Source: a virus. From it: 58,813 nt of DNA. The stretch covers positions 1 through 58,813 of the IMG/VR virus record IMGVR_UViG_3300025543_000021. One strand, given 5' to 3'. Shown piece by piece: positions 1 to 58,813 of the stretch. Under the pieces are notes generated by a model that saw nothing but the letters and a program-made list of their open reading frames with translations, was not told where the DNA came from and searched no databases. Made by a program: the position numbers and the translations under genes. Positions within the stretch are counted from its first letter, which is position 1. Each line of letters begins with the position of its first letter.

Positions 1-2
1 GT

Positions 3-1907
3 GATGCCTTAAATGATGCAGATTCTAACGTAGCTATAGGTAGTGGTGCTTTAAGTTCCGACACTCAAGGAAGTCAGTCTACAGCAATAGGTACTCTTGC
101 GTTAACTTCTCAAAATTTTACTTCAGCCACTGACTCTTATAATGTAGCGGTGGGAGCAGAAGCAGGTTTTGCAGTAACCACAGGCATCCAGAATACACTC
201 ATAGGTGGTCTTGCAGGTGATGTTCTTAATACCTCAAATTACAACACAATCGTGGGTTTTGGTGCTTTATCATCAGATACGAAGGGTGAGAGAAGCACAG
301 CGGTCGGACAGGAGGCGTTAGCTTCTCAAAACTTTACTTCACTGACTGTCACTGGTAATACGGCCCTTGGCTTTCAAGCGGGTAGATTAATCACCACAGG
401 CCAAAACAACACCTTAGTTGGGGCAGAAACAGGGGATCAGATTACTACAGGCGAAAGCAATACTGCTGTGGGTACAAGTGCTTTAGGCGCAAACACAACA
501 GCATCTAACAACACAGCCGTTGGTACAAATTCTTTATTAGTAAATACCACTGGTGCTAGTAATACTTCAATAGGTTCTGGTGCATTAGCAGCAAACACAA
601 CAGCATCTAACAACACCGCAGTTGGTTTGTTAGCTTTAAACGCAAACACCACAGGCACTCAAAACGTAGCTGTGGGTTCTTTAGCTTTAGATGCTAATAG
701 CACAGGAAATGAAAACACCGCTGTTGGGTATGCTGCATTAAGTACATCCACCACAGCCGGTGGAAACACAGCAATGGGTTGGGGTTCTATGATCAATAAT
801 ACGACTGGATACGCCAGCGTAGCTATCGGTTTGAGTTCTCTAGCCGCCCAAACTACAGCGGGTTATAATACCGCCGTTGGTTATTTAGCTTTAGCTGCTA
901 ACACCACCGCCTCTTTCAATACTGCGGTTGGCAGTATTGCACTAACTGCCAATACTACGGGCGCTGAAAATGTTGCTGTGGGTGTGAATACTTTAGACTC
1001 AAACACGGAGGGTTCAAATAACACGGGACTTGGTACGGCTGTTTTAGCCGCAAACACTACAGCGTCTAACAACACTGGCGTGGGTCATAATGCTTTAGTC
1101 GCAAACACCACAGGCACTGAAAACGTAGCAGTTGGCGCAAATGCTCTTGGGGCAGTCACAACGGGATACGAAAACATTGGCGTTGGTAGGGGCGCTGGTA
1201 GCGGTATTACCACAGCAAATCGCAATACATTTATTGGCGATGATGCGGGTTATTTAATCACGGGCGGAAGCAGTAACACCATTATTGGGCGCTTTAGTGG
1301 AAGTGGCGGCGGCCTAGACATCACCACCTCAAGCAACAACATCGTCTTGTCAGATGGTGATGGTAATCCTCGGCTTACCATAGTCACAACCGGTCAAATT
1401 GCATTTGGGACTAGTGATGGTTCAACTGATATTTCGGGCGGCACTATCGGTCTTGCATTGAATGATAATGACGGCAGACAGATGCTAGATAGCCGTTCAA
1501 ATTCAAGCATTAACACTTACCGTCAGAGATTTTATAACACCAATGGCCTTGTTGGTGCTATTAGAACAAGCGGTTCAACAACGTTCTATGATACATCATC
1601 AGACTATCGTCTAAAAGAAAATGTCGTACCAGTTGATGATGGGATTGAGATCGTAAAACAGCTTCAGCCTAAACGCTTCAACTATATTGCTGATCCTGAC
1701 ACCACAATGGAAGGCTTCATAGCGCATGAGTTGCAAGAGGTTGTCCCATTAGCGGCAAATGGTGAAAAAGATGCAGTAGATCAAAACGGTATAGTTCCGC
1801 AAACTGTAGACTTAGCCAAATTAATCCCTGTTCTTACAGCAGCTATCCAAGAACAACAAACCTTAATTGAATCACTAACAGACCGCATAGCGGCACTAGA
1901 GGCATAA
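3..1907 (+). CDS. Tail fibre with YadA-head repeats and S74 chaperone domain (5'-truncated)
   Basis: The frame is open from the window edge, so the true start lies outside; the first internal ATG is at 150. About 480 residues are repeats of the form N-T-A-V-G-x-x-A-L-x-x-N-T-T, as in YadA/Hep_Hag beta-roll heads. The C-terminus is a peptidase S74 intramolecular chaperone: S-S-D-Y-R-L-K-E-N (Ser/Lys dyad region) followed by a terminal coiled coil. In this family the domain aids trimer folding and then cleaves itself off. The protein should be a receptor-binding fibre. It matches the gene cut at the right edge and probably completes it on a circular map. Confidence 0.9.
   Translation, partial: DALNDADSNVAIGSGALSSDTQGSQSTAIGTLALTSQNFTSATDSYNVAVGAEAGFAVTTGIQNTLIGGLAGDVLNTSNYNTIVGFGALSSDTKGERSTAVGQEALASQNFTSLTVTGNTALGFQAGRLITTGQNNTLVGAETGDQITTGESNTAVGTSALGANTTASNNTAVGTNSLLVNTTGASNTSIGSGALAANTTASNNTAVGLLALNANTTGTQNVAVGSLALDANSTGNENTAVGYAALSTSTTAGGNTAMGWGSMINNTTGYASVAIGLSSLAAQTTAGYNTAVGYLALAANTTASFNTAVGSIALTANTTGAENVAVGVNTLDSNTEGSNNTGLGTAVLAANTTASNNTGVGHNALVANTTGTENVAVGANALGAVTTGYENIGVGRGAGSGITTANRNTFIGDDAGYLITGGSSNTIIGRFSGSGGGLDITTSSNNIVLSDGDGNPRLTIVTTGQIAFGTSDGSTDISGGTIGLALNDNDGRQMLDSRSNSSINTYRQRFYNTNGLVGAIRTSGSTTFYDTSSDYRLKENVVPVDDGIEIVKQLQPKRFNYIADPDTTMEGFIAHELQEVVPLAANGEKDAVDQNGIVPQTVDLAKLIPVLTAAIQEQQTLIESLTDRIAALEA
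1571..1697 (+). repeat. 127-base sequence identical to the right end (left copy)
   Basis: Positions 1571-1697 equal 58687-58813 base for base; the first mismatch is just outside (1570 G, 58686 A). The length is typical of a k-mer overlap in assembly, and the repeat stops exactly at the window end. It lies in the S74-coding part of the fibre gene. Confidence 0.95.
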
Positions 1908-1910
1908 ACA

Positions 1911-2153
1911 ATGACTAGAGAAACAGATCAAATCGCACAAGACTACTCAGCAATGGGTGACAGCGTAGACCTAATCACCGCAGTTATTGCAGGGGAGTCT
2001 ATGGCGGATGAGTCAGCAGAAGACCGTCAAGCCTGTGTAGACCGTAACACCCAACACCTAGAGCTTATGGTTGCTAAAGATGATTGGGGCAGTGAAGATA
2101 TGACCGCAGTTAATGCAGCTATTACAGCAGGAAATGGATATACAGCATCATGA
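1911..2153 (+). CDS. Small acidic protein downstream of fibre gene
   Basis: This 80-residue acidic protein starts 4 bp after the fibre stop and overlaps the next start (ATGA-type). No catalytic motif or membrane segment is visible. Small genes directly behind fibre genes are often fibre-assembly or accessory factors, but here that is only positional inference. Its function is unknown. Confidence 0.75.
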   Translation: MTRETDQIAQDYSAMGDSVDLITAVIAGESMADESAEDRQACVDRNTQHLELMVAKDDWGSEDMTAVNAAITAGNGYTAS

Positions 2154-2374
2154 GTGAAGAACAAACAGTAACAATCAACGAAGAAGAGCATAACTTGTCA
2201 GAACTTGCGGTAGAGACGCAAATGCACGTTGCTCGTGTAAACGAGTTGCGCCAAGAAATAGGTCGATTACAAATGCAGATTAGTGAGCGCGAAGTTTTAC
2301 TACAAGCCTATACCAAGGCTATTGTTGAATCGGTTCAGCCTGTCGAAGAAGTTGAAGGCGAGGTTGTAAACTAA
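2150..2374 (+). CDS. Small coiled-coil protein
   Basis: The product has 74 residues. Its central part (about residues 26-60) has heptad-like hydrophobic spacing with Glu, Arg and Gln, indicating a helical coiled coil; both ends are acidic. It overlaps its neighbours on both sides by 1-4 bases, so it is translationally coupled within the fibre-to-lysis operon. No function is recognised. Confidence 0.75.
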   Translation: MSEEQTVTINEEEHNLSELAVETQMHVARVNELRQEIGRLQMQISEREVLLQAYTKAIVESVQPVEEVEGEVVN

Positions 2375-2535
2375 TGGAATTAATTGAAATCGTAACGACG
2401 CTGACTACGTTGTCGGTAATTGCCAGTGCCATTTGTGCTGCTACACCTACACCCAAAGACGATGCTTTCTTCGCCAAATGGATATATCCCGTAGTTGAGG
2501 CTCTGGCTTTAAACATCGGTAAGGCCAAGGAATAA
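2374..2535 (+). CDS. Small membrane protein (53 aa)
   Basis: ATG at 2374 overlaps the upstream TAA (TAATG), and its own TAA overlaps the next ATG in the same way. Residues 3-24 form a hydrophobic segment; then comes a T-P-T-P-K-D-D motif and an amphipathic tail. Its position two genes before an XhlA-like protein and close to the holin suggests a lysis accessory role. That is inference; the protein is too small for family assignment. Confidence 0.7.
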   Translation: MELIEIVTTLTTLSVIASAICAATPTPKDDAFFAKWIYPVVEALALNIGKAKE

Positions 2536-2738
2536 TGGCGGCGCAGCGACCTACGGTAAAAGATGCTCTAGCTGAGATTGGCGCACACGAAAGAGAATGC
2601 GCGGTAAGGTACGAGAATATTGAAAAGCGTTTGGAGTCTGGAGCTAAGAACTTCGACAAGTTAGAGAAGTTGATTTACGGGTTATACGTTATTGTTTTAG
2701 GGTCGGTATTGATACCGATATTGTTATCTATGGGGTAG
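2535..2738 (+). CDS. XhlA-like membrane-associated protein
   Basis: The 67-residue protein has an amphipathic helical N-terminal part (E-x-x-Y-x-x-I-x-x-R-L) and a single C-terminal membrane span at about residues 46-66. This architecture is that of the XhlA/haemolysin-like small lysis proteins. It lies in a tightly overlapping run leading to holin and endolysin. A lysis accessory role is likely, but similarity is architectural rather than by a decisive motif. Confidence 0.7.
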   Translation: MAAQRPTVKDALAEIGAHERECAVRYENIEKRLESGAKNFDKLEKLIYGLYVIVLGSVLIPILLSMG

Positions 2739-2741
2739 AAA

Positions 2742-3194
2742 ATGATTGCTGAAATCTCCGCGATAGTTGCTGGGGTCAATATGGCCTCAAATGCAATCAA
2801 ACAAGTAGCAGGAACAGCGGACGATTTAAGCACCATAGGAACCTTTCTCGGCAAGCTCGGCGGCGCAGAGGTAGAATTAGCCAGAGCGCAGAATACAGGC
2901 AAGTTATCTGAAGCTGATGCCATTAAAGCTGCGCTGGCTAGAAAGCAGATTGCAGATACCATGCAAGAGGTGAAAGACATATTCACCATAAGCGGTAACG
3001 GACATCTCTACCAACAATGTATGCAAGAGATGGCAAACGCTAGAAAAGCCAAACAAGATGAGTTGGCTAGGGCAATAGTTGCAAAACGAAAGTTTAGGGC
3101 ACAAATGACGCAGTACGCTCTGGTCTTTATGGTCGTTCTAGTGCTGGTTCCAGCCACTGTTGGCGGCTTATTAGCGTGGCTAACCAACCGATGA
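2742..3194 (+). CDS. Helical protein with C-terminal membrane anchor
   Basis: The 150 residues are mostly helical (Ala/Lys/Glu-rich). A single strong hydrophobic segment at about residues 122-147 is preceded by Arg/Lys, predicting a membrane-anchored protein with its N-terminal body in the cytoplasm. The next gene begins inside its stop codon (ATGA at 3191). Position in the lysis block makes a lysis or spanin-like accessory role conceivable, but no lipobox or signal peptide is seen. Confidence 0.7.
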   Translation: MIAEISAIVAGVNMASNAIKQVAGTADDLSTIGTFLGKLGGAEVELARAQNTGKLSEADAIKAALARKQIADTMQEVKDIFTISGNGHLYQQCMQEMANARKAKQDELARAIVAKRKFRAQMTQYALVFMVVLVLVPATVGGLLAWLTNR

Positions 3195-3400
3195 TTATGG
3201 CGTTTTTACTTATAGTCATAATCGACGGGGAACCTTTAAAGGAAGAGTTCTACTTTCGAGATGTGACCCGCTGCAATCAGTTTGCGTACTACGTTGAATC
3301 TGGTGCAGTTACGATAGACAAGCGAAGGCGTAATCAGAACAACATCAGTGCTTACTGTATCCCTAAAAAGATACGGTCTAACATGAAGACTTGGGATTAA
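3191..3400 (+). CDS. Small protein with hydrophobic N-terminus
   Basis: I chose ATG 3191, which overlaps the upstream TGA; an in-frame GTG lies at 3176. The product has 69 residues with a short hydrophobic stretch at residues 2-11, then a basic, Cys-containing body. The hydrophobic part is shorter than a normal membrane span, so it may be a signal-like segment or just a buried strand. Function is unknown. Confidence 0.65.
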   Translation: MIMAFLLIVIIDGEPLKEEFYFRDVTRCNQFAYYVESGAVTIDKRRRNQNNISAYCIPKKIRSNMKTWD

Positions 3401-3403
3401 ACA

Positions 3404-4195
3404 ATGGCTAAACAAATATCATCAATAAGCCGCGTAGGTACTACAGAACCGTTTGAACTACAAGTAAAGCGCGGTCAAATTGGATGGCATTACGCAATCT
3501 TTAAGTTTGGCTTTAACCCAGATATTGATGACAGCTTAGAAACCGTATGGGCCGAAGGCGGACTGTATGGCTACATCGAAACTGCAACGGTGCTCAAGGT
3601 ATCTAGTTCTTCTGCAAACGATACGTCCGCAGGAACTGGTGCGCGTACCGTTACCTTGTCTGGGCTAGATGCGGATTACGCGGAAATAAGCGAAACGGTA
3701 ACACTGAACGGGCAAACCCCTGTCAACACAGCCAAAACGTACATCCGCATCAACCGTATGGTGGTTAATACCGCTGGATCTGGTGGGCAGAATGCAGGTG
3801 TTATCTACGCGGGCGATGGCACTGTGACATCTGGTGTTCCTGCCGACAAGTACGCAACGATTGCTATCGGTGACAACCAAACGCTTATGGCATTGTGGAC
3901 AGTCCCAGCAGACCATACAGCCTACTTATTTCAAAAAGATATTACTGCCGCTACAGCACAAAACAACAAATACGCCAACGTCTACTTGGTGGCGCGACCT
4001 TTTGGCGAAGTATTTCAAACTAAAGATAAGCACGTTATTGATAATGGCGTGATACATCAGACTTACAGTATTCCTCTGAAGTTTGAAGAAAAAACAGATA
4101 TAGAAGTTCGCTGTATCGGGGATTCTGCGGGTGCCGACATATCCGTGTCTGCTGGTCTTGATATCATCTACATCCGAAACGGTGATTCTTTATGA
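3404..4195 (+). CDS. Beta-rich virion structural protein
   Basis: The 263-residue product is rich in Thr, Ser, Val and Gly with alternating hydrophobic residues and no membrane segment, so an all-beta fold is likely. The central stretch (A-E-I-S-E-T-V-T-L-N-G, then Y-I-R-I-N-R and N-A-G-V-I-Y) resembles structural proteins I know from marine myo- and podoviruses. It overlaps the holin start by 4 bases. A tail or capsid surface role is inferred. Confidence 0.75.
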   Translation: MAKQISSISRVGTTEPFELQVKRGQIGWHYAIFKFGFNPDIDDSLETVWAEGGLYGYIETATVLKVSSSSANDTSAGTGARTVTLSGLDADYAEISETVTLNGQTPVNTAKTYIRINRMVVNTAGSGGQNAGVIYAGDGTVTSGVPADKYATIAIGDNQTLMALWTVPADHTAYLFQKDITAATAQNNKYANVYLVARPFGEVFQTKDKHVIDNGVIHQTYSIPLKFEEKTDIEVRCIGDSAGADISVSAGLDIIYIRNGDSL

Positions 4196-4575
4196 GTATC
4201 GTCGCATCATTAGTAGGGCCGGTTACAGGGCTACTTGATAAGTTCATCGAGGACAAGGATCAGAAAAACGCATTGGCGCATGAGATTGCTACGATGTCAG
4301 AGCGACATGCCCAAGAGCTTATGAAGGGCCAGCTAGACGTAAACAAGGCCGAAGCTGCACATAAGTCGTTATTTGTTGCTGGCTGGAGGCCCAGTATCGG
4401 GTGGGTGTGTTCGCTGGGCTTACTTTACAACACGATTATTGCCAACATACTAGGCATCTGGGTAGACCTCCCCGAAATAGATACAACTTTGCTTGTTCCG
4501 GTTATGATGGGAATGTTAGGTTTGGGCGCAATGAGAAGTTACGAGAAGGTCAACTCCGTAGCTAGGGAGAAGTAA
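4192..4575 (+). CDS. Holin, 3TM family (DUF3154-like)
   Basis: The 127-residue protein has a helical, charged N-terminal half (residues 20-58) and a W-R-P-S-I-G-W-V motif at 65-72 that starts the first clear membrane span (about 68-92). A second span lies at about 98-114. The W-R-P motif and arrangement are typical of the 3TM holin family found in phages and gene-transfer agents. It overlaps the endolysin gene by one base (TAATG), the usual holin-endolysin pairing. It should permeabilise the inner membrane at lysis. Confidence 0.88.
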   Translation: MSIVASLVGPVTGLLDKFIEDKDQKNALAHEIATMSERHAQELMKGQLDVNKAEAAHKSLFVAGWRPSIGWVCSLGLLYNTIIANILGIWVDLPEIDTTLLVPVMMGMLGLGAMRSYEKVNSVAREK

Positions 4576-4994
4576 TGAGTAATCTAGTTAAGATGCTTAA
4601 ACGCCACGAAGGTGTGCGGTCTAAAGTTTATATATGCTCGGCTGGGTATGAAACAATTGGTGTGGGCAGGAATATCGCAGAATCTGGGTTAGGTTTATCT
4701 GACGATGAGATTAACTACCTGTTAAACAACGACATCAAGCGGGTACGAGAAGAGCTTACCGATTCATACTTTTGGTTCCCTGCAATGAACGAAGCGCGTC
4801 AAGATGCCTTGGTAGATATCTCCTTTAACCTCGGACAGACTCGCTTGCGTGGCTTTGTTAAGGCGCTTGAGGCTATGTCCCGTGAGCAGTTTGACGTTGC
4901 CGCTGACGAATTCATGGACAGCAAGTGGGCTACACAAGTAGGCAACCGTGCCATAGAGGTAACTGAAATGATTCGCACAGGTGAATACAGATAA
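4575..4994 (+). CDS. Endolysin, T4-lysozyme type (GH24) with Cys at the Asp-20 position
   Basis: The 139-residue product is a glycoside hydrolase family 24 muramidase. The catalytic region reads H-E-G-V-R-S-K-V-Y-I-C-S-A-G-Y-E-T-I-G-V-G. By alignment to T4 lysozyme, Glu12 equals Glu11, Cys21 replaces Asp20 and Thr27 equals Thr26, the known E-8-(D/C)-5-T pattern. Length is near the minimum for the family. No signal or SAR segment is present, so release through the upstream holin is expected. Confidence 0.93.
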   Translation: MSNLVKMLKRHEGVRSKVYICSAGYETIGVGRNIAESGLGLSDDEINYLLNNDIKRVREELTDSYFWFPAMNEARQDALVDISFNLGQTRLRGFVKALEAMSREQFDVAADEFMDSKWATQVGNRAIEVTEMIRTGEYR

Positions 4995-6874
4995 TGCCCC
5001 TTCAAAAATACATATTTACTCCTGGAATCAATAAAGAAGGTACTGATTATTCTGCCGAAGGAGGGTGGTTTGATTCTAATCTTGTTCGTTTTAGGCAGGG
5101 GCTTCCTGAAAAAATAGGAGGTTGGGAAAAATATCTTCCGAACACCCTTTCAGGAATTGCTAGAAAACTTCATGGTTGGGTAGCTACTAACGGTACTCGT
5201 TTATTTGGGATAGGGACAACAAATAAACTATATTGGCAAGAAGGTGCTGCGTATAACGATATAACACCTATTCGTTCTACTACTGCTGCAGGAGATGTAA
5301 CTTTTGCTGCAACTAACGGTTCTTCTGTAATTACAATTACAGATACGGCTCACGGAGCGTCGTTAAATGATTTTGTTACTTTTTCAGGAGCCGCTTCATT
5401 AGGTGGGAATATTCTTGCGGCAGTTCTTAATCAAGAATATCAGATTACTTCAGTACCTAGTGTAAATACTTTTACTATTTCTGCTAAAGATACTTCCGGA
5501 AATACAGTTACCGCTAATTCTTCAGATACCGGTAATGGAGGAGGTTCTACAGTAGGAGTTTATCAAATAAGTGTGGGATTAGACGTTTATGTTGATGGTT
5601 CTGGCTGGAGTGTAGGGTTATGGGGAGGAGGTACTTGGGGTTCTACAAGCGCATTAGCTCCTAATAATCAGTTAAGAATATGGTCACTAGATAATTTTGG
5701 CGAAGATTTAATCGCTAATGTACGGGCAGGAGGGGTTTATTATTGGGATTTTTCCACTGCCAGTCAGCGAGCTAAAGCCCTTAAAGATATTGCGGGCGCA
5801 AATTTTGCTCCGACTGTTGGGTTACAAGTTTTAGTTTCAGATATTGATAGGCACGTTATTGTTTTAGGTGCTGATCCTATAGAGGGCGGTAGTAGATCTG
5901 AAGAACTAGATCCGATGTTAGTGGCTTTTTCAGACCAAGAGAACCCTTTGCAATGGGAACCTTTATCTACTAATACAGCAGGTTCGCTACGTTGTTCTGC
6001 TGGGTCTCAAATTATCGGCGGTCTTAGAGCTAGACAAGAAACACTGATTTGGACTGACGTTGCAATGTATAGTTTGCAATTTGTTGGGCCTCCGTTAACT
6101 TTTGGACTTAACCTTGTTAATGAAGGAGTTAGTTTAATTAGCCCTAATGCTGCGGTAAATACTCCTAACGGTGTTTTTTGGATGGATAAAAAAGGTGTTT
6201 ATACCTATACTGGAGCCGTTCAACCTGTTCCATGTACTGTTCATTCATATGTGTTTAATGATCTTAATGAATCCCAAGTCTTTCAAGTATTCGGATTTTT
6301 AAATAAGCAGTTTAATGAAGTTGGTTGGTTTTATTGTTCCGAAACAAGTGACTCAATAGATAAATATTTTTCTTATAATTATATAGAAAACTCTTGGTCT
6401 ATTGGTGAACTTGCTAGAACCGCGTGGCTTGATGAAGGTATTTCTGCAGTACCTAGAGCAGCAGGGACAGATAACGGTAGTAATTATATTTATAACCATG
6501 AAACAGGGTTCGATGATGATGGTTCTCCTATGGAAAACGTATATATTGAAAGTGCGGATTTTGATTTAGGGGACGGAGAAGCTTTCCAGTTTATTCGTAG
6601 ATGTATCCCAGATGTTAAATTTACGGGCGATTCAGGAAGTAGTCAAACTATAAATTTTGTTCTTAAAGCTCGTAACTATCCTGGAGATACATTAACTACT
6701 GATCAAACGACTCCGTTTACAACAACAACAACTAAAATTGATACTCGCGTAAGAGGTCGTCAAGCAGCAGTACGTTTTGAATCTGACGATAATGCAGAGA
6801 TGGGGGATCGTTTAGGAGTTGGATTTGTTATTGGATCAACTAGGTTGGATGTACAACCTAACGGTAGACGATAA
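4994..6874 (+). CDS. P22 gp10-like packaged-DNA stabilisation / neck protein
   Basis: The 626-residue protein is beta-rich, with an N-terminus (F-T-P-G-I-N-K-E-G-T-D-Y and W-F-D-S-N-L-V-R-F-R) typical of the phage DNA-stabilisation family related to P22 gp10, which plugs the portal channel after packaging. The length is somewhat above that of P22 gp10. ATG overlaps the endolysin stop, but codon use from here on is clearly more A/T-rich, so a module boundary falls at this point. Confidence 0.82.
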   Translation: MPLQKYIFTPGINKEGTDYSAEGGWFDSNLVRFRQGLPEKIGGWEKYLPNTLSGIARKLHGWVATNGTRLFGIGTTNKLYWQEGAAYNDITPIRSTTAAGDVTFAATNGSSVITITDTAHGASLNDFVTFSGAASLGGNILAAVLNQEYQITSVPSVNTFTISAKDTSGNTVTANSSDTGNGGGSTVGVYQISVGLDVYVDGSGWSVGLWGGGTWGSTSALAPNNQLRIWSLDNFGEDLIANVRAGGVYYWDFSTASQRAKALKDIAGANFAPTVGLQVLVSDIDRHVIVLGADPIEGGSRSEELDPMLVAFSDQENPLQWEPLSTNTAGSLRCSAGSQIIGGLRARQETLIWTDVAMYSLQFVGPPLTFGLNLVNEGVSLISPNAAVNTPNGVFWMDKKGVYTYTGAVQPVPCTVHSYVFNDLNESQVFQVFGFLNKQFNEVGWFYCSETSDSIDKYFSYNYIENSWSIGELARTAWLDEGISAVPRAAGTDNGSNYIYNHETGFDDDGSPMENVYIESADFDLGDGEAFQFIRRCIPDVKFTGDSGSSQTINFVLKARNYPGDTLTTDQTTPFTTTTTKIDTRVRGRQAAVRFESDDNAEMGDRLGVGFVIGSTRLDVQPNGRR

Positions 6875-7212
6875 TGGGAAAACTGCTGAAAGGCAGATTG
6901 CCTCTACTAAACCCGTATTTTTCACAGGTAGTAGATGCGCAAACTTTTAACAGATTTGTCAGGATATTGGAACTCAATTTAGATGCTTTTGACCCTAGTG
7001 CGACTCCTCAATTTCCAGTTTCACAAAGAGATACGTTAAAGTTTAGTACAGGCGATATTATTTGGAATACTACCGAAGAGGTTCTTCAAGTATATTTGGG
7101 AAATTCTTGGCAAAATATTTCTACGCCAAGTACTTCTGGGACAAGCGCAACTGGAAGTATTGGAACGGTTTCGGTAATTAATGACGGAAATATTACGGTA
7201 GTGATAAATTAA
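6874..7212 (+). CDS. Small structural protein with GxxGTVxV tail
   Basis: The product has 112 residues and follows the gp10-like gene with a one-base overlap. Residues 1-75 are mixed alpha/beta; the C-terminal 25 residues are A-T-G-S-I-G-T-V-S-V and a final N-I-T-V-V-I-N. The G-x-x-G-T-V/I-x-V ending recurs at 54150-54211 and as tandem repeats in the protein at 55585-56352. A tail or neck accessory role is inferred. Confidence 0.72.
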   Translation: MGKLLKGRLPLLNPYFSQVVDAQTFNRFVRILELNLDAFDPSATPQFPVSQRDTLKFSTGDIIWNTTEEVLQVYLGNSWQNISTPSTSGTSATGSIGTVSVINDGNITVVIN

Positions 7213-8174
7213 TGAATAGTATTTATAGTGACGAGCAACGTCAATCTTTAATAGATTCAATGACTAACCCTCAATCTAACGCTGCTAAGTTTTTAGAACA
7301 GGGCGGTGAAACAGGGTTATCTCCTGATATTACTATGGATATCCTTAATAAATACGCGACATACGGTGCGAATACGGGTATCGGGAATATTGGTGGTAGT
7401 CGTTTAGTTAATGCATTAAACGAAGAATACCGTAAACACGTAGATGCTCCGTTACAACAAGAACCTAAAGAAGCCTTTCTCGGGGGTCTTGCAGAGGCTT
7501 TAAAAGCATTAGGAACTGGTGCTAAAGATTTTATAACAGGAGCTGGAGATACAAAAGACGTAGTAGATGCTTTAGAACTCGAAAATACTGCTGCTAATAC
7601 GGCTTATCCAGAACAAGGGTTCCCTCAAGCGGATTCATTAAATACCCCTGTACAGATATCAGAGGGGGATATAGATATCCCGATGTCAGAATTAGGTAAC
7701 GTCGACGCAGAAGGTTATGGAGATCCAAGCATTAGCCCTAGCGGTACTGTTATTGCAACTGAAATGCCGTCTCGTATGGAGCGGTTTAAAAAGTATCTCG
7801 AAGAGAATCCTATTGTTGCTAAACAATTACAAGCCTCTGGGACAGATATTGCGAAAATCCTTACACAAGCAGCGGTAGGGAAAGAAAAAAGAAAACCAAT
7901 TATTCGCGCTACTCGCGCACCTAGTTTCCAACCGTCAAGAATGAATACTCCACGTATAGGTATGGAGGACGGCGGTTCTGTATTAGGCCGTAAAATGTTT
8001 TTAAGCGGCGGTGAAGTCGACGGTCCTGGAGGCCCGAGAGAAGATATGGTTCCTATTTGGGCTAGTGATAAAGAATACGTTATGTCTTATAATGGCGTAA
8101 AACGAATGGGTGGTGGTGATTTCGATAAAGGAATCGCGGCCCTTGATAAAGTTAATAAAAACGGGGTTGCATAA
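7212..8174 (+). CDS. Virion protein with GGxV and EYVM motifs
   Basis: The 320-residue product begins in the upstream stop (TAATG). Its last 60 residues carry M-E-D-G-G-S-V, then L-S-G-G-E-V-D-G-P-G-G and S-D-K-E-Y-V-M-S, a signature seen in many phage virion-region proteins (usually S-D-G-E-F-V). The rest is polar and helical. It is the first of a series of probable internal virion proteins. Exact function is unknown. Confidence 0.72.
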   Translation: MNSIYSDEQRQSLIDSMTNPQSNAAKFLEQGGETGLSPDITMDILNKYATYGANTGIGNIGGSRLVNALNEEYRKHVDAPLQQEPKEAFLGGLAEALKALGTGAKDFITGAGDTKDVVDALELENTAANTAYPEQGFPQADSLNTPVQISEGDIDIPMSELGNVDAEGYGDPSISPSGTVIATEMPSRMERFKKYLEENPIVAKQLQASGTDIAKILTQAAVGKEKRKPIIRATRAPSFQPSRMNTPRIGMEDGGSVLGRKMFLSGGEVDGPGGPREDMVPIWASDKEYVMSYNGVKRMGGGDFDKGIAALDKVNKNGVA

Positions 8175-8176
8175 CC

Positions 8177-9613
8177 ATGTCAGAAACAGCATATAGTTAT
8201 CAAGCTCCTGATAGGCGTGTCTATGATATGCTTACAGGAGGTCAAAATCGTTTTGGTTTATTACCTCAAGTTGAAGCGTATTATCAAAGCCAATTCGAAA
8301 ATATGGGAGCGGCAGATTCTAACCCGTTTACATATACTGGCGACCGGATAGCAGGATTTTCTCCTAGAGAAGAATATGCAATGCAACTCGCGGATCAAGG
8401 TATTGGTGCTTATCAACCATATATGGCAAGAGCTGCGGGTTTAACTGAAGAAAGTTTAGCTACGATGGCTGGTGGTTCTTCTGAAGCTGCTGCGGCTATG
8501 CGACGCGCTCAAGAACAAGGTGAAGATTATACTCGTTTAGGGATAAACCGTGGAACAGATTTCTTAGGTAGAGGTGTACAAGCCGCCTCAAGAGCTGAAG
8601 AACGCGGGTTAGCAGGACTTGATCAAGCTGGACAAACATTACAAGCTAGTAGAGGTGATTTTGATCCTTCTAGTATTAGCCGATATTCTGATCCGTATGA
8701 AGATCAAGTAGTCCAACAAGTTATGCGCGATATGGATAAAGCGCAACAACAAGGAGATATTGGTCGTAGAGCTTCTGAAATAGGTGCAGGAGCATTTGGT
8801 GGCTCTCGTTCTAGATTAAGTCAAGAAGAATCTGATACTGCTAATAGACGCGGTATGACTGAAGCATTAGCAGGGATTCGTAGTCAAGGATATACTTCTT
8901 CGCGAGACGCTGCGATGGCTGATTTCGGTAGAGCGCGTGGCGCAGATGCAATGGCAGCTCAACAACAAGCTGGGATGGCTGGACAAGGACAACAATTTGG
9001 TATGGGCACTGCTGGACAATTAAGCCAAGCGGGTCAAAATATATACGGTATGGGTTCTGGTGCAGGTCAAAATTTCTATAATATGGGAACAGGTACAGGC
9101 CAAGGTTTAGCTGGAATCGCGGGTGGTTTATCTGGTGCTCAATCCGGTGCTGCTGGAGCGTATCAAGGTTACGCAGGTGCTAACCAAGGGTTCCGTCAAG
9201 GCGATGTTGCTTCCGCTATGAATATAGGTGGAATGAACCGCGCTAGAAACCAAGCCCAATTAGATTTAAATTATCAAAATTTCGTAGGGCAATATAATAT
9301 GCCTAACCAATTAATGTCTGGTTATGCGAATTATCTTACAGGTGCAGGGCCGTTAGCTGGTGGTACGGGTTATTCTGGTACTGCAAATGTAGCTAATCCT
9401 TACGGTACCTCTGGTGCTGGTACTTATACCGGCAGTTATGGAATGAAAGACGGGGGCCGTCCTATCCCTCAAGGTAATAAAGGTTTAGCGTCTTTATCTA
9501 ACGTAGCTCCTGAAGCTGTTCGTAAAATGGGCTTTACTCCTGCTACAAAAATGATGGGCGGCGGTATGGTTAATCCTCGTTTCCCTATGGCGTCTCGTAA
9601 GTTAGGAGCATAA
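8177..9613 (+). CDS. Gly/Gln/Ala-rich virion protein
   Basis: The 478-residue product has a conserved-looking N-terminal half (residues 1-230) and a Gly/Gln-rich second half with loose repeats of the type G-Q-x-F-G-M-G-T/A-G. Near the end are G-M-K-D-G-G and M-M-G-G-G-M-V, related to the GGxV motif in neighbouring genes. Low complexity and position among large structural genes suggest an internal or tail-associated virion protein. Confidence 0.72.
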   Translation: MSETAYSYQAPDRRVYDMLTGGQNRFGLLPQVEAYYQSQFENMGAADSNPFTYTGDRIAGFSPREEYAMQLADQGIGAYQPYMARAAGLTEESLATMAGGSSEAAAAMRRAQEQGEDYTRLGINRGTDFLGRGVQAASRAEERGLAGLDQAGQTLQASRGDFDPSSISRYSDPYEDQVVQQVMRDMDKAQQQGDIGRRASEIGAGAFGGSRSRLSQEESDTANRRGMTEALAGIRSQGYTSSRDAAMADFGRARGADAMAAQQQAGMAGQGQQFGMGTAGQLSQAGQNIYGMGSGAGQNFYNMGTGTGQGLAGIAGGLSGAQSGAAGAYQGYAGANQGFRQGDVASAMNIGGMNRARNQAQLDLNYQNFVGQYNMPNQLMSGYANYLTGAGPLAGGTGYSGTANVANPYGTSGAGTYTGSYGMKDGGRPIPQGNKGLASLSNVAPEAVRKMGFTPATKMMGGGMVNPRFPMASRKLGA

Positions 9614-9614
9614 A

Positions 9615-11780
9615 ATGGCGGAAGGCAATAAATACGGTTTTGGCGGTATTGGCGCTGGTGGTGGAATCGCGAACCTTGTTGCTGCGCCTAAAGTTAATCC
9701 TATCAGATCAGGACAATTTGCTCCTACCCCACAACGGAGACTCACTGCTGAAAAGAAACCTAAAAAACAAGTTCTTGGAGCCTTAGCAGGTGCTGCTTCT
9801 CCTTTTTTAGCTGAAGCAGGATTAGCTGGGCTTAGTAAAATTCCAGGATTAGAAGGGTTATTATTCCAACCTGAAGCACAGACTAAAGAAGATTTTGGTA
9901 TCCTTGCTCCCCAAACAGGAACAGGGATTCCAACAGATCCGTATGCAGCAGAACAAGCAAAACTGCGTCGAAGAGTAGATGCTGCGTTACCTTCTACTAA
10001 GCTGCCTCGTCAAAAAACATTATTGGGAAAAGGTCTTAACGAGCTTTTAACATATGCCCCCGCGTTAGCTCTTGGTGATGAAGACGATGGATCAATTGCT
10101 TCTTATATTGCAGCTGCTTCGTCTGGTAAAAAACTAGAAGGTGCTTTAGATCAATCTCGTTTAGAAGCGTATTTAGCGAGAGAAACGAAACGTGGTGAAA
10201 AATTAGCTAACGTTGGTGATTTTACCCGTAACATCTCATATAGTGCTGTATTACAAGACGATGGCACCTTTGCCCCTATTAAACGTACTGTATTAATTTC
10301 CCCAGATAAATCAACTCGTTATGTATTAAGCCAAGGAGATAAGAACGTAGATTTCGTTCTTGATGAATTAGGAAAACAAGTAGCTGTTCCTCAAGGACAA
10401 TACTTTATTAGAGATACGCTTACATTAGACGACAAAGATCCTGGGAAACCAGAAGATAAAAAACTATTCGATACAAAAAGTGGTCAAATCGCTTACGGAA
10501 CTGTTCAATACGCTCAAACTCCAACGGGACGTGAAGCTCGTATTTTACTTAATGATCCTCGTAATCGTCGGGGAGATGACAAACAAACAACAGCCTCTTC
10601 TTTAAGAAAAGAGTTTGGAGATAACTGGGTTCCTTATGACCAAGAACTAGCTGATTTAGATGCCCGAGAAAAAGGGGATCCACAATTATTTAAAAAGTTT
10701 GAAGGTCGTATGGATCGTGAAGTTGCTACATTAGAAGTAGCAAATATCGCATCAACGATTATACCTATTGCTATGGATGCAGAAAATAACCCAGAACTTC
10801 TAACAGATGTTGGCGCACTTCCTGGATTTTTCGATGGATTGCGAAAAGAAATTTCAAGTGCGTACAATATAATAAATAATTCTGGTCGTTCAGTTGATGA
10901 AATTATTTATGATCAAGGTAAAGATACCGGATCATCTGTTAGTATGGGAAATTTATTAATAGCTAGTAACGATTATAGCAGTATCGTAAACAACGCTAGT
11001 TCAACACCTGCTCAAAAAGATCAAGCTAAAGATAGACTTATTAGCGCATTAAAAACTGTTCAAGCTCGTGCAAAAGACCAAGGATATGCGGGAACTTTAG
11101 CAAATCTTGATTTAGAATCCGATCAATTCCAAGATCTAATTGTAAACCGAGGGTTATTAGCTGCAGGTCAGTTACGGTTAGCGTATGCAGCAGCGGCAGC
11201 AGATGGTCAAACAGGTACTTCTCTTTCAGATAAAGACGTTATTAATTTCCTTGAACAATTAGGATTTGGTGATAAACAAGCTAAATTAGTTGGTAATAAA
11301 ATGACTAATTTCGTTGTAAATAGATTACAAAATCTTGATTCTAGAGAGTTTAGAACTTTATCTAATAACGCTAGAACCCATACTGAAACGGATGTTCGTA
11401 ATACTAATGATTATTTACGAGGTACGTTCGGTACTAGTCTTTCGGATTTAAATTCCCTTAGAGATGAAAAATTAACTCAAGATGAAAAAGAAGTAATCGC
11501 GTCTAAAATTATATCAGATATTGCCGAAGATACTCGAGGAAGCGCGTTTTCTGATTTTGTATACGATAGAAAAAATCAACGGATTCGTTATGTTCCTGTA
11601 TTAGAGCGGCTAAAAAGCAGAGAGTTAATTTATAACCGTTATATGCAAACTATTTTCCCACATTACGGTATTACTGAGGATCAAATTAATTTAGTTGGTC
11701 AGAGTGATATAGGGCTAGATGAAAGTTCTGGTCAGGGTACTACTCCTTCTCGTCCCCCGTTAAATTTAAGGATTAGGTAA
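9615..11780 (+). CDS. Large virion protein, probably internal (721 aa)
   Basis: The ATG is one base after the upstream stop. The N-terminal 60 residues are Gly/Ala- and Lys-rich with one moderately hydrophobic helix (around residue 55); the rest is hydrophilic and helical without catalytic motifs I recognise. Size and position before an 1138-residue partner resemble the ejection proteins of podoviruses, which leave the capsid with the DNA. That role is inferred from context. Confidence 0.7.
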   Translation: MAEGNKYGFGGIGAGGGIANLVAAPKVNPIRSGQFAPTPQRRLTAEKKPKKQVLGALAGAASPFLAEAGLAGLSKIPGLEGLLFQPEAQTKEDFGILAPQTGTGIPTDPYAAEQAKLRRRVDAALPSTKLPRQKTLLGKGLNELLTYAPALALGDEDDGSIASYIAAASSGKKLEGALDQSRLEAYLARETKRGEKLANVGDFTRNISYSAVLQDDGTFAPIKRTVLISPDKSTRYVLSQGDKNVDFVLDELGKQVAVPQGQYFIRDTLTLDDKDPGKPEDKKLFDTKSGQIAYGTVQYAQTPTGREARILLNDPRNRRGDDKQTTASSLRKEFGDNWVPYDQELADLDAREKGDPQLFKKFEGRMDREVATLEVANIASTIIPIAMDAENNPELLTDVGALPGFFDGLRKEISSAYNIINNSGRSVDEIIYDQGKDTGSSVSMGNLLIASNDYSSIVNNASSTPAQKDQAKDRLISALKTVQARAKDQGYAGTLANLDLESDQFQDLIVNRGLLAAGQLRLAYAAAAADGQTGTSLSDKDVINFLEQLGFGDKQAKLVGNKMTNFVVNRLQNLDSREFRTLSNNARTHTETDVRNTNDYLRGTFGTSLSDLNSLRDEKLTQDEKEVIASKIISDIAEDTRGSAFSDFVYDRKNQRIRYVPVLERLKSRELIYNRYMQTIFPHYGITEDQINLVGQSDIGLDESSGQGTTPSRPPLNLRIR

Positions 11781-11786
11781 AATTAA

Positions 11787-14700
11787 ATGGCTGCGAATCA
11801 ACCAAACATTACAGTTTTAGATAGTTTTTTACAAACTCCTGAATTTGATGCGTTTAAACAAAATACAATTTTAGCTCCTATTGCTGAAGGAAGCGATATT
11901 ACTTTAGAGAAAATTTATTCTAATGATCCCATAAGATTAAATGCGTTTTTAGAAGCAGAATATCTACAAAGTAAAGCTGAACAAGGTGACGAAACAGCTC
12001 AATCTTTAGTTGACCCACAGGATACTGAAATTACAAACGCAACTTTCCGTTATATTCAACGGTATATGCCTTTAGATACAGTAGCTCAAACTTCAATTAG
12101 TTTAGATTCGGCACCTTTAAAAACAGTTTCTGAACCAGAACCTCGTTTACAAGTTCCAGGACGTATGGGTAGATCTTTCCCAATACAACTTCCTATAAAA
12201 GAAGACAGTACTCAGTATTCTACGCTTACTGAATCCTTGCTTGATGAAGATCAACGTCAGAAAATCGCGTCATTAGGTATAGATCCTAATGTTTATTACC
12301 AAGGCGACCAGTCTTTTTATGATAAATTTATACAAGGTTCTGACCCTGTAGATGAAAACTCTCCTTGGAGAGTAAAATCATTTTTCTTTCCTATAAACAT
12401 TACGCCGTTTGAAGCTGAAAAATTATTAGAAAAAGAATCTCCTAACGCTGAGTTTAGATATATTGATCCTAATAATCAAAGTATGGGACTCGCGATCCGT
12501 GATGAAACTACTAATGGTAGATTTGTTCCTTTAAGGCCACAGTTTGGATACGAAAGCGGAGTTGAAGAACTTCTTACAGGTGTCGGCCAAGAAATGGGTG
12601 CGATAGTTACTGAAGTCGTAGGTTTAAAAGGACTTGGCAAATTAATTGGCGAAGCTGGAGAACAAGCAGGGAAGTTAGAAAAACTAGGAAGAGGAGCAGG
12701 AGTCGCAACTGTTACTGGACTTTCCGCTGGATTTGGTCGTTTTGCACAACTAGCTTACGGCAACGCTAAAGGAATTAACGATATTTCTATAGAGCGTGCT
12801 TTTGAAGATGCAGGATTTGCTGCGTTATTGTCTGGAGGTAGTACCGCTGTTGTTGGTGCCGCGTTAGCAACTGCTGGAAAAATTTGGTCTTCAATTACTG
12901 GATCAGCTATTCCAGAAGAAATTATAGCTAGGCTTCAAGCACAAATCGCTAAAGTTAAAGCGAAAGGTACAGGGGAAGAGTTCACTTCCGAAGAATTAAG
13001 AGATAGAACGAAAGAAGCAGCTTTAGCAGTAAGTGATTCAATAACTGAGTATAAACCAACCGCAGGAGAATTAACTCAAGATGATTTTTTAAAAACTCTT
13101 GAGCTAGAACTATTCGCACAATTATCCCCAACCTCTAAAGGTCGTCAAGCCTATAACGATATTGTTACTAACAACTCCAACGCTGCGTTCAATTTTTGGC
13201 AAGAACTTACAGAAAATTCTCCAGAATTAAAAGGTATTTCGTATACTGATTTCCGTGAGTTTTTAGCGCAGCAACAAAAAGATTATGCTGATCAAGCTGC
13301 CGAAGCTGCGAAAATAAAAATACGAGATATAGAAGAAAGCACTACGATAGACGGAGTTTTACCTGATCAAAATCCTGATCAAATGCTTACAATTGATGAG
13401 CTTGGTTCTACTTTTACAAGAGACCAACAATCTGGAGGTTTAATATTTAAACGAAACAGCCCTGAGTTTTTAGCTCAATCTGACGAAGCCTATAACGCAG
13501 CTAAAAATACTGTTTCTGATGAAATAACTGCTCTAAGTGGTCTTAAATACGATAGGAAATTAGATTCTACTTCTAGGATTCGTGGTGCGTTTCAGGAAGC
13601 ATTTAATGCTGGAGAAGATAAAGACGCAATAATGCGTACTTTAGGTGAAGTTGAAGCGTCTGATGTAATCAGAAGTATGATCCCAATGGCTAGAGACGAC
13701 TCAGGAAACCCTGTAAGTATTTTAAAACAGCTTCTTGGGGTAACTGTTGATGATCAAGGTAAGTTTTTAAAACAAGCAGATCTAACTTTTGGTCAACTAG
13801 CTGGTATGCAAAATGCTTTAAACGCTTTATTTATGGAAAGCGGTGATCGAGGAGTTAAAGAAGTTGCTCAAAAACTACGCAATGCTGTCGAAGAACAAAT
13901 AGACGATTTAATTACCTTTCACGCTAATAAACAATTAGCTGCCGAAGGGATTGACGCTCCTACTGCTAAAGTTTTAGGAGAAAAAGTTCAAGAAATAGCT
14001 GGGCCATTAATCGAAGCTCAAAGTAATTTACGGGCGGCTAATGTAGCTATTGAACGTAAATTTATTAGAGACCTAGTTGATAAAGAACCCTCTGAAATAG
14101 CTGATTTCGTTTTATCTTCTAGTCCAAAACAAATAACCCAGTTGTTAGATCAGATCTATAATCTTCCTGATTCTATTGTTCGTATGCAAAATTTACGACA
14201 GTTAGTTATAGAAAATATGCGTAAATCTATGGGTGGGATGCCTTTAGAAGAACAAAATAAAGCATGGGTTAAATTTATAGAGAAAAACGAAAATCAATTA
14301 GCTGCGTTATTTCCTGAAGCTCAGTTTTTAAAAATGAAAGATTTTGGTGATGTACAAAATAAAGCGTTACAAGAAATAAATGAAACTGCAGAAACTTTAG
14401 TTGATTTAGAAAAACAACTAGGTAAACCTCCTGCTGAGTTTATAAGTGACTTTTTATTACAAGGACGCAGCTCACGGTTAACAGGTGCTAAAGAACTTTC
14501 TCGTAGAGAATTTGGTGAATTAATAAGTAAAAACCCAGAACTACAGCCGTATGTAGCAGCGTTAACAAGAGATTTTTTCCAAAAGAATTTTGAAACAACC
14601 CGTACTTCTGGAGACACTATGTTTTCAGAAGGATTAGACGTAAATAGGTTTATTGATTTTGTACAAAGTGGTGTACGAAGCGGTCAAGAAGGTACTTCTG

Positions 14701-15203
14701 AATTAGGACAAATATTCACACCTTTATTGGGTAAAGAACAAGGCCCGAAATTTGCTAAAAATTTAAGAATAATGGCGCAAATTTTAGACCGTGGTGTTAA
14801 GCGCGGGTCGCGGAGTCCTATGTCCCAAGGAACAGCTGCTAATCAAACTATCGACGATTATTTAGAAGAAGCTTCTATTCTACAAAGGTTTACTATTGCT
14901 CCCCTTTCGACAACAGGTAGAAAAATAACGGCGGCAGTTTCCGGTTTTCGAGATAGAGCAAAAAGTGATTTGTTAGAAATTTTATCTGATCCTAGTAAAC
15001 TAGATACTTTATTAAAAGATAGACAAAGAAAGTTATCTCGTCGTGATTTTTATAAATTTTTAAGTGCTTTAGCTGTTTCTCGAGAAGTAGATATCGGCTC
15101 TGAAACTAACGAAGACCTTTATGATAGGGCTGTAAAATCATTGGAAGGGCCGACAAAAGGTATTATTGACTTATACTCAAGGATGTTTGACGATGAAGAT
15201 TAA
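11787..15203 (+). CDS. Very large helical virion protein, ejection-protein candidate (1138 aa)
   Basis: This is the longest product in the window. Residues around 265-375 contain Gly/Ala-rich hydrophobic helices (V-V-G-L-K-G-L-G and T-V-T-G-L-S-A-G-F-G) that could insert into a membrane; the remainder is long, charged and helical. No lysozyme or transglycosylase motif was recognised. Such composition fits an internal virion protein that helps DNA cross the cell envelope. It overlaps the next start by 11 bases. Confidence 0.72.
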   Translation: MAANQPNITVLDSFLQTPEFDAFKQNTILAPIAEGSDITLEKIYSNDPIRLNAFLEAEYLQSKAEQGDETAQSLVDPQDTEITNATFRYIQRYMPLDTVAQTSISLDSAPLKTVSEPEPRLQVPGRMGRSFPIQLPIKEDSTQYSTLTESLLDEDQRQKIASLGIDPNVYYQGDQSFYDKFIQGSDPVDENSPWRVKSFFFPINITPFEAEKLLEKESPNAEFRYIDPNNQSMGLAIRDETTNGRFVPLRPQFGYESGVEELLTGVGQEMGAIVTEVVGLKGLGKLIGEAGEQAGKLEKLGRGAGVATVTGLSAGFGRFAQLAYGNAKGINDISIERAFEDAGFAALLSGGSTAVVGAALATAGKIWSSITGSAIPEEIIARLQAQIAKVKAKGTGEEFTSEELRDRTKEAALAVSDSITEYKPTAGELTQDDFLKTLELELFAQLSPTSKGRQAYNDIVTNNSNAAFNFWQELTENSPELKGISYTDFREFLAQQQKDYADQAAEAAKIKIRDIEESTTIDGVLPDQNPDQMLTIDELGSTFTRDQQSGGLIFKRNSPEFLAQSDEAYNAAKNTVSDEITALSGLKYDRKLDSTSRIRGAFQEAFNAGEDKDAIMRTLGEVEASDVIRSMIPMARDDSGNPVSILKQLLGVTVDDQGKFLKQADLTFGQLAGMQNALNALFMESGDRGVKEVAQKLRNAVEEQIDDLITFHANKQLAAEGIDAPTAKVLGEKVQEIAGPLIEAQSNLRAANVAIERKFIRDLVDKEPSEIADFVLSSSPKQITQLLDQIYNLPDSIVRMQNLRQLVIENMRKSMGGMPLEEQNKAWVKFIEKNENQLAALFPEAQFLKMKDFGDVQNKALQEINETAETLVDLEKQLGKPPAEFISDFLLQGRSSRLTGAKELSRREFGELISKNPELQPYVAALTRDFFQKNFETTRTSGDTMFSEGLDVNRFIDFVQSGVRSGQEGTSELGQIFTPLLGKEQGPKFAKNLRIMAQILDRGVKRGSRSPMSQGTAANQTIDDYLEEASILQRFTIAPLSTTGRKITAAVSGFRDRAKSDLLEILSDPSKLDTLLKDRQRKLSRRDFYKFLSALAVSREVDIGSETNEDLYDRAVKSLEGPTKGIIDLYSRMFDDED

Positions 15204-16551
15204 AGTGTTTGAACCTCCTATGCCTACTTTTGATGATCCCGAACTTATGGCCTCTGGCGGCGAAGTTAAACCTCGTAAAATGGAAGAAGGTGGCGGCACA
15301 TTTTATGATTACGGGTACGGAACTTACAATCCAGCTACTGGTTATTTTGACCCTACTCCTCAATTTACAGCTCAACAAGCTGCTTTAACGGAAGCAGCAA
15401 TGGCTACTGGCGGTGAACAAGGTGCCTATGCGGGTTATGGTGGTGGCGGCGGCGGCGGGGAAATGGGTGCGGGAGATACTAATTTTTCCCAAGAATATAT
15501 TGATTATTTAATAGAGCAAGCTAATCGATCTTCTACTACAGATACTTCAGCCGCTGACGCAGCAGCAGCAGCCGAAGCAGCAGCAGCCGAAGCAGCAGCA
15601 TCCTTAGCTGAATTTAACGAACGGTTTGCAGGCGGAACATTAACTCCTGAAGAAATACAAAATTTAATTGACCAAGGAATGACTGAAGACCAAGTTCTAA
15701 CTTTAATTGGTAATTATCAATTAAACGAAGATCAATTAGGTCAGTTATATAATCAAGGTTTATTAACAGAAGAACAAATTGCTCAGATTTTAGGCCTGAT
15801 AGATGAGGCAACTGACGAAGGTGACATAGTAACTCAAGAAGATGTTGAAGATGCGATTGCTTCTGGAGGATATACTCAAGAAGAAATTGCTGAAATGATC
15901 GCGGCTCAAAGTCCCGATTTAAGTGGTTATGCGACTACAGAACAATTAGCTGGGTTAGAAGGACAGTTTCAAAACTTTTTAACACCGGAACAATTAGAAG
16001 GTTACGTTACTGCGGATCAATTAGCGGAAGCTACAGCTAACGATTACGATGATGTTATTGAAGGTTTAACTACTCAGTTAAGTGATCTTGAAACTAAATA
16101 TCAAGATGTAACCGATCAATACGAAGCTGACGCAGTTAACCAACAAATTGCAGATACTAAAGACGAATTAAATTCCTTTTTCGCTGGAGCCGTTAATACT
16201 GGGCCACGGACAGGGTCTACTTCTCAATTTAGTTCTGGTACTTCGTTCCTTCCAGGAGGAAGTCCTATGGCGAATCTTATTGGTAGCCAACGAGAAGGAG
16301 CAGGACAAGATGCGTTTAATAGTTATTTAAAAACATTTACTCCAAGTTATGCTTCTTACGAAGAACCAAAATCTTTAGACGATTACGCACAAGGATCTAA
16401 TCCTTTTATGGGCGCACAATATAATAATCCGTTTACAGGGGGTTATAATATGGGCGGTCAAGTTTCTAACGGTATTATGGATCTAACGAACTTTGATACT
16501 AACGTACAACCTTTCCAAAATGCTTTTAGACCAAATAAACCGAGAAATTAA
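15193..16551 (+). CDS. Low-complexity virion protein with helical repeats
   Basis: I chose ATG 15193 (preceded by AAGGATG) over an in-frame ATG at 15166. The 452-residue protein starts with M-A-S-G-G-E-V and E-E-G-G-G motifs, has an Ala/Glu block near residues 115-140, then a run of short helical repeats of the form L-T-x-E-Q-I/L-x-x-L (about residues 155-290). M-G-G-Q-V lies near the C-terminus. It is probably a structural or scaffold-like virion component. Confidence 0.7.
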   Translation: MKIKVFEPPMPTFDDPELMASGGEVKPRKMEEGGGTFYDYGYGTYNPATGYFDPTPQFTAQQAALTEAAMATGGEQGAYAGYGGGGGGGEMGAGDTNFSQEYIDYLIEQANRSSTTDTSAADAAAAAEAAAAEAAASLAEFNERFAGGTLTPEEIQNLIDQGMTEDQVLTLIGNYQLNEDQLGQLYNQGLLTEEQIAQILGLIDEATDEGDIVTQEDVEDAIASGGYTQEEIAEMIAAQSPDLSGYATTEQLAGLEGQFQNFLTPEQLEGYVTADQLAEATANDYDDVIEGLTTQLSDLETKYQDVTDQYEADAVNQQIADTKDELNSFFAGAVNTGPRTGSTSQFSSGTSFLPGGSPMANLIGSQREGAGQDAFNSYLKTFTPSYASYEEPKSLDDYAQGSNPFMGAQYNNPFTGGYNMGGQVSNGIMDLTNFDTNVQPFQNAFRPNKPRN

Positions 16552-16553
16552 AA

Positions 16554-16925
16554 ATGATGCCAATGAATGAAATGCCTAACCGATTAGACGCTCTTAGAGG
16601 AAATGCAGAAATGGCAGGAGGCCCACCAGCTATGGGGGGTACACCTCCTCCTCTTCCACCCACAGCTTCTCCTGCCTCTGCTCCTCCTATGGCTCCTCCT
16701 ATGGAAGAAGATCGTTTATCGTCTTTACTAGGTGGTATGGACGATTCTCCAATGATGCCGGAAGAAGAGATGATGGGCGAGGGTCTAGCTCTTTCTGATG
16801 TCGCTACCGGACTTGCTACGGCAGCGGTTGAAACATCTGGAGGAGATATTGCTATGGCACGTGCTTCGTTAATGGAAGCGTTAGCAGAACTAGATGCAAT
16901 GGAAATGGGTGAGTTACCCGCTTAA
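16554..16925 (+). CDS. Met/Pro-rich small virion-region protein
   Basis: The 123-residue product is Met- and Pro-rich in its first half (P-P-P-L-P-P-T and M-A-P-P-M-E-E) and acidic and helical in the second. No catalytic motif is visible. It ends the left rightward block; its last 12 bases overlap the end of the convergent helicase gene on the other strand. Function is unknown. Confidence 0.68.
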   Translation: MMPMNEMPNRLDALRGNAEMAGGPPAMGGTPPPLPPTASPASAPPMAPPMEEDRLSSLLGGMDDSPMMPEEEMMGEGLALSDVATGLATAAVETSGGDIAMARASLMEALAELDAMEMGELPA

Positions 16926-18362
16926 CCAGTTTTCCCATTTGTCGTCGCCTAAGACTTCTTGGGCGAGGTCAAGTTTATTGCGTAAAGCTGTTACAATTCT
17001 TTCATCTATCGTATCTTTAGCTACTAAATCAACATACGTTACGTTGTTTTTCTGGCCGATACGGTGCGCTCTATCTTCAGACTGTAACCTTTTTTCGAGG
17101 TCAAAGTTATTTGAATAATAGATTACGTTTTGCGCTTCTGTTAATGTAATCCCGTACCCTCCTGTTTGAGTATTACCTACGAAAAACCGTAGGGGGTGAT
17201 CAGGGTTTTGGAAATCTTTAATAATACGTTCACGTTCATCGGTACTTGTATCTCCGAAATACGCAGCTACAGAATCTGATCCGAATAACCCTTGTAGAGT
17301 TTCAACGATCTCTAGGATATTTTGGCGGTAGTTTGCCCAGATAATTACTTTACCTTGCATTTCACCAATAACTTCAATAAGTTCATCTATCCTGTTATTA
17401 TCTACAGGAGTTTCTACTCCATCGTCGCTTTTAACATGACCACATACTATCTGATGTAACCTAAGTAATTGAGTGAGTACATTCGTAACACTTAACATTT
17501 CTTCGTTTTTCAACAAAGTTATCGCGCTTTCACTTAATTCTTTATAAAGTTTCTTTTGTTCAGCGGTTAGAGTTACTTCTCTTTTAACGTAAACTTTTTC
17601 AGGTAGGTCTAAGCAATCGTTTTTTAATACCCTATAAGAGAACGTATCTAGCCTAGCCGTTAATTCTTCTAGGTTCCTATAGCCTACTACCTGTTTAACT
17701 GTACGGCCTCCGAAATAGCGATTTACGACTTCTCCGTAATGGTTTTGAAAAGAATAGAACGAGGTATACCCTAATAAACTAGATCCAAGAACCTCGGTTT
17801 GACTATACAGATCTAAAGGTGATTGAGTTATAGGTGATCCTGTAAGGATTCTACGGAACGCTGTATTTTTTGATAACTTAACAATAGCCTTGGTTCGTGA
17901 TGCTTTAGGGTTTTTAATCGTTGTTGATTCATCTACTGCTAATAGAACCTTATGTCCTAGGATAAAATTCTGAGTAAATTTAACACCTTTAGGAGTACTA
18001 AATGCTTCTACGTTTATTACGAATATTTTGAGTTTATCTTCGTCTACATTAAATAACTTAACGAGGTCAGCTTTCTCTTTTTTCCTTGGCGCAGGAGACC
18101 ATACCGCAACGTGGCGGTCTATATAATCCGGCATATGGTCAGGGATCTCTTTCGTAGACCAGTTTTTATAAACACCTTTCGGAGCAATAATAACTACAGC
18201 GTTGATCGCGCCTTTACCATAAAGAATACCGATAGTATCTATTAAGACTTTAGACTTACCTGTACCCATCTCCATAAAAAAGCCATACTCTCGTTTGTTC
18301 CACGAGCGTTTTAACGCAGTTTTTTGGTGAGCATACGGTTCCGTCTTGAATTCGTATTTCAC
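16914..18362 (-). CDS. SNF2-family DNA helicase/translocase
   Basis: The 482-residue superfamily 2 enzyme starts at GTG 18362 behind an AAAGGA site. Walker A is M-G-T-G-K-S-K (about residues 32-38), motif II D-E-S-T (144-147), motif III L-T-G-S-P (about 173-177), and near the C-terminus motif VI reads E-D-R-A-H-R-I-G-Q. Phage SNF2 proteins are used in replication, recombination or repair. It is the only minus-strand gene, has its own promoter at 18404-18432, and converges on the virion gene at 16554-16925. Confidence 0.92.
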   Translation of the reverse strand: MKYEFKTEPYAHQKTALKRSWNKREYGFFMEMGTGKSKVLIDTIGILYGKGAINAVVIIAPKGVYKNWSTKEIPDHMPDYIDRHVAVWSPAPRKKEKADLVKLFNVDEDKLKIFVINVEAFSTPKGVKFTQNFILGHKVLLAVDESTTIKNPKASRTKAIVKLSKNTAFRRILTGSPITQSPLDLYSQTEVLGSSLLGYTSFYSFQNHYGEVVNRYFGGRTVKQVVGYRNLEELTARLDTFSYRVLKNDCLDLPEKVYVKREVTLTAEQKKLYKELSESAITLLKNEEMLSVTNVLTQLLRLHQIVCGHVKSDDGVETPVDNNRIDELIEVIGEMQGKVIIWANYRQNILEIVETLQGLFGSDSVAAYFGDTSTDERERIIKDFQNPDHPLRFFVGNTQTGGYGITLTEAQNVIYYSNNFDLEKRLQSEDRAHRIGQKNNVTYVDLVAKDTIDERIVTALRNKLDLAQEVLGDDKWENWLSG

Positions 18363-18403
18363 AGTTGTTCCTTTCTAAGTTCTATAAGTAAGTATATAGA
18401 AGT

Positions 18404-18432
18404 ATAGTAGTAAAATAAAGAAATACCGTAAA
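18404..18432 (-). promoter_or_regulatory. Sigma-70-like promoter of the SNF2 helicase gene
   Basis: Read on the minus strand: -35 TTTACG at 18432-18427, a 17-bp spacer, and -10 TACTAT at 18409-18404. The GTG start of the helicase follows about 40 bases downstream. The boxes match the promoter set used on the other strand. Confidence 0.65.
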
Positions 18433-18518
18433 ATCAGGAAGCCTGTTTAATAGATGTAATATATTCTATTAGTTTTACTCTCTCATCAGTTCCTAGGTAA
18501 AACGAGAGTTACAGTACT

Positions 18519-18538
18519 ACTCTATTACTTCTATTACT
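18519..18538 (-). repeat. 20-base repeat, inverted copy (AGTAATAGA type)
   Basis: Read on the minus strand this is AGTAATAGA-AGTAATAGA-GT, identical to 38932-38951 on the plus strand. The two copies sit in the intergenic regions that bound the early block. Confidence 0.7.
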
Positions 18539-18609
18539 CTATTAGACGTTTCTGTTAATTTTTTTATAAAAAATTTATTTTTAGATATAGGTAATACAGA
18601 TAATACCTC

Positions 18610-18639
18610 TTTACTAACGAAAACGGATTAAGGTAAGGT
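18610..18639 (+). promoter_or_regulatory. Sigma-70-like promoter of the replication operon
   Basis: TTTACT at 18610-18615, an 18-bp spacer and TAAGGT at 18634-18639. The first gene (18666) has a strong AAAGGAG site directly behind. The spacer is one base longer than in the other members of the set, so confidence is moderate. Confidence 0.5.
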
Positions 18640-18665
18640 AGCTTTCTATAAAGGAGAAATTAGAA

Positions 18666-19001
18666 ATGACCGTGTATATAGTCCAAGAAGTCCTTGGAAG
18701 AAACCTTGTCCCCGCACAAAAGTATGGGGAATTAGTTCCTTTACTCCCTGCTAGGGCTAACTTGATGCTTTCGACTGGGCCTGAAGTAAAAATGCTCAAA
18801 CGAAAACTAATAGATTTCAATGACGATGATTACCTATTATTAATAGGCGATCCTGCTGCCATTGGATTGTGCTGCGCAATAGCAGCATCCATCAACAGTA
18901 AGTTTTCTGTCCTTAAATGGGACAGGCAAGAAATGACTTACTACCCTGTATCGTTCGATATTAGGGGTAATTCAGAAGACTTAGGAGAAGTCCATGTCTG
19001 A
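18666..19001 (+). CDS. Conserved phage protein of unknown function (D-D-D-Y-L-L-L-I-G-D-P motif)
   Basis: The 111-residue product has an N-terminal Y-I-V-Q-E motif and a central D-D-D-Y-L-L-L-I-G-D-P-A-A-I-G motif, followed by K-W-D-R-Q-E. I know this arrangement as a widespread hypothetical family that opens phage early operons. A strong AAAGGAG site precedes ATG. It overlaps the next gene by 8 bases. No biochemical role can be given. Confidence 0.8.
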   Translation: MTVYIVQEVLGRNLVPAQKYGELVPLLPARANLMLSTGPEVKMLKRKLIDFNDDDYLLLIGDPAAIGLCCAIAASINSKFSVLKWDRQEMTYYPVSFDIRGNSEDLGEVHV

Positions 19002-19575
19002 AGACGATAACATACCGTTGTCCTTTGAGGAACTAACGGGTGCATCCTCTACCGAGGAATGGAACGAAACGACACTCGATAGCGAGTACGCAAAAATTAC
19101 TGAAAAAGCCATCGCCTTACAAAAATTGCAAGAAGATGTAAAAACACTGGAACACGCTTTAAAAGAAACGAAGGAAAAACTTCGTATTGTTGAAGAGCAA
19201 GAACTTCCAGAAGCTATGCAAGCCGCGAATCTACAAGAAATAAAACTTACTAATGGAGCAAAGATAACAATGTCTCAGTTCTATAAAGGTTCTATATCTG
19301 AAAAGCACCGCGAAAAAGCACATGAATGGCTTTTAAGTAACAACCACGGCGGCATTATTAAGCACGAAGTATCTTTAAAGTTCGGTAAGGACGAAGGAGA
19401 AAAAGCTAATGACGCAGTGCAAAGTCTTAAACAGAAAGGGTTAGACCCTGCTGTTAAAGAAAGTGTTCATCCGCAAACGCTAAATGCATTTGTAAGAGAA
19501 CAATTGACGAGTGGGAAAGATCTTCCTGCTGATTTATTCGGGGTCTACGTCGGATCTCGCGCCAAACTAAAATAG
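18994..19575 (+). CDS. Conserved early protein with coiled coil
   Basis: The 193-residue product has an acidic N-terminus, a coiled coil at about residues 30-75 ending in E-L-P-E-A-M, and a conserved C-terminal half with W-L-L-S-N-N, K-F-G, V-H-P-Q-T-L-N-A-F-V-R-E and L-P-A-D-L-F-G-V-Y-V-G. This is a common phage family beside SSB-like genes. A role in replication is inferred from neighbours only. Confidence 0.78.
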   Translation: MSEDDNIPLSFEELTGASSTEEWNETTLDSEYAKITEKAIALQKLQEDVKTLEHALKETKEKLRIVEEQELPEAMQAANLQEIKLTNGAKITMSQFYKGSISEKHREKAHEWLLSNNHGGIIKHEVSLKFGKDEGEKANDAVQSLKQKGLDPAVKESVHPQTLNAFVREQLTSGKDLPADLFGVYVGSRAKLK

Positions 19576-19586
19576 AGGTAACTCCA

Positions 19587-20399
19587 ATGGCTGATAAGAA
19601 AGTAGCTGAAGTATCATCTTCAGATGTAATCCCTTTTGATGACGATATGTTATCCCAAGGAACAGGGTTAGAAGAAGCGACAGCAGATGATTATGCGATT
19701 CCGTTTTTACGCATATTACAATCTATGTCCCCGCAACTTAAAAAGAGTGACGGTAAATTTATTGCTGGTGCAGAAGAAGGTAGCTTCTTTAATACTGTAA
19801 GCAACGATGTTTTCGACGGCAACGAAGGCGTTAAAATTATTCCATGTGCGTATAAGAAAAAGTATATCGAATGGATTACGCGTGAAAACGGCGGCGGTTT
19901 TGTAGACGATACTCACCCTGCTAGTATTTTAAAAGAATGTACTAAAGACGATAAAGGTCGTTTTATTCTAAAGAACGGCAACCAAATTGCTGAAACAGCA
20001 GAGTATTACTGTATTCTAGTAGAAAACGAAAACGCTCCTGAACAGGTATTGTTAAGTTTAACGAGTTCACAACTAGGGTTTTCTCGACGTTGGAATACGA
20101 TGTTAAACAATGCTCGCGTACAAAATGCGAAAGGAGAATCAGTAGCCGCTCCGATGTTTTCGTTCATTTATAACCTAACTACGATAACTCAATCTAACGA
20201 CCAGTATAGCTGGATGGGTTTATCGGTAGAAAAAGCTCGACCTACCCCGATGCCATTAGCTATGGCTGCACTTGATTTTATGAAAGCTGCCCGAGCAGGG
20301 ACAGTAGAAGTAAAACAAGAGCAAGAGGGAGCCGAATCTTCTAGCAAACCAATAGTAGAAGCAGCTGATGTTTTAGAAGGTGAAGAGATACCGTTTTAG
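19587..20399 (+). CDS. Putative single-stranded-DNA-binding protein
   Basis: The 270-residue protein ends in E-G-E-E-I-P-F, the acidic/aromatic tip typical of SSB C-termini that recruits replication partners; an I-P-F-D-D-D segment is also near the N-terminus. The core (F-L-R-I-L-Q, P-C-A-Y-K-K-K-Y-I-E-W, L-G-F-S-R-R-W) matches a common phage family often placed beside primase and polymerase genes. SSB function is inferred from the tail and the context. Confidence 0.65.
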   Translation: MADKKVAEVSSSDVIPFDDDMLSQGTGLEEATADDYAIPFLRILQSMSPQLKKSDGKFIAGAEEGSFFNTVSNDVFDGNEGVKIIPCAYKKKYIEWITRENGGGFVDDTHPASILKECTKDDKGRFILKNGNQIAETAEYYCILVENENAPEQVLLSLTSSQLGFSRRWNTMLNNARVQNAKGESVAAPMFSFIYNLTTITQSNDQYSWMGLSVEKARPTPMPLAMAALDFMKAARAGTVEVKQEQEGAESSSKPIVEAADVLEGEEIPF

Positions 20400-20416
20400 T
20401 ATATTAAGGGTGAGCA

Positions 20417-21940
20417 ATGTCGTTAGAAGAGCAGTTTGCCACCCGTTTCGCGGGGTTAAGACATGGATATAGTGTCTTTACCCCGACGAAAGAAACGCGG
20501 GAAGATGGTAAAGCGAAAGGGAAATACATAACAATATCACAAACTCTAAACCAGAAAGAACTATACGGTATCTGGGCAGAGCATTTGAAAGGAGAAAGAA
20601 GTCTCGGTATCGTACCGATAGATGAAAACAATATGTGTGTTTGGGGGTCTATAGATATAGATGATTACCCCTTAGATTTAAAAGGTTTATCTAAAAAGAT
20701 TAAAAAGTTCAAACTACCGTTGGTAGTTACCCGTTCTAAAAGCGGGGGTGCTCATATCTTCTTATTCGTTTTTGACCCTGTTGCGTGCTCTACGATGCAG
20801 AGGAAATTACGACAGATTTCTGCAGCTATTGGTTTCGGTCAATCTGAGATATTCCCTAAGCAAACCAAACTCTTATTGGAGCGCGGGGATAGAGGTAGTC
20901 CGTTACAGATGCCTTATTTCGGAGGAGAAGATTCTACTAGTTACGCTTTCGGAGCGTCAGGTAATGTCCTAACTCCAGAAGAGTTTTTAGAGTATTGCGA
21001 TACGTTAGTTCTTACTGAGGAAGAATTAGATAAGTTAGAAGTAACTCCGATTATAGAAGATTCGGAATGGCTATCTCATTCGCCACCTTGTTTAGAACAC
21101 CTGATCGCTCAGGGGTTTCCGAAAGGTATGCGTAATTCAGGGTTATTTAACGTAGGTGTATTCTTACGCAAAAAGTTCCCTGACGATTGGGAGTCTAGGG
21201 TTGAGCAGATAAACCATAAACATTTTAATCCACCGTTAAGTGCACAAGAAGTATTAACAGTTTCTAAGCAGGTTCAGAAAAAAGATTACTTTTATAAATG
21301 TAACGATCAGCCGATAGCTGGGCATTGTAATAGCCCGTTATGTCGGACTAGAAAGTTCGGTATTGGAGCTTCTGGAGGTACACCGTTATTTAGTAACCTT
21401 ACTAAACAGAACAGTGATCCCCCGATATGGTTCTTAGATGTCGAAGGCGGTAGGTTAGAACTAGAAACAGAAGAGCTGTTAAACCAAACACGGTTCCAGA
21501 AAAAGTGTATGGATAGTTTGAACCTTATCCCACCGAAAGTACGGGATAACGTATGGCGCACAATTATTCAGCAATTACTTGATACCCTGACTATTATTGA
21601 AGTACCTAAAGATGCTTCGACTGAAGGTCATTTTAACGAGTTACTTGAAACATTTTGTACTGAACGACCAGCTAGAGAGCGTGACGAGCTATTACTTGGG
21701 AAACCGTGGACAGATAAAGACAGGACATATTTCAGGTTAGCAGATCTTATGGATTTCTTACACCGTAAGAATTTTAGAGATTACCCTAGAAATAAGTTAA
21801 GTGCGAAATTAAAGAATATGGGCGGGGAAGCGCATTTCTTTAACATTAAGGGTAAAGGCGCAAACGTCTGGCATATACCAGAGTTCCAAGCGCAAAGCGA
21901 ATCGCACACCTTGCCTGAATTTAACGATAGTCCGTTATGA
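20417..21940 (+). CDS. Archaeo-eukaryotic-type DNA primase with Cys-rich C-terminal domain
   Basis: The 507-residue product has the AEP primase core: D-I-D-D at residues 80-83 (metal ligands) and S-G-G-A-H-I at 109-114 (conserved His). The arrangement resembles TOTE-type phage primases. Four cysteines, C225, C295, C304 and C309, lie in a helical domain after the core and could bind an Fe-S cluster or zinc as in PriL. It should make primers for PolA encoded 5 kb away. It overlaps the helicase gene by 4 bases. Confidence 0.82.
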   Translation: MSLEEQFATRFAGLRHGYSVFTPTKETREDGKAKGKYITISQTLNQKELYGIWAEHLKGERSLGIVPIDENNMCVWGSIDIDDYPLDLKGLSKKIKKFKLPLVVTRSKSGGAHIFLFVFDPVACSTMQRKLRQISAAIGFGQSEIFPKQTKLLLERGDRGSPLQMPYFGGEDSTSYAFGASGNVLTPEEFLEYCDTLVLTEEELDKLEVTPIIEDSEWLSHSPPCLEHLIAQGFPKGMRNSGLFNVGVFLRKKFPDDWESRVEQINHKHFNPPLSAQEVLTVSKQVQKKDYFYKCNDQPIAGHCNSPLCRTRKFGIGASGGTPLFSNLTKQNSDPPIWFLDVEGGRLELETEELLNQTRFQKKCMDSLNLIPPKVRDNVWRTIIQQLLDTLTIIEVPKDASTEGHFNELLETFCTERPARERDELLLGKPWTDKDRTYFRLADLMDFLHRKNFRDYPRNKLSAKLKNMGGEAHFFNIKGKGANVWHIPEFQAQSESHTLPEFNDSPL

Positions 21941-23433
21941 CATTAAAAGCAGGAGCACAGATAATCCTTGGGCCTCCAGGAACGGGTAAAACCAGTACGC
22001 TATTAGGTTTATTAGAAGAAGAATTAGATCGGGGGACTTGCCCAGAAGATATTGGGTTTTTTACTTTTACTAAACAAGCAGTACAAGAAGGCAAAAGCAG
22101 AGCGATGTCGAGGTTCTCGATAACAAAAACACAGTTACCGTATTTTAGAACATTACATTCACTTTGTTTTTTCCAATTAGGTCTATCGAAAGATAGTGTT
22201 ATGGGTTCAAGAGATATTGGTGAGTTAAACCAAAAGTTGAACCTACGACTTACCGGATCTGTAAATTCAGAAGAAGGCCATATCTCTAGTATATCGAAAG
22301 ACGACAAACTGTTGTTTATCGAAAACTTAGCTCGGATGAGACAGATAAGTTTAGAGTCTCAATGGCACGATGCCGACGATGCCGTTGGTTGGTTTGAATT
22401 AGAGAGATTTTCTAACGGATTAAAACTGTTTAAAAAAGATAGATTACTTATCGACTATACCGATATGTTGCAGTTGTTTTTAGATCGAGGCCGCGCACCT
22501 AAATTAGATGTAATGTTCGTTGACGAAGCACAGGATCTATCACCTTTGCAATGGGCGGTTGTTAGAAAGCTATGTGAATCAGCAGATAGGATTTATATCG
22601 CAGGTGACGATGACCAAGCTATTTATAGATGGGCTGGAGCAGACGTTGATTATTTGATTCGTAATTCTAAAGATGCGATGATATTAAAACAATCTTATAG
22701 AATCCCTTCTTCTGTACATACGATCGCGCAGCAGTGTATAGGACAAGTAGCTTCGAGAATCCATAAAGTTTGGGAACCTAGAAAAGAAGTAGGTCATGTT
22801 TCGTGGGAACCGTCTTACGAATCAATAGATATGGAACACGGACAGTGGTTGGTATTAGCTAGGACTAATTACTTACTAAACGGGATCGAAGAACACTGTA
22901 GATCTGAAGGTTGGTTTTATAAAAGTAAAAATAGAACCAGTGTTTCGGAGAAAAAAGTAAAAGCAGTTAAGGATTGGGAAACGCTGCGCAAGGGGGGCGT
23001 TATACCGATCATTGATCTTACCAAAGTCCTTCTTTATATGAAGATACCTGTACCTATCTCCCTAGAAAGAACCGACTTTGATAGTAATGTTTCTTTCGAA
23101 CAAGCTCAGGGTTACGTCCCAAGTTTAAAGAAAGAATATTGGTACGATTTATTCGAAGGAATCCCAGTTTCTGAGCGAAGTTATATTAGAGCGATGCTTA
23201 GACGCGGAGAAAAAATTACAAAAGACCCTCGGATTAAACTTTCTACTATCCACGCTGCTAAAGGTGGTGAAGCAGATAACGTAATTTTATTAACAGATAT
23301 ATCTAACCGGATATATAAATCATATCAACAAAACCCTGATGATGAATCGCGGGTGTTTTATGTTGGGTTAACTAGAGCAAAGGAGAACTTGTTTTTAATT
23401 GAGCCGCAAACTCAAAAATATTTCCCACTTTAG
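21937..23433 (+). CDS. UvrD/Rep-family SF1 DNA helicase
   Basis: The 498-residue product has a complete SF1A motif set: Walker A G-P-P-G-T-G-K-T (12-19), D-E-A-Q-D (196-200), G-D-D-D-Q-A-I-Y (223-230), S-Y-R-I-P (about 253-257), S-T-I-H-A-A-K-G near residue 417 and V-G-L-T-R-A-K near the C-terminus. It is shorter than cellular UvrD. Coupled to the primase by an ATGA overlap, it probably serves as the replicative or repair helicase; no DnaB-type helicase is present in the window. Confidence 0.92.
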   Translation: MTLKAGAQIILGPPGTGKTSTLLGLLEEELDRGTCPEDIGFFTFTKQAVQEGKSRAMSRFSITKTQLPYFRTLHSLCFFQLGLSKDSVMGSRDIGELNQKLNLRLTGSVNSEEGHISSISKDDKLLFIENLARMRQISLESQWHDADDAVGWFELERFSNGLKLFKKDRLLIDYTDMLQLFLDRGRAPKLDVMFVDEAQDLSPLQWAVVRKLCESADRIYIAGDDDQAIYRWAGADVDYLIRNSKDAMILKQSYRIPSSVHTIAQQCIGQVASRIHKVWEPRKEVGHVSWEPSYESIDMEHGQWLVLARTNYLLNGIEEHCRSEGWFYKSKNRTSVSEKKVKAVKDWETLRKGGVIPIIDLTKVLLYMKIPVPISLERTDFDSNVSFEQAQGYVPSLKKEYWYDLFEGIPVSERSYIRAMLRRGEKITKDPRIKLSTIHAAKGGEADNVILLTDISNRIYKSYQQNPDDESRVFYVGLTRAKENLFLIEPQTQKYFPL

Positions 23434-23436
23434 TCC

Positions 23437-23465
23437 TTTACTTTGGTAAAGTAGTAAGGTAAAGT
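23437..23465 (+). promoter_or_regulatory. Sigma-70-like promoter before the modification cluster
   Basis: TTTACT at 23437-23442, exactly 17 bp, TAAAGT at 23460-23465. It starts just behind the helicase stop codon. A TAAAGTAGTAA sequence occurs twice in tandem (23447 and 23460), which could offer an operator or a second -10. Confidence 0.6.
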
Positions 23466-23490
23466 AGTAAAACCTAGAAAGGAGAAAATA

Positions 23491-23991
23491 ATGAACATCT
23501 TTGTAACTGATCCGTGCCCTATACAAAGTGCACAAGAACAGTGTGATAAACACGTTGTTAAAATGATATTAGAGTCTGCTCAAATGTTATCTACCGCGTG
23601 GCGAGTATTTGATGATAAAGCTGCTGAAAATGCAGGAATGTATAAACAGGCTTATTTAAACCATCCGTGTACGGTATGGGCTAGAGAAGCTCAAGAAAAC
23701 TATATCTGGCTATATAACCATTTCGATGCGCTATGTACCGAATATACAGAACGCTATAACAAAAACCACGCTTCCTCAAGATTACTAGCCGCATTGTTCT
23801 GGACTCCGTTTGCACCTGAAAAACAAATAGATTTTAAAAAACAACCAGAACGCTTTGCATTAGCAATGCCTGATGAATATAAAACAGAAAATGTTTACGA
23901 TTCGTACCGTAACTATCTCATTAACGAGAAAAGTTACTTTGCTAAATGGGATAAAAATCCTTCAAGAAAACCAACATGGTGGAATAATTAA
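23491..23991 (+). CDS. Conserved phage protein (D-K-H-V-V-K-M family)
   Basis: The 166-residue product follows a strong AGAAAGGAG site. Conserved-looking blocks are D-K-H-V-V-K-M-I-L-E-S-A-Q, N-H-P-C-T-V-W-A-R and N-Y-x-W-L-Y-x-H-F. I recognise this as a widespread phage hypothetical family, frequent near nucleotide-metabolism genes, but cannot assign a reaction. The His, Cys and Asp/Lys clusters suggest an enzyme. Confidence 0.78.
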   Translation: MNIFVTDPCPIQSAQEQCDKHVVKMILESAQMLSTAWRVFDDKAAENAGMYKQAYLNHPCTVWAREAQENYIWLYNHFDALCTEYTERYNKNHASSRLLAALFWTPFAPEKQIDFKKQPERFALAMPDEYKTENVYDSYRNYLINEKSYFAKWDKNPSRKPTWWNN

Positions 23992-24854
23992 TGGCCTCTA
24001 TAAGAAAGAAGCTCGACGAAAATGTCAACGACAGTAAAAATACCCGTATGGATATTGCCAGCGGTAATATGCTAGGTAACTGGCGTCCTGACGAAATTAC
24101 TCACATGACCCGCTACGATAAAATATCGTCGTTATGTATTGAACTAGCTAAACAGCTAGGCAGACCTATCGACGTACTCGAAGCAGGGTGCGGAGAAATC
24201 TGGGTTCTTAGGAATCTCTATAAAGCCTATACCGTTAAAAAGTCCGATGTTATTCGTTCGTATCGCGGCGTAGATATTGACCCTGCGTGTCTCAATGAAA
24301 AGTCAGGTTATAGCAGCCCTACTGGATTTGTACCAGATTCAACTTGGTTCGCTAATTTTAACGGTCAGATTGATATTCAAGATTTAACGACTAACCCTAT
24401 CTTTGATATGCCCGATAACTCTGTAGACTTTTTCTGGACTACTGAAGTAATCGAACATATGGGTAGCGAGTTTATTTCAGCGTGGTTAGATGATGCGAAT
24501 AGAGTTTTACGTCCAGGAGGCTTGATTTATGTTTCCACGCCTAACCACGACGGTTCTAACGATAAGCTACCTGAAGACCACGTTTACGAATGGGGTTTCG
24601 ATGAACTTAAAAAAGAACTTACTAAAGCAGAACGACAGTGGTATTTGCAATCAGTAGTAGGAACTTTTTGCCAGATGCCTAAACTCCGAGCAGCAATGCA
24701 AAAGGATAAAGATGCTGGTACAGAGCGTTGGACTTTCGATCAGTTCAATTTACTACAAGAACGATATGGTAAACAGTTTTTGCGAGTAACGGCGGCAACC
24801 TTCTTTCCAGAAGTATCTAATAACTGCGCATGGATATTGAGAAAGAAACCGTGA
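23991..24854 (+). CDS. Class I SAM-dependent methyltransferase-like protein
   Basis: The 287-residue product has motif I D-V-L-E-A-G-C-G (61-68), an acidic motif II in G-V-D-I-D-P, the V-I-E-H segment, and L-R-P-G-G-L-I-Y-V-S-T-P-N-H after the catalytic strand. These fit the methyltransferase-11/UbiG-like fold. It begins one base inside the upstream stop (TAATGG). The substrate is unknown; a nucleotide, modified base or small molecule is possible given the neighbouring modification-type genes. Confidence 0.82.
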   Translation: MASIRKKLDENVNDSKNTRMDIASGNMLGNWRPDEITHMTRYDKISSLCIELAKQLGRPIDVLEAGCGEIWVLRNLYKAYTVKKSDVIRSYRGVDIDPACLNEKSGYSSPTGFVPDSTWFANFNGQIDIQDLTTNPIFDMPDNSVDFFWTTEVIEHMGSEFISAWLDDANRVLRPGGLIYVSTPNHDGSNDKLPEDHVYEWGFDELKKELTKAERQWYLQSVVGTFCQMPKLRAAMQKDKDAGTERWTFDQFNLLQERYGKQFLRVTAATFFPEVSNNCAWILRKKP

Positions 24855-25762
24855 ATCGTTTTATTCCCGAAGAACTAGATCGCTATACCTATTGGATAGA
24901 AGAGCGTGAGCGTATTCGGCATTTAAAGGAAGAGCTTAAACAAGACCCTCCTTGGACAGAAGACCCGATTCTTAAAGAGTTTAAGTTTTGTCAGGTTTTT
25001 CGAGAAGACGATAGAACAACTCGGTGGTTCCGCACACATATGCGAGAACCATTAAGGAATAGTCCTGATGTTTTTATGGCGACGATAGCTTTCCGTTTCT
25101 TTAATCTTATTGAAACAGGTAGAACGCTACTCGATAACAATTTACATATCGAATGGGATCGACCGAAAGCTATTGAAGAAATAAAGAAAAACCCTAAATG
25201 GATTACAGGGGCATACATTGTTAAAAGTCCTAATCGTATGGATAAGGTAACAGGCGTAACAGAATGTGTATCCCATCTCTGGGATGATAGGGAAAACATT
25301 ATTAAACAACTTGAATCGTTTACTACGTTAGAAGAAGCATGGCGGTTTTTAATGCAGTACCCGTATATCGGGCCATTCGTTTCTTACGAAATGGTTACAG
25401 ATCTCAGACATACATACCTGTTAGAAAACGCAACAGATATATGTAGTTGGGGTAATCCAGGACCAGGAGCGATGAGAGGGTTAAACAGGCTAACAGGTAG
25501 GCCGTTAGAATTTTGTAAACGATCTTGGGACTGGCATAGCGAAATGCTAGACCTGTACGATTGGTGCTCGCAAAAACTAGACCTTAGTAAACTTAATTAC
25601 CCGTTTGAAATGAGAGAAGTAGAAGGCGGGTTATGTGAGTTTGATAAATACTCTCGTATTTTAAAAGGCCAAGGTCGGACACGAAGCGTATACAACTATT
25701 CAGAAAGAAACCGTCCTTTAATCGAGGACATAGAGAATGGAGAAAGTAGATGGGAAAATTAA
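24851..25762 (+). CDS. HhH-like DNA base-modification protein (HMUDK_hel / AGPT-Pplase superfamily candidate)
   Basis: I prefer GTG 24851, which overlaps the upstream TGA (GTGA) behind GAGAAAG; an in-frame ATG lies at 24830. The helical product of about 303 residues has an F-R-F-F-N segment, T-G-A-Y-I-V, a helix-hairpin-helix-like P-Y-I-G-P-F-V-S-Y-E-M-V-T-D-L, and G-P-G-A-M-R-G-L. These match the helical domain of 5-hydroxymethyl-dU DNA kinases and thymine pyrophosphorylases. No P-loop is present, so it is not itself a kinase. It probably acts on hydroxymethylated thymine in DNA. Confidence 0.65.
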   Translation: MNRFIPEELDRYTYWIEERERIRHLKEELKQDPPWTEDPILKEFKFCQVFREDDRTTRWFRTHMREPLRNSPDVFMATIAFRFFNLIETGRTLLDNNLHIEWDRPKAIEEIKKNPKWITGAYIVKSPNRMDKVTGVTECVSHLWDDRENIIKQLESFTTLEEAWRFLMQYPYIGPFVSYEMVTDLRHTYLLENATDICSWGNPGPGAMRGLNRLTGRPLEFCKRSWDWHSEMLDLYDWCSQKLDLSKLNYPFEMREVEGGLCEFDKYSRILKGQGRTRSVYNYSERNRPLIEDIENGESRWEN

Positions 25763-25986
25763 AAGAGTTACTCGTAGATTTAGATGAAAACCATACTGAC
25801 TTTGTAATGGAGCATTATGGAATATTTCTACAAAACTGTATGAAAAACAAAGAAATGCCAAATACATGGGAAGATGCAATAAACGCGATTCATTGGGCTG
25901 CATTGTTTAACGGCAATGAGTTAGGTCGATTACAGATTCAGTACATTCTTACACAACAAACGGAGAGTCTTTATGAAAGTGATTAG
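25750..25986 (+). CDS. Small protein between modification genes
   Basis: The 78-residue acidic, helical product overlaps both neighbours (13 and 14 bases), so it is translated as part of the same operon. No motif or membrane segment is visible. Tight coupling to the putative modification genes suggests a partner or regulator, but nothing in the sequence proves it. Confidence 0.68.
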   Translation: MGKLKELLVDLDENHTDFVMEHYGIFLQNCMKNKEMPNTWEDAINAIHWAALFNGNELGRLQIQYILTQQTESLYESD

Positions 25987-27028
25987 TGCAGTTAACGTAA
26001 ACGACGCGTTAGCTAAAGGCGTTGATTTATTCAATAGTCCAATTAATTACAGGACGCAGGAAAGTCGTAATGGAACGACGATGGAAGCATTGTCTCCTGT
26101 AACTACAGTGTATAAAAAACCTTGGCAACGAGTGTTGTTTAATCAAGAACGAGACGCTAACCCTTTCTTTCATTTATATGAATCAATATGGATGTTAGCA
26201 GGATCACAAGATTTAAAAAAACTAACGCATTTTAACGCAGGAATGGCTAACTTTTCTGACGATGAGGAAACTTTAAACGGATCATATGGATACCGTTGGA
26301 GACGACAGTTCGGTTACGACCAAATACCCCGTGTTGTAAATATGTTAAAAAACGACCCCGATTCTCGCAGGGTAGTTCTTCAAATGTGGGATGGGGTTTT
26401 AGATTTAGATAGTAGTAGCAAAGACATCCCGTGTAATACAAACATCTATTTTAAAGTTCGAGATAATAAATTACAGATGACCGTTTGTAATCGATCGAAC
26501 GATATGATCTGGGGAGCGTATGGAGCTAACGCAGTTCATATGTCAGTATTACAGGAATATGTAGCCGCGAGTTTAAGCGTAGAAATGGGGCCGTATTATC
26601 AAGTAAGTGATAGTTTCCATGTCTACCAAAATAAAGAATGGGATAAAGTTAAACACTTAACCAGCGACCCGTTCAATACGTTATATAACCAAGCGATCTA
26701 CCCTGACGAACATTATCCGTTATGTAGCGACCCAGGAAACTTCATATCTGATTGCCAAAACTTTATAGAAGCAGCAGTTCCCCCTAGATATATGGCAGGT
26801 AATCCTGAATTAGTAGAAACATGGCCAGCGATATACGGGGGGTATAAAAACTATTTCTTCCCAGAAGTTTTAATACCTATGGTACAAGCCTATTTAGCAC
26901 ATAAGGATCGAAAGTATGAAAAGTGTTACGACTTTCTTGCACAAATTAAAGCTGAAGATTGGCAACAAGCCTGTGTCCAGTGGATTAAAAAACGAGAAGC
27001 TAATTGGAGAAAGAAAAATGCCTCTTGA
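25973..27028 (+). CDS. Thymidylate-synthase-family enzyme, possible dUMP hydroxymethylase
   Basis: The 351-residue product has the TS fold signatures: D-P-D-S-R-R (Arg132/133), the nucleophile in D-I-P-C-N-T (Cys154), R-S-N-D (174-177), G-A-N-A with Asn186 at the dUMP-selecting position, and S-F-H-V-Y near residue 210. The residue after the nucleophile is Asn rather than the His of cellular ThyA. Retained Asn186 argues for dUMP over dCMP. Its neighbours make 5-hydroxymethyl-dUMP synthesis plausible, but plain thymidylate synthase cannot be excluded. Confidence 0.85.
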   Translation: MKVISAVNVNDALAKGVDLFNSPINYRTQESRNGTTMEALSPVTTVYKKPWQRVLFNQERDANPFFHLYESIWMLAGSQDLKKLTHFNAGMANFSDDEETLNGSYGYRWRRQFGYDQIPRVVNMLKNDPDSRRVVLQMWDGVLDLDSSSKDIPCNTNIYFKVRDNKLQMTVCNRSNDMIWGAYGANAVHMSVLQEYVAASLSVEMGPYYQVSDSFHVYQNKEWDKVKHLTSDPFNTLYNQAIYPDEHYPLCSDPGNFISDCQNFIEAAVPPRYMAGNPELVETWPAIYGGYKNYFFPEVLIPMVQAYLAHKDRKYEKCYDFLAQIKAEDWQQACVQWIKKREANWRKKNAS

Positions 27029-27371
27029 TATTAAATGGACTGAGATGAAAAACATTGCTCAGGAGGATATTGTAAGCCTGATCGACTCAGAAAAATCTTA
27101 CGGAGATTCGTGGAAACGTAGAGGCGGTACAGGTGCTTTTATGATGTTAGCTCGGAAATTCGATAGGATCGAACAACAAGCAGAATCTTGTAACTTCGAT
27201 GTATTTAAAGCTGGGGAAAAATACGACGGAGACGACGGTATCCTCGACGATATTGGAGACCTTCGTAGGTATCTATATTTAGTCGAGCACCATATTCGTT
27301 ATGCAATAGGCGAAGAGTTATCTAGTTATTCGGAGGAAGAAAATAATGCAGATCCCTCTGATCCAACCTGA
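27018..27371 (+). CDS. Nmad1/DUF1599-like nucleotide-modification-associated protein
   Basis: I chose ATG 27018, behind GGAGAAAG and overlapping the TS stop; an in-frame ATG at 26916 would overlap TS heavily. The 117-residue product has Y-G-D-S-W-K-R-R-G-G, a basic L-A-R-K-F-D-R-I-E helix and an acidic D-D-I-G-D-L-R-R-Y helix, which match the DUF1599 pattern (YGDxW...RxxR...DxxDL). That family was named for association with base-modification operons. Function is inferred. Confidence 0.65.
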   Translation: MPLDIKWTEMKNIAQEDIVSLIDSEKSYGDSWKRRGGTGAFMMLARKFDRIEQQAESCNFDVFKAGEKYDGDDGILDDIGDLRRYLYLVEHHIRYAIGEELSSYSEEENNADPSDPT

Positions 27372-29208
27372 AAGCGATTGGATAGCTCCGCAGGTTTTAC
27401 CTCGGTTCGATCCATATGAAACATTAGCGGTCGACTTAGAAACGTATGACCCTAATTTGATTAACCGTGGGCCAGGATGGGCTACAGGTGACGGTCACAT
27501 TGTTGGGATAGCTATCGCTTCTGATACATGGTCAGGGTATTTACCAATACGGCACGAGAACGGCGGCAATCTTGAAGAGGAGATTGTTTTACGTTGGTTA
27601 AAAAGAACCTTTGAAAATCATAAAGGTACGATGGTTTTCCATAATTCACTTTACGATGTTGGTTGGTTAAAGCGTGAAGGTGTCAATCTTACTTGCCCTT
27701 TACGAGATACGATGTTTGCAGCCCCGTTACTAGATGAAAATAGACGATCATATTCGTTAAATAATTTAGGTAAGGATTTACTAGCTGAAGAAAAAGACGA
27801 AACACTGCTCGAGATGGCAGCTAAAACGTGGGGCGTTAACGCAAAGAGCGGGATGTACGCGCTCCCAGCTAAGTATGTAGGGCCGTATGCGGAACAGGAC
27901 GCAGTTCTAACCTTAAAGCTCTGGAAGCTCCTCAGTAAGCGTATAGAAGCCGAAGGGCTACAGAAAATATTCGATTTAGAATGCGACCTTATACCGTTAT
28001 TGATCGAGATGAGATGGCGCGGCGTTAGGATCGACACTAATCGAGCAGAGCAAGCCTCGGAACAATTATCTAAAAAAGAGCAGCAGCTATTAGTAGAAAT
28101 TAAACGAAGGTTCGGGATTAGTGTAGATATTTGGGCAAGTGCTTCGATACAAAAAGCATTCGACGCTAACGATATTTGGTATCCACATACCGAAAAAGGA
28201 TCTCCTAGCTTCCAAGGCCCGTGGCTAGAGTCTCACGAACACGATCTACCGAAAATGATTGTAGAAGCTCGGAGGATTAATAAAGCTCGGACTACGTTTA
28301 TCGAAGGAGCGATACTACAGTATTCCCATAACGGTCGGATCCACGCTGAAGCGCACCCACTTAAAAATGACGGCGGCGGGACAGTAACAGGTCGATTTAG
28401 TTATTCAAACCCTAATTTACAACAGATCCCTGCTCGAGACCCTGAGATCGGAAAGATGATCCGATCATTATTTATACCGGAAGAAGGCGCATCTTGGGGA
28501 GTATTCGATTACTCGCAACAAGAACCTAGGATTACGGTACATTATTCTGCGTTACTCGGATTACGAGGAGCAGCAGACGCTGTTAACGCTTATTCTAACG
28601 AAGGCGCAGATTTCCACCAGATCGTAGCAGATATGGCAGGGATACCTCGGAAACAAGCTAAGAATATAAACCTCGGACTAACCTACGGAATGGGACAGAA
28701 AAAACTAATTACTGAATTAGGACTCGATCCAGACGAAGCGTTAAAACTTCTAAATACATACCATGCAAGAGTACCTTTTATTAAAGGGATTCAAGATATG
28801 TGTTCTCGAATGGGAGAACAGCGAGGATATATAACAACATTAGGCGGTCGGAAATGTCATTTCGATCTATGGGAACCAGTCGGATATTTACACGGCGAAA
28901 AACATACTCCTTTGCCAGAGCAGGAAGCGCGAGAAAAGTATGGCGATAATTTAAAACGATCGTTTACATACAAAGCTCTTAACAAACTAATCCAAGGTTC
29001 CGCAGCTGATATGACTAAACTAGCTATGAGAGATCTCTGGAAAGAAGGAATGGTTCCGCATATAGGTATTCACGATGAACTAGATTATTCGATCTTTAAT
29101 AAAGAGCAGTCGGATATGGTGATCGATCGAATGGTTAACTGCGTAGATTTAAAAGTCCCGTTAGTTGTAGATTATGAAACAGGAATAAATTGGGGTGAAG
29201 CAAAGTAA
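27346..29208 (+). CDS. Family A DNA polymerase with 3'-5' exonuclease domain
   Basis: The 620-residue PolA has exonuclease ligands D30/E32 (D-L-E-T), D103 (N-S-L-Y-D), Y180/D184 (Y-A-E-Q-D), and polymerase motifs A D387-Y-S-Q-Q-E-P-R, B R434-K-Q-A-K-N-I-N-L442 and C H575-D-E. Leu442 corresponds to E. coli Phe762. There is no 5'-nuclease domain. It is the replicative polymerase. The start overlaps the upstream gene by 26 bases, behind GGAGGAAG. Confidence 0.96.
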   Translation: MQIPLIQPESDWIAPQVLPRFDPYETLAVDLETYDPNLINRGPGWATGDGHIVGIAIASDTWSGYLPIRHENGGNLEEEIVLRWLKRTFENHKGTMVFHNSLYDVGWLKREGVNLTCPLRDTMFAAPLLDENRRSYSLNNLGKDLLAEEKDETLLEMAAKTWGVNAKSGMYALPAKYVGPYAEQDAVLTLKLWKLLSKRIEAEGLQKIFDLECDLIPLLIEMRWRGVRIDTNRAEQASEQLSKKEQQLLVEIKRRFGISVDIWASASIQKAFDANDIWYPHTEKGSPSFQGPWLESHEHDLPKMIVEARRINKARTTFIEGAILQYSHNGRIHAEAHPLKNDGGGTVTGRFSYSNPNLQQIPARDPEIGKMIRSLFIPEEGASWGVFDYSQQEPRITVHYSALLGLRGAADAVNAYSNEGADFHQIVADMAGIPRKQAKNINLGLTYGMGQKKLITELGLDPDEALKLLNTYHARVPFIKGIQDMCSRMGEQRGYITTLGGRKCHFDLWEPVGYLHGEKHTPLPEQEAREKYGDNLKRSFTYKALNKLIQGSAADMTKLAMRDLWKEGMVPHIGIHDELDYSIFNKEQSDMVIDRMVNCVDLKVPLVVDYETGINWGEAK

Positions 29209-29411
29209 TGAAAATTAAAAGTCTTAGTAAACAAGAGATCGAGAATTATGAAAAGATCTATAAAGAGATAGTTACCCTGTATAGCTCAGGTACGATGACT
29301 ATGAAAGAGATCGGAGAGAAGTTCGATATTACTAAACAAAGAGTTTGGCAAATAATTACTAAAATGGAAAAAGGGCAGGGAGACTATTATTATGAACACA
29401 GAAACAAATAA
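29208..29411 (+). CDS. Small HTH protein (sigma region 4-like)
   Basis: The 67-residue protein ends in a helix-turn-helix: M-T-M-K-E-I-G-E-K-F-D-I-T-K-Q-R-V-W-Q-I (about residues 35-54), resembling sigma-70 region 4 or related regulators. It starts in the PolA stop (TAATG). It may regulate phage transcription or bind the host polymerase -35 pocket. No other sigma regions are present. Confidence 0.72.
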   Translation: MKIKSLSKQEIENYEKIYKEIVTLYSSGTMTMKEIGEKFDITKQRVWQIITKMEKGQGDYYYEHRNK

Positions 29412-29715
29412 CCCAGAACTCGAATGGCTTAAATTCGAAAGTGATGATGAAGAAACACAATTAGTATTCAGTACGATGCACGAATGGTTAGAAGAGCTTA
29501 GAGGAGAAGGCAAAGTCGATATGATGGATACATATAAAGCTATGATGTTCGTCGGATTGACGAACTTAGTTTATCTTCAAAATTATACAAAACCAGAGAT
29601 CGATGAAGTAATGGAAATTCTTAAAAACAACACGTTTGAATTACTCGAGATGTTCGGGGATCGAGAAGGTATTTTCGATTTCCTTGCTAATAAAGAAGAG
29701 CCTTTACAGCACTGA
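29392..29715 (+). CDS. Acidic protein of unknown function
   Basis: The 107-residue strongly acidic product overlaps the HTH gene by 20 bases; the GGGAG site lies inside that gene. Its M-M-D-T-Y-K-A-M-M-F-V-G-L-T-N-L segment is a likely buried helix. No family is recognised. Co-translation with the HTH gene suggests a related regulatory context. Confidence 0.65.
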   Translation: MNTETNNPELEWLKFESDDEETQLVFSTMHEWLEELRGEGKVDMMDTYKAMMFVGLTNLVYLQNYTKPEIDEVMEILKNNTFELLEMFGDREGIFDFLANKEEPLQH

Positions 29716-29716
29716 A

Positions 29717-30124
29717 ATGCCAAAAGAAGCTGCTCTTTGGAGTTTAGTTAAACAACACCTACCGAAAGATGCTCATTTCCAACGGATCGAGACTGGTGGG
29801 ACGGGTCGGGGAGTCCCCGACGTAAACTATTGCCAGCAAGGGAAAGAAGTTTGGATCGAGTTAAAATCAGTTAGCGGATTAAAATCTGAAGTTAGCCCTT
29901 TCCAAATAGCATGGCTATATAACAGAGTTAAAAGCGGAGGGAATTGTTTCGTTTTAATTAGGAAAGTTAATAGCAAAGAAAAGGAGATAAAACTTTTTGA
30001 TGTAAACGGAATGACTTTAAAAGAATTAGGAGAGTTTAATTGGAAAAGCGAATCTGCGTTTACTCTACGCCCTCCTTACGAATGGGACGCGCTCTTTAAA
30101 TTCATTTTAAATTCTACGCTATAG
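29717..30124 (+). CDS. VRR-NUC-type endonuclease (PD-(D/E)XK)
   Basis: I chose ATG 29717, two bases after the upstream stop; an in-frame ATG at 29636 would overlap it heavily. The 135-residue product has G-V-P-D (Asp35) and W-I-E-L-K (Glu48, Lys50), the PD-(D/E)XK catalytic pattern of VRR-NUC domains. Size fits a stand-alone phage nuclease, probably a branched-DNA or flap nuclease acting in replication or recombination. Its TAG stop is part of the next promoter. Confidence 0.82.
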   Translation: MPKEAALWSLVKQHLPKDAHFQRIETGGTGRGVPDVNYCQQGKEVWIELKSVSGLKSEVSPFQIAWLYNRVKSGGNCFVLIRKVNSKEKEIKLFDVNGMTLKELGEFNWKSESAFTLRPPYEWDALFKFILNSTL

Positions 30125-30127
30125 TGC

Positions 30128-30156
30128 TTTACTATCGTTTTATCGGCGGTTAACCT
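30128..30156 (+). promoter_or_regulatory. Sigma-70-like promoter overlapping the nuclease stop
   Basis: TTTACT at 30128-30133, exactly 17 bp, TAACCT at 30151-30156. The TAGTGC before the -35 contains the stop codon of the VRR-NUC gene. The -10 is a weak match, but the spacing and upstream TAGTGC are shared with the other early promoters. Confidence 0.5.
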
Positions 30157-30224
30157 ATTAAAAGTAGCGCGGTGACAGCGTTACGACAAACTTAGAAAGT
30201 AGAAATAACTAAAGGAGACTACCC

Positions 30225-31274
30225 ATGGTAGCAGCAGTAGAAAGTATGGCTTGGACAGGCCAAGTTCCGTGGCACGGCGAAGGTGTCGAAGTTAACGGAA
30301 ACCTAACCCCGTATGAAATGATGGTAGCCGCTGGCCTCGATTGGACAGTAAGTAAACGTCCAACGTGGACATCGTCGAAACCTATTGACGATTACGAAAA
30401 AGACGCTGACGGTAATATCGAACTTGAACTTTTAGAAGACCCTAATCGTTTTACTATAGTACGCGATACCGACAACGCGATTCTTTCGTCATGTGGCGCA
30501 GGTTACAAACCCATCCAAAACGAACGTATATTCGATTTCTTTACGAAATTTGCTAAAGAAGCGAACGTGAGTATGGAAACGGCGGGTAGCTTACGCGGTG
30601 GTAAAGATGTGTGGGCGTTAGCGAAGTTAAACGAGTCGTTTGAACTTCCAGGAGGTGACGAAATTAACGGTTACTTCTTGTTTAGACAGCCTCACGAAGC
30701 TGGCCACGCTATGATAATACGCGATACCGAAATACGAGTTGTATGTAATAACACATTGCAGTTTGCATTAGGTAAAGCGTCTCGCGGTGAGTTCCGTATG
30801 ACACATACTACAGAGTTTACCGACGATATCGCTAAAAAAGCAGCCGAAGCGTTAGGCTTAATTAAAGAGTCTAACTTTGAATTCCAACAAGCCGCACAGT
30901 TACTAGCTTCTAAGAAAGCTAAACACGGTAGCGTGTTAGAATTTATTACCCGCCTTAACCAACCAGACCTGTACGAAGAACAGCTTGAACATATCCGGTT
31001 GTTAGAAGAAGGTAAAAAGGTTGGCGATATGTTCCCGTTACGAGATCAGTTTACAAAGTATTCTGAGTTAACGCTACGCGCCTTAGAAGAGTCTCCAGGA
31101 GCGACCCTAAAGTCCTCTAAGGGAACGTGGTGGGGTGCACTTAACGCAGTTACCTTCGTAGAAGACCACCAGCGTACCGGCTCTAATAGAGCGTATAACG
31201 CGATGTTCGGAGAAAGCTCTAAACGTAAAGCTAAAGCATTAAACCTAGCAATTGAATATGCAGAGGCGGCGTAA
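30225..31274 (+). CDS. DUF932 phage/plasmid-like protein
   Basis: The 349-residue product begins behind AAAGGAG. Its N-terminal W-T-G-Q-V-P-W-H-G-E-G, then G-L-D-W-T-V, and a central R-V-V-C-N-N-T-L are hallmarks of DUF932 (TIGR03299), a family common on phages and plasmids and of unknown function. Codon use here is slightly more G/C-rich than around it. It is the first gene of an operon reaching to 32005. Confidence 0.9.
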   Translation: MVAAVESMAWTGQVPWHGEGVEVNGNLTPYEMMVAAGLDWTVSKRPTWTSSKPIDDYEKDADGNIELELLEDPNRFTIVRDTDNAILSSCGAGYKPIQNERIFDFFTKFAKEANVSMETAGSLRGGKDVWALAKLNESFELPGGDEINGYFLFRQPHEAGHAMIIRDTEIRVVCNNTLQFALGKASRGEFRMTHTTEFTDDIAKKAAEALGLIKESNFEFQQAAQLLASKKAKHGSVLEFITRLNQPDLYEEQLEHIRLLEEGKKVGDMFPLRDQFTKYSELTLRALEESPGATLKSSKGTWWGALNAVTFVEDHQRTGSNRAYNAMFGESSKRKAKALNLAIEYAEAA

Positions 31275-31546
31275 TGGGAGTAGTTGTAAAGTTAGGAAAT
31301 TCAGTAGTTGTTGATCAAGAATTTATTAGCGAAGTATGGTGTTTATTACACGAGCTTTCTGATAAATCGTTTTTAGATCGACCGCTAACTGATTTCCAAG
31401 AGTCGCAAGAAAACGCGAGATTAATTTCTCGCCTTCTTGCAGCAAAGATGGCGCAGCAAAACTGCGCTTTATCTGAAAGTATCCAATCTTCAGGGTATTT
31501 ACCTGAATTTATTACTGCAACACAAGGAGATAGTAATGTCGAATGA
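31274..31546 (+). CDS. Small helical protein after DUF932
   Basis: The 90-residue product starts inside the DUF932 stop (TAATG), so it is coupled to it. It is mostly helical, with L-L-H-E-L and R-L-I-S-R-L-L-A-A-K-M segments. No motif is recognised. Coupling to DUF932 suggests a functional pair. Confidence 0.7.
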   Translation: MGVVVKLGNSVVVDQEFISEVWCLLHELSDKSFLDRPLTDFQESQENARLISRLLAAKMAQQNCALSESIQSSGYLPEFITATQGDSNVE

Positions 31547-31820
31547 CCCGTGGGCTGATTTTAAGCCCGATATAGACGTACCAGTACCAACTGATACTAG
31601 AAATAGTACCAGTTACCCGTGGCATAAGTTCGAAGTAAACAATTCGTTCTTTTTCGCACCAGATAAAGGTGATATAGAAGATACGTCGAAAAGGTTAAAG
31701 AATCGTCTTGACCAATCGACTCGGACGTTTGCTAAAAAACAAGATCCGGCTTGGAAATTTACTTGCCGTGTTAAATTAGAGAACGATATCAGCGGCGTGC
31801 GAGTCTGGAGAGTAGAATGA
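31536..31820 (+). CDS. Small protein of unknown function
   Basis: ATG 31536 is chosen because AAGGAGA precedes it; an earlier in-frame ATG at 31437 would overlap the upstream gene almost fully. The 94-residue product has an aromatic N-terminal half (Y-P-W-H-K-F-E, F-F-F-A-P) and a basic second half (F-A-K-K-Q-D-P-A-W-K-F). A DNA- or nucleotide-binding role is possible but unproven. Confidence 0.68.
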   Translation: MSNDPWADFKPDIDVPVPTDTRNSTSYPWHKFEVNNSFFFAPDKGDIEDTSKRLKNRLDQSTRTFAKKQDPAWKFTCRVKLENDISGVRVWRVE

Positions 31821-32005
31821 AAGTAACTATCGAAGAAATTCTTGCATTAGAATCAGAAATAGCGATTATCTCGATGAATTTATCAAGATTAGCCGCTAAA
31901 TCTGAATTTTTAAGCGAAAAACTTGTCAAACTGTTAGAAAATAACGGCGTAGACATTTTCGATACAGGTGAGCCGACTTCGGCTTATGTCAACCAAGACC
32001 GTTAA
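31817..32005 (+). CDS. Small coiled-coil protein
   Basis: The 62-residue product overlaps the previous gene by 4 bases (ATGA). Its leucine and isoleucine spacing over residues 5-45 predicts a coiled coil. It ends the DUF932 operon. No function is known. Confidence 0.65.
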   Translation: MKVTIEEILALESEIAIISMNLSRLAAKSEFLSEKLVKLLENNGVDIFDTGEPTSAYVNQDR

Positions 32006-32018
32006 GTCTATATACTGC

Positions 32019-32047
32019 TTTACTTTCGCGTTAGTCTTTAGTAAAGT
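32019..32047 (+). promoter_or_regulatory. Sigma-70-like promoter before 32104
   Basis: TTTACT at 32019-32024, exactly 17 bp, TAAAGT at 32042-32047. The same -10 box and similar flanks occur at 23460 and 35054. Confidence 0.6.
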
Positions 32048-32103
32048 AGTATTTGTTGGTTATAACCAACTAGAAAGTAGAAAACCATAGAAAGGAGAAC
32101 GAA

Positions 32104-32499
32104 ATGGCAGCAGCCAAAAAGACATCAGCGACAGCTGTTACGAAAACGACCGCCTCAGCAGTAAAAGTTAAGGCGTCTGTAGCAAAAATTACTGTAAAAG
32201 CACCACAACCAGCAGTTCGTGGTCGCATTGCGCAGAAATTTAAGTACACCGGCAAGGAATTGTCCGGTACGAAGGTTAAAACCCCACAGTTCGTGGCGTT
32301 AGTTATTTCGATACAAGATATCGAAGATAAATCATTTAACCGAGATAGCTTCGTTATGCAACAAGTTGTTGATTTAGGCGTTGAGGAAGGGCATATCAGT
32401 ATGCCTAATACCAAAAACCCTGAAAAACAGAAAAAGCGTATCGTAGCTTGCTACAAGAAAACCCTCGTAGATGAAGGGTTTATCGTTGAAGTTAAATAA
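32104..32499 (+). CDS. Protein with basic, histone-like N-terminal tail
   Basis: The 131-residue product has an N-terminal tail of about 40 residues made mainly of Ala, Lys, Thr and Val (A-A-A-K-K-T-S-A-T-A-V), like H1-type or nucleoid tails. A compact basic C-terminal domain follows. It has its own promoter and a strong AAAGGAG site, so it may be highly expressed. DNA binding is likely from charge; function is unknown. Confidence 0.72.
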   Translation: MAAAKKTSATAVTKTTASAVKVKASVAKITVKAPQPAVRGRIAQKFKYTGKELSGTKVKTPQFVALVISIQDIEDKSFNRDSFVMQQVVDLGVEEGHISMPNTKNPEKQKKRIVACYKKTLVDEGFIVEVK

Positions 32500-32505
32500 T
32501 ATAGC

Positions 32506-32521
32506 GGGGGCGAAAGCCCCC
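32506..32521 (+). terminator. GAAA-loop GC hairpin between 32499 and 32544
   Basis: GGGGGC, loop GAAA, GCCCCC: a perfect 6-bp stem with a GNRA tetraloop, directly after the gene at 32104. There is no T-tract (ATAACTTTC follows), so it is more likely an mRNA-stabilising or processing element than a strong intrinsic terminator. Confidence 0.55.
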
Positions 32522-32543
32522 ATAACTTTCAGGAGAAAGTAGA

Positions 32544-33233
32544 ATGAAAAATATAGCCCCAATGCCTAGAAAAGCGGCGACACGGACGTATGTGCTTTGT
32601 AAAGCGTTAGATAATCTCGGAGGTAGCGCGAGTTTTACAGCGTTACATAAAGAAACATTAAGAATCTGGAGTGATTATTTACAGTATGTTAAACCACGTA
32701 AAACAGAATTGTTTAAAAAGATGATTCAAACTTCTTGTATTTCTCCAGGATATTTTGCGTCAGGGAAAAGAGGTTCGCCAGTAAAAAACTATACTTTCGC
32801 ACCATACGAAGAGTATGCGAAAAAAGTGAGCAAAGCGTCAGTTGCAAGATCGATATATACCTATCAAAAAATAGAAGATGGCGAAATAAACGCATCTGAA
32901 AAAACTATAGCGAAACTCGAAAGGGTAATTAACGATCCTATGTCTCAATTACCTCCTCCCAGAGTTGTTCCATCTACTGCAGAACGCACAGAAAAAGTAA
33001 TCAAAAAAGCAGCAGCTACTATAGAACGGATAGAAAAACCTGACCCAGAAAAAGCAACTAATATGGACGAGCTACAAAGGAATTTAGAAAAGCTCCTAGA
33101 ACGACAAGGCGCAACCGTTAATATTCCTGTTACGAAGCTAGAAATAGGTATATGGCCAGCGATTACCGGAGCAGTAATTATTACCGGATTATTAGTTGCA
33201 GCGATTACCGCTATGGCGTTTGGTGGGGCTTAG
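32544..33233 (+). CDS. Membrane-anchored protein with basic N-terminal domain
   Basis: The 229-residue product has a basic N-terminal domain (residues 1-95, possibly winged-helix-like), a charged helical linker, and one C-terminal membrane span at about residues 202-225 followed by only a few residues. It could tether phage DNA or host factors to the membrane; that is speculation. Its TAG stop is the start of the next TAGTGCTTTAC promoter. Confidence 0.7.
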   Translation: MKNIAPMPRKAATRTYVLCKALDNLGGSASFTALHKETLRIWSDYLQYVKPRKTELFKKMIQTSCISPGYFASGKRGSPVKNYTFAPYEEYAKKVSKASVARSIYTYQKIEDGEINASEKTIAKLERVINDPMSQLPPPRVVPSTAERTEKVIKKAAATIERIEKPDPEKATNMDELQRNLEKLLERQGATVNIPVTKLEIGIWPAITGAVIITGLLVAAITAMAFGGA

Positions 33234-33236
33234 TGC

Positions 33237-33265
33237 TTTACTATGCTAAAAGTCGCGGGTACTAT
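33237..33265 (+). promoter_or_regulatory. Sigma-70-like promoter before 33310
   Basis: TTTACT at 33237-33242, exactly 17 bp, TACTAT at 33260-33265. The preceding TAG is the stop codon of the gene at 32544. Its -10 lies in a palindromic leader: GCGGGTA (33255-33261) pairs with TACCCGC (33280-33286) around CTATTTATAAATAG. Confidence 0.6.
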
Positions 33266-33309
33266 TTATAAATAGGCGCTACCCGCGCTTCCATAGAAAG
33301 GAGAAAGAT

Positions 33310-33732
33310 ATGATGACCTCAAATACATTAGACCATTTTCTTGAAGGAGCTTACGGTGCTTCGACGTATAGCAGATATACCGAAGACCCTAACGAAGTTA
33401 TAACAGCAGTTATCTACGAAGGTGTTGAAAAAGAGTATTCTAAAGAGTTTCGTAGTAAGTTTAATACCGAACAAGACTTTTTAGAAGACGTATTTAAAGA
33501 CTTTTATGACGAACAAACTGATCAATTAGACGCAATACAAGAATCGCTTCCAGCTGAAATACAGCTTTGTTATAACGATGATTGTAGATCCTGGAAAGCT
33601 CAGGGAGAAGTAAAAGGTTACGCAACAATAGATTGTTTAAATTGTGACCAACATAAAGTCCTTTATAAACAAATGCCAGAAATCACAACGAGTATGTGGA
33701 TACGCTTACAAGATGAAGTATGGTCTAAATAA
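33310..33732 (+). CDS. Acidic protein with four-Cys zinc-type motif
   Basis: The 140-residue product is acidic over residues 1-85, then has C87-x4-C92 and C109-x2-C112, a likely zinc ribbon. Start behind AGAAAGGAG. No family is recognised. Two more small zinc-type proteins follow at 33935 and 34564, suggesting a set of host-interaction or nucleic-acid-binding proteins. Confidence 0.7.
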   Translation: MMTSNTLDHFLEGAYGASTYSRYTEDPNEVITAVIYEGVEKEYSKEFRSKFNTEQDFLEDVFKDFYDEQTDQLDAIQESLPAEIQLCYNDDCRSWKAQGEVKGYATIDCLNCDQHKVLYKQMPEITTSMWIRLQDEVWSK

Positions 33733-33851
33733 ACAAGGAGGGCATAATACTCAGGCGGCTGGTAGCGTCAGGGGGGTTTCCTGCTGACGGGAGGAGTATG
33801 GGAGTTTACATACTCTATCAACCTCGTTAGTTAACTAGAGAAAGAGGTTTA
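33733..33851 (+). promoter_or_regulatory. Structured leader with mutually exclusive hairpins
   Basis: GAGTATG (33794-33800) can pair with CATACTC just downstream (33809-33815, 8-base loop) or with ATACTC upstream (33747-33752). A second stem, CGTCAG/CTGACG (33766-33771 with 33784-33789), sits between them. The layout resembles an attenuator or switch ahead of the genes at 33852 and 33935. Confidence 0.45.
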
Positions 33852-33938
33852 ATGAAGTGCGATCCTCCGATGTTTGAATATAATCGCCAATTAAACCATC
33901 TACCAGACTTATTTTTATTAGAAAGGAGAACGATATGA
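33852..33938 (+). CDS. Leader-type small ORF (28 aa) coupled to 33935
   Basis: ATG 33852 follows AAAGAGG. The 28-codon frame ends in TGA overlapping the ATG at 33935 (ATGA), and the ribosome site for the next gene lies inside it. Such an arrangement makes translation of the next gene depend on this ORF. It could be a regulatory leader peptide or a tiny protein; conservation would decide. Confidence 0.45.
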   Translation: MKCDPPMFEYNRQLNHLPDLFLLERRTI

Positions 33939-34555
33939 CAGTAGATATTAGAGAGCAGTTACTTGAAAAAGTAGAAGAAGGCTTGATCGATAAAGACGGT
34001 TTGATTTTAAGAATGGTTGCATATATGTCTACAAACGACGTAAAAGATATGTTGCAATGCAACGAAATGCTCGACACTGTAATACCCCCAGAAATTTTAC
34101 GGAACTTTTATTTTGATTCCGGACACGGCTGGTTAGAAGTTACATATGAAGAACTAATTGACCTCGGCATTGCAAAACGTATAACTAATTGGAGTTATCG
34201 AGACGGCGAAAAAGTTTATCTCGAAGAAGATATCGACGTTGGTACTTATATCGACGCTGTAAAAGAACAACGAGGTTTAGTTGTTACAGTTAAAAACTTA
34301 AATGTTGCAGACAACCCTCTTAGAAACCCTGAAGATAGGGTAGACCCACGAAAACTAGAGCGGTTTTATGCAAACGAAACTTGTGTATTGTGTGACGGCG
34401 ATATCGAAATACAAAAAACCCCCGAAGGTAAAGTATTTTGGACTAAAGGCCATAACCCTAGCCCCCTAGCAGAAGAAGGCGGCTGTTGTGCAACGTGTAA
34501 CGCAGTTAGAGTTATCCCTGAACGATTAAAACAAGCTGGTTATCACCAGCTTTAG
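33935..34555 (+). CDS. Protein with C-terminal zinc ribbon
   Basis: The 206-residue product has an acidic helical N-terminal region and a C-terminal zinc-ribbon-like domain: C150-x2-C153, then C184/C185-x2-C188 near N-A-V-R-V-I-P-E. The domain resembles small phage nucleic-acid-binding ribbons. The start has AAAGGAG. Function is unknown. Confidence 0.7.
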   Translation: MTVDIREQLLEKVEEGLIDKDGLILRMVAYMSTNDVKDMLQCNEMLDTVIPPEILRNFYFDSGHGWLEVTYEELIDLGIAKRITNWSYRDGEKVYLEEDIDVGTYIDAVKEQRGLVVTVKNLNVADNPLRNPEDRVDPRKLERFYANETCVLCDGDIEIQKTPEGKVFWTKGHNPSPLAEEGGCCATCNAVRVIPERLKQAGYHQL

Positions 34556-34563
34556 GAGGTTCA

Positions 34564-34851
34564 ATGAATATTGATCGAGCAAGAGAACTCGACGATGCTA
34601 AACGTATCGAAGAAATAGAAGGAGGGGATATATTCCCCCCCTGTAACGAATGCGGAGCAGAATCGAAACAAATAACCGATATCGACGAAGATACAAACCA
34701 ACCGTATCTCGTTCATCTCGATTGTAGACGATGTGACGCGATACAAAGCGTCGAGCATTTTTTACAACACTCACTTGGCCTTGACCACGAAATTATTATT
34801 AACGATAACGATGATAAATTCGTTGTCGAAATTTACGGGTTAAACCGATGA
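34564..34851 (+). CDS. Small acidic zinc-ribbon protein
   Basis: The 95-residue product has C27-x2-C30 and C54-x2-C57, a compact zinc ribbon, and an acidic C-terminus (N-D-N-D-D-K-F-V-V-E). TTTAGGAGGTTCA before ATG is a near-perfect Shine-Dalgarno site. It overlaps the next gene by 4 bases. Confidence 0.7.
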   Translation: MNIDRARELDDAKRIEEIEGGDIFPPCNECGAESKQITDIDEDTNQPYLVHLDCRRCDAIQSVEHFLQHSLGLDHEIIINDNDDKFVVEIYGLNR

Positions 34852-35027
34852 GTACGATAAGTCGGCAGAGTTTAGAAACTCTGCTGGTTTTAGCTGAAAA
34901 TGCCGAAAGTACTAAGGCATTTGAAGAACTATCCGCCGTACTTGAAGAAATACGCACCGAAGAAGAACGCCAGAAATTAAGTAACACTAGATGGTTTCTT
35001 GGTTTACTCTTCGGTACTCGGGTTTAG
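34848..35027 (+). CDS. Small helical protein (59 aa)
   Basis: ATG 34848 overlaps the upstream TGA (ATGA). The 59-residue product is helical and Glu-rich (E-E-L-S-A-V-L-E-E-I) with a hydrophobic C-terminus W-F-L-G-L-L-F-G. Its TAG stop is the first triplet of the TAGTGCTTTACT promoter element at 35025. Coupled reading frame and stop placement support it as real. Confidence 0.62.
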   Translation: MSTISRQSLETLLVLAENAESTKAFEELSAVLEEIRTEEERQKLSNTRWFLGLLFGTRV

Positions 35028-35030
35028 TGC

Positions 35031-35059
35031 TTTACTATCGGCGTAATCCTTAGTAAAGT
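35031..35059 (+). promoter_or_regulatory. Sigma-70-like promoter before 35114
   Basis: TTTACT at 35031-35036, exactly 17 bp, TAAAGT at 35054-35059, with TAGTGC directly upstream formed by the stop codon of the preceding gene. Confidence 0.6.
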
Positions 35060-35069
35060 ACTAATAACG

Positions 35070-35087
35070 CCGCGCTTACGGGCGCGG
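35070..35087 (+). promoter_or_regulatory. Leader hairpin with TTACG loop
   Basis: CCGCGC (35070-35075), loop TTACGG, GCGCGG (35082-35087), followed by ATTTT and then the AGAAAGAGAG ribosome site of 35114. It lies between promoter and gene and belongs to a set of similar leader hairpins further right. Confidence 0.55.
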
Positions 35088-35113
35088 ATTTTAAACTAGA
35101 AAGAGAGAATGTT

Positions 35114-35641
35114 ATGAATCATCAGTTTGATGCACACGATACAGAGTATCGAGTAATACGAGAGCAGTTCGAGCATATTGGCTTTAGTAGCCATTTAGCG
35201 CGTAGGTTACACGACCTTATGAAAGATGCCCACGTAGAATTACTTACGATAGGCGGTTCAATACCTAACGAAGCGATTGACCAGTTCCCTGAAATTGTTA
35301 CGTTAGCGAAAACTTACGCAGCGTGGAATTTACGCGCTGACCCTATCCCTGACCGCGTAGCTTACCGCTCCGATGCAGCCGCTAACCACGCGCTGATCGA
35401 CGACCAAATACATATCGAACGTACTACCGCGTTACGCGATCGGTTGATAGTAGAAAAGCACCAAGCACACGATTGGGATGTTAGAGAAAAGCATTTAGGT
35501 CACCACATTCACGAGCTTACTTACGATATGACAGTATTGCTAGATAAAGTAAAAGTAACCCCCGCTAGATTATCCGTCGACGATATCGACGATGATCGAT
35601 GCGAGTCTGATTACGCCGACGAGTACCACCAAGGTGCCTAA
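35114..35641 (+). CDS. His/Asp-rich early protein
   Basis: The 175-residue product is helical and unusually rich in His and Asp (H-D-T-E-Y-R, N-H-A-L-I-D-D-Q, H-Q-A-H-D-W-D, H-H-I-H-E-L), with an acidic C-terminus. The His/Asp pattern could bind metal, but it matches no HD-domain order I can define. Codons here are more G/C-rich than in the replication genes. Confidence 0.68.
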   Translation: MNHQFDAHDTEYRVIREQFEHIGFSSHLARRLHDLMKDAHVELLTIGGSIPNEAIDQFPEIVTLAKTYAAWNLRADPIPDRVAYRSDAAANHALIDDQIHIERTTALRDRLIVEKHQAHDWDVREKHLGHHIHELTYDMTVLLDKVKVTPARLSVDDIDDDRCESDYADEYHQGA

Positions 35642-35873
35642 GCGTTATAAACCACTAGGTCGCGGTCGAGTTTATACTCGACCCTTCCGAGAGATATCGA
35701 CTGTCCCTCGGATCGACGACCATCGAGAAAAGTACCCGTCTCGACCTGTAACGATGGATTGCACTAGTAAACGCGAGTCGCGTCCAGCGGTTAACGTAAC
35801 GATTGCCCCAGCGTATAACAAAGGCGCGTACCAAGTTATTCCCCATTCAGATATCAAACATATAGGAAGATAA
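35592..35873 (+). CDS. Basic protein overlapping 35114 gene
   Basis: The frame is open from ATG 35592, which overlaps the previous gene by 50 bases; GTG 35634, overlapping its TAA, is an alternative start. The product (93 or 79 residues) is basic: P-K-R-Y-K-P-L-G-R-G-R and R-P-F-R-E. It could bind nucleic acid. No family is recognised. Confidence 0.55.
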   Translation: MIDASLITPTSTTKVPKRYKPLGRGRVYTRPFREISTVPRIDDHREKYPSRPVTMDCTSKRESRPAVNVTIAPAYNKGAYQVIPHSDIKHIGR

Positions 35874-35874
35874 T

Positions 35875-36102
35875 ATGAGAAATGAAACAGGCTGGACACC
35901 TAGCGATGTAGCGCGTAGCAAAATCTTAACAGATTTGAATACCGATATATGCGTCGCAGCTAACGCATTTGAATTTAGTGATGCGTTTGAAAAACAAACA
36001 CTTAAATGCCAAATAACAATTTATAAACAATTACGATCTCGCTGGAACCACGACGACTCAGGAACAGTGGACCGACTCGAAGAAGAACTATTCCCCGCTT
36101 AG
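35875..36102 (+). CDS. Small early protein
   Basis: The 75-residue product starts at ATG behind TAGGAAGATA, one base after the preceding stop. It is helical with no motif. Its TAG stop forms the start of the next TAGTGCTTTACC promoter element. Confidence 0.65.
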   Translation: MRNETGWTPSDVARSKILTDLNTDICVAANAFEFSDAFEKQTLKCQITIYKQLRSRWNHDDSGTVDRLEEELFPA

Positions 36103-36105
36103 TGC

Positions 36106-36134
36106 TTTACCGTCGCGTAATCGCGTTTTATAAT
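36106..36134 (+). promoter_or_regulatory. Strong sigma-70-like promoter before 36201
   Basis: TTTACC at 36106-36111, exactly 17 bp, consensus TATAAT at 36129-36134. The stop codon of the gene ending at 36102 lies just upstream. Confidence 0.72.
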
Positions 36135-36142
36135 AGCCTTTA

Positions 36143-36163
36143 CCGCGCCGCCTACGGGCGCGG
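36143..36163 (+). promoter_or_regulatory. Leader hairpin followed by T-run
   Basis: CCGCGCC (36143-36149) pairs with GGCGCGG (36157-36163); loop GCCTACG, or alternatively an inner stem with loop TACG. GATTTTT follows. It looks like an intrinsic terminator but sits after the promoter and before the ribosome site of 36201, so attenuation or 5'-end protection is possible. Confidence 0.55.
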
Positions 36164-36200
36164 GATTTTTAACCATTAGAAAGATAGAAAGGAACGAAAA

Positions 36201-36554
36201 ATGCAAAATATCCAAATAGAAAACCTATTAGATTATTTTACCGAAAACGATAACTGGGAAGAATTAAGTTACCCAGGATCTGAAGAGATTCAGCATTTTA
36301 AGAAAGGTGCTTATAAAGTTAATTCGAACGAACTACCCGATTATGAAGAACTATACGAGTTACTCGAAAAAGATTTACGGGTAACAGATTTAGAAAAACA
36401 TAAGTTCGAAACAGTAGTTAACGAAATATGGATTTTTAAGATTGACGTAGGGAACGGAGAACCTATTAGAGTTTACCAGATTGACGTATGGACTTACCAC
36501 GATGTGACCCCTTACGAAATACGCCGATGGGATATCGGATTGATAGGCTGCTAG
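36201..36554 (+). CDS. Acidic early protein
   Basis: The 117-residue product is strongly acidic in its N-terminal 75 residues (many Glu in helices) and beta-like in the C-terminus (I-W-I-F-K-I-D-V, V-Y-Q-I-D-V-W). Strong promoter, leader hairpin and AGAAAGGA site precede it. No family is known; charge would allow DNA mimicry, which is speculation. Confidence 0.68.
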   Translation: MQNIQIENLLDYFTENDNWEELSYPGSEEIQHFKKGAYKVNSNELPDYEELYELLEKDLRVTDLEKHKFETVVNEIWIFKIDVGNGEPIRVYQIDVWTYHDVTPYEIRRWDIGLIGC

Positions 36555-36560
36555 ATTTAC

Positions 36561-36576
36561 CGCCCCTACGGGGGCG
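36561..36576 (+). promoter_or_regulatory. Leader hairpin with C(TACG)G tetraloop
   Basis: CGCCCC, loop TACG, GGGGCG: a 6-bp stem closed by a UNCG-type tetraloop, directly before the AGAAAGGAG site of 36598. No T-run follows, so it is unlikely to be a terminator. Confidence 0.55.
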
Positions 36577-36597
36577 TTTACTTAGAAAGGAGAATTT

Positions 36598-37068
36598 ATG
36601 ACTAACGTATTAGCTATACGAACAGACGGCTACTCGAAAAACCTAGATAAAACTAGGATCGATAACGCCAAAATGATGTCGACTGGCCCGTGGAACGTAA
36701 ACCCCAAACGACTGATCGACAACCAATGCTGGATTGTACTTTACCGAAACAACTACCCTGACGTGATTGCCACGATTAGAAAACCATGGTGGGTCGAGCC
36801 GATTAATAATAGATACCTGATACAGCTGCACTTTAATTACGCTACGACGGTACGCGACGATTTGCGATACGACTGTGAACCGTGGAACGGGAAACGCAAT
36901 CCGATGTATTACACAACATTCGAAAAGATCTTCCCTAACGATATGCACGAAGATTATTTAGAAATGAATCCAGCACCTGAATGGTCGGATACCGAATTGT
37001 TCGGAGAAGTACGACCGACGACACCCGTATGGCACGCAGCTACACAAACATACCAAGTACATATTTAG
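36598..37068 (+). CDS. Early protein of unknown function
   Basis: The 156-residue product has a mixed alpha/beta composition rich in Trp, Tyr, Asn and Pro (Q-C-W-I-V-L-Y, K-P-W-W-V-E-P). No catalytic signature is recognised. It is followed after 12 bases by the gene at 37081 with an AAAGGAGG site. Confidence 0.66.
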   Translation: MTNVLAIRTDGYSKNLDKTRIDNAKMMSTGPWNVNPKRLIDNQCWIVLYRNNYPDVIATIRKPWWVEPINNRYLIQLHFNYATTVRDDLRYDCEPWNGKRNPMYYTTFEKIFPNDMHEDYLEMNPAPEWSDTELFGEVRPTTPVWHAATQTYQVHI

Positions 37069-37080
37069 AAAGGAGGTCAG

Positions 37081-37383
37081 ATGATCGATTACAACAATTT
37101 ATTCCGCATTGCTCGAGAACAGTTTTGGCAATTTAGACCGTCGGAAGATACATTCGAACTCTGGGCGCAAAAACATACAGTGATCGACCATGTCGGACAA
37201 GCGTTATTAGTACGACTAGATATCGACGTAGAAACAGAAGACGAAAGCGTTGTAGAGTTTCACGATGAGATCTGGATTATAGATAACGGAGGCGATACGC
37301 TATTACTTAACAATAACAACGATGTCAGAGATTTTGAAGAATTATTAGAAATAGCACTGAACGAAAGACAAGGGGGATACTAG
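37081..37383 (+). CDS. Acidic early protein, paralogue of 38188 product
   Basis: The 100-residue product shares a pattern with the gene at 38188: R-x-S/K-x-T-F-x-x-W-A near residues 20-30, L-L/I-R-x near residue 44, and a D/N-G-G/D-D/N turn near residue 70. It is strongly acidic. Function is unknown; small acidic paralogues in phage early regions often target host proteins, which is inference. Confidence 0.66.
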   Translation: MIDYNNLFRIAREQFWQFRPSEDTFELWAQKHTVIDHVGQALLVRLDIDVETEDESVVEFHDEIWIIDNGGDTLLLNNNNDVRDFEELLEIALNERQGGY

Positions 37384-37694
37384 TGGATATTAACCTAGAA
37401 ACTTATTTAAAACCCGCGAAACAAGTTATCGCGATTAACCCAAAATATCAGCAGTTAGTTACAAAATACTGCGAAGCACATCGCAGAGTAGACTTTCACG
37501 TTGACTGCGCAGCTCGACTCGAAGATGACGAGACTACGATGGGTTCCGAATATTCCAAACACCTTAAAGCAGAAGAAAAGTGGCATAGCCGCGCTTGCGA
37601 AATAGAATTAGAACTGCCGCAACGAGAATTAGCGCACCTTTGGAAAGTATTCCACAACCTGATAGACGCAGAAAACTCGCGACTCTCGGCTTAG
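37383..37694 (+). CDS. Helical early protein
   Basis: GTG 37383 overlaps the upstream TAG (TAGTG). The 103-residue product is helical with several His and Cys (H-R-R-V-D-F-H-V-D-C, W-H-S-R-A-C). A metal site is conceivable. The TAG stop is again the start of a TAGTGCTTTACC promoter element. Confidence 0.62.
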   Translation: MDINLETYLKPAKQVIAINPKYQQLVTKYCEAHRRVDFHVDCAARLEDDETTMGSEYSKHLKAEEKWHSRACEIELELPQRELAHLWKVFHNLIDAENSRLSA

Positions 37695-37697
37695 TGC

Positions 37698-37726
37698 TTT
37701 ACCGTCCTTTTATCGGGGGTTATAAT
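37698..37726 (+). promoter_or_regulatory. Strong sigma-70-like promoter before 37789
   Basis: TTTACC at 37698-37703, exactly 17 bp, consensus TATAAT at 37721-37726; the gene ending at 37694 supplies the upstream TAG. Confidence 0.72.
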
Positions 37727-37736
37727 TAGCTTAACC

Positions 37737-37752
37737 GCGCCCTTACGGGCGT
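37737..37752 (+). promoter_or_regulatory. Leader hairpin followed by T-run
   Basis: CGCCC (37738-37742), loop TTAC, GGGCG (37747-37751), with a G-T pair outside, then AGGATTTTT. It lies between the promoter at 37698 and the gene at 37789, as in the other early leaders. Confidence 0.5.
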
Positions 37753-37788
37753 AGGATTTTTAACTAGAAAGATAGAAAGGAAAGAAAA

Positions 37789-38142
37789 ATGCAAGACTTA
37801 CGATTAGAAGAATATACCGTAAACCATATTATGACCGAAGGCTTTACCACCGAAAAAAGGTTTAGCCCCGAGTTAGTCGCAATACTTACGAAAGCTACGC
37901 GAAACGAAGGCATGGACGCTTGTGTAGAATTGCGTAATTTAGAAGACGACGGACAAGAACATTATTATATGCCAGAAAACAGCGAATACATCCCAGTGAC
38001 CCAATGGTGTTCCGAAGAAGAAGAGACCGAACCACAAGTTTGGTCGATATTTATGTTTAACGACCCCGTTACGAAAAGTACGCGAATGATTGGTTGGATA
38101 TGTGATAGCCATTGCGAAGCATACTTACGAAAGATTGTTTAA
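37789..38142 (+). CDS. Acidic early protein
   Basis: The 117-residue product is acidic, with a helical N-terminus, T-Q-W-C-S-E-E-E-E near the middle, and a beta-like C-terminus (V-W-S-I-F-M-F-N-D, R-M-I-G-W-I). It follows an AGAAAGGA site. No family is recognised. Confidence 0.66.
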   Translation: MQDLRLEEYTVNHIMTEGFTTEKRFSPELVAILTKATRNEGMDACVELRNLEDDGQEHYYMPENSEYIPVTQWCSEEEETEPQVWSIFMFNDPVTKSTRMIGWICDSHCEAYLRKIV

Positions 38143-38149
38143 CTTACCC

Positions 38150-38163
38150 GCCCTTACGAGGGC
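38150..38163 (+). promoter_or_regulatory. Leader hairpin with TACG loop
   Basis: GCCCT (38150-38154), loop TACG, AGGGC (38159-38163), just before the AGAAAGGAG site of 38188. It repeats the layout at 36561-36576. Confidence 0.5.
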
Positions 38164-38187
38164 ATTTACCCTAGAAAGGAGAAAGGT

Positions 38188-38511
38188 ATGACACTATTAA
38201 CGAAAGAGATTATCGAAACGGATTGGTCAAATATGTACCGATTACTATACGAACATTATTACCCAACGCGACTGGATAAGTCGCAAACATTTGCACGCTG
38301 GGCAGATGAAAACGTAAAGATCGAATACTTTAGCCCAGCGATGTTAATTAGGACGAGTACTTGCGCATCAGAGCCACTGGAAGTGAAGTATTACGCCTTA
38401 ATGAACGACGGTGATAATTGCGAGATTGACGAGCGCGATTATTTAAACCCCCACGGTCATTTGAACCGTGACGATTGGGAACGACGCGAAAAAGACTTAG
38501 ACCACTTTTAA
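38188..38511 (+). CDS. Acidic early protein, paralogue of 37081 product
   Basis: The 107-residue product resembles the 37081 product in layout: T-F-A-R-W-A-D-E-N near residue 31, M-L-I-R-T near residue 51, and N-D-G-D-N near residue 72. The C-terminus is charged (R-R-E-K-D-L-D-H-F). Function is unknown. Confidence 0.66.
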   Translation: MTLLTKEIIETDWSNMYRLLYEHYYPTRLDKSQTFARWADENVKIEYFSPAMLIRTSTCASEPLEVKYYALMNDGDNCEIDERDYLNPHGHLNRDDWERREKDLDHF

Positions 38512-38520
38512 GGAACAGAT

Positions 38521-38799
38521 ATGGAACCAAGAAATACAATCGCCGAGATGGACTTGAGCAACCTGACCGACGAGCAAGTTGAAGTGATGACCAAACTGGC
38601 ACGGTTTGCTGAAGATGGCTTTGATCAATCAGCAGAAAGAACGCCTAACCACAAAATTCGGGTTTTCCGAGAAAAGCAAGCAGGACAGTGCATGGTTCTT
38701 CGCCATCGACTACGTCAAGAAAAAGAAAACCGCAGTGAATTGTGGAACCCAGTGCGCGATGCAGACCGAATAAACATCGACGGGCTGATTCGTTTTTAA
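38521..38799 (+). CDS. Last gene of early block
   Basis: The 92-residue, charged helical product follows 9 bases after its neighbour and ends 18 bases before a strong intrinsic terminator. Codon use is less A/T-rich than in adjacent genes. No motif is recognised. Confidence 0.64.
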   Translation: MEPRNTIAEMDLSNLTDEQVEVMTKLARFAEDGFDQSAERTPNHKIRVFREKQAGQCMVLRHRLRQEKENRSELWNPVRDADRINIDGLIRF

Positions 38800-38817
38800 C
38801 AAAACCGCGATTTGATT

Positions 38818-38842
38818 AAGCCCGCCTCGAGCGGGCTTTTTT
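38818..38842 (+). terminator. Intrinsic terminator closing the early block
   Basis: AAGCCCGC, loop CTCGA, GCGGGCTT, then a T-run to 38842: an 8-bp GC-rich stem with classic rho-independent layout. It ends transcription of the long early region. Confidence 0.9.
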
Positions 38843-39145
38843 ATACCTATTAAAAAGATTAGAGATATTGCGTATATTGTCTATTTAGAAAAAAAACTTT
38901 TTTTTATTTTTTTAACTTAGAAGAGCAATAAAGTAATAGAAGTAATAGAGTGAGTGAAAAAAGCTCTATAGACCGAGAGTCGGGGGCCGTGTTGAGTGTT
39001 GAGAGAAAGTAATAGAAAACGTATTAGTTATTGAAACTGAAACAGTGAATAGAGTAGAGAGGCCGCGAGCGAAATCTTTTTATTCTTTATTATTTTATTT
39101 ATTTTAGAATATAGTTCTCTCATCGAAACCGCTCGGATCCATTGA
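38843..39145. promoter_or_regulatory. AT-rich gap with GTAATAGA repeats
   Basis: Together with the terminator this makes a 346-base gene-free gap. It contains an A8/T8 hairpin (38889-38905), three GTAATAGA copies (38933, 38942, 39008), and the 20-base sequence 38932-38951 that occurs inverted at 18519-18538. No gene or clear promoter was found. An origin-like or regulatory role is possible. Confidence 0.4.
38932..38951 (+). repeat. 20-base repeat, direct copy (AGTAATAGA type)
   Basis: This is the partner of 18519-18538. It holds two tandem AGTAATAGA units; a third GTAATAGA follows at 39008. Confidence 0.7.
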
Positions 39146-39730
39146 ATGAAAGACCTACAGTACACTCCGCTAACACCATCAGACGACGGCATGGGCTATA
39201 TCGACTCGGATGGTAAGAGATGGCAACCGCTAAACCCAAAGCAAAAGAAGTTCGCCAGAGAGTATTTAAAAGGCCAAAACGCTACCGAAGCAGCCGTTAA
39301 AGCAGGGTATACGAAGAATCGAGCAGCAGCCAAACGACAAGGCAGCGTCTTACTGAACCACAACCCGTTACTCCGAAACTATCTGATCGACCAGGAAATC
39401 AAGGAGGCAGAGAGGGATAGAGTTTCTATGGAGGGACACCTATCCGCGCTTCATGACTTGAGGGAAGAGGCACGCGAGTCCGGACAGATTAACGCAGCCA
39501 TTACAGCCGAGATCCATCGAGGCAAGGTCGGCGGGTTGTACATCGATCGACGCGAGGTTTTGACCGCTAAGATCGACGGACTATCCAAGGATCAGCTGAT
39601 CGATCGACTCGGAGCTTTGATCACGAAGCGCGTACCGCAAACGATCGAGGGAAGGATTACGAATCGAATCGGATCGACCGACGGATCGACTGATCGAGAA
39701 CCAGTATTAGTTGATCGAGGGATCGACTGA
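39146..39730 (+). CDS. terS: Terminase small subunit (Terminase_2 type)
   Basis: The 194-residue product has the small-terminase N-terminal HTH: L-N-P-K-Q-K-K-F-A-R-E-Y, then N-A-T-E-A-A-V-K-A-G-Y and R-Q-G-S-V-L-L. A coiled oligomerisation helix and a basic C-terminus follow. It should recognise the packaging site and bring DNA to TerL, which lies 3.9 kb away. The 3' third of the gene is built of GATCGA-rich DNA continuing past its stop, a candidate binding site. Confidence 0.88.
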   Translation: MKDLQYTPLTPSDDGMGYIDSDGKRWQPLNPKQKKFAREYLKGQNATEAAVKAGYTKNRAAAKRQGSVLLNHNPLLRNYLIDQEIKEAERDRVSMEGHLSALHDLREEARESGQINAAITAEIHRGKVGGLYIDRREVLTAKIDGLSKDQLIDRLGALITKRVPQTIEGRITNRIGSTDGSTDREPVLVDRGID

Positions 39731-39748
39731 TCGATCGATCGATCGAGC
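39545..39748 (+). repeat. GATC/GATCGA cluster at the 3' end of the small terminase gene
   Basis: I count about 16 GATC tetramers here, many as GATCGA(C/G), ending in four back-to-back GATC units at 39729-39744. The density continues into non-coding DNA, so codons alone do not explain it. It may be a pac/cos recognition site or an origin-type iteron array. Confidence 0.6.
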
Positions 39749-39839
39749 CATTGAACCAGCGACGGTGGCCGCACCCACCCACCCACCACGATTCACGGAC
39801 GGCGAGCCAGCGAGGGACGGATTGACGGAGCGGTTGAGC

Positions 39840-39960
39840 GAAACGGTTGGGATTAGCCGCGACTGATGGAAACAGTTAGGATTCGTGCTAACGAATTTGT
39901 TAAGCCGCGCCCCTTAAAGAAACAGTTTGGTTATGTGCTAACCATTTAGTTAAGGCGCGT
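39840..39960 (+). repeat. Imperfect direct repeats with conserved hairpins
   Basis: GAAAC(A/G)GTTxGG begins at 39840, 39869 and 39919. In the last two units the following stems differ in sequence but both pair: ATTCGT/ACGAAT (39881-39896) and TGGTTA/TAACCA (39928-39944), each around a shared GTGCTAAC, then T-T-x-GTTAAGxCGCG. Compensatory change points to selection for structure. Confidence 0.55.
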
Positions 39961-40061
39961 CATTGCCCAGGGCGAGGTAATCTAACTATTTTGTTAAGTG
40001 ACGACAGACTAATTAGCCTAAATAACTAAATAGTGGTTAGAGAATATAGTTTATTTAGTGC

Positions 40062-40090
40062 TTGACCAATTAACCATATAAGCCTATAGT
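40062..40090 (+). promoter_or_regulatory. Strong sigma-70 promoter before 40136
   Basis: TTGACC at 40062-40067, exactly 17 bp, TATAGT at 40085-40090. The -35 is closer to host consensus than the TTTAC type used in the early block, suggesting separate, possibly constitutive expression. Confidence 0.75.
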
Positions 40091-40135
40091 TTACTCAATC
40101 CGGCGCATATCGCACCGGCTTATAGGTAAACTATT

Positions 40136-40621
40136 ATGAACACTAAGACAAAAACACAAGCACCAGAGCAAACAGCACGCGAAGCTAAGGAAGCACTAGA
40201 CAAGGCAGGTTCAAGCTTTAAGGAAGAGTTAAGTCCACTACAAAAGCTCAAGCAGAAAGCAACTGCTAAGGTATACGTTACTGGTGGTTCCGCTAACCTA
40301 GTAGGTACTTATACAGTAGCTAATATAGATGACCCACGCTGGTCTAAACTGTTCGATGTTATGACTAAGCAAGCGGGCAAGTTAGCCCAAGGCATGATCT
40401 CACGCTTAGATGATAATGATCAGATTGTTATTGATGAAGCTACCGCAGCTATTATAGCTGAGTCATTGGTTAATAAGTCCACTACTAACACAGTAGTAGA
40501 AACCTACTTACCCATGCTGTTAGGTGGCCCTTGGCCAAAAGCTCGCGGCAATCAAAAGATGCGTGACGTTGTAGGTGAAGGCATAAACTTCTCGTTTGCA
40601 ATGTTCAAACGCGTCAAGTAA
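40136..40621 (+). CDS. Stand-alone accessory gene (moron-like), unknown function
   Basis: The 161-residue product has a charged, helical N-terminus and a compact domain with V-Y-V-T-G-G-S-A-N-L-V-G-T-Y and G-G-P-W-P-K. It has its own promoter (40062-40090) and terminator (40634-40661), the usual layout of a phage moron. Flanking CTAAC/GTTAG palindromes set it apart further. Its ribosome site is weak (TAGGTAAACT). Function is unknown. Confidence 0.75.
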   Translation: MNTKTKTQAPEQTAREAKEALDKAGSSFKEELSPLQKLKQKATAKVYVTGGSANLVGTYTVANIDDPRWSKLFDVMTKQAGKLAQGMISRLDDNDQIVIDEATAAIIAESLVNKSTTNTVVETYLPMLLGGPWPKARGNQKMRDVVGEGINFSFAMFKRVK

Positions 40622-40633
40622 CTAACTAACTAA

Positions 40634-40661
40634 GGGGCGGCTAATCACCGCCCCTTTTTTT
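40634..40661 (+). terminator. Intrinsic terminator after 40136 gene
   Basis: GGGGCGG (40634-40640), loop CTAATCA, CCGCCCC (40648-40654), then seven T. It isolates the gene at 40136 from the virion operon downstream. Confidence 0.92.
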
Positions 40662-40663
40662 AT

Positions 40664-40777
40664 CTGTTAGCTAACAGTTTAACTAAGGGGCGCTCACCAC
40701 TTAACCTAACGGTTAGCCCTGCCGCATAACCTAACGGTTAGCGCAAGGGGGTATACCCCCCTTTGGCGCGCTGCGCC
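40664..40777. repeat. Palindrome cluster behind the terminator
   Basis: CTGTTAGCTAACAG (40664-40677) is a perfect palindrome. TAACCTAACGGTTAGC occurs twice (40702-40717, 40727-40742), each with a CTAAC/GGTTAG hairpin. GGGGGTATACCCCC (40747-40760) is another perfect palindrome, followed by GGCGCGC-TGCGCC. These resemble operator or recombination sites; the CTAAC/GTTA words echo the repeats at 39.9 kb. Confidence 0.6.
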
Positions 40778-40905
40778 TCCCCCCCGCCCGCCCACTTGGT
40801 TCCTGCCTCATAGTTTGCGATTTATTTACTACGGATTAATACCATTTCATTTTTTAAAAATTTTTCGCAAAATTTTCGTATGAAAAAATTTTCGGGAGTT
40901 ATATT

Positions 40906-41172
40906 TTGAGTAGTAAGTTTTTAGCATCGATTCGTGTACAGGGTTCGATGGGTGATCGTTTTATTCCGAAAAATCGTTTGCATAGGACGATAACGGAAAG
41001 AAAAATTCCGGACGAAGTTATTCAGGAGGTATTGGGACGTGTTGAGCGAGGTGAGCGTAGAGCTGAAATTTCGTTAGCTACGGGGATAATTCCAGGAAAT
41101 GTATATAATATTTGCCGGAGGTATTATTTAGAGGGTGGAAAGATTGTTCGTAAAGAAGCCTTGTATGAGTAG
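40906..41172 (+). CDS. Small HTH-like basic protein
   Basis: The start is TTG 40906, with GGGAG about 8 bases upstream. The 88-residue product is basic; residues 37-75 (E-V-I-Q-E-V-L-G-R-V, S-L-A-T-G-I-I-P-G-N-V-Y-N-I-C-R-R-Y) look like a helix-turn-helix. It could be a late regulator or a DNA-packaging accessory. No family assignment. Confidence 0.6.
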   Translation: MSSKFLASIRVQGSMGDRFIPKNRLHRTITERKIPDEVIQEVLGRVERGERRAEISLATGIIPGNVYNICRRYYLEGGKIVRKEALYE

Positions 41173-41195
41173 ATTTCTGGAGTTAGGATTCGCGG

Positions 41196-41483
41196 ATGGC
41201 AGAAAAAGATTCACGATTAGCTAGGGCGGGTGTTTCGGGGTATAACAAACCGAAGCGTACCCCTAGTCATCCTAAAAAATCGCACGTTGTTGTAGCGAAG
41301 GAAGGGGATAAAATTAAGACGATTCGTTTTGGGCAGCAGGGTGTAAAAACTGCGGGTAAGCCTAAAAAGGGAGAGTCGGCGAAGCAAAAAGCGCGGCGTA
41401 AGAGTTTTAAGGCACGTCATGGAAAGAATATTAAAAAGGGCAAAATGAGTGCAGCTTATTGGGCCGATAAGGTGAAATGGTAA
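41196..41483 (+). CDS. Lys/Arg-rich basic protein
   Basis: The 95-residue product is strongly basic, with P-K-K-S-H-V-V-V, a K-x-I-R-F-G-Q-Q-G strand, and a C-terminal F-K-A-R-H-G-K-N-I-K-K-G-K-M-S-A-A-Y-W-A-D. I recognise this ending from many phage genomes, where it usually lies near virion or packaging genes. A DNA-associated virion role is inferred. Confidence 0.72.
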   Translation: MAEKDSRLARAGVSGYNKPKRTPSHPKKSHVVVAKEGDKIKTIRFGQQGVKTAGKPKKGESAKQKARRKSFKARHGKNIKKGKMSAAYWADKVKW

Positions 41484-42304
41484 TGGAAGATATGCAAGCG
41501 GTTTACGACGAAGAAGTTAACGGCGGCGGTTTCGGATTAATGTCATTAATGCGAGGAACAGGAGATATGGTTCTTGGCGAGGATATAATGAATAATCTTC
41601 CAGAGTTATTAAGGGCGTTTGAGGGTACGAATTTAGGTACTCAGGAAAGTTTAAGAGATATTTCTCGTCCGATGGAAACAGAGGGTTTCACTTTAGAATT
41701 AAGTACTACTCCAGGATTAGAATCAATAGTTGGCCCTGAAATGGGATTAGCGTTAGGCGCATTAGGCGGTGGCGGTAAGGGTAAAACTTTTAAAGAATTA
41801 ATAGAAGAAATAATTGCTGCGGGTAAACGGATGGATAGTAATTCGCCTTCTGATTACACGGGGCTTTCTAGTCGTATGAAGGATTTAGATAAAGGTTTTT
41901 CTGATATTCAGCAGGAAAGACAACGGGGGCTTGGTTCTCTTAAACAGGAATTAGGCGACCAATCAGATCAAGAAGCGTTACTTCGTAGGCAGATTTTTGA
42001 AGAAGATACTATAGCGAGATTAGCTGATGCGGATCGTGCAAAAAGAGTACAAAAAGCAGAAGTAGAGCGGTTACGGGATATAGATCCTGATAGAATGGCT
42101 AGTGGTGGACGTCCAGGATTGTACGCAAATATAAATGCCAAGCGTAAGCGTATAGCGGCGGGGTCTGGTGAGCGTATGAGAAAGAAGGGTGAAAAGGGCG
42201 CACCGACGGCGGCTAATTTTAGGGAGTCTGCGAAAACAGCTAAAAAAGCTAATGGCGGTGGATTAAATTATATGAAGGGTTATTACGGTAAATCATATAA
42301 ATGA
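41483..42304 (+). CDS. Virion-region protein with GGRPGLYANI signature
   Basis: I chose ATG 41483, overlapping the upstream TAA (TAATG); an in-frame ATG lies at 41477. The 273-residue product ends with S-G-G-R-P-G-L-Y-A-N-I-N-A-K-R-K-R-I and G-A-P-T-A-A-N-F, a widespread phage signature, and K-A-N-G-G-G. The middle is helical and charged. It is probably a virion protein or virion-associated factor. Confidence 0.72.
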   Translation: MEDMQAVYDEEVNGGGFGLMSLMRGTGDMVLGEDIMNNLPELLRAFEGTNLGTQESLRDISRPMETEGFTLELSTTPGLESIVGPEMGLALGALGGGGKGKTFKELIEEIIAAGKRMDSNSPSDYTGLSSRMKDLDKGFSDIQQERQRGLGSLKQELGDQSDQEALLRRQIFEEDTIARLADADRAKRVQKAEVERLRDIDPDRMASGGRPGLYANINAKRKRIAAGSGERMRKKGEKGAPTAANFRESAKTAKKANGGGLNYMKGYYGKSYK

Positions 42305-42732
42305 GTAATGCTGTATTAGATATACAGAAAGCAAAGATTGCAGGGATCCAAGAGCTTGTTACTACGTTAGCAAGGAATAATCCTGATGCGCCTTCGCCAT
42401 ATATTAATACACATCATTTTGCTCCTGGAATTTATATGCGAGCGTATTACGGGGTAAAAGGTTCGGTAGTCGTAAGCCAAGTTCATTTACACGAACATAT
42501 GACGATACTAGCAGCGGGGCATTGTAGAGTAATATCTACGATGCAAGACGAAGAACGGATTGATGTTTATAAAGATTTCGCGATTATGAACACACCCGCG
42601 CATACAAAACGGGCTTTATATTTTTTAGAAGATACAACGATTATTACCGTGCACCCAAACCCAGAAAACATACGAGATGTAAAAGCTATGGAAAATTTAC
42701 TTGTGGTAGACAATTTCGAGGATATTAAGTAA
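42301..42732 (+). CDS. Cupin-like conserved phage protein
   Basis: The 143-residue product is beta-rich with V-S-Q-V-H-L-H-E-H near the middle and I-I-T-V-H-P-N near the end, giving His residues spaced as in cupin metal sites. Phage homologues of this form are common in virion gene blocks. Enzymatic activity is not established. Confidence 0.68.
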   Translation: MSNAVLDIQKAKIAGIQELVTTLARNNPDAPSPYINTHHFAPGIYMRAYYGVKGSVVVSQVHLHEHMTILAAGHCRVISTMQDEERIDVYKDFAIMNTPAHTKRALYFLEDTTIITVHPNPENIRDVKAMENLLVVDNFEDIK

Positions 42733-43640
42733 TGGCTTTCGTCGCAATAGCATCTGTAGTTACAGCGGTAGGCACTACCGCTTACAACGCAAAACAATCC
42801 CGTAAAGCTCAAAAAAGAGCAGAAGAAAATGCTCAGACTCAAGCGTTAATTGAAGGTTCTGCTCCTAGTATTTCTAACGTAGGCGAAGTTGTTGCGGAAG
42901 ATGTTCAAGGTACACAAGCGGTTGGATTAGAAGAAGCGTTAGCCGCGATGGATTATGAAGCACAAGCTGCAGGAGAAGAAGTTCCTATTCCTGGAGAAGC
43001 AGGACAGAATCCGATGGGGGATATTTCTGAAGAAGAGTTAATGTTATTAATGCAATCTCCAGAGTTAATGGGATTAGGAGCGCAAGAAACTCAGTATGCT
43101 GCTTCGGGTGGCGCGGTAGGTACACCGGAGGACGTATATTATTTTGGTGTTCCTCAAATAATGGGGATGATGCAAGACCCGAATCCCCAGATACAGCAGG
43201 TTGGTATGCAATTAGCTGACCAAATGGAAAGTATGCCTGATGCGGGAATGGTTCCAGCAACCGCGAATCAAATACAAACAATGGCTATGGGTGGTGCCGT
43301 TACTGCAAAAAAGTTTGAAGAAGGTGGTGGTACTAGCACTGCTCAATCTATAGGAGAAGGGTTTGTAAGTAACCTTCCAATAATCGCACAAATTAATGCT
43401 TTAAAAGATGTAAAAGAAGCTGAAGGTTTAGAAAAATTAGTAGAAGGGTTAGATATACTCCCTGTTAATCCTGTAAAATTATTGAGAAATATAAAAGCGC
43501 GTAAAGAACTTAGAGCAGAACGTAAAGCAGAAGAACAAGCAGATAGAGAAAGAGAAGAAGCTATAGTTTTTGGTCCTCAGTCGAAAGCTAACGGTGGCCC
43601 AATTACTTCTGAACGCCTTAATCAACTTAGACGCCGTTGA
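42732..43640 (+). CDS. Virion protein with GGxV motifs
   Basis: The 302-residue product has an N-terminal hydrophobic segment (residues 2-18), a charged helix, and three copies of the G-G-x-V/I motif: A-S-G-G-A-V, A-M-G-G-A-V, A-N-G-G-P-I. The C-terminus is basic and helical. Membrane-like N-terminus and position next to TerL suggest an internal or ejection virion protein. It overlaps the TerL start by 4 bases. Confidence 0.7.
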   Translation: MAFVAIASVVTAVGTTAYNAKQSRKAQKRAEENAQTQALIEGSAPSISNVGEVVAEDVQGTQAVGLEEALAAMDYEAQAAGEEVPIPGEAGQNPMGDISEEELMLLMQSPELMGLGAQETQYAASGGAVGTPEDVYYFGVPQIMGMMQDPNPQIQQVGMQLADQMESMPDAGMVPATANQIQTMAMGGAVTAKKFEEGGGTSTAQSIGEGFVSNLPIIAQINALKDVKEAEGLEKLVEGLDILPVNPVKLLRNIKARKELRAERKAEEQADREREEAIVFGPQSKANGGPITSERLNQLRRR

Positions 43641-45154
43641 GTACACCACTAGAGCAATTACGAAGTGTAGACCTTTCGCATCTTTCTAAAGAAGAAGCGA
43701 AAGAATTTACAATACTTTTAGAAGAATTAGAAAAGCGTGAAAAGCGTGAAGAGTCTATGGCTTCGTTTTACGATTTCGTTAAAGCGATATGGCCTGAATT
43801 TATTGCAGGTGCGCATCATAAAAAGATGGCCGAAGCGTTTGATAAAATAGCTAGTGGTGAATCTAAACGTCTAATAATTAATATGCCCCCGCGACATACG
43901 AAATCCGAATTCGCGTCATATTTATTCCCTGCCTATTTATTAGGTAAGCGTCCTAAATTAAAAATTATTGAAGCAACGCACACCGCTGACCTTGCGATTA
44001 ATTTCGGTCGTAGAGTTCGTGACTTATTAGAAAGCGAAGAATACGCAGAGATATTTCCTGCTACTGAATTAAAGGCCGATTCACGAAGCGCGGGTAAATG
44101 GAGTACTTCTCAGGGCGGTCAGTATTATGCGGCGGGTATTGGTGGTGCACTCGCGGGACGTGGTGCTGATTTATGTATTATTGATGACCCTCATTCTGAG
44201 CAAGATGCGTTTTCTGATAAAGCGTTAGAGGAGGCTTACGAATGGTATCAAACTGGGCCTCGTCAGCGTTTACAGCCAGGAGGTGCGATAGTTATCGTAA
44301 TGACTCGCTGGGGTAAAAAAGACGTAACGGGTAAGTTATTAAAAAAGATGACGGAGCAAAAGGGCGGCGATAAGTGGGAGTTAATTGAATTCCCAGCTAT
44401 ATTACCGTCAGGTAAACCGTTATGGCCTGAATTTTGGCCGTTAGAAGAATTAGAAGCGACTAAAGCGTCGATTCCCCCGTCTAAATGGGCAGCGCAATAT
44501 ATGCAGCGGCCTACAGGTGAGGGTATATCTATCGTTCCGAAAGAGTGGATTAAGCGATGGCCTAACGATGACCCTCCTTCGTGTGATTATTTGATACAAA
44601 GTTACGATACAGCGTTTTTAAAATCAGAAAGAGCTGATTATAGTGCGATAACAACGTGGGGTGTTTTCTATCCGGAGGGTAAAATTAACGATGAGATGTA
44701 CTCTGGTAAGGACGCGCACCTAGTTTTATTAGATTGTGTTAAAGAACGGTTAGATTTCCCTGAATTAAAGCGCGAAGCGATGCGGTTATACGAGTATTGG
44801 GAGCCTGATTCAGTAATTATTGAAACAAAAGCGTCAGGTATACCGTTAACACAAGAGTTAAGGCGGCAAGGTATTCCAATAAATACCTTTTCACCGAGCA
44901 AAGGTCAGGATAAAATCGCTAGATTAAATACAGTAAGTGCGATTTTCCAAGAAGGTCGCGTTTGGGTTCCTGAAACTAATTGGGGACAGGAATTAGTAGA
45001 CGAAATTGCGGATTTTCCTAACGGAGAGAACGATGATTGCGTCGATGCTACGACATTAGCGTTAATGCGCTTTAGAAATGGCGGGTTTTTGCGATTAGAC
45101 GGCGATTATGCCGAAGAAGAAGAGTATTATCCTAAAATAAGGGCATATTACTAA
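43637..45154 (+). CDS. terL: Terminase large subunit
   Basis: The start is TTG 43637, overlapping the upstream TGA (TTGA). The 505-residue enzyme has a Walker A-like M-P-P-R-H-T-K-S-E (83-91), Walker B L-C-I-I-D-D (179-184), and an RNase H-like nuclease with D324 (Y-D-T-A-F), I-E-T-K near residue 398 and D-D-C-V-D near residue 480. This is the Terminase_6N/6C pair, the motor and cutter for packaging DNA through the portal. Confidence 0.96.
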   Translation: MSTPLEQLRSVDLSHLSKEEAKEFTILLEELEKREKREESMASFYDFVKAIWPEFIAGAHHKKMAEAFDKIASGESKRLIINMPPRHTKSEFASYLFPAYLLGKRPKLKIIEATHTADLAINFGRRVRDLLESEEYAEIFPATELKADSRSAGKWSTSQGGQYYAAGIGGALAGRGADLCIIDDPHSEQDAFSDKALEEAYEWYQTGPRQRLQPGGAIVIVMTRWGKKDVTGKLLKKMTEQKGGDKWELIEFPAILPSGKPLWPEFWPLEELEATKASIPPSKWAAQYMQRPTGEGISIVPKEWIKRWPNDDPPSCDYLIQSYDTAFLKSERADYSAITTWGVFYPEGKINDEMYSGKDAHLVLLDCVKERLDFPELKREAMRLYEYWEPDSVIIETKASGIPLTQELRRQGIPINTFSPSKGQDKIARLNTVSAIFQEGRVWVPETNWGQELVDEIADFPNGENDDCVDATTLALMRFRNGGFLRLDGDYAEEEEYYPKIRAYY

Positions 45155-45191
45155 TTTACCCTTCCAAAAAATAAGAGTATCGTGGCGAACC

Positions 45192-47564
45192 ATGGCTGAA
45201 ATACAAATTCCAGAAGAATATGAAGGCGAAGAAGAGATAGAAATCCTTTTTGACGAGGAAGATAATCTTGTAGACCCTTCTATGTTAGAAATGGAAGACA
45301 ATATTCCGTTTAATGAAAATTTAGCGGAGTATTTAGACCGTTCTACGTTATCTTCTATTTCTTCAGAGCTATCTAGTAGTTTCGAAAACGATTTAGACTC
45401 TAGAAGCGATTGGTACGAAACTTTTAAAGATGGTTTAGAACTTTTAGGTATTCAAAACGATGCTAGAAGCGAACCTTTTGAAGGGGCCAGTGGAGTTTAC
45501 CACCCTTTGTTAGCAGAAGCTGTTACCCATTTCCAAGCTCAAGCCTATAAAGAGCTGCTTCCTGCTAATGGCCCAGTAGATACGAAAGTTATGGGCGCGT
45601 CTAATGATCCTAAAGCGATGCAAGCTAATCGTGTAAAGGATTTTATGAATTACCAGCTTATGTATAAGATGGAAGAGTACGATCCAGAAATGGATCAAAT
45701 GCTGTTCTATTTACCCTTATCTGGTTCTACATTTAAAAAATGTTATTTCGACCCTGCGATGGGTAGGATTGTTTCCCGATTTATTAGATCAGAAGATTTA
45801 GTAGTCCCGTATAGCGCAACAGATTTACATACGTCTCCTCGTATAACGCATCGTATGTCTATGACTGAAAACGATTTGCGTAAACTACAGTTGAGCGGGT
45901 TTTATTTAGATACTGATATGAACGCTCCGATGTATAACGACGGAGATGATTCGGTTCAATCTAAAATAAATGAGATTGACGGTGTTACCCGAACAGGGGA
46001 ACAAGAAGATTATACGTTACTTGAATGTCATGTTGAATTAGATATTGAAGGTTTTGAGCATACAGATAGTGAAGGTGAACCGACAGGGTTAGCGTTACCG
46101 TATATTGTAACTATTTGTAAAGATACAAACGATGTATTAGCGATTAGACGTAACTATCTTGAAAACGATCCTATGCGTAAAAAGATTGAATACTTTACGC
46201 ATTTTAAATTTCTTCCAGGATTAGGGTTTTATGGATTTGGTTTAATCCATATGATTGGAGGAGTTACTAGATCTTCGACAGCTATTTTACGTCAGTTAAT
46301 TGATGCAGGAACTTTAGCTAATTTACCGGCTGGTTTTAAAGCTCGGGGATTAAATATCCAAAGATCTGATGATCCTGTACAGCCAGGAGAATGGAGAGAC
46401 GTTGATACTCCAGGAGGAACCATACGTGATTCCTTTATGCCGTTGCCCTATAAAGAACCAAGCCCTACTTTAGCAAATTTGTTAGGATTACTTGTTGAAT
46501 CTGGTCAGCGTTTTGCTTCCGTTATGGAACAAAATACTGGAGACGGTAATAGCGAAGCTCCTGTAGGAACTACTGTCGCTCTTTTAGAAAAGGGCCAGAA
46601 AGTTATTTCATCTATTCATAAACGTATGCACTATGCACAACGTAGTGAATTTAAAATATTAAAGAGATTGTTCGGTGAGTATTTACCCCCTGAATATCCT
46701 TACCAAGTACAAGGTGCACAGCAAACAGTATTTGCGGAAGACTTTAACAATAGTGTTGACGTTATCCCTGTATGTGACCCTAATATCTTTAGTACGACTC
46801 AACGTATTATTTTAGCGCAAACCCAGTTGCAAATGGCACAAAGCGCACCGCAGTTACACAATATGAAAGAAGCCTTTCGTAAAATGTATATTGCGTTAAA
46901 TATTAAAGATATTGACGATATTCTAATTCCAGATATTCCTCCTGCTCCTAAAGATCCTATTCAGGAAAATATGGATGCAGTTATGTCAATGCCGTTAAAA
47001 GCGTTTATACAACAAAACCACGATGCGCATATCCAAGCGCACGTTGCGTTTATGCAAAATCCTCAAAACCAGCAAAACCCTCAAGTTATGGGCGGGTTAC
47101 AAGCACATATACAAGAGCACCAAGCTCTTAAATATCGTATGCAAGTAGAAGAAATGCTGGGTCAACAAGGTATGCAATTACCACAGCCTGGACCAGACGG
47201 TCAAATGCCTCAGTTACCGCCAGAAATGGAAAGTCAGATTGCTATGGCAGCTGCGCAGGTAACTCAGGAAATTACTGGTCAAGCACAGGCATTAGCTCAA
47301 GCTCAAGCGGCACAACAACGAGATCCTGCACGCGAAATGTTTGATGCACAAATGGATCTAGAACTTGAGAAACTCAAGCAACGTGATAGAGATTCTGAGC
47401 GTAAAGCACAGCTTGAAAGAGAACGTCTTGAATCTCAAGAACAGCAAACAGATATACGAGTAGCCTCTGAGCTACAACAAGCCGAAATGCGTGACGATCG
47501 TGAAGTAGATTCTAATTTAACAGATATTGCGAAGATAGTTCGCGAATCAAGGGAACAAGACTAA
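45192..47564 (+). CDS. Portal protein
   Basis: The 790-residue product is a large podovirus-type portal: acidic N-terminus, a wing/stem region with G-L-G-F-Y-G-F-G-L-I-H, R-Q-L-I-D-A-G-T-L and D-T-P-G-G-T-I, and a long Gln-rich helical C-terminus (about 640-790) like a barrel extension. It lies 37 bases after TerL. It forms the dodecameric vertex for packaging and tail attachment. Confidence 0.9.
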   Translation: MAEIQIPEEYEGEEEIEILFDEEDNLVDPSMLEMEDNIPFNENLAEYLDRSTLSSISSELSSSFENDLDSRSDWYETFKDGLELLGIQNDARSEPFEGASGVYHPLLAEAVTHFQAQAYKELLPANGPVDTKVMGASNDPKAMQANRVKDFMNYQLMYKMEEYDPEMDQMLFYLPLSGSTFKKCYFDPAMGRIVSRFIRSEDLVVPYSATDLHTSPRITHRMSMTENDLRKLQLSGFYLDTDMNAPMYNDGDDSVQSKINEIDGVTRTGEQEDYTLLECHVELDIEGFEHTDSEGEPTGLALPYIVTICKDTNDVLAIRRNYLENDPMRKKIEYFTHFKFLPGLGFYGFGLIHMIGGVTRSSTAILRQLIDAGTLANLPAGFKARGLNIQRSDDPVQPGEWRDVDTPGGTIRDSFMPLPYKEPSPTLANLLGLLVESGQRFASVMEQNTGDGNSEAPVGTTVALLEKGQKVISSIHKRMHYAQRSEFKILKRLFGEYLPPEYPYQVQGAQQTVFAEDFNNSVDVIPVCDPNIFSTTQRIILAQTQLQMAQSAPQLHNMKEAFRKMYIALNIKDIDDILIPDIPPAPKDPIQENMDAVMSMPLKAFIQQNHDAHIQAHVAFMQNPQNQQNPQVMGGLQAHIQEHQALKYRMQVEEMLGQQGMQLPQPGPDGQMPQLPPEMESQIAMAAAQVTQEITGQAQALAQAQAAQQRDPAREMFDAQMDLELEKLKQRDRDSERKAQLERERLESQEQQTDIRVASELQQAEMRDDREVDSNLTDIAKIVRESREQD

Positions 47565-48242
47565 ATGCCCCATCTAATCAGCAATATTCCTCACTTTAAT
47601 TGCTGGGTTAGAAAAGAATATACACACAATCACTTGAAATACCATGGCGAGTATTTACACGCGATAGCAATTGCGGTAAATACTATCCCTGATAGATGTT
47701 TATCTTTCCAAGTCGTATTTACTGGATACGAAATGGATGAAGAAGAAGATTCTGAAAATCTTCATGGTGGGGCGATGTGGGCTAGGATGCCGATAACCGC
47801 TTTAGTTGCAGATGCAGTTCTTGATGAAATGCCAGAACCTATGGCTACTCATTTAGCGCAACCTTGGGATTGTAGTTCTCGAGACCATGAAGCCATTGTT
47901 ATGGATCGCGTATCTTCTAGTCCTTGGTTATGTAAGATAGATAATGAGTTTCATACAGGTAAGTATTTGTTTACCGTCGATTATACAGGTAATGATATTG
48001 CCGACGATCCTGCACAACATAAGCAGAATCATGTAATTCAGCTAACGGATGCTGGGAAATGGACGGGTAATATTATAGCGTTACCTAATAATCGTGTAAG
48101 AGCGACTAACCCTGCTTTATGGGAGACAGGTTCAGGAGCACCGGACTTTTATCCTAGTCAACACGTTCATAGTGCGGAATGTGATGATAGTTATATGGAT
48201 CCGAACATTACGTTTAATAATTTATACTCTGAAGGAGAATAA
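47565..48242 (+). CDS. Conserved virion-region protein
   Basis: The 225-residue product has a beta-rich body with many His and Trp (H-F-N-C-W-V-R, Q-P-W-D-C-S-S-R-D-H). It directly follows the portal. I recall similar proteins beside portals in marine phages but know no function. A capsid or vertex accessory role is inferred. Confidence 0.72.
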   Translation: MPHLISNIPHFNCWVRKEYTHNHLKYHGEYLHAIAIAVNTIPDRCLSFQVVFTGYEMDEEEDSENLHGGAMWARMPITALVADAVLDEMPEPMATHLAQPWDCSSRDHEAIVMDRVSSSPWLCKIDNEFHTGKYLFTVDYTGNDIADDPAQHKQNHVIQLTDAGKWTGNIIALPNNRVRATNPALWETGSGAPDFYPSQHVHSAECDDSYMDPNITFNNLYSEGE

Positions 48243-48243
48243 A

Positions 48244-48360
48244 ATGCCTGGAAAAAAAGCAAACAAAAAGATGCCTAAGAAGATGATGAATGGTGGAAAA
48301 TCTTCTAAGAAAATGCCTATGATGAAAAGAGGCGGGGCAACAGGAAAGAAAAAGAAATGA
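48244..48360 (+). CDS. Tiny Lys/Met/Gly-rich basic protein (38 aa)
   Basis: ATG 48244 has GAAGGAGAA directly upstream, so it is preferred to the in-frame ATG at 48172 inside the previous gene. Nearly half of the 38 residues are Lys; M-M-N-G-G-K and M-K-R-G-G-A resemble the GGxV motif of larger virion proteins. A DNA-condensing or capsid-internal peptide is plausible. Confidence 0.65.
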   Translation: MPGKKANKKMPKKMMNGGKSSKKMPMMKRGGATGKKKK

Positions 48361-48566
48361 GTCATTCTTATTATAAAACTTCATATCCTTCGCCAAAGAA
48401 ACAAAAGGCAGGGGTTATGCCATCTATTCCAGAACCTTCTAACGAAGGGTTTGCTAAGGCTACGGAGCTTAAAGAAAAAACCGTAAACCTTGAAGGAAAG
48501 AAAGTAAAAACAAAAGGCACTGGTGCAGCTACTAAAGGTTTGGATTTTACTAGCTACATTAACTAA
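48357..48566 (+). CDS. Small basic protein
   Basis: ATGA overlap with the preceding tiny gene. The 69-residue product is Lys- and Pro-rich at the N-terminus, with a central helical part. It is part of the portal-to-scaffold operon. No family is recognised. Confidence 0.65.
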   Translation: MSHSYYKTSYPSPKKQKAGVMPSIPEPSNEGFAKATELKEKTVNLEGKKVKTKGTGAATKGLDFTSYIN

Positions 48567-48766
48567 TGGATTTTTTGAAATATTCGGAGTATTTACTCCG
48601 CAAATTACGTGAGAGACAAGCGGATCTCACGCATACACTCGCCACTGGTGGCGCACAAGACTTTGTTCAGTATCAACGAATAGTTGGTGAGATTTCGGGG
48701 CTTAATTTTGCTGAACAAGAGATAACTGCCCTGCACGGAAGGATGGAAGATGTCGAAGACGACTGA
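48566..48766 (+). CDS. Small coiled-coil protein
   Basis: TAATG overlap with the upstream gene. The 66-residue helical product has L-R-K-L-R-E-R-Q-A-D-L and G-L-N-F-A-E-Q-E-I segments. Proteins of this form are common beside capsid genes in phages; the role is unknown. Confidence 0.66.
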   Translation: MDFLKYSEYLLRKLRERQADLTHTLATGGAQDFVQYQRIVGEISGLNFAEQEITALHGRMEDVEDD

Positions 48767-49211
48767 TGAAATAGACCTAAGTAGCATAGGTGCTACCCCA
48801 AACAGAGTTTTAAATTTTGGTTCTGATACGCCTTTAGAACCTAAAAAGGAGGCAATAACTCCTGAGAATTTAGAATCTCATGCGGATAAACTACCAAAAC
48901 CTACAGGTTATCGTATGTTAATCCTCCCGTTTACTCCTCCGGAGAAAACAAAAGGCGGCATTATGTTAGCTAAACAAACTCTTGATAAAGAGCGGATAGC
49001 TACCGTAGTTGGGCTTGTTGTAAGAAAAGGCCCAGATGCTTATTCCGATACAAATAAATTTCCTGAAGGCCCGTGGTGTGAAGAGGGTGATTGGGTAATA
49101 TTTGGTCGCTACGCAGGAGCAAGATTTAACATTGACGGAGGCGATATGCGTCTTTTAAACGACGATGAAATCTTAGCTACTGTAAACAATCCAGAAGATA
49201 TTCTGCAATAA
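48750..49211 (+). CDS. GroES-like co-chaperonin
   Basis: The 153-residue product contains a Cpn10 domain from about residue 45: P-T-G-Y-R-M-L-I-L-P-F, a mobile loop with K-T-K-G-G-I-M-L (the GroEL-binding I-V-L-type tripeptide), V-V-G-L-V-V, and E-G-D-W-V-I-F. About 45 acidic residues precede it. It should cap host GroEL to fold the capsid protein encoded 2 kb downstream, as T4 gp31 does. Confidence 0.85.
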   Translation: MSKTTDEIDLSSIGATPNRVLNFGSDTPLEPKKEAITPENLESHADKLPKPTGYRMLILPFTPPEKTKGGIMLAKQTLDKERIATVVGLVVRKGPDAYSDTNKFPEGPWCEEGDWVIFGRYAGARFNIDGGDMRLLNDDEILATVNNPEDILQ

Positions 49212-49222
49212 GGTGATATAAA

Positions 49223-50080
49223 ATGTCTGAGTCTCAAGAAATTGAACTTATACTTCCAGATGAAGAAGTAGATCCACGGGAAGCTGATGTATTACAGGAG
49301 TCTTCTCAAGACTTCGATATGTCTGCACCTGAAAAAAGCAACACTGATGAGCTAGAAGACTATAGCGACGGTGTTCAAAAACGTATTGATAAGCTAACTT
49401 ATCGTATGAGAGAAGCTGAACGTCAGAGAGAAGAAGCAGTTGAATTCGCTAAGAAGTTATCTGAACATAACAACTCATTACAAAGTAAGTTGCAATCGTC
49501 AGATACCACGTTAGTTAACGAATATGCCCAAAGAATTGAATCTGATAAAGAACGCGCTCGTCGCGCTTTAGTTGAAGCTCAGCAACTAGGCGATGCTGAA
49601 GCAATATCATTAGCTACAGAAGCAGTTGCTAAAACTTCTTATGAAGCGCAAAATGCCCAAAGATTAATAGCACAGCAGAAAAACAGACCTCAACAGTCTC
49701 AACCTGCTGCGCCACAGCAAAGAAATTTGCAACCAGCTGCTCCTGACCGCGCTGCAGAAGCATGGGCAGAAAAGAATAGCTGGTTTGGTGAAGACGAAGG
49801 CATGACATATGCTGCTATGGGCGTTCACCAAAAATTGATAAAGGAAGGGGTTCCTCCTAGTTCTGCTCATTATTATCAACGGGTAGATTCTGAAATGAGA
49901 GACCTCTTTCCACAAAAGTTCGCCGATGAGACGAAAAACGTGCAATCTGCCGTAGCAGGAGCCAGCCGTGGTGCTGGAGCTGTTAAAAAAGGAGCACGCA
50001 GTGTTAAACTCACACCATCACAGATAGCAATAGCTAAACGTATCGGTGTGCCTCTTGAAGAGTACGCAAAATTTGTATAG
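49223..50080 (+). CDS. Scaffold-type protein
   Basis: The 285-residue product is acidic at the N-terminus, has a long coiled coil (about residues 50-155) and a Gln/Pro linker, and ends with a basic S-V-K-L-T-P-S-Q-I-A-I-A-K segment. This is the layout of capsid scaffolds, with a basic C-terminus to contact the shell. Position between co-chaperonin and capsid genes agrees. Confidence 0.75.
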   Translation: MSESQEIELILPDEEVDPREADVLQESSQDFDMSAPEKSNTDELEDYSDGVQKRIDKLTYRMREAERQREEAVEFAKKLSEHNNSLQSKLQSSDTTLVNEYAQRIESDKERARRALVEAQQLGDAEAISLATEAVAKTSYEAQNAQRLIAQQKNRPQQSQPAAPQQRNLQPAAPDRAAEAWAEKNSWFGEDEGMTYAAMGVHQKLIKEGVPPSSAHYYQRVDSEMRDLFPQKFADETKNVQSAVAGASRGAGAVKKGARSVKLTPSQIAIAKRIGVPLEEYAKFV

Positions 50081-50089
50081 GAGATGAAA

Positions 50090-50557
50090 ATGACAGATCG
50101 CACCTCCAGATCTGCTGAAACACGGGATAAAACAACCCGCCGCAAACCTTGGCAACCGCCATCAATGCTAGACGCCCCTGATGCCCCTGCAGGCTATAAA
50201 CACAGATGGGTTCGTGCAGAAGTTCGTGGCCACGATGACCGAGCAAATATGTCTAAACGTATTCGTGAAGGATTCGAGCCAGTAAGAGCAGAAGATCATC
50301 CTGATTTTGACGCTCCTACTATTGAAGAAGGACGACACGCTGGCGTGATTGGAGTAGGTGGCCTAATTCTCGCAAAAATACCTGACGAGACTGTAGATGA
50401 GCGGAACGCATATTTCAGCGGAAAAACTGCGGACCAACTCTATGGTGTTGACAATGATTTGCTGCGAGATAGTGACCCTCGTATGCCACTAAGAAAAAGT
50501 GATATTCGCAGGGACTCTAAAGTAGAGTTCGGTAGTCGTAAACCGTCTGCTGATTAA
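50090..50557 (+). CDS. Capsid-region protein of unknown function
   Basis: ATG 50090 is chosen because AGGAG (50079-50083) is 6 bases away; ATG 50084 directly abuts it. The 155-residue product is charged, with Arg/Thr-rich ends and G-Y-K-H-R-W-V-R and H-A-G-V-I-G-V-G-G segments. I recall similar genes before major capsid genes in marine phages. A head accessory role is inferred. Confidence 0.7.
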   Translation: MTDRTSRSAETRDKTTRRKPWQPPSMLDAPDAPAGYKHRWVRAEVRGHDDRANMSKRIREGFEPVRAEDHPDFDAPTIEEGRHAGVIGVGGLILAKIPDETVDERNAYFSGKTADQLYGVDNDLLRDSDPRMPLRKSDIRRDSKVEFGSRKPSAD

Positions 50558-50587
50558 ATTTCATCATTTTCCTCAAAGGATTAAATC

Positions 50588-51127
50588 ATGGCTAATACTG
50601 ATGCCCCTAACGGGTTCACCCCAGCCTACCATCTTTACGGTGGTACGATACGTCCCCAGAAATTGCGTATTGCAAGTGCAACGAATGCTTCCATCTTCAC
50701 TGGAGATGTAGTCATTCTTTCTTCTGGGTATGTTGTACAAGGCACTGCCACAGGCGCTCCATGTGGAGTTTTTGCTGGCGTTTTCTACACTGCCGCTGAC
50801 GGCACACCTACTTACTCTAATATGTGGACAGCTGGCGTAGCTACGTTAGGTTCTGCAGATGCAGAGGCGTATGTGTATACCGACCCAGCTATCGTGTATG
50901 AAGCACAATTTACTGCGGGTACTCCTGCTGTAAGTTTCATTGGTAGTAAATATACTATCACCACAACTGCTGGTAGCACCAACAATGGACGTTCCAAAGA
51001 AGGTGTAACAGCAACTACTAGCAGCGGCATTGCGTTGTTGAATAGGTTTGTGGATTCGCCAAGTAATGAAATCGGTGCTAACGCCCGTGGTTACTTTTCA
51101 TTCCCAACCAACATATTCGCTGTTTAA
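50588..51127 (+). CDS. Beta-rich capsid-associated protein
   Basis: The 179-residue product is rich in Gly, Ala, Thr and Ser with alternating strands (D-V-V-I-L-S-S-G-Y-V, P-C-G-V-F-A-G-V). It ends 12 bases before the major capsid gene and uses the same style of ribosome site (AAAGGA). A capsid decoration or head structural role is likely from position. Confidence 0.72.
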   Translation: MANTDAPNGFTPAYHLYGGTIRPQKLRIASATNASIFTGDVVILSSGYVVQGTATGAPCGVFAGVFYTAADGTPTYSNMWTAGVATLGSADAEAYVYTDPAIVYEAQFTAGTPAVSFIGSKYTITTTAGSTNNGRSKEGVTATTSSGIALLNRFVDSPSNEIGANARGYFSFPTNIFAV

Positions 51128-51139
51128 GGAGAGTAACTA

Positions 51140-52051
51140 ATGGCTATTAATAGAGCGCAACTCGTAAAAGAGCTTGTTCCTGGCCTTCACGCTCTCTTTG
51201 GTTTAGAGTATGAACGCTATGCACCAGAGCATGAAGAAATCTTCGATACGGAGACTTCTGAAAGAGCCTTCGAAGAAGAAGTAATGCTTACTGGTTTCGG
51301 TGAAGCACCTGTAAAGTTTGAAGGTTCTGGCGTATCTTATGATACTGCTCAAGAGTCTTTTACTGCACGGTACTCGCATGAAACTATCGCATTAGCTTTC
51401 TCTTTAACTGAAGAAGCTATTGAAGATAATTTGTACGACACTTTGTCCTCGCGTTATACACGAGCACTTGCTCGTTCTATGATGCAAACTAAGCAGATTA
51501 AAGCAGCTAACGTATTGAATAATGCGTTTAGTAACTCTTTTCTAGGCGGTGACGGCAAAGAACTATGTGCAACGGATCACCCAACGGTCGGTAATCAAGA
51601 TCAAAGCAATGAGCTGGCAACTGCCGCAGATTTGAATGAGACTTCATTAGAACAAGCGTTGATTGATATTGCAGCTTTCGAAGATGAGCGTGGTCTAAAG
51701 ATCAATGCTCAAGCCCGTAAGTTGATTATCCCATCTGCTCTGCAATTCGTTGCAGATCGTCTTTTGGAAACACAAGGGCGAGTAGGTACTGCGGATAACG
51801 ATATTAACGCGATCCGTAATATGGGGATGGTTCCTGAAGGATATACGGTTAATCATTATCTAACAGATACTGATGCCTTCTTCCTGAAGACTGACGTGCC
51901 TAACGGTCTGAAGCATTTTGTACGATCTCCTGTATCAACTAACATGGAAGGTGACTTCGAAACCGGAAATGTTCGTTATAAAGCAAGAGAACGCTATAGC
52001 TTCGGCTTTAGTGATTGGCGTGGTATTTTCGGTTCTCCTGGAGCCGCATAA
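51140..52051 (+). CDS. Major capsid protein (HK97 fold)
   Basis: The 303-residue product lacks a long delta domain. It has an E-loop region (F-G-E-A-P-V-K-F-E-G), a long spine helix (Y-T-R-A-L-A-R-S-M-M-Q-T-K) followed by A-A-N-V-L-N-N-A-F, and a C-terminal strand set with W-R-G-I-F-G. This matches the gpT-like/HK97-fold capsid group. It has a strong AAGGAGA site, and a terminator follows, as expected for the most abundant protein. Confidence 0.9.
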   Translation: MAINRAQLVKELVPGLHALFGLEYERYAPEHEEIFDTETSERAFEEEVMLTGFGEAPVKFEGSGVSYDTAQESFTARYSHETIALAFSLTEEAIEDNLYDTLSSRYTRALARSMMQTKQIKAANVLNNAFSNSFLGGDGKELCATDHPTVGNQDQSNELATAADLNETSLEQALIDIAAFEDERGLKINAQARKLIIPSALQFVADRLLETQGRVGTADNDINAIRNMGMVPEGYTVNHYLTDTDAFFLKTDVPNGLKHFVRSPVSTNMEGDFETGNVRYKARERYSFGFSDWRGIFGSPGAA

Positions 52052-52076
52052 TCCTGCTGATATGCTAAAAAAGAGG

Positions 52077-52103
52077 GGGGCACTTGTTGCCCCTTTTCTT
52101 TTT
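52077..52103 (+). terminator. Intrinsic terminator after the capsid gene
   Basis: GGGGCA (52077-52082), loop CTTGT, TGCCCC (52088-52093), then TTTTCTTTTT; A-runs lie upstream. It would separate the capsid transcript from the tail genes. Confidence 0.8.
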
Positions 52104-52105
52104 CT

Positions 52106-52192
52106 GGAGTATAAACTCCCTATCTGAGAAAAAAAGCCTTAGCGACTGGCTCAGCAGACGTTACGAAGACTCTAAGGCGAATCCTTTCGTAA
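52106..52192 (+). promoter_or_regulatory. Structured leader with H-type pseudoknot
   Basis: A GGAGT/ACTCC hairpin (52106-52119) is followed by GCCTTAG (52136-52142) pairing with CTAAGGC (52172-52178). TTACGAA (52161-52167), inside that loop, pairs with TTCGTAA (52186-52192). Both 7-bp stems are perfect and can coexist as an H-type pseudoknot. The ribosome site and ATG of 52206 follow at once. Confidence 0.55.
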
Positions 52193-52205
52193 GAGGTATA
52201 TACCG

Positions 52206-52715
52206 ATGGCACAGACTACTTTTTCTGGCCCAGTTAAATCTTTAGCTGGTTTTATAAACGCAGGAGTTAACACCACTCTTAGCCTGACTGCGGACACTTC
52301 GCTAACTGTTGCAGCTCACGCAGGTAAAATCTTGCTATGTAATGATGCAGATGGAAAGTTCACACTTCCCTCGATTGTTACTACCGCCCCAACTGATCCT
52401 ACGTCTCCTGACCAAGTTAATAATGTAGGTGCGTCTTTCTTTTTCTATATCGAAACTGCTGCTACAGACTTGGATATTTTAACCGACGGCACTGACAAAT
52501 TTAAAGGTGCTGTAATGGTCGCTGTAGATGACGGTTCGAAGAAAGCATTTATTCCTGCAGCATCTAACGATGTAATCACTTTGAACGGATCTACGAAAGG
52601 CGGTCTTGTGGGTAGTGTTGTTCAGGTAACAGCGATTGATGCTGCGAGCTATCTTGTACACAACACTCTATTGCTTGGCTCCGGAACTATTGTTACTCCT
52701 TTTGCTGACGCATAA
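52206..52715 (+). CDS. Structural protein after the capsid gene
   Basis: The 169-residue product is beta-rich, with A-G-K-I-L-L-C-N-D-A and F-F-F-Y-I-E-T segments and no charge clusters. It follows the terminator and structured leader. Its place suggests an abundant virion protein (decoration or fibre base), but no family is recognised. Confidence 0.7.
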   Translation: MAQTTFSGPVKSLAGFINAGVNTTLSLTADTSLTVAAHAGKILLCNDADGKFTLPSIVTTAPTDPTSPDQVNNVGASFFFYIETAATDLDILTDGTDKFKGAVMVAVDDGSKKAFIPAASNDVITLNGSTKGGLVGSVVQVTAIDAASYLVHNTLLLGSGTIVTPFADA

Positions 52716-52737
52716 GAATTATAACAATTAAATTAAG

Positions 52738-52756
52738 GGGAAGGTTTCTTCCCTTT
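52738..52756 (+). terminator. Weak hairpin after 52206 gene
   Basis: GGGAAG (52738-52743), loop GTTT, CTTCCC (52748-52753), then only three T. It may act as a partial terminator or an mRNA 3'-end stabiliser before the gene at 52771. Confidence 0.4.
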
Positions 52757-52770
52757 ATGGGAGATAAAAT

Positions 52771-53178
52771 ATGGCAGATGCAGTTAGTACGACTGTTTTA
52801 AGTGACGGTACTCATAGGGCTATTATACAGATAACCAACCTTAGTGACGGTACTGGCGAAGCAGCAGTTACAAAAATAGATGTTAGTTCTCTAGTTCCTA
52901 GAGCGGATGGCACTGCTTGTTCAAGTGTTAGAATTGAAAAAGTTGCTCACTCTGTAACAGGGTTTACTCAGGTACAGCTTCTTTGGAACGCTACTACCGA
53001 CACAATTGCTCTTTCTTTAGCAGAAGCGAGCAATGGGCACATGGACTTTAGTGAGTTCGGAGGACTATCTAATACAGCTGGCTCAGGTAAAAACGGAGAT
53101 ATCAACCTAACTACGTTAGGTGCTGCGTCAAACGATACCTATGTTATTGTTCTTGATTTAATAAAGAACTACGGCTAA
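52771..53178 (+). CDS. Beta-rich virion structural protein
   Basis: The 135-residue product has A-I-I-Q-I-T-N-L-S-D-G-T-G-E strands and a K-N-G-D-I-N-L-T-T-L-G-A-A ending that I associate with structural proteins of marine myo- and podoviruses. It overlaps the neck gene by one base (TAATGG). A head-tail or tail role is inferred. Confidence 0.72.
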   Translation: MADAVSTTVLSDGTHRAIIQITNLSDGTGEAAVTKIDVSSLVPRADGTACSSVRIEKVAHSVTGFTQVQLLWNATTDTIALSLAEASNGHMDFSEFGGLSNTAGSGKNGDINLTTLGAASNDTYVIVLDLIKNYG

Positions 53179-53846
53179 TGGCTACCTCTGGTACTAGAGT
53201 ATTTACCCTTACTGCTGCCGATGCAATTGAAGAAGCATACGAGTTAGCGGGGTTAGAATATCGAACAGGTTACGATGGTGTAACTGCTAGACGATCTATG
53301 AACATTATGTTTGCAGATTGGTCTAATAGAGGTATTCAAATTTGGGAAGTAGAGCAAGTATCTTTAGATTTAGTTCAAGGTACGACCACCTACGATTTAA
53401 ATCAATATGATATAGATATTTTAGATGCAGTTATTCGTAGAACAACTAATGGAATTCAAACTGATTTTCAGATTGACCGTATTGACCGTGGCACTTATTT
53501 AGATGTTCCAAATAAGTTGACAGAAGCACGAGTTACACAATATTATGTTGAAAGAACAATAACTCCAAAACTATACGTTTGGCCAGCTCCTGAAAATTCA
53601 ACAGATAAATTAATTTCTTATCGTTGGAAACGAATTCAAGATATTGACGCATCTGTAAACGATGTAGATGTCCCGAGTCGGTTTTTACCTTGTTTAGTTA
53701 CAGGATTAGCTTTTAATTTAGCCTTAAAGAAAAACCCTGAAAAAGCAGGGTTGCTCCAGCCACTGTACGAACAAAATCTAGTAAATGCTATTAAGTATGA
53801 TGATGATAGTTCTTTAAGATTAGTTCCAAGACGGACATATGTCTGA
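53178..53846 (+). CDS. P22 gp4-like tail accessory / head completion protein
   Basis: The 222-residue product has the N-terminal A-I-E-E-A-Y-E-L-A-G helix, A-R-R-S-M-N-I-M-F-A-D-W-S-N-R-G and T-Y-D-L-N-Q-Y-D-I-D-I-L-D-A, the pattern of P22 gp4-type adaptors that bind under the portal ring. Its size fits. With the gp10-like protein at 4994 it defines a P22-like neck. Confidence 0.82.
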   Translation: MATSGTRVFTLTAADAIEEAYELAGLEYRTGYDGVTARRSMNIMFADWSNRGIQIWEVEQVSLDLVQGTTTYDLNQYDIDILDAVIRRTTNGIQTDFQIDRIDRGTYLDVPNKLTEARVTQYYVERTITPKLYVWPAPENSTDKLISYRWKRIQDIDASVNDVDVPSRFLPCLVTGLAFNLALKKNPEKAGLLQPLYEQNLVNAIKYDDDSSLRLVPRRTYV

Positions 53847-54214
53847 TGTCGTTTGCTGTAGGCAAGTTTTCTTACGGTATATGTGACCGTTGCGGCTTTA
53901 GGTATAAATACCTACAGCTTAAAATGGAGTGGACTGGCTTTAAAGTTTGTTCCGAATGTTATGAGCCAAAGCACCCGCAGCTAACTCCTCCGTATCATAT
54001 AACTGATCCACAAGCTCTGCGTCAGGCTCGCCCTGAAGTTCCTTTACCGCAATCTCAGTTAGGGTTAGTTAGAACAACAGGCCCAAGCAATACAACTGAT
54101 TCTGGGGTAGACGTTGGAGGACAGCCTTTATATCTTGTAGATCCGGTAGGAACAACTTTTGAAAGCGTTTTCGCTACAGGAAATATTGGAACTATTGAGG
54201 TAGTTATTACATGA
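53846..54214 (+). CDS. Zinc-ribbon structural protein with GxxGTIEV tail
   Basis: The 122-residue product has C13-x2-C16 and C35-x2-C38 (C-D-R-C-G-F, C-S-E-C-Y-E-P-K-H-P-Q), a zinc ribbon common in marine phage tail blocks. The C-terminal T-G-N-I-G-T-I-E-V-V echoes the protein at 6874 and the repeats at 55585. Role is unknown. Confidence 0.78.
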   Translation: MSFAVGKFSYGICDRCGFRYKYLQLKMEWTGFKVCSECYEPKHPQLTPPYHITDPQALRQARPEVPLPQSQLGLVRTTGPSNTTDSGVDVGGQPLYLVDPVGTTFESVFATGNIGTIEVVIT

Positions 54215-54849
54215 GTTTTACATTAGCAACTTTAAAATCCACTGTTCAAGATTACATGGAAACTGCAGAAACGACATTTGTTTCTGATTTAGATACTTTT
54301 ATTAAAGAAGCTGAAGAGCGTATTTTAAAGACTGTTGAGCTTCCTGTTTTTAGAAAAAACGTAACAGGTAGTGCGACAGCAGGTAATACTTATTTGTCGA
54401 TGCCTACTGATTTTTTAGCCCCGTATAGCCTCGCTGTAATCTCTAGTAACGTCTATACATTTTTACTATTAAAGCACGTTTCTTTTATTAGAGATTACAC
54501 TCCTAATCCAGCTACTACAGGGCTTCCGAAATATTATGCTCAGTTTGATGACAATACGTTTATGTTAGGGCCGACCCCTGATACAACGTATAGTTTTGAG
54601 CTGCACTATAAATACCGTCCTGCGTCTTTAACAACAACAAGTGGATCCACTACAACATGGCTTTCTGAAAATGCTCCGGATGCTTTACTATATGGAACAT
54701 TAGTTGAAGCAGCTACTTTCCTTAAAATACCTGAAGAAACAGCTCAGTATGAACAAAGGTTTATACAAGCTATAAATGGATTGAAAAACCTTGGGCAAGG
54801 GTATGGCGCAATCGATGAATACCGTTACGATATAAGTAGAGGTGCGTAA
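54211..54849 (+). CDS. Head-tail adaptor protein (T7-type/SU10-type)
   Basis: The 212-residue product has an N-terminal helical pair (Y-M-E-T-A-E-T-T-F, F-I-K-E-A-E-E-R-I-L) and a beta-rich middle with L-P-K-Y-Y-A-Q-F and Y-S-F-E-L-H-Y-K-Y-R-P. This is the pattern of phage adaptors that extend the neck below the portal. It overlaps both neighbours. Confidence 0.78.
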   Translation: MSFTLATLKSTVQDYMETAETTFVSDLDTFIKEAEERILKTVELPVFRKNVTGSATAGNTYLSMPTDFLAPYSLAVISSNVYTFLLLKHVSFIRDYTPNPATTGLPKYYAQFDDNTFMLGPTPDTTYSFELHYKYRPASLTTTSGSTTTWLSENAPDALLYGTLVEAATFLKIPEETAQYEQRFIQAINGLKNLGQGYGAIDEYRYDISRGA

Positions 54850-55143
54850 GTGGCTTTTTTTGAAGCTCCAAAACTTGAGATTGGTAACGTATTAGTAACG
54901 ACTACAACCAATAAAGGCCATGACCCTGAGTTTTGGGCGCAAACAATAGCGGACAGAGTTGTAAGCGTTGGTGGTAATTGCCATCCTGCTATTGCTCAAC
55001 AGGCAGAAGAGTTTAAAGAAGCGGTCAAGGCCACGGCTTTACACTATATTAAAGAAGCAATTAAGAGCGATAGGACTACCCTTACCGCTGAATTTGAACG
55101 TCAAGGCCATAAAGATATGGCAGACATAATTAGGAGTCTATAA
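54850..55143 (+). CDS. Small helical tail-region protein
   Basis: GTG 54850 directly follows the upstream TAA. The 97-residue product is helical (F-W-A-Q-T-I-A-D-R, E-F-K-E-A-V-K-A-T-A). No family is recognised; its place between adaptor and tail proteins suggests assembly or structural use. Confidence 0.68.
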   Translation: MAFFEAPKLEIGNVLVTTTTNKGHDPEFWAQTIADRVVSVGGNCHPAIAQQAEEFKEAVKATALHYIKEAIKSDRTTLTAEFERQGHKDMADIIRSL

Positions 55144-55574
55144 TGGCTATTTCTACGGCAATGTGTACTTCTTTCAAGCAAGAATTGTTGGAAGCAAAAC
55201 ATAACTTTTTAGCATCTGGTGGTAATACCTTTAAGCTGGCGCTATATACAAGTTCAGCAACATTAGGTGCGGCTACAACTGCGTACTCGGTTACTAACGA
55301 AGCAAGCGGCACGGGATACAGTGCGGGGGGTGCAGCGTTGACTAATGTAAATCCATCTAGCAGTGGCACTACGGCGCTTACCGACTTTGACGATCTTACG
55401 TTTTCCAGCGCAACAATCACTGCTAACGGCGCGTTGATTTACAATGACACAGCTTCTGGTGACCCAGCAGTTTGTTCCTTGGCGTTTGGGGGTGATAAGA
55501 CTTCTACCGCAGGCGACTTTACTATTCAGTTCCCCGCAGCAGATGCGTCAAATGCGATTATTCGCATAGCATAG
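55143..55574 (+). CDS. Conserved tail-region structural protein
   Basis: The 143-residue product has F-K-Q-E-L-L-E-A-K-H, F-K-L-A-L-Y-T-S-S-A-T-L-G and D-F-D-D-L-T-F-S-S-A-T-I-T-A, a layout I recognise from virion proteins of many marine phages. It is beta-rich. Fibre- or tail-associated location is inferred from position before the fibre genes. Confidence 0.78.
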   Translation: MAISTAMCTSFKQELLEAKHNFLASGGNTFKLALYTSSATLGAATTAYSVTNEASGTGYSAGGAALTNVNPSSSGTTALTDFDDLTFSSATITANGALIYNDTASGDPAVCSLAFGGDKTSTAGDFTIQFPAADASNAIIRIA

Positions 55575-55584
55575 CGAGTATTAT

Positions 55585-56352
55585 GTGGCAGACCTTAACG
55601 GATGGGGCAGAGGCACTTGGGGTGAAGGCCCGTGGAGTCAAGCAGATCCTGTTGAGGTCACAGGCGTTGCTGCGTCTGGTGCGGTTGGTACAGTCACTGT
55701 TGTTGCGGATGCAAACGTATCTATCACAGGCGTTGCAGGTACGGGCGCGGCAGGTACAGTCACTATTATCGAAGGTACAGGAATCACGGTTTCTGTCACG
55801 GGTGTTGAAGGAACTGGATCTGCCGGAACGGTTACTATATCCGGCGATGCGAATTTCAGTGTATCTGGCGTTGCTGGCACTGGAGCGGTTGGCACAGTTA
55901 CAGCAACGGGTAACGCAAACGTATCGGTCACTGGAGTTGAAGGTACAGGCGCGGCGGGAACAGTTACAGTCGATGCTGAAGCTAATACCGATGTCACAGG
56001 TGTTGAGGGTACAGGCGCAGTTGGAACGGTTATCGCCACAGGTGGCGCGGCTATTATCCCGACTGGTGTTGTTGGTACTGGAGCGGTTGGCACAGTTACA
56101 ATCGGTTTGGGACAAACACTCGTCCCGACTGGTGTTGAAGGTACGGGCGCTGCTGGTACAGTAACGGTAGATGCAAAAGCCACGGTAGTACTTATCGGGG
56201 TTTCAGGTGCTGGAGAGATAGGCGCTTTTAATGTTTGGGGGCTAGTAGATGATTCACAGATCCCAAATTGGATTAATATAAACGACAGTCAGACTCCCAC
56301 ATGGTCTGATGTATCAGACAGTCAGACTCCTAATTGGGAAGAGGTAGCATAA
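55585..56352 (+). CDS. Repeat-rich tail protein (V-T-G-V-x-G-T-G-A-V-G-T-V)
   Basis: The start is GTG 55585. The 255-residue product has nine or so tandem repeats of about 20 residues, V-T-G-V-E-G-T-G-A-V/A-G-T-V-T-V with a variable linker. A different C-terminal part follows with three D-S-Q-I/T-P-x-W units. Other frames and the antisense strand stay open because the DNA is repetitive. It is probably a tail or fibre-connecting protein. Confidence 0.78.
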   Translation: MADLNGWGRGTWGEGPWSQADPVEVTGVAASGAVGTVTVVADANVSITGVAGTGAAGTVTIIEGTGITVSVTGVEGTGSAGTVTISGDANFSVSGVAGTGAVGTVTATGNANVSVTGVEGTGAAGTVTVDAEANTDVTGVEGTGAVGTVIATGGAAIIPTGVVGTGAVGTVTIGLGQTLVPTGVEGTGAAGTVTVDAKATVVLIGVSGAGEIGAFNVWGLVDDSQIPNWININDSQTPTWSDVSDSQTPNWEEVA

Positions 56353-56353
56353 A

Positions 56354-58813
56354 ATGGCAACTTACGTTAATGATTTACGCTTAAAAGAGATTGCCACGGG
56401 CGATGAAGCGGGTACTTGGGGAACGAGTACAAACACAAATTTAGAACTTATTGCTAACGCGATGGGTGTCGGTGCAGAGGCCATAGCTAACGCCAGTACA
56501 CACACTATTACGATGGCAGACGGTACAGCCGACGAGTTTAGGTCTACCTTCTTACGCCTAACGGGTGGTGGTACAGCTTGTACAGTCACACTGGCCCCCA
56601 ATACGCTATCTCATACATGGATCATGCGGAACGAAACTTCCGCCGCTTTGACGCTTACGCAAGGCTCTGGTGCCAATGTAATTATAGCTGCGGGTCAAAC
56701 TAAGATTGTAGCTACCGATGGTGCAGGATCAGGGGCTATTGTCTATGAGATGGATGACCTAGAACTTGCTGGAAATTTAGCAGTTGGCGGCGAGTTATCT
56801 ACCCCATCAGCAGGAACAAACAACGTCCGATTTGGTGTCAACGCAGGTAACTCCATAGCCTCTGGCGGCAATCAAAACGTGGTTGTGGGCGATGAAGCAG
56901 GTACGGCTTTGACTACAGGGGATGACAACGTAGCCATAGGTTTTTCGGCTTTAGCCACAGAAGATACTGGAGGTCAAAGCACAGCAGTGGGCGTTCAAGC
57001 ATTAAGGCTTCAAAATAATGATGCTGCAAATTATAATACTGCTGTTGGATACAATGCAGGTGGTTCAGTCACTACGGGAGTTAGGAACACCATCATTGGT
57101 GGTCTAGCGGGTGATGCGCTTACTGATGCGGATAACAATGTAGCTATCGGTCAAGCAGCATTGAGTTCAGACACTTTGGGAAGTAACTCAGTTGCTATTG
57201 GGCGTAATGCGTTACTGGTTCAAAACTTCACTAGTGCAACAGATACATACAACGTTGCGGTAGGTGCAGATGCAGGTGGTTCAGTCACCACAGGCGTTCA
57301 AAACACTCTCATTGGTGGTCTTGCAGGTGATGCAATAACCACAGGCAATTATAATGTTTCGCTGGGTTACGCTTCATTAGGTGGTGACACTAAAGGGTTT
57401 GGTTCGGTTGCAGTTGGGCATAGCGCCTTGTTATCTCAAAACTTCGCGACAAATACTAATGCTTACAATACTGCTGTCGGGCATGTAGCGGGAACTTCAG
57501 TCACCACGGGCGTTCAGAACACCCTCATCGGTGCTCTTGTAGGTGATGCGATGACTACAGCCAATAATAACGTAGCTTTGGGTGTGAGTGCTTTAGGGGC
57601 GACCACAACAGGTGGCTCTAACGTAGCCATTGCAGTAAACGCTTTAGGCTCAAACACTACAGGGGCAACTAACGTAGCAATAGGGCAGGACACTCTTTTC
57701 AACAACACAACAGCATCTAACAACACTGCTGTAGGCCATAACGCTATGGTCGCAAACACCACAGGCGACAGAAACGTAGCAGTAGGTACAAGCGCCCTAG
57801 ACGCTAACACTACCGCAGATGGTAACACCGCAGTCGGTTATGACTCTTTAAGCACTAACACAGGCTCTGAGAACAATGTTGCAATAGGTTTCAATGCCCT
57901 TAGGCTTTACAACAACACTAGTGGCTCTGGATACAACACAGCCGTTGGCAGTTTAGCAGGAGATCAATTAACCACCGGCGTAAACAACACCCTCATCGGT
58001 GGCCTTGCAGGTGATGCGATTACTACGGCTAATTCTGTTGTCGCTGTTGGTCTTAATGCTGCGGGAGCAACTACAACGGGCAGTAATAATGTTGCTATAG
58101 GTCAAAACGCTTTAGCGACAAATACTACTAGCACTTCCAACGTAGCTGTTGGACATGAAGCTCTTTTGACTTCAACCTCATCTAACAACACTGGTGTAGG
58201 ATTTCAGTCTTTAAGAGCAAACACCACAGCATCTAACAACACGGCAGTTGGCTATAATGCTTTACTCACAAACACCACAGGTAGTAATAATACTGCATAC
58301 GGCACCTTCACACTTGGAGTTGTAACAACGGGGACATACAACACGGCAATTGGGTATGATTCTGGTGGGCTAATTACAACAGGCTCAAAGAACACCATCC
58401 TTGGACGCTACGACGGCAACCAAGGCGGCTTAGACATCCGCACCTCAAACAACTACATCGTCTTGTCAGATGGTGATGGTAATCCAAGGCTTACTGTTAC
58501 CACAGCCGGTCAAATTGCATTTGGGACTAGTAATGGTTCAACTGATATTTCGGGCGGTACTATCGGCCTTGCATTGAATGATAATGACGGTAGACAGATG
58601 CTAGACAGTAGGACAAATTCAAGCATTAACACTTACCGTCAGAGATTTTACAATACTAATGGGCTTGTTGGTAGTATTCGCACAAACGGTTCAACAACGT
58701 TCTATGATACATCATCAGACTATCGTCTAAAAGAAAATGTCGTACCAGTTGATGATGGGATTGAGATCGTAAAACAGCTTCAGCCTAAACGCTTCAACTA
58801 TATTGCTGATCCT
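56354..58813 (+). CDS. Tail fibre with YadA-head repeats and S74 domain (3'-truncated by window)
   Basis: ATG 56354 follows the upstream stop by one base. The frame stays open for 820 codons to the edge. Residues 1-150 form a conserved base (W-G-T-S-T-N-T-N-L-E-L-I near 25-36), followed by a long N-T-A-V-G-type repeat region and the start of the S74 domain (S-S-D-Y-R-L-K). From 57111 on it is collinear with the gene at 3-1697, and its last 127 bases are identical to 1571-1697. Joined to 1698-1907 it gives an 889-residue fibre. Confidence 0.9.
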   Translation, partial: MATYVNDLRLKEIATGDEAGTWGTSTNTNLELIANAMGVGAEAIANASTHTITMADGTADEFRSTFLRLTGGGTACTVTLAPNTLSHTWIMRNETSAALTLTQGSGANVIIAAGQTKIVATDGAGSGAIVYEMDDLELAGNLAVGGELSTPSAGTNNVRFGVNAGNSIASGGNQNVVVGDEAGTALTTGDDNVAIGFSALATEDTGGQSTAVGVQALRLQNNDAANYNTAVGYNAGGSVTTGVRNTIIGGLAGDALTDADNNVAIGQAALSSDTLGSNSVAIGRNALLVQNFTSATDTYNVAVGADAGGSVTTGVQNTLIGGLAGDAITTGNYNVSLGYASLGGDTKGFGSVAVGHSALLSQNFATNTNAYNTAVGHVAGTSVTTGVQNTLIGALVGDAMTTANNNVALGVSALGATTTGGSNVAIAVNALGSNTTGATNVAIGQDTLFNNTTASNNTAVGHNAMVANTTGDRNVAVGTSALDANTTADGNTAVGYDSLSTNTGSENNVAIGFNALRLYNNTSGSGYNTAVGSLAGDQLTTGVNNTLIGGLAGDAITTANSVVAVGLNAAGATTTGSNNVAIGQNALATNTTSTSNVAVGHEALLTSTSSNNTGVGFQSLRANTTASNNTAVGYNALLTNTTGSNNTAYGTFTLGVVTTGTYNTAIGYDSGGLITTGSKNTILGRYDGNQGGLDIRTSNNYIVLSDGDGNPRLTVTTAGQIAFGTSNGSTDISGGTIGLALNDNDGRQMLDSRTNSSINTYRQRFYNTNGLVGSIRTNGSTTFYDTSSDYRLKENVVPVDDGIEIVKQLQPKRFNYIADP
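58687..58813 (+). repeat. 127-base sequence identical to 1571-1697 (right copy)
   Basis: This is the partner of the left copy. Its offset of 57,116 bases is the likely circular genome length if the two fibre genes are one locus. Confidence 0.95.

Follow-up and report, generated by a model that had tools for sequence, protein, structure and literature searches.

Thymidine hypermodification of the M6/ViI/phiW-14 kind is derived from 5hmdU and is characterized by a hydroxymethylase, an HMUDK_hel protein, a 5-hmdU DNA kinase and an amino acid:DNA transferase (ADDT); activities of the M6 enzymes are taken here from PMC6449724, Pfam names and general knowledge. The Pseudomonas phages M6 and PaMx11 and the Pseudanabaena phage Pam3 carry cassettes in which a hydroxymethylase and an HMUDK_hel protein occur with PolA. 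The same two families, i.e. TS and aG/PT-PPlase1, were described in 2022 in HTVC023P-type pelagiphages, for which M6-like chemistry was assumed; the main text of that study leaves the methyltransferase unmentioned and the absent kinase undiscussed (PMC9599517). Two further arrangements are relevant. GT-type cassettes contain HMUDK_hel and a hydroxymethylase together with a TET-associated glycosyltransferase (TAGT, PF20691), whereas AXL3 and PW916 clusters place a methyltransferase beside a TS-family hydroxymethylase. The DNA of AXL3, a cultivated phage, resists 35 of 37 restriction enzymes (PMC7504290).

The window analysed here is a stretch of 58,813 nucleotides from an uncultivated phage (IMG/VR record IMGVR_UViG_3300025543_000021), whose TerL and PolA are nearest to those of HTVC023P, HTVC027P and 023Pt_psg01, PolA at 48–53% to the HTVC023P-type enzyme. 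Judged by these two proteins, the phage is a member of the HTVC023P-type lineage and kin of ocean SAR11 viruses, and it shares with the pelagiphages of PMC9599517 both gene families and their place near PolA; a near-DNA search against phage records returned no match. The genes lie at the positions that a sequence-only reading had given them, each overlapping the next, with the last one reaching into PolA:

23431–23490, + strand: intergenic, promoter-like element with a ribosome-binding site, ahead of the cassette (TTTACT-17 nt-TAAAGT followed by AGAAAGGAGAA)
23491–23991, + strand: Pyr_excise-like protein, pyrimidine dimer DNA glycosylase family (PF03013, 2.5e-13; phrog_624)
23991–24854, + strand: SAM-dependent methyltransferase (MT), proposed decorating enzyme (PF13489, 1e-11)
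24851–25762, + strand: HMUDK_hel protein (HEL, alias aGPT-Pplase1; PF18723, 5.7e-40; GTG start)
25750–25986, + strand: 78-aa protein conserved in MT-type cassettes only, without Pfam assignment
25973–27028, + strand: TS-family enzyme, dUMP hydroxymethylase by its residues (PF00303, 2e-24; phrog_5131, 3e-109)
27018–27371, + strand: small conserved protein related to Pam3_54 (blastp 8e-14, 40% over 106 aa)
27346–29208, + strand: family A DNA polymerase (PolA), closing the cassette (PF00476, 2.4e-55)

Hydroxymethylase, HMUDK_hel, PolA and gene order match those of M6, PaMx11 and Pam3, with 42–46% in alignment for the hydroxymethylase and 34–41% for HMUDK_hel, and Pam3 also has a 27018-like gene. 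Unlike these phages, the window is without PF18748, PF18724, PLP, radical-SAM, FAD, Nmad5 and HD genes.

The 25973 product is a TS-family enzyme as first read, and its residues place it with the hydroxymethylases. Its Asp151 sits at the position of ThyA Leu143 and its Asn186 at that of ThyA Asn177, as in SPO1, a pair of residues that marks TS-family dUMP hydroxymethylases. Asp151, Cys154 and Asn186 are common to this product, SPO1 gp29 and the M6 group; Asp151 also occurs in T4 gp42 and in 79/79 relatives from MT-type loci, i.e. HMUDK_hel loci with a methyltransferase of the window type. The best full-length matches are M6/CN1-type enzymes, so that residues and best matches alike group the protein away from classical ThyA, and its identity as a dUMP hydroxymethylase is well supported at the sequence level. 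Pfam and most phage records nevertheless label the enzyme thymidylate synthase, and PMC5977210 cautions that the two activities are hard to separate by sequence. An ordinary thymidylate synthase within a cluster for nucleotide metabolism and repair is, however, highly improbable, since no ThyA equivalog cut-off is reached (best NCBIfam score 96 vs 174.55), Asp151 is invariant among the MT-type relatives, and HEL and TS almost always occur side by side, no matter which of the two genes is used to fetch loci (HEL in 77/80 of those fetched by TS alone). We consider it very probable that 5hmU is made.

The helical protein claimed beside it is equally real and belongs firmly to HMUDK_hel, i.e. it does not fall outside the HMUDK_hel/AGPT superfamily. 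Its start at 24851 is probably correct, because the GTGA there overlaps the stop codon of MT and an ATG occupies this site in most close relatives. The predicted model (pLDDT 94) resembles 5-hmdU kinase helical proteins, the PaMx11 glycinyltransferase and Ogg glycosylases, with the best PDB match at E 0.03 and a TM of about 0.4. A profile comparison of HEL with the amino acid:DNA transferase gave 2.7% probability; kinship detectable at the sequence level was therefore rejected, and it is suggested by the fold only. From this fold and the neighbouring genes we infer that HEL may be a subunit handling 5hmU-DNA.

Directly before HEL, where M6 has its kinase, the window has MT. The earlier statement that no P-loop kinase is present holds, as an M6-type P-loop kinase was not found in any window ORF and the 5-hmdU DNA kinase (PF18748) is absent from the whole record. 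Kinase references taken from six phages, a kinase profile and P-loop patterns were used to seek an overlooked kinase, and PF18748 was run over whole records; none of these found one. Both the kinase and ADDT (PF18724) are absent in 19/19 MT-type records searched whole (the source record and 18 further long contigs), were detected in 5/5 control records, and are absent from all 58 full-context MT-type loci. The missing kinase in these 19 records strengthens the initial suspicion that the chemistry may differ from the known pathways.

These 58 loci are part of a set of 139 HMUDK_hel loci whose flanking DNA is long enough for comparison. The partner of HEL in this set is a kinase, a TET-associated glycosyltransferase or a window-type MT, and never two of them together. 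GT-type loci, which resemble the window in their HEL and hydroxymethylase and usually in a 27018-like protein, and differ in having the glycosyltransferase in place of the methyltransferase, are also without a kinase, which indicates that HEL does not need one. This bears on the reading of PMC9599517, by which hypermodification would be M6-like, the kinase and amino acid transferase coming from the host or from unrecognised phage proteins and the methyltransferase acting as a late tailoring enzyme, e.g. by methylating an attached amino acid. HEL and TS do come from the same families and stand in the same order as in M6, and the uncharacterised 27018 and 78-aa proteins leave room for such activities. 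We nonetheless judge this reading distinctly unlikely in view of the consistent absence of kinase and ADDT, of the kinase-free GT-type loci, and of the PLP, radical-SAM, FAD and acetyltransferase tailoring genes, which are also missing.

The methyltransferase is genuine, as had been claimed. Its model (pLDDT 84) matches small-molecule methyltransferases, and a canonical DNA methyltransferase was rejected as a candidate, since the protein has only Methyltransf_23/11/25-type matches, with neither a DNA methyltransferase profile nor a [DNS]PP[YFW] motif. In nearly all MT-type loci the MT gene either overlaps that of HEL or lies directly against it, and MT, HMUDK_hel, the hydroxymethylase and a 27018-like protein are retained in 58/58 of those with full context. 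The MT-type HEL proteins are nearly a single lineage, with 2 changes on the tree, and the exclusivity of MT therefore rests on few independent events. When loci are fetched by MT similarity alone, a hydroxymethylase is present in 74/78; half of these enzymes are dCMP-type, in relatives of AXL3, and the other group is dUMP-type. The MT of the AXL3 and PW916 clusters is related to that of the window (about 25–29%), but there the hydroxymethylase is dCMP-type (Asp at position 186), HEL is absent, and an NTP pyrophosphohydrolase, a dCMP deaminase and often a P-loop kinase-like gene are present. That PW916-type loci have MT without HEL, and that 24/41 of them contain the kinase-like gene, counts against the explanation that we prefer, whereas the restriction resistance of DNA from AXL3, with its MT relative, speaks for it.

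That explanation is a cassette for 5hmU-based modification of DNA, with a SAM methyltransferase in place of both the 5-hmdU DNA kinase and ADDT, and we give it a somewhat better than even chance; that MT is the decorating enzyme of this pathway appears, from its context, reasonably probable. The TS-family enzyme would make 5-hydroxymethyl-dUMP, a step well supported by its sequence; enzymes of the host or the phage would phosphorylate the product, and PolA would incorporate it. HMUDK_hel, as a DNA-glycosylase-like helical protein, may then recognise 5hmU in DNA or flip it out, and the 5-hydroxymethyl group so exposed, or a moiety attached to it, would be the target of MT. Given the enzymes present in the cassette, 5-(methoxymethyl)uracil would be the simplest product; we found no precedent for it as a methyl-ether DNA base and propose it as the actual base only tentatively. 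A modification of this kind would shield the phage DNA from host restriction. The proposal of modified thymine in this phage is supported in that the sequence-based checks able to contradict it were run and none did.

SPO1/SP8-type phages are known for 5hmU in their DNA. As the annotated record of SPO1 includes a dUMP hydroxymethylase, and as this enzyme is the best-established component of the cassette, the window phage might likewise contain plain 5-hydroxymethyluracil, with MT and HEL acting elsewhere, e.g. on host DNA or nucleotides. We regard this as unlikely, because both proteins stay beside the hydroxymethylase throughout the full-context MT-type loci, and in a phage group unrelated to this one, too, relatives of MT go with hydroxymethylases. 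If the replacement of kinase and transferase by MT is correct, HMUDK_hel, linked to a kinase by its Pfam name, would be a common core to which different decorating enzymes are coupled, a so far undescribed DNA base arising by methylation of hydroxymethylated pyrimidines would be predicted, and the TS and aG/PT-PPlase1 pairs of marine phages need not make M6-type amino-alkyl thymines. The broadest form of the proposal, in which these phages contain 5-(methoxymethyl)uracil, HMUDK_hel is a general 5hmU-presenting subunit with interchangeable kinase, glycosyltransferase or methyltransferase, and the MT family acts on 5-hydroxymethylcytosine in AXL3-type phages, is more speculative still.

The two small proteins could add other groups to the base. 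Relatives of the 78-aa protein are present in 60/80 MT-type loci and in none of the other types, which identifies 25750–25986 as a real gene. The Pam3_54 relative of the 27018 product was named 'nucleotide modification' by its depositors; the Nmad1/DUF1599 label proposed for 27018 itself failed with the single sequence, with its family (0/27 members match) and in a direct search, in which PF07659 was unmatched at E<=10. The product of 23491–23991, previously called unknown, is corrected to a Pyr_excise-like protein; its gene, found in 38/80 MT-type loci (about half) and in 19/42 GT-type loci, is an optional member of the cassette. PolA has a long NCBIfam match to the DpoZ-type (aminoadenine) polymerase that stays under the cut-off (347 vs 500 bits). 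As to the dedicated promoter claimed ahead of the cassette, a sigma-70 scan of 23431–23490 found no consensus site, but the promoter-like element itself stands and belongs to a 39-nt repeat family with further copies at 30122, 32013, 35025 and 36100. The element recurs ahead of several other gene blocks.

By terminase and polymerase, the closest phages to this 58.8 kb linear IMG/VR virus record are HTVC023P-type podoviruses (TerL 50–58%, PolA 48–53%). The genome looks nearly complete and not closed; both ends (1–1907 and 57900–58813) fall inside tail-fibre genes whose S74-like chaperone ends are nearly identical, and the final 100 bases are repeated exactly inside the first 3 kb. At 18666–20399, three adjacent proteins match Pfam families named after Pam3 gp32, gp33 and gp34, indicating that the block upstream of the primase is common to the window and cyanophage Pam3. 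The cassette sits between the UvrD helicase and PolA as a single operon of tightly overlapped genes, and is missing at the corresponding place in four related phage records.

Genes of the operon, in order
23491–23991, Pyr_excise-like protein
23991–24854, SAM methyltransferase (MT)
24851–25762, helical HMUDK_hel protein (HEL)
25750–25986, 78-aa protein
25973–27028, TS-family enzyme
27018–27371, small conserved protein
27346–29208, PolA

Two genes of the cluster had been called unknown in the sequence-only reading, which fails for the one that is a Pyr_excise relative, and the Nmad1/DUF1599 label given there to the 27018 product was not borne out. At the position of E. coli ThyA Leu143 the TS-family enzyme carries Asp151, as do SPO1 gp29 (annotated dUMP hydroxymethylase), the M6 group and the dCMP hydroxymethylase T4 gp42; its counterpart of ThyA Asn177 is Asn186, and SPO1 gp29 likewise has Asn there. 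Among TS relatives from MT-type loci, Asp151 is present in 79/79 and Asn186 in all 78 readable sequences. The enzyme scores below every ThyA equivalog cut-off and, judged by these residues, is a predicted hydroxymethylase; telling such enzymes apart requires enzymology (PMC5977210). HEL is a clear PF18723 member (5.7e-40). With these residues and this membership, the earlier proposal that the phage modifies thymine survives the computational refutation tests it had named.

The structure model of HEL is confident (pLDDT 94). Among viral proteins, those nearest to it in fold are the 5-hmdU DNA kinase from SP10 and, from phiRSL1 and phiW-14, the 5-hmdU kinase helical proteins. Among solved structures, the closest matches, weak but consistent, are to archaeal 8-oxoguanine DNA glycosylases and to the 5-PmdU glycinyltransferase of PaMx11, which suggests that HEL may be a base-flipping DNA protein; comparison of sequence profiles between HEL and the transferase family detected no kinship. 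The start previously placed at GTG 24851 holds up as the most likely one, since the GTG shares bases with the MT stop in the sequence GTGA, and an ATG occupies this place in most close relatives.

The gene immediately preceding HEL in M6, PaMx11, Pam3, CN1, Bhz59 and Sonora encodes a 5-hmdU kinase, and these phages also have an amino acid:DNA transferase gene farther upstream as well as tailoring genes. A search of the window found no relatives of the kinase, the transferase or the tailoring genes. Over whole records, PF18748 (the kinase) and PF18724 (the transferase) are missing from 19/19 MT-type records, window included, and found in 5/5 kinase-type controls. Several M6-type records list the 5-hmdU DNA kinase as 'terminase small subunit':

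L003, 8369–8932
L004, 8381–8950
L012, 5806–6372
L013, 7222–7959

A census of HEL gave 204 distinct loci, 139 of which, with at least 4 kb upstream and at least 5 kb downstream, were kept as full-context. These comprise 58 with MT, 35 with a glycosyltransferase (reference PF20691, TET-associated), 38 with the kinase (29 also with the amino acid:DNA transferase) and 8 with none; two partner types occurred together in 0/139. Zero MT/kinase overlap would have a chance of ~1e-11 were the labels independent, a figure far too small because the loci are related, the HEL tree needing few label changes for MT (2; kinase 13, glycosyltransferase 11). The hydroxymethylase and the 27018-like protein both occur in 58/58 full-context MT-type loci; the 78-aa protein has relatives in 60 of the full set of 80 MT-type loci, and none in the other types. 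The group of eight includes loci of a further type, in which an FkbM methyltransferase (PF05050) and a group 1 glycosyltransferase replace the usual partner:

L114, 8822–11102
also L111, L116, L117 and L118

Retrieval by similarity to MT alone yielded two groups, 41 loci close to PW916 and 37 resembling the window, and in both MT is linked to hydroxymethylases: 37/41 and 37/37 loci, respectively, hold a TS-family hydroxymethylase, and the four exceptions (L270, L276, L291, L297) stop ~1.5 kb or less from MT. HEL is not present in PW916-type loci; a P-loop kinase-like gene was detected in 24 of the 41 and in none of the other 17. Retrieval by TS alone found HEL in 77/80 loci, the remaining three appearing to end short of it. 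The TS-family enzyme is dUMP-type in the window group and dCMP-type in the PW916 group (Asp at position 186 in 39/39); what their products have in common is the 5-hydroxymethyl group. AXL3, 89.6% identical to PW916 over 89% coverage (PMC9414467), encodes an MT relative (27% to the window MT), and its DNA resists 35/37 restriction enzymes, the sole two that cut having pure A/T sites (PMC7504290). This pattern is consistent with cytosine being modified, in line with the prediction from the dCMP-type residue. The following TS-family enzymes of PW916/AXL3-type phages, recorded as thymidylate synthase or deoxyuridylate hydroxymethyltransferase, carry Asp at the ThyA Asn177 position throughout and are thus probably dCMP hydroxymethylases, in agreement with the AXL3 pattern:

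L007, 3280–4098
L008, 11056–11844
loci L260–L300

Gene content, order and conservation, the hydroxymethylase residues and the absence of kinase and amino acid:DNA transferase are observed; in the pathway proposed, the TS-family enzyme would make 5-hmdUMP, which would enter DNA, and MT would modify the 5hmU presented by HEL. MT shows no canonical DNA methyltransferase signs by profile or motif, and most proteins with a similar fold are small-molecule methyltransferases (e.g. TleD, RebM, AtmM). The weaker claim, that MT decorates a hydroxymethylated base, is one we moderately favour; 5-(methoxymethyl)uracil would be the simplest product from known parts, and is put forward tentatively, as a candidate rather unlikely to be the actual base. 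A 2022 paper described TS paired with aG/PT-PPlase1 in the HTVC023P-type lineage and interpreted the pair as hypermodification of the M6 kind (PMC9599517); its main text does not mention a methyltransferase, nor does it discuss the lack of a kinase. Beyond that text, the present analysis adds that MT is a constant partner, that kinase and amino acid:DNA transferase are absent across whole records, that the decorating enzymes around HEL exclude one another and that MT is independently linked to hydroxymethylases. Within the open-licence literature, no paper was found to bring together methoxymethyl, phage and hydroxymethyluracil, a weak sign of novelty.

A repeated intergenic element (TAGTGCTTTACTATCG...), reading TTTAC[CT]-17 nt-TAAAGT or TATAAT, lies upstream of several gene blocks, is followed by TAGAAAGGAGAA ribosome-binding sites and may represent a phage-specific promoter class. 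Its copies are at:

23431–23469
30122–30160
32013–32051
35025–35063
36100–36138
37692–37741

GATCGA-rich direct repeats at 39542–39957, among them a 50-nt tandem repeat (39858–39957), overlap the small terminase gene and continue past it, and are possibly a packaging or origin site.
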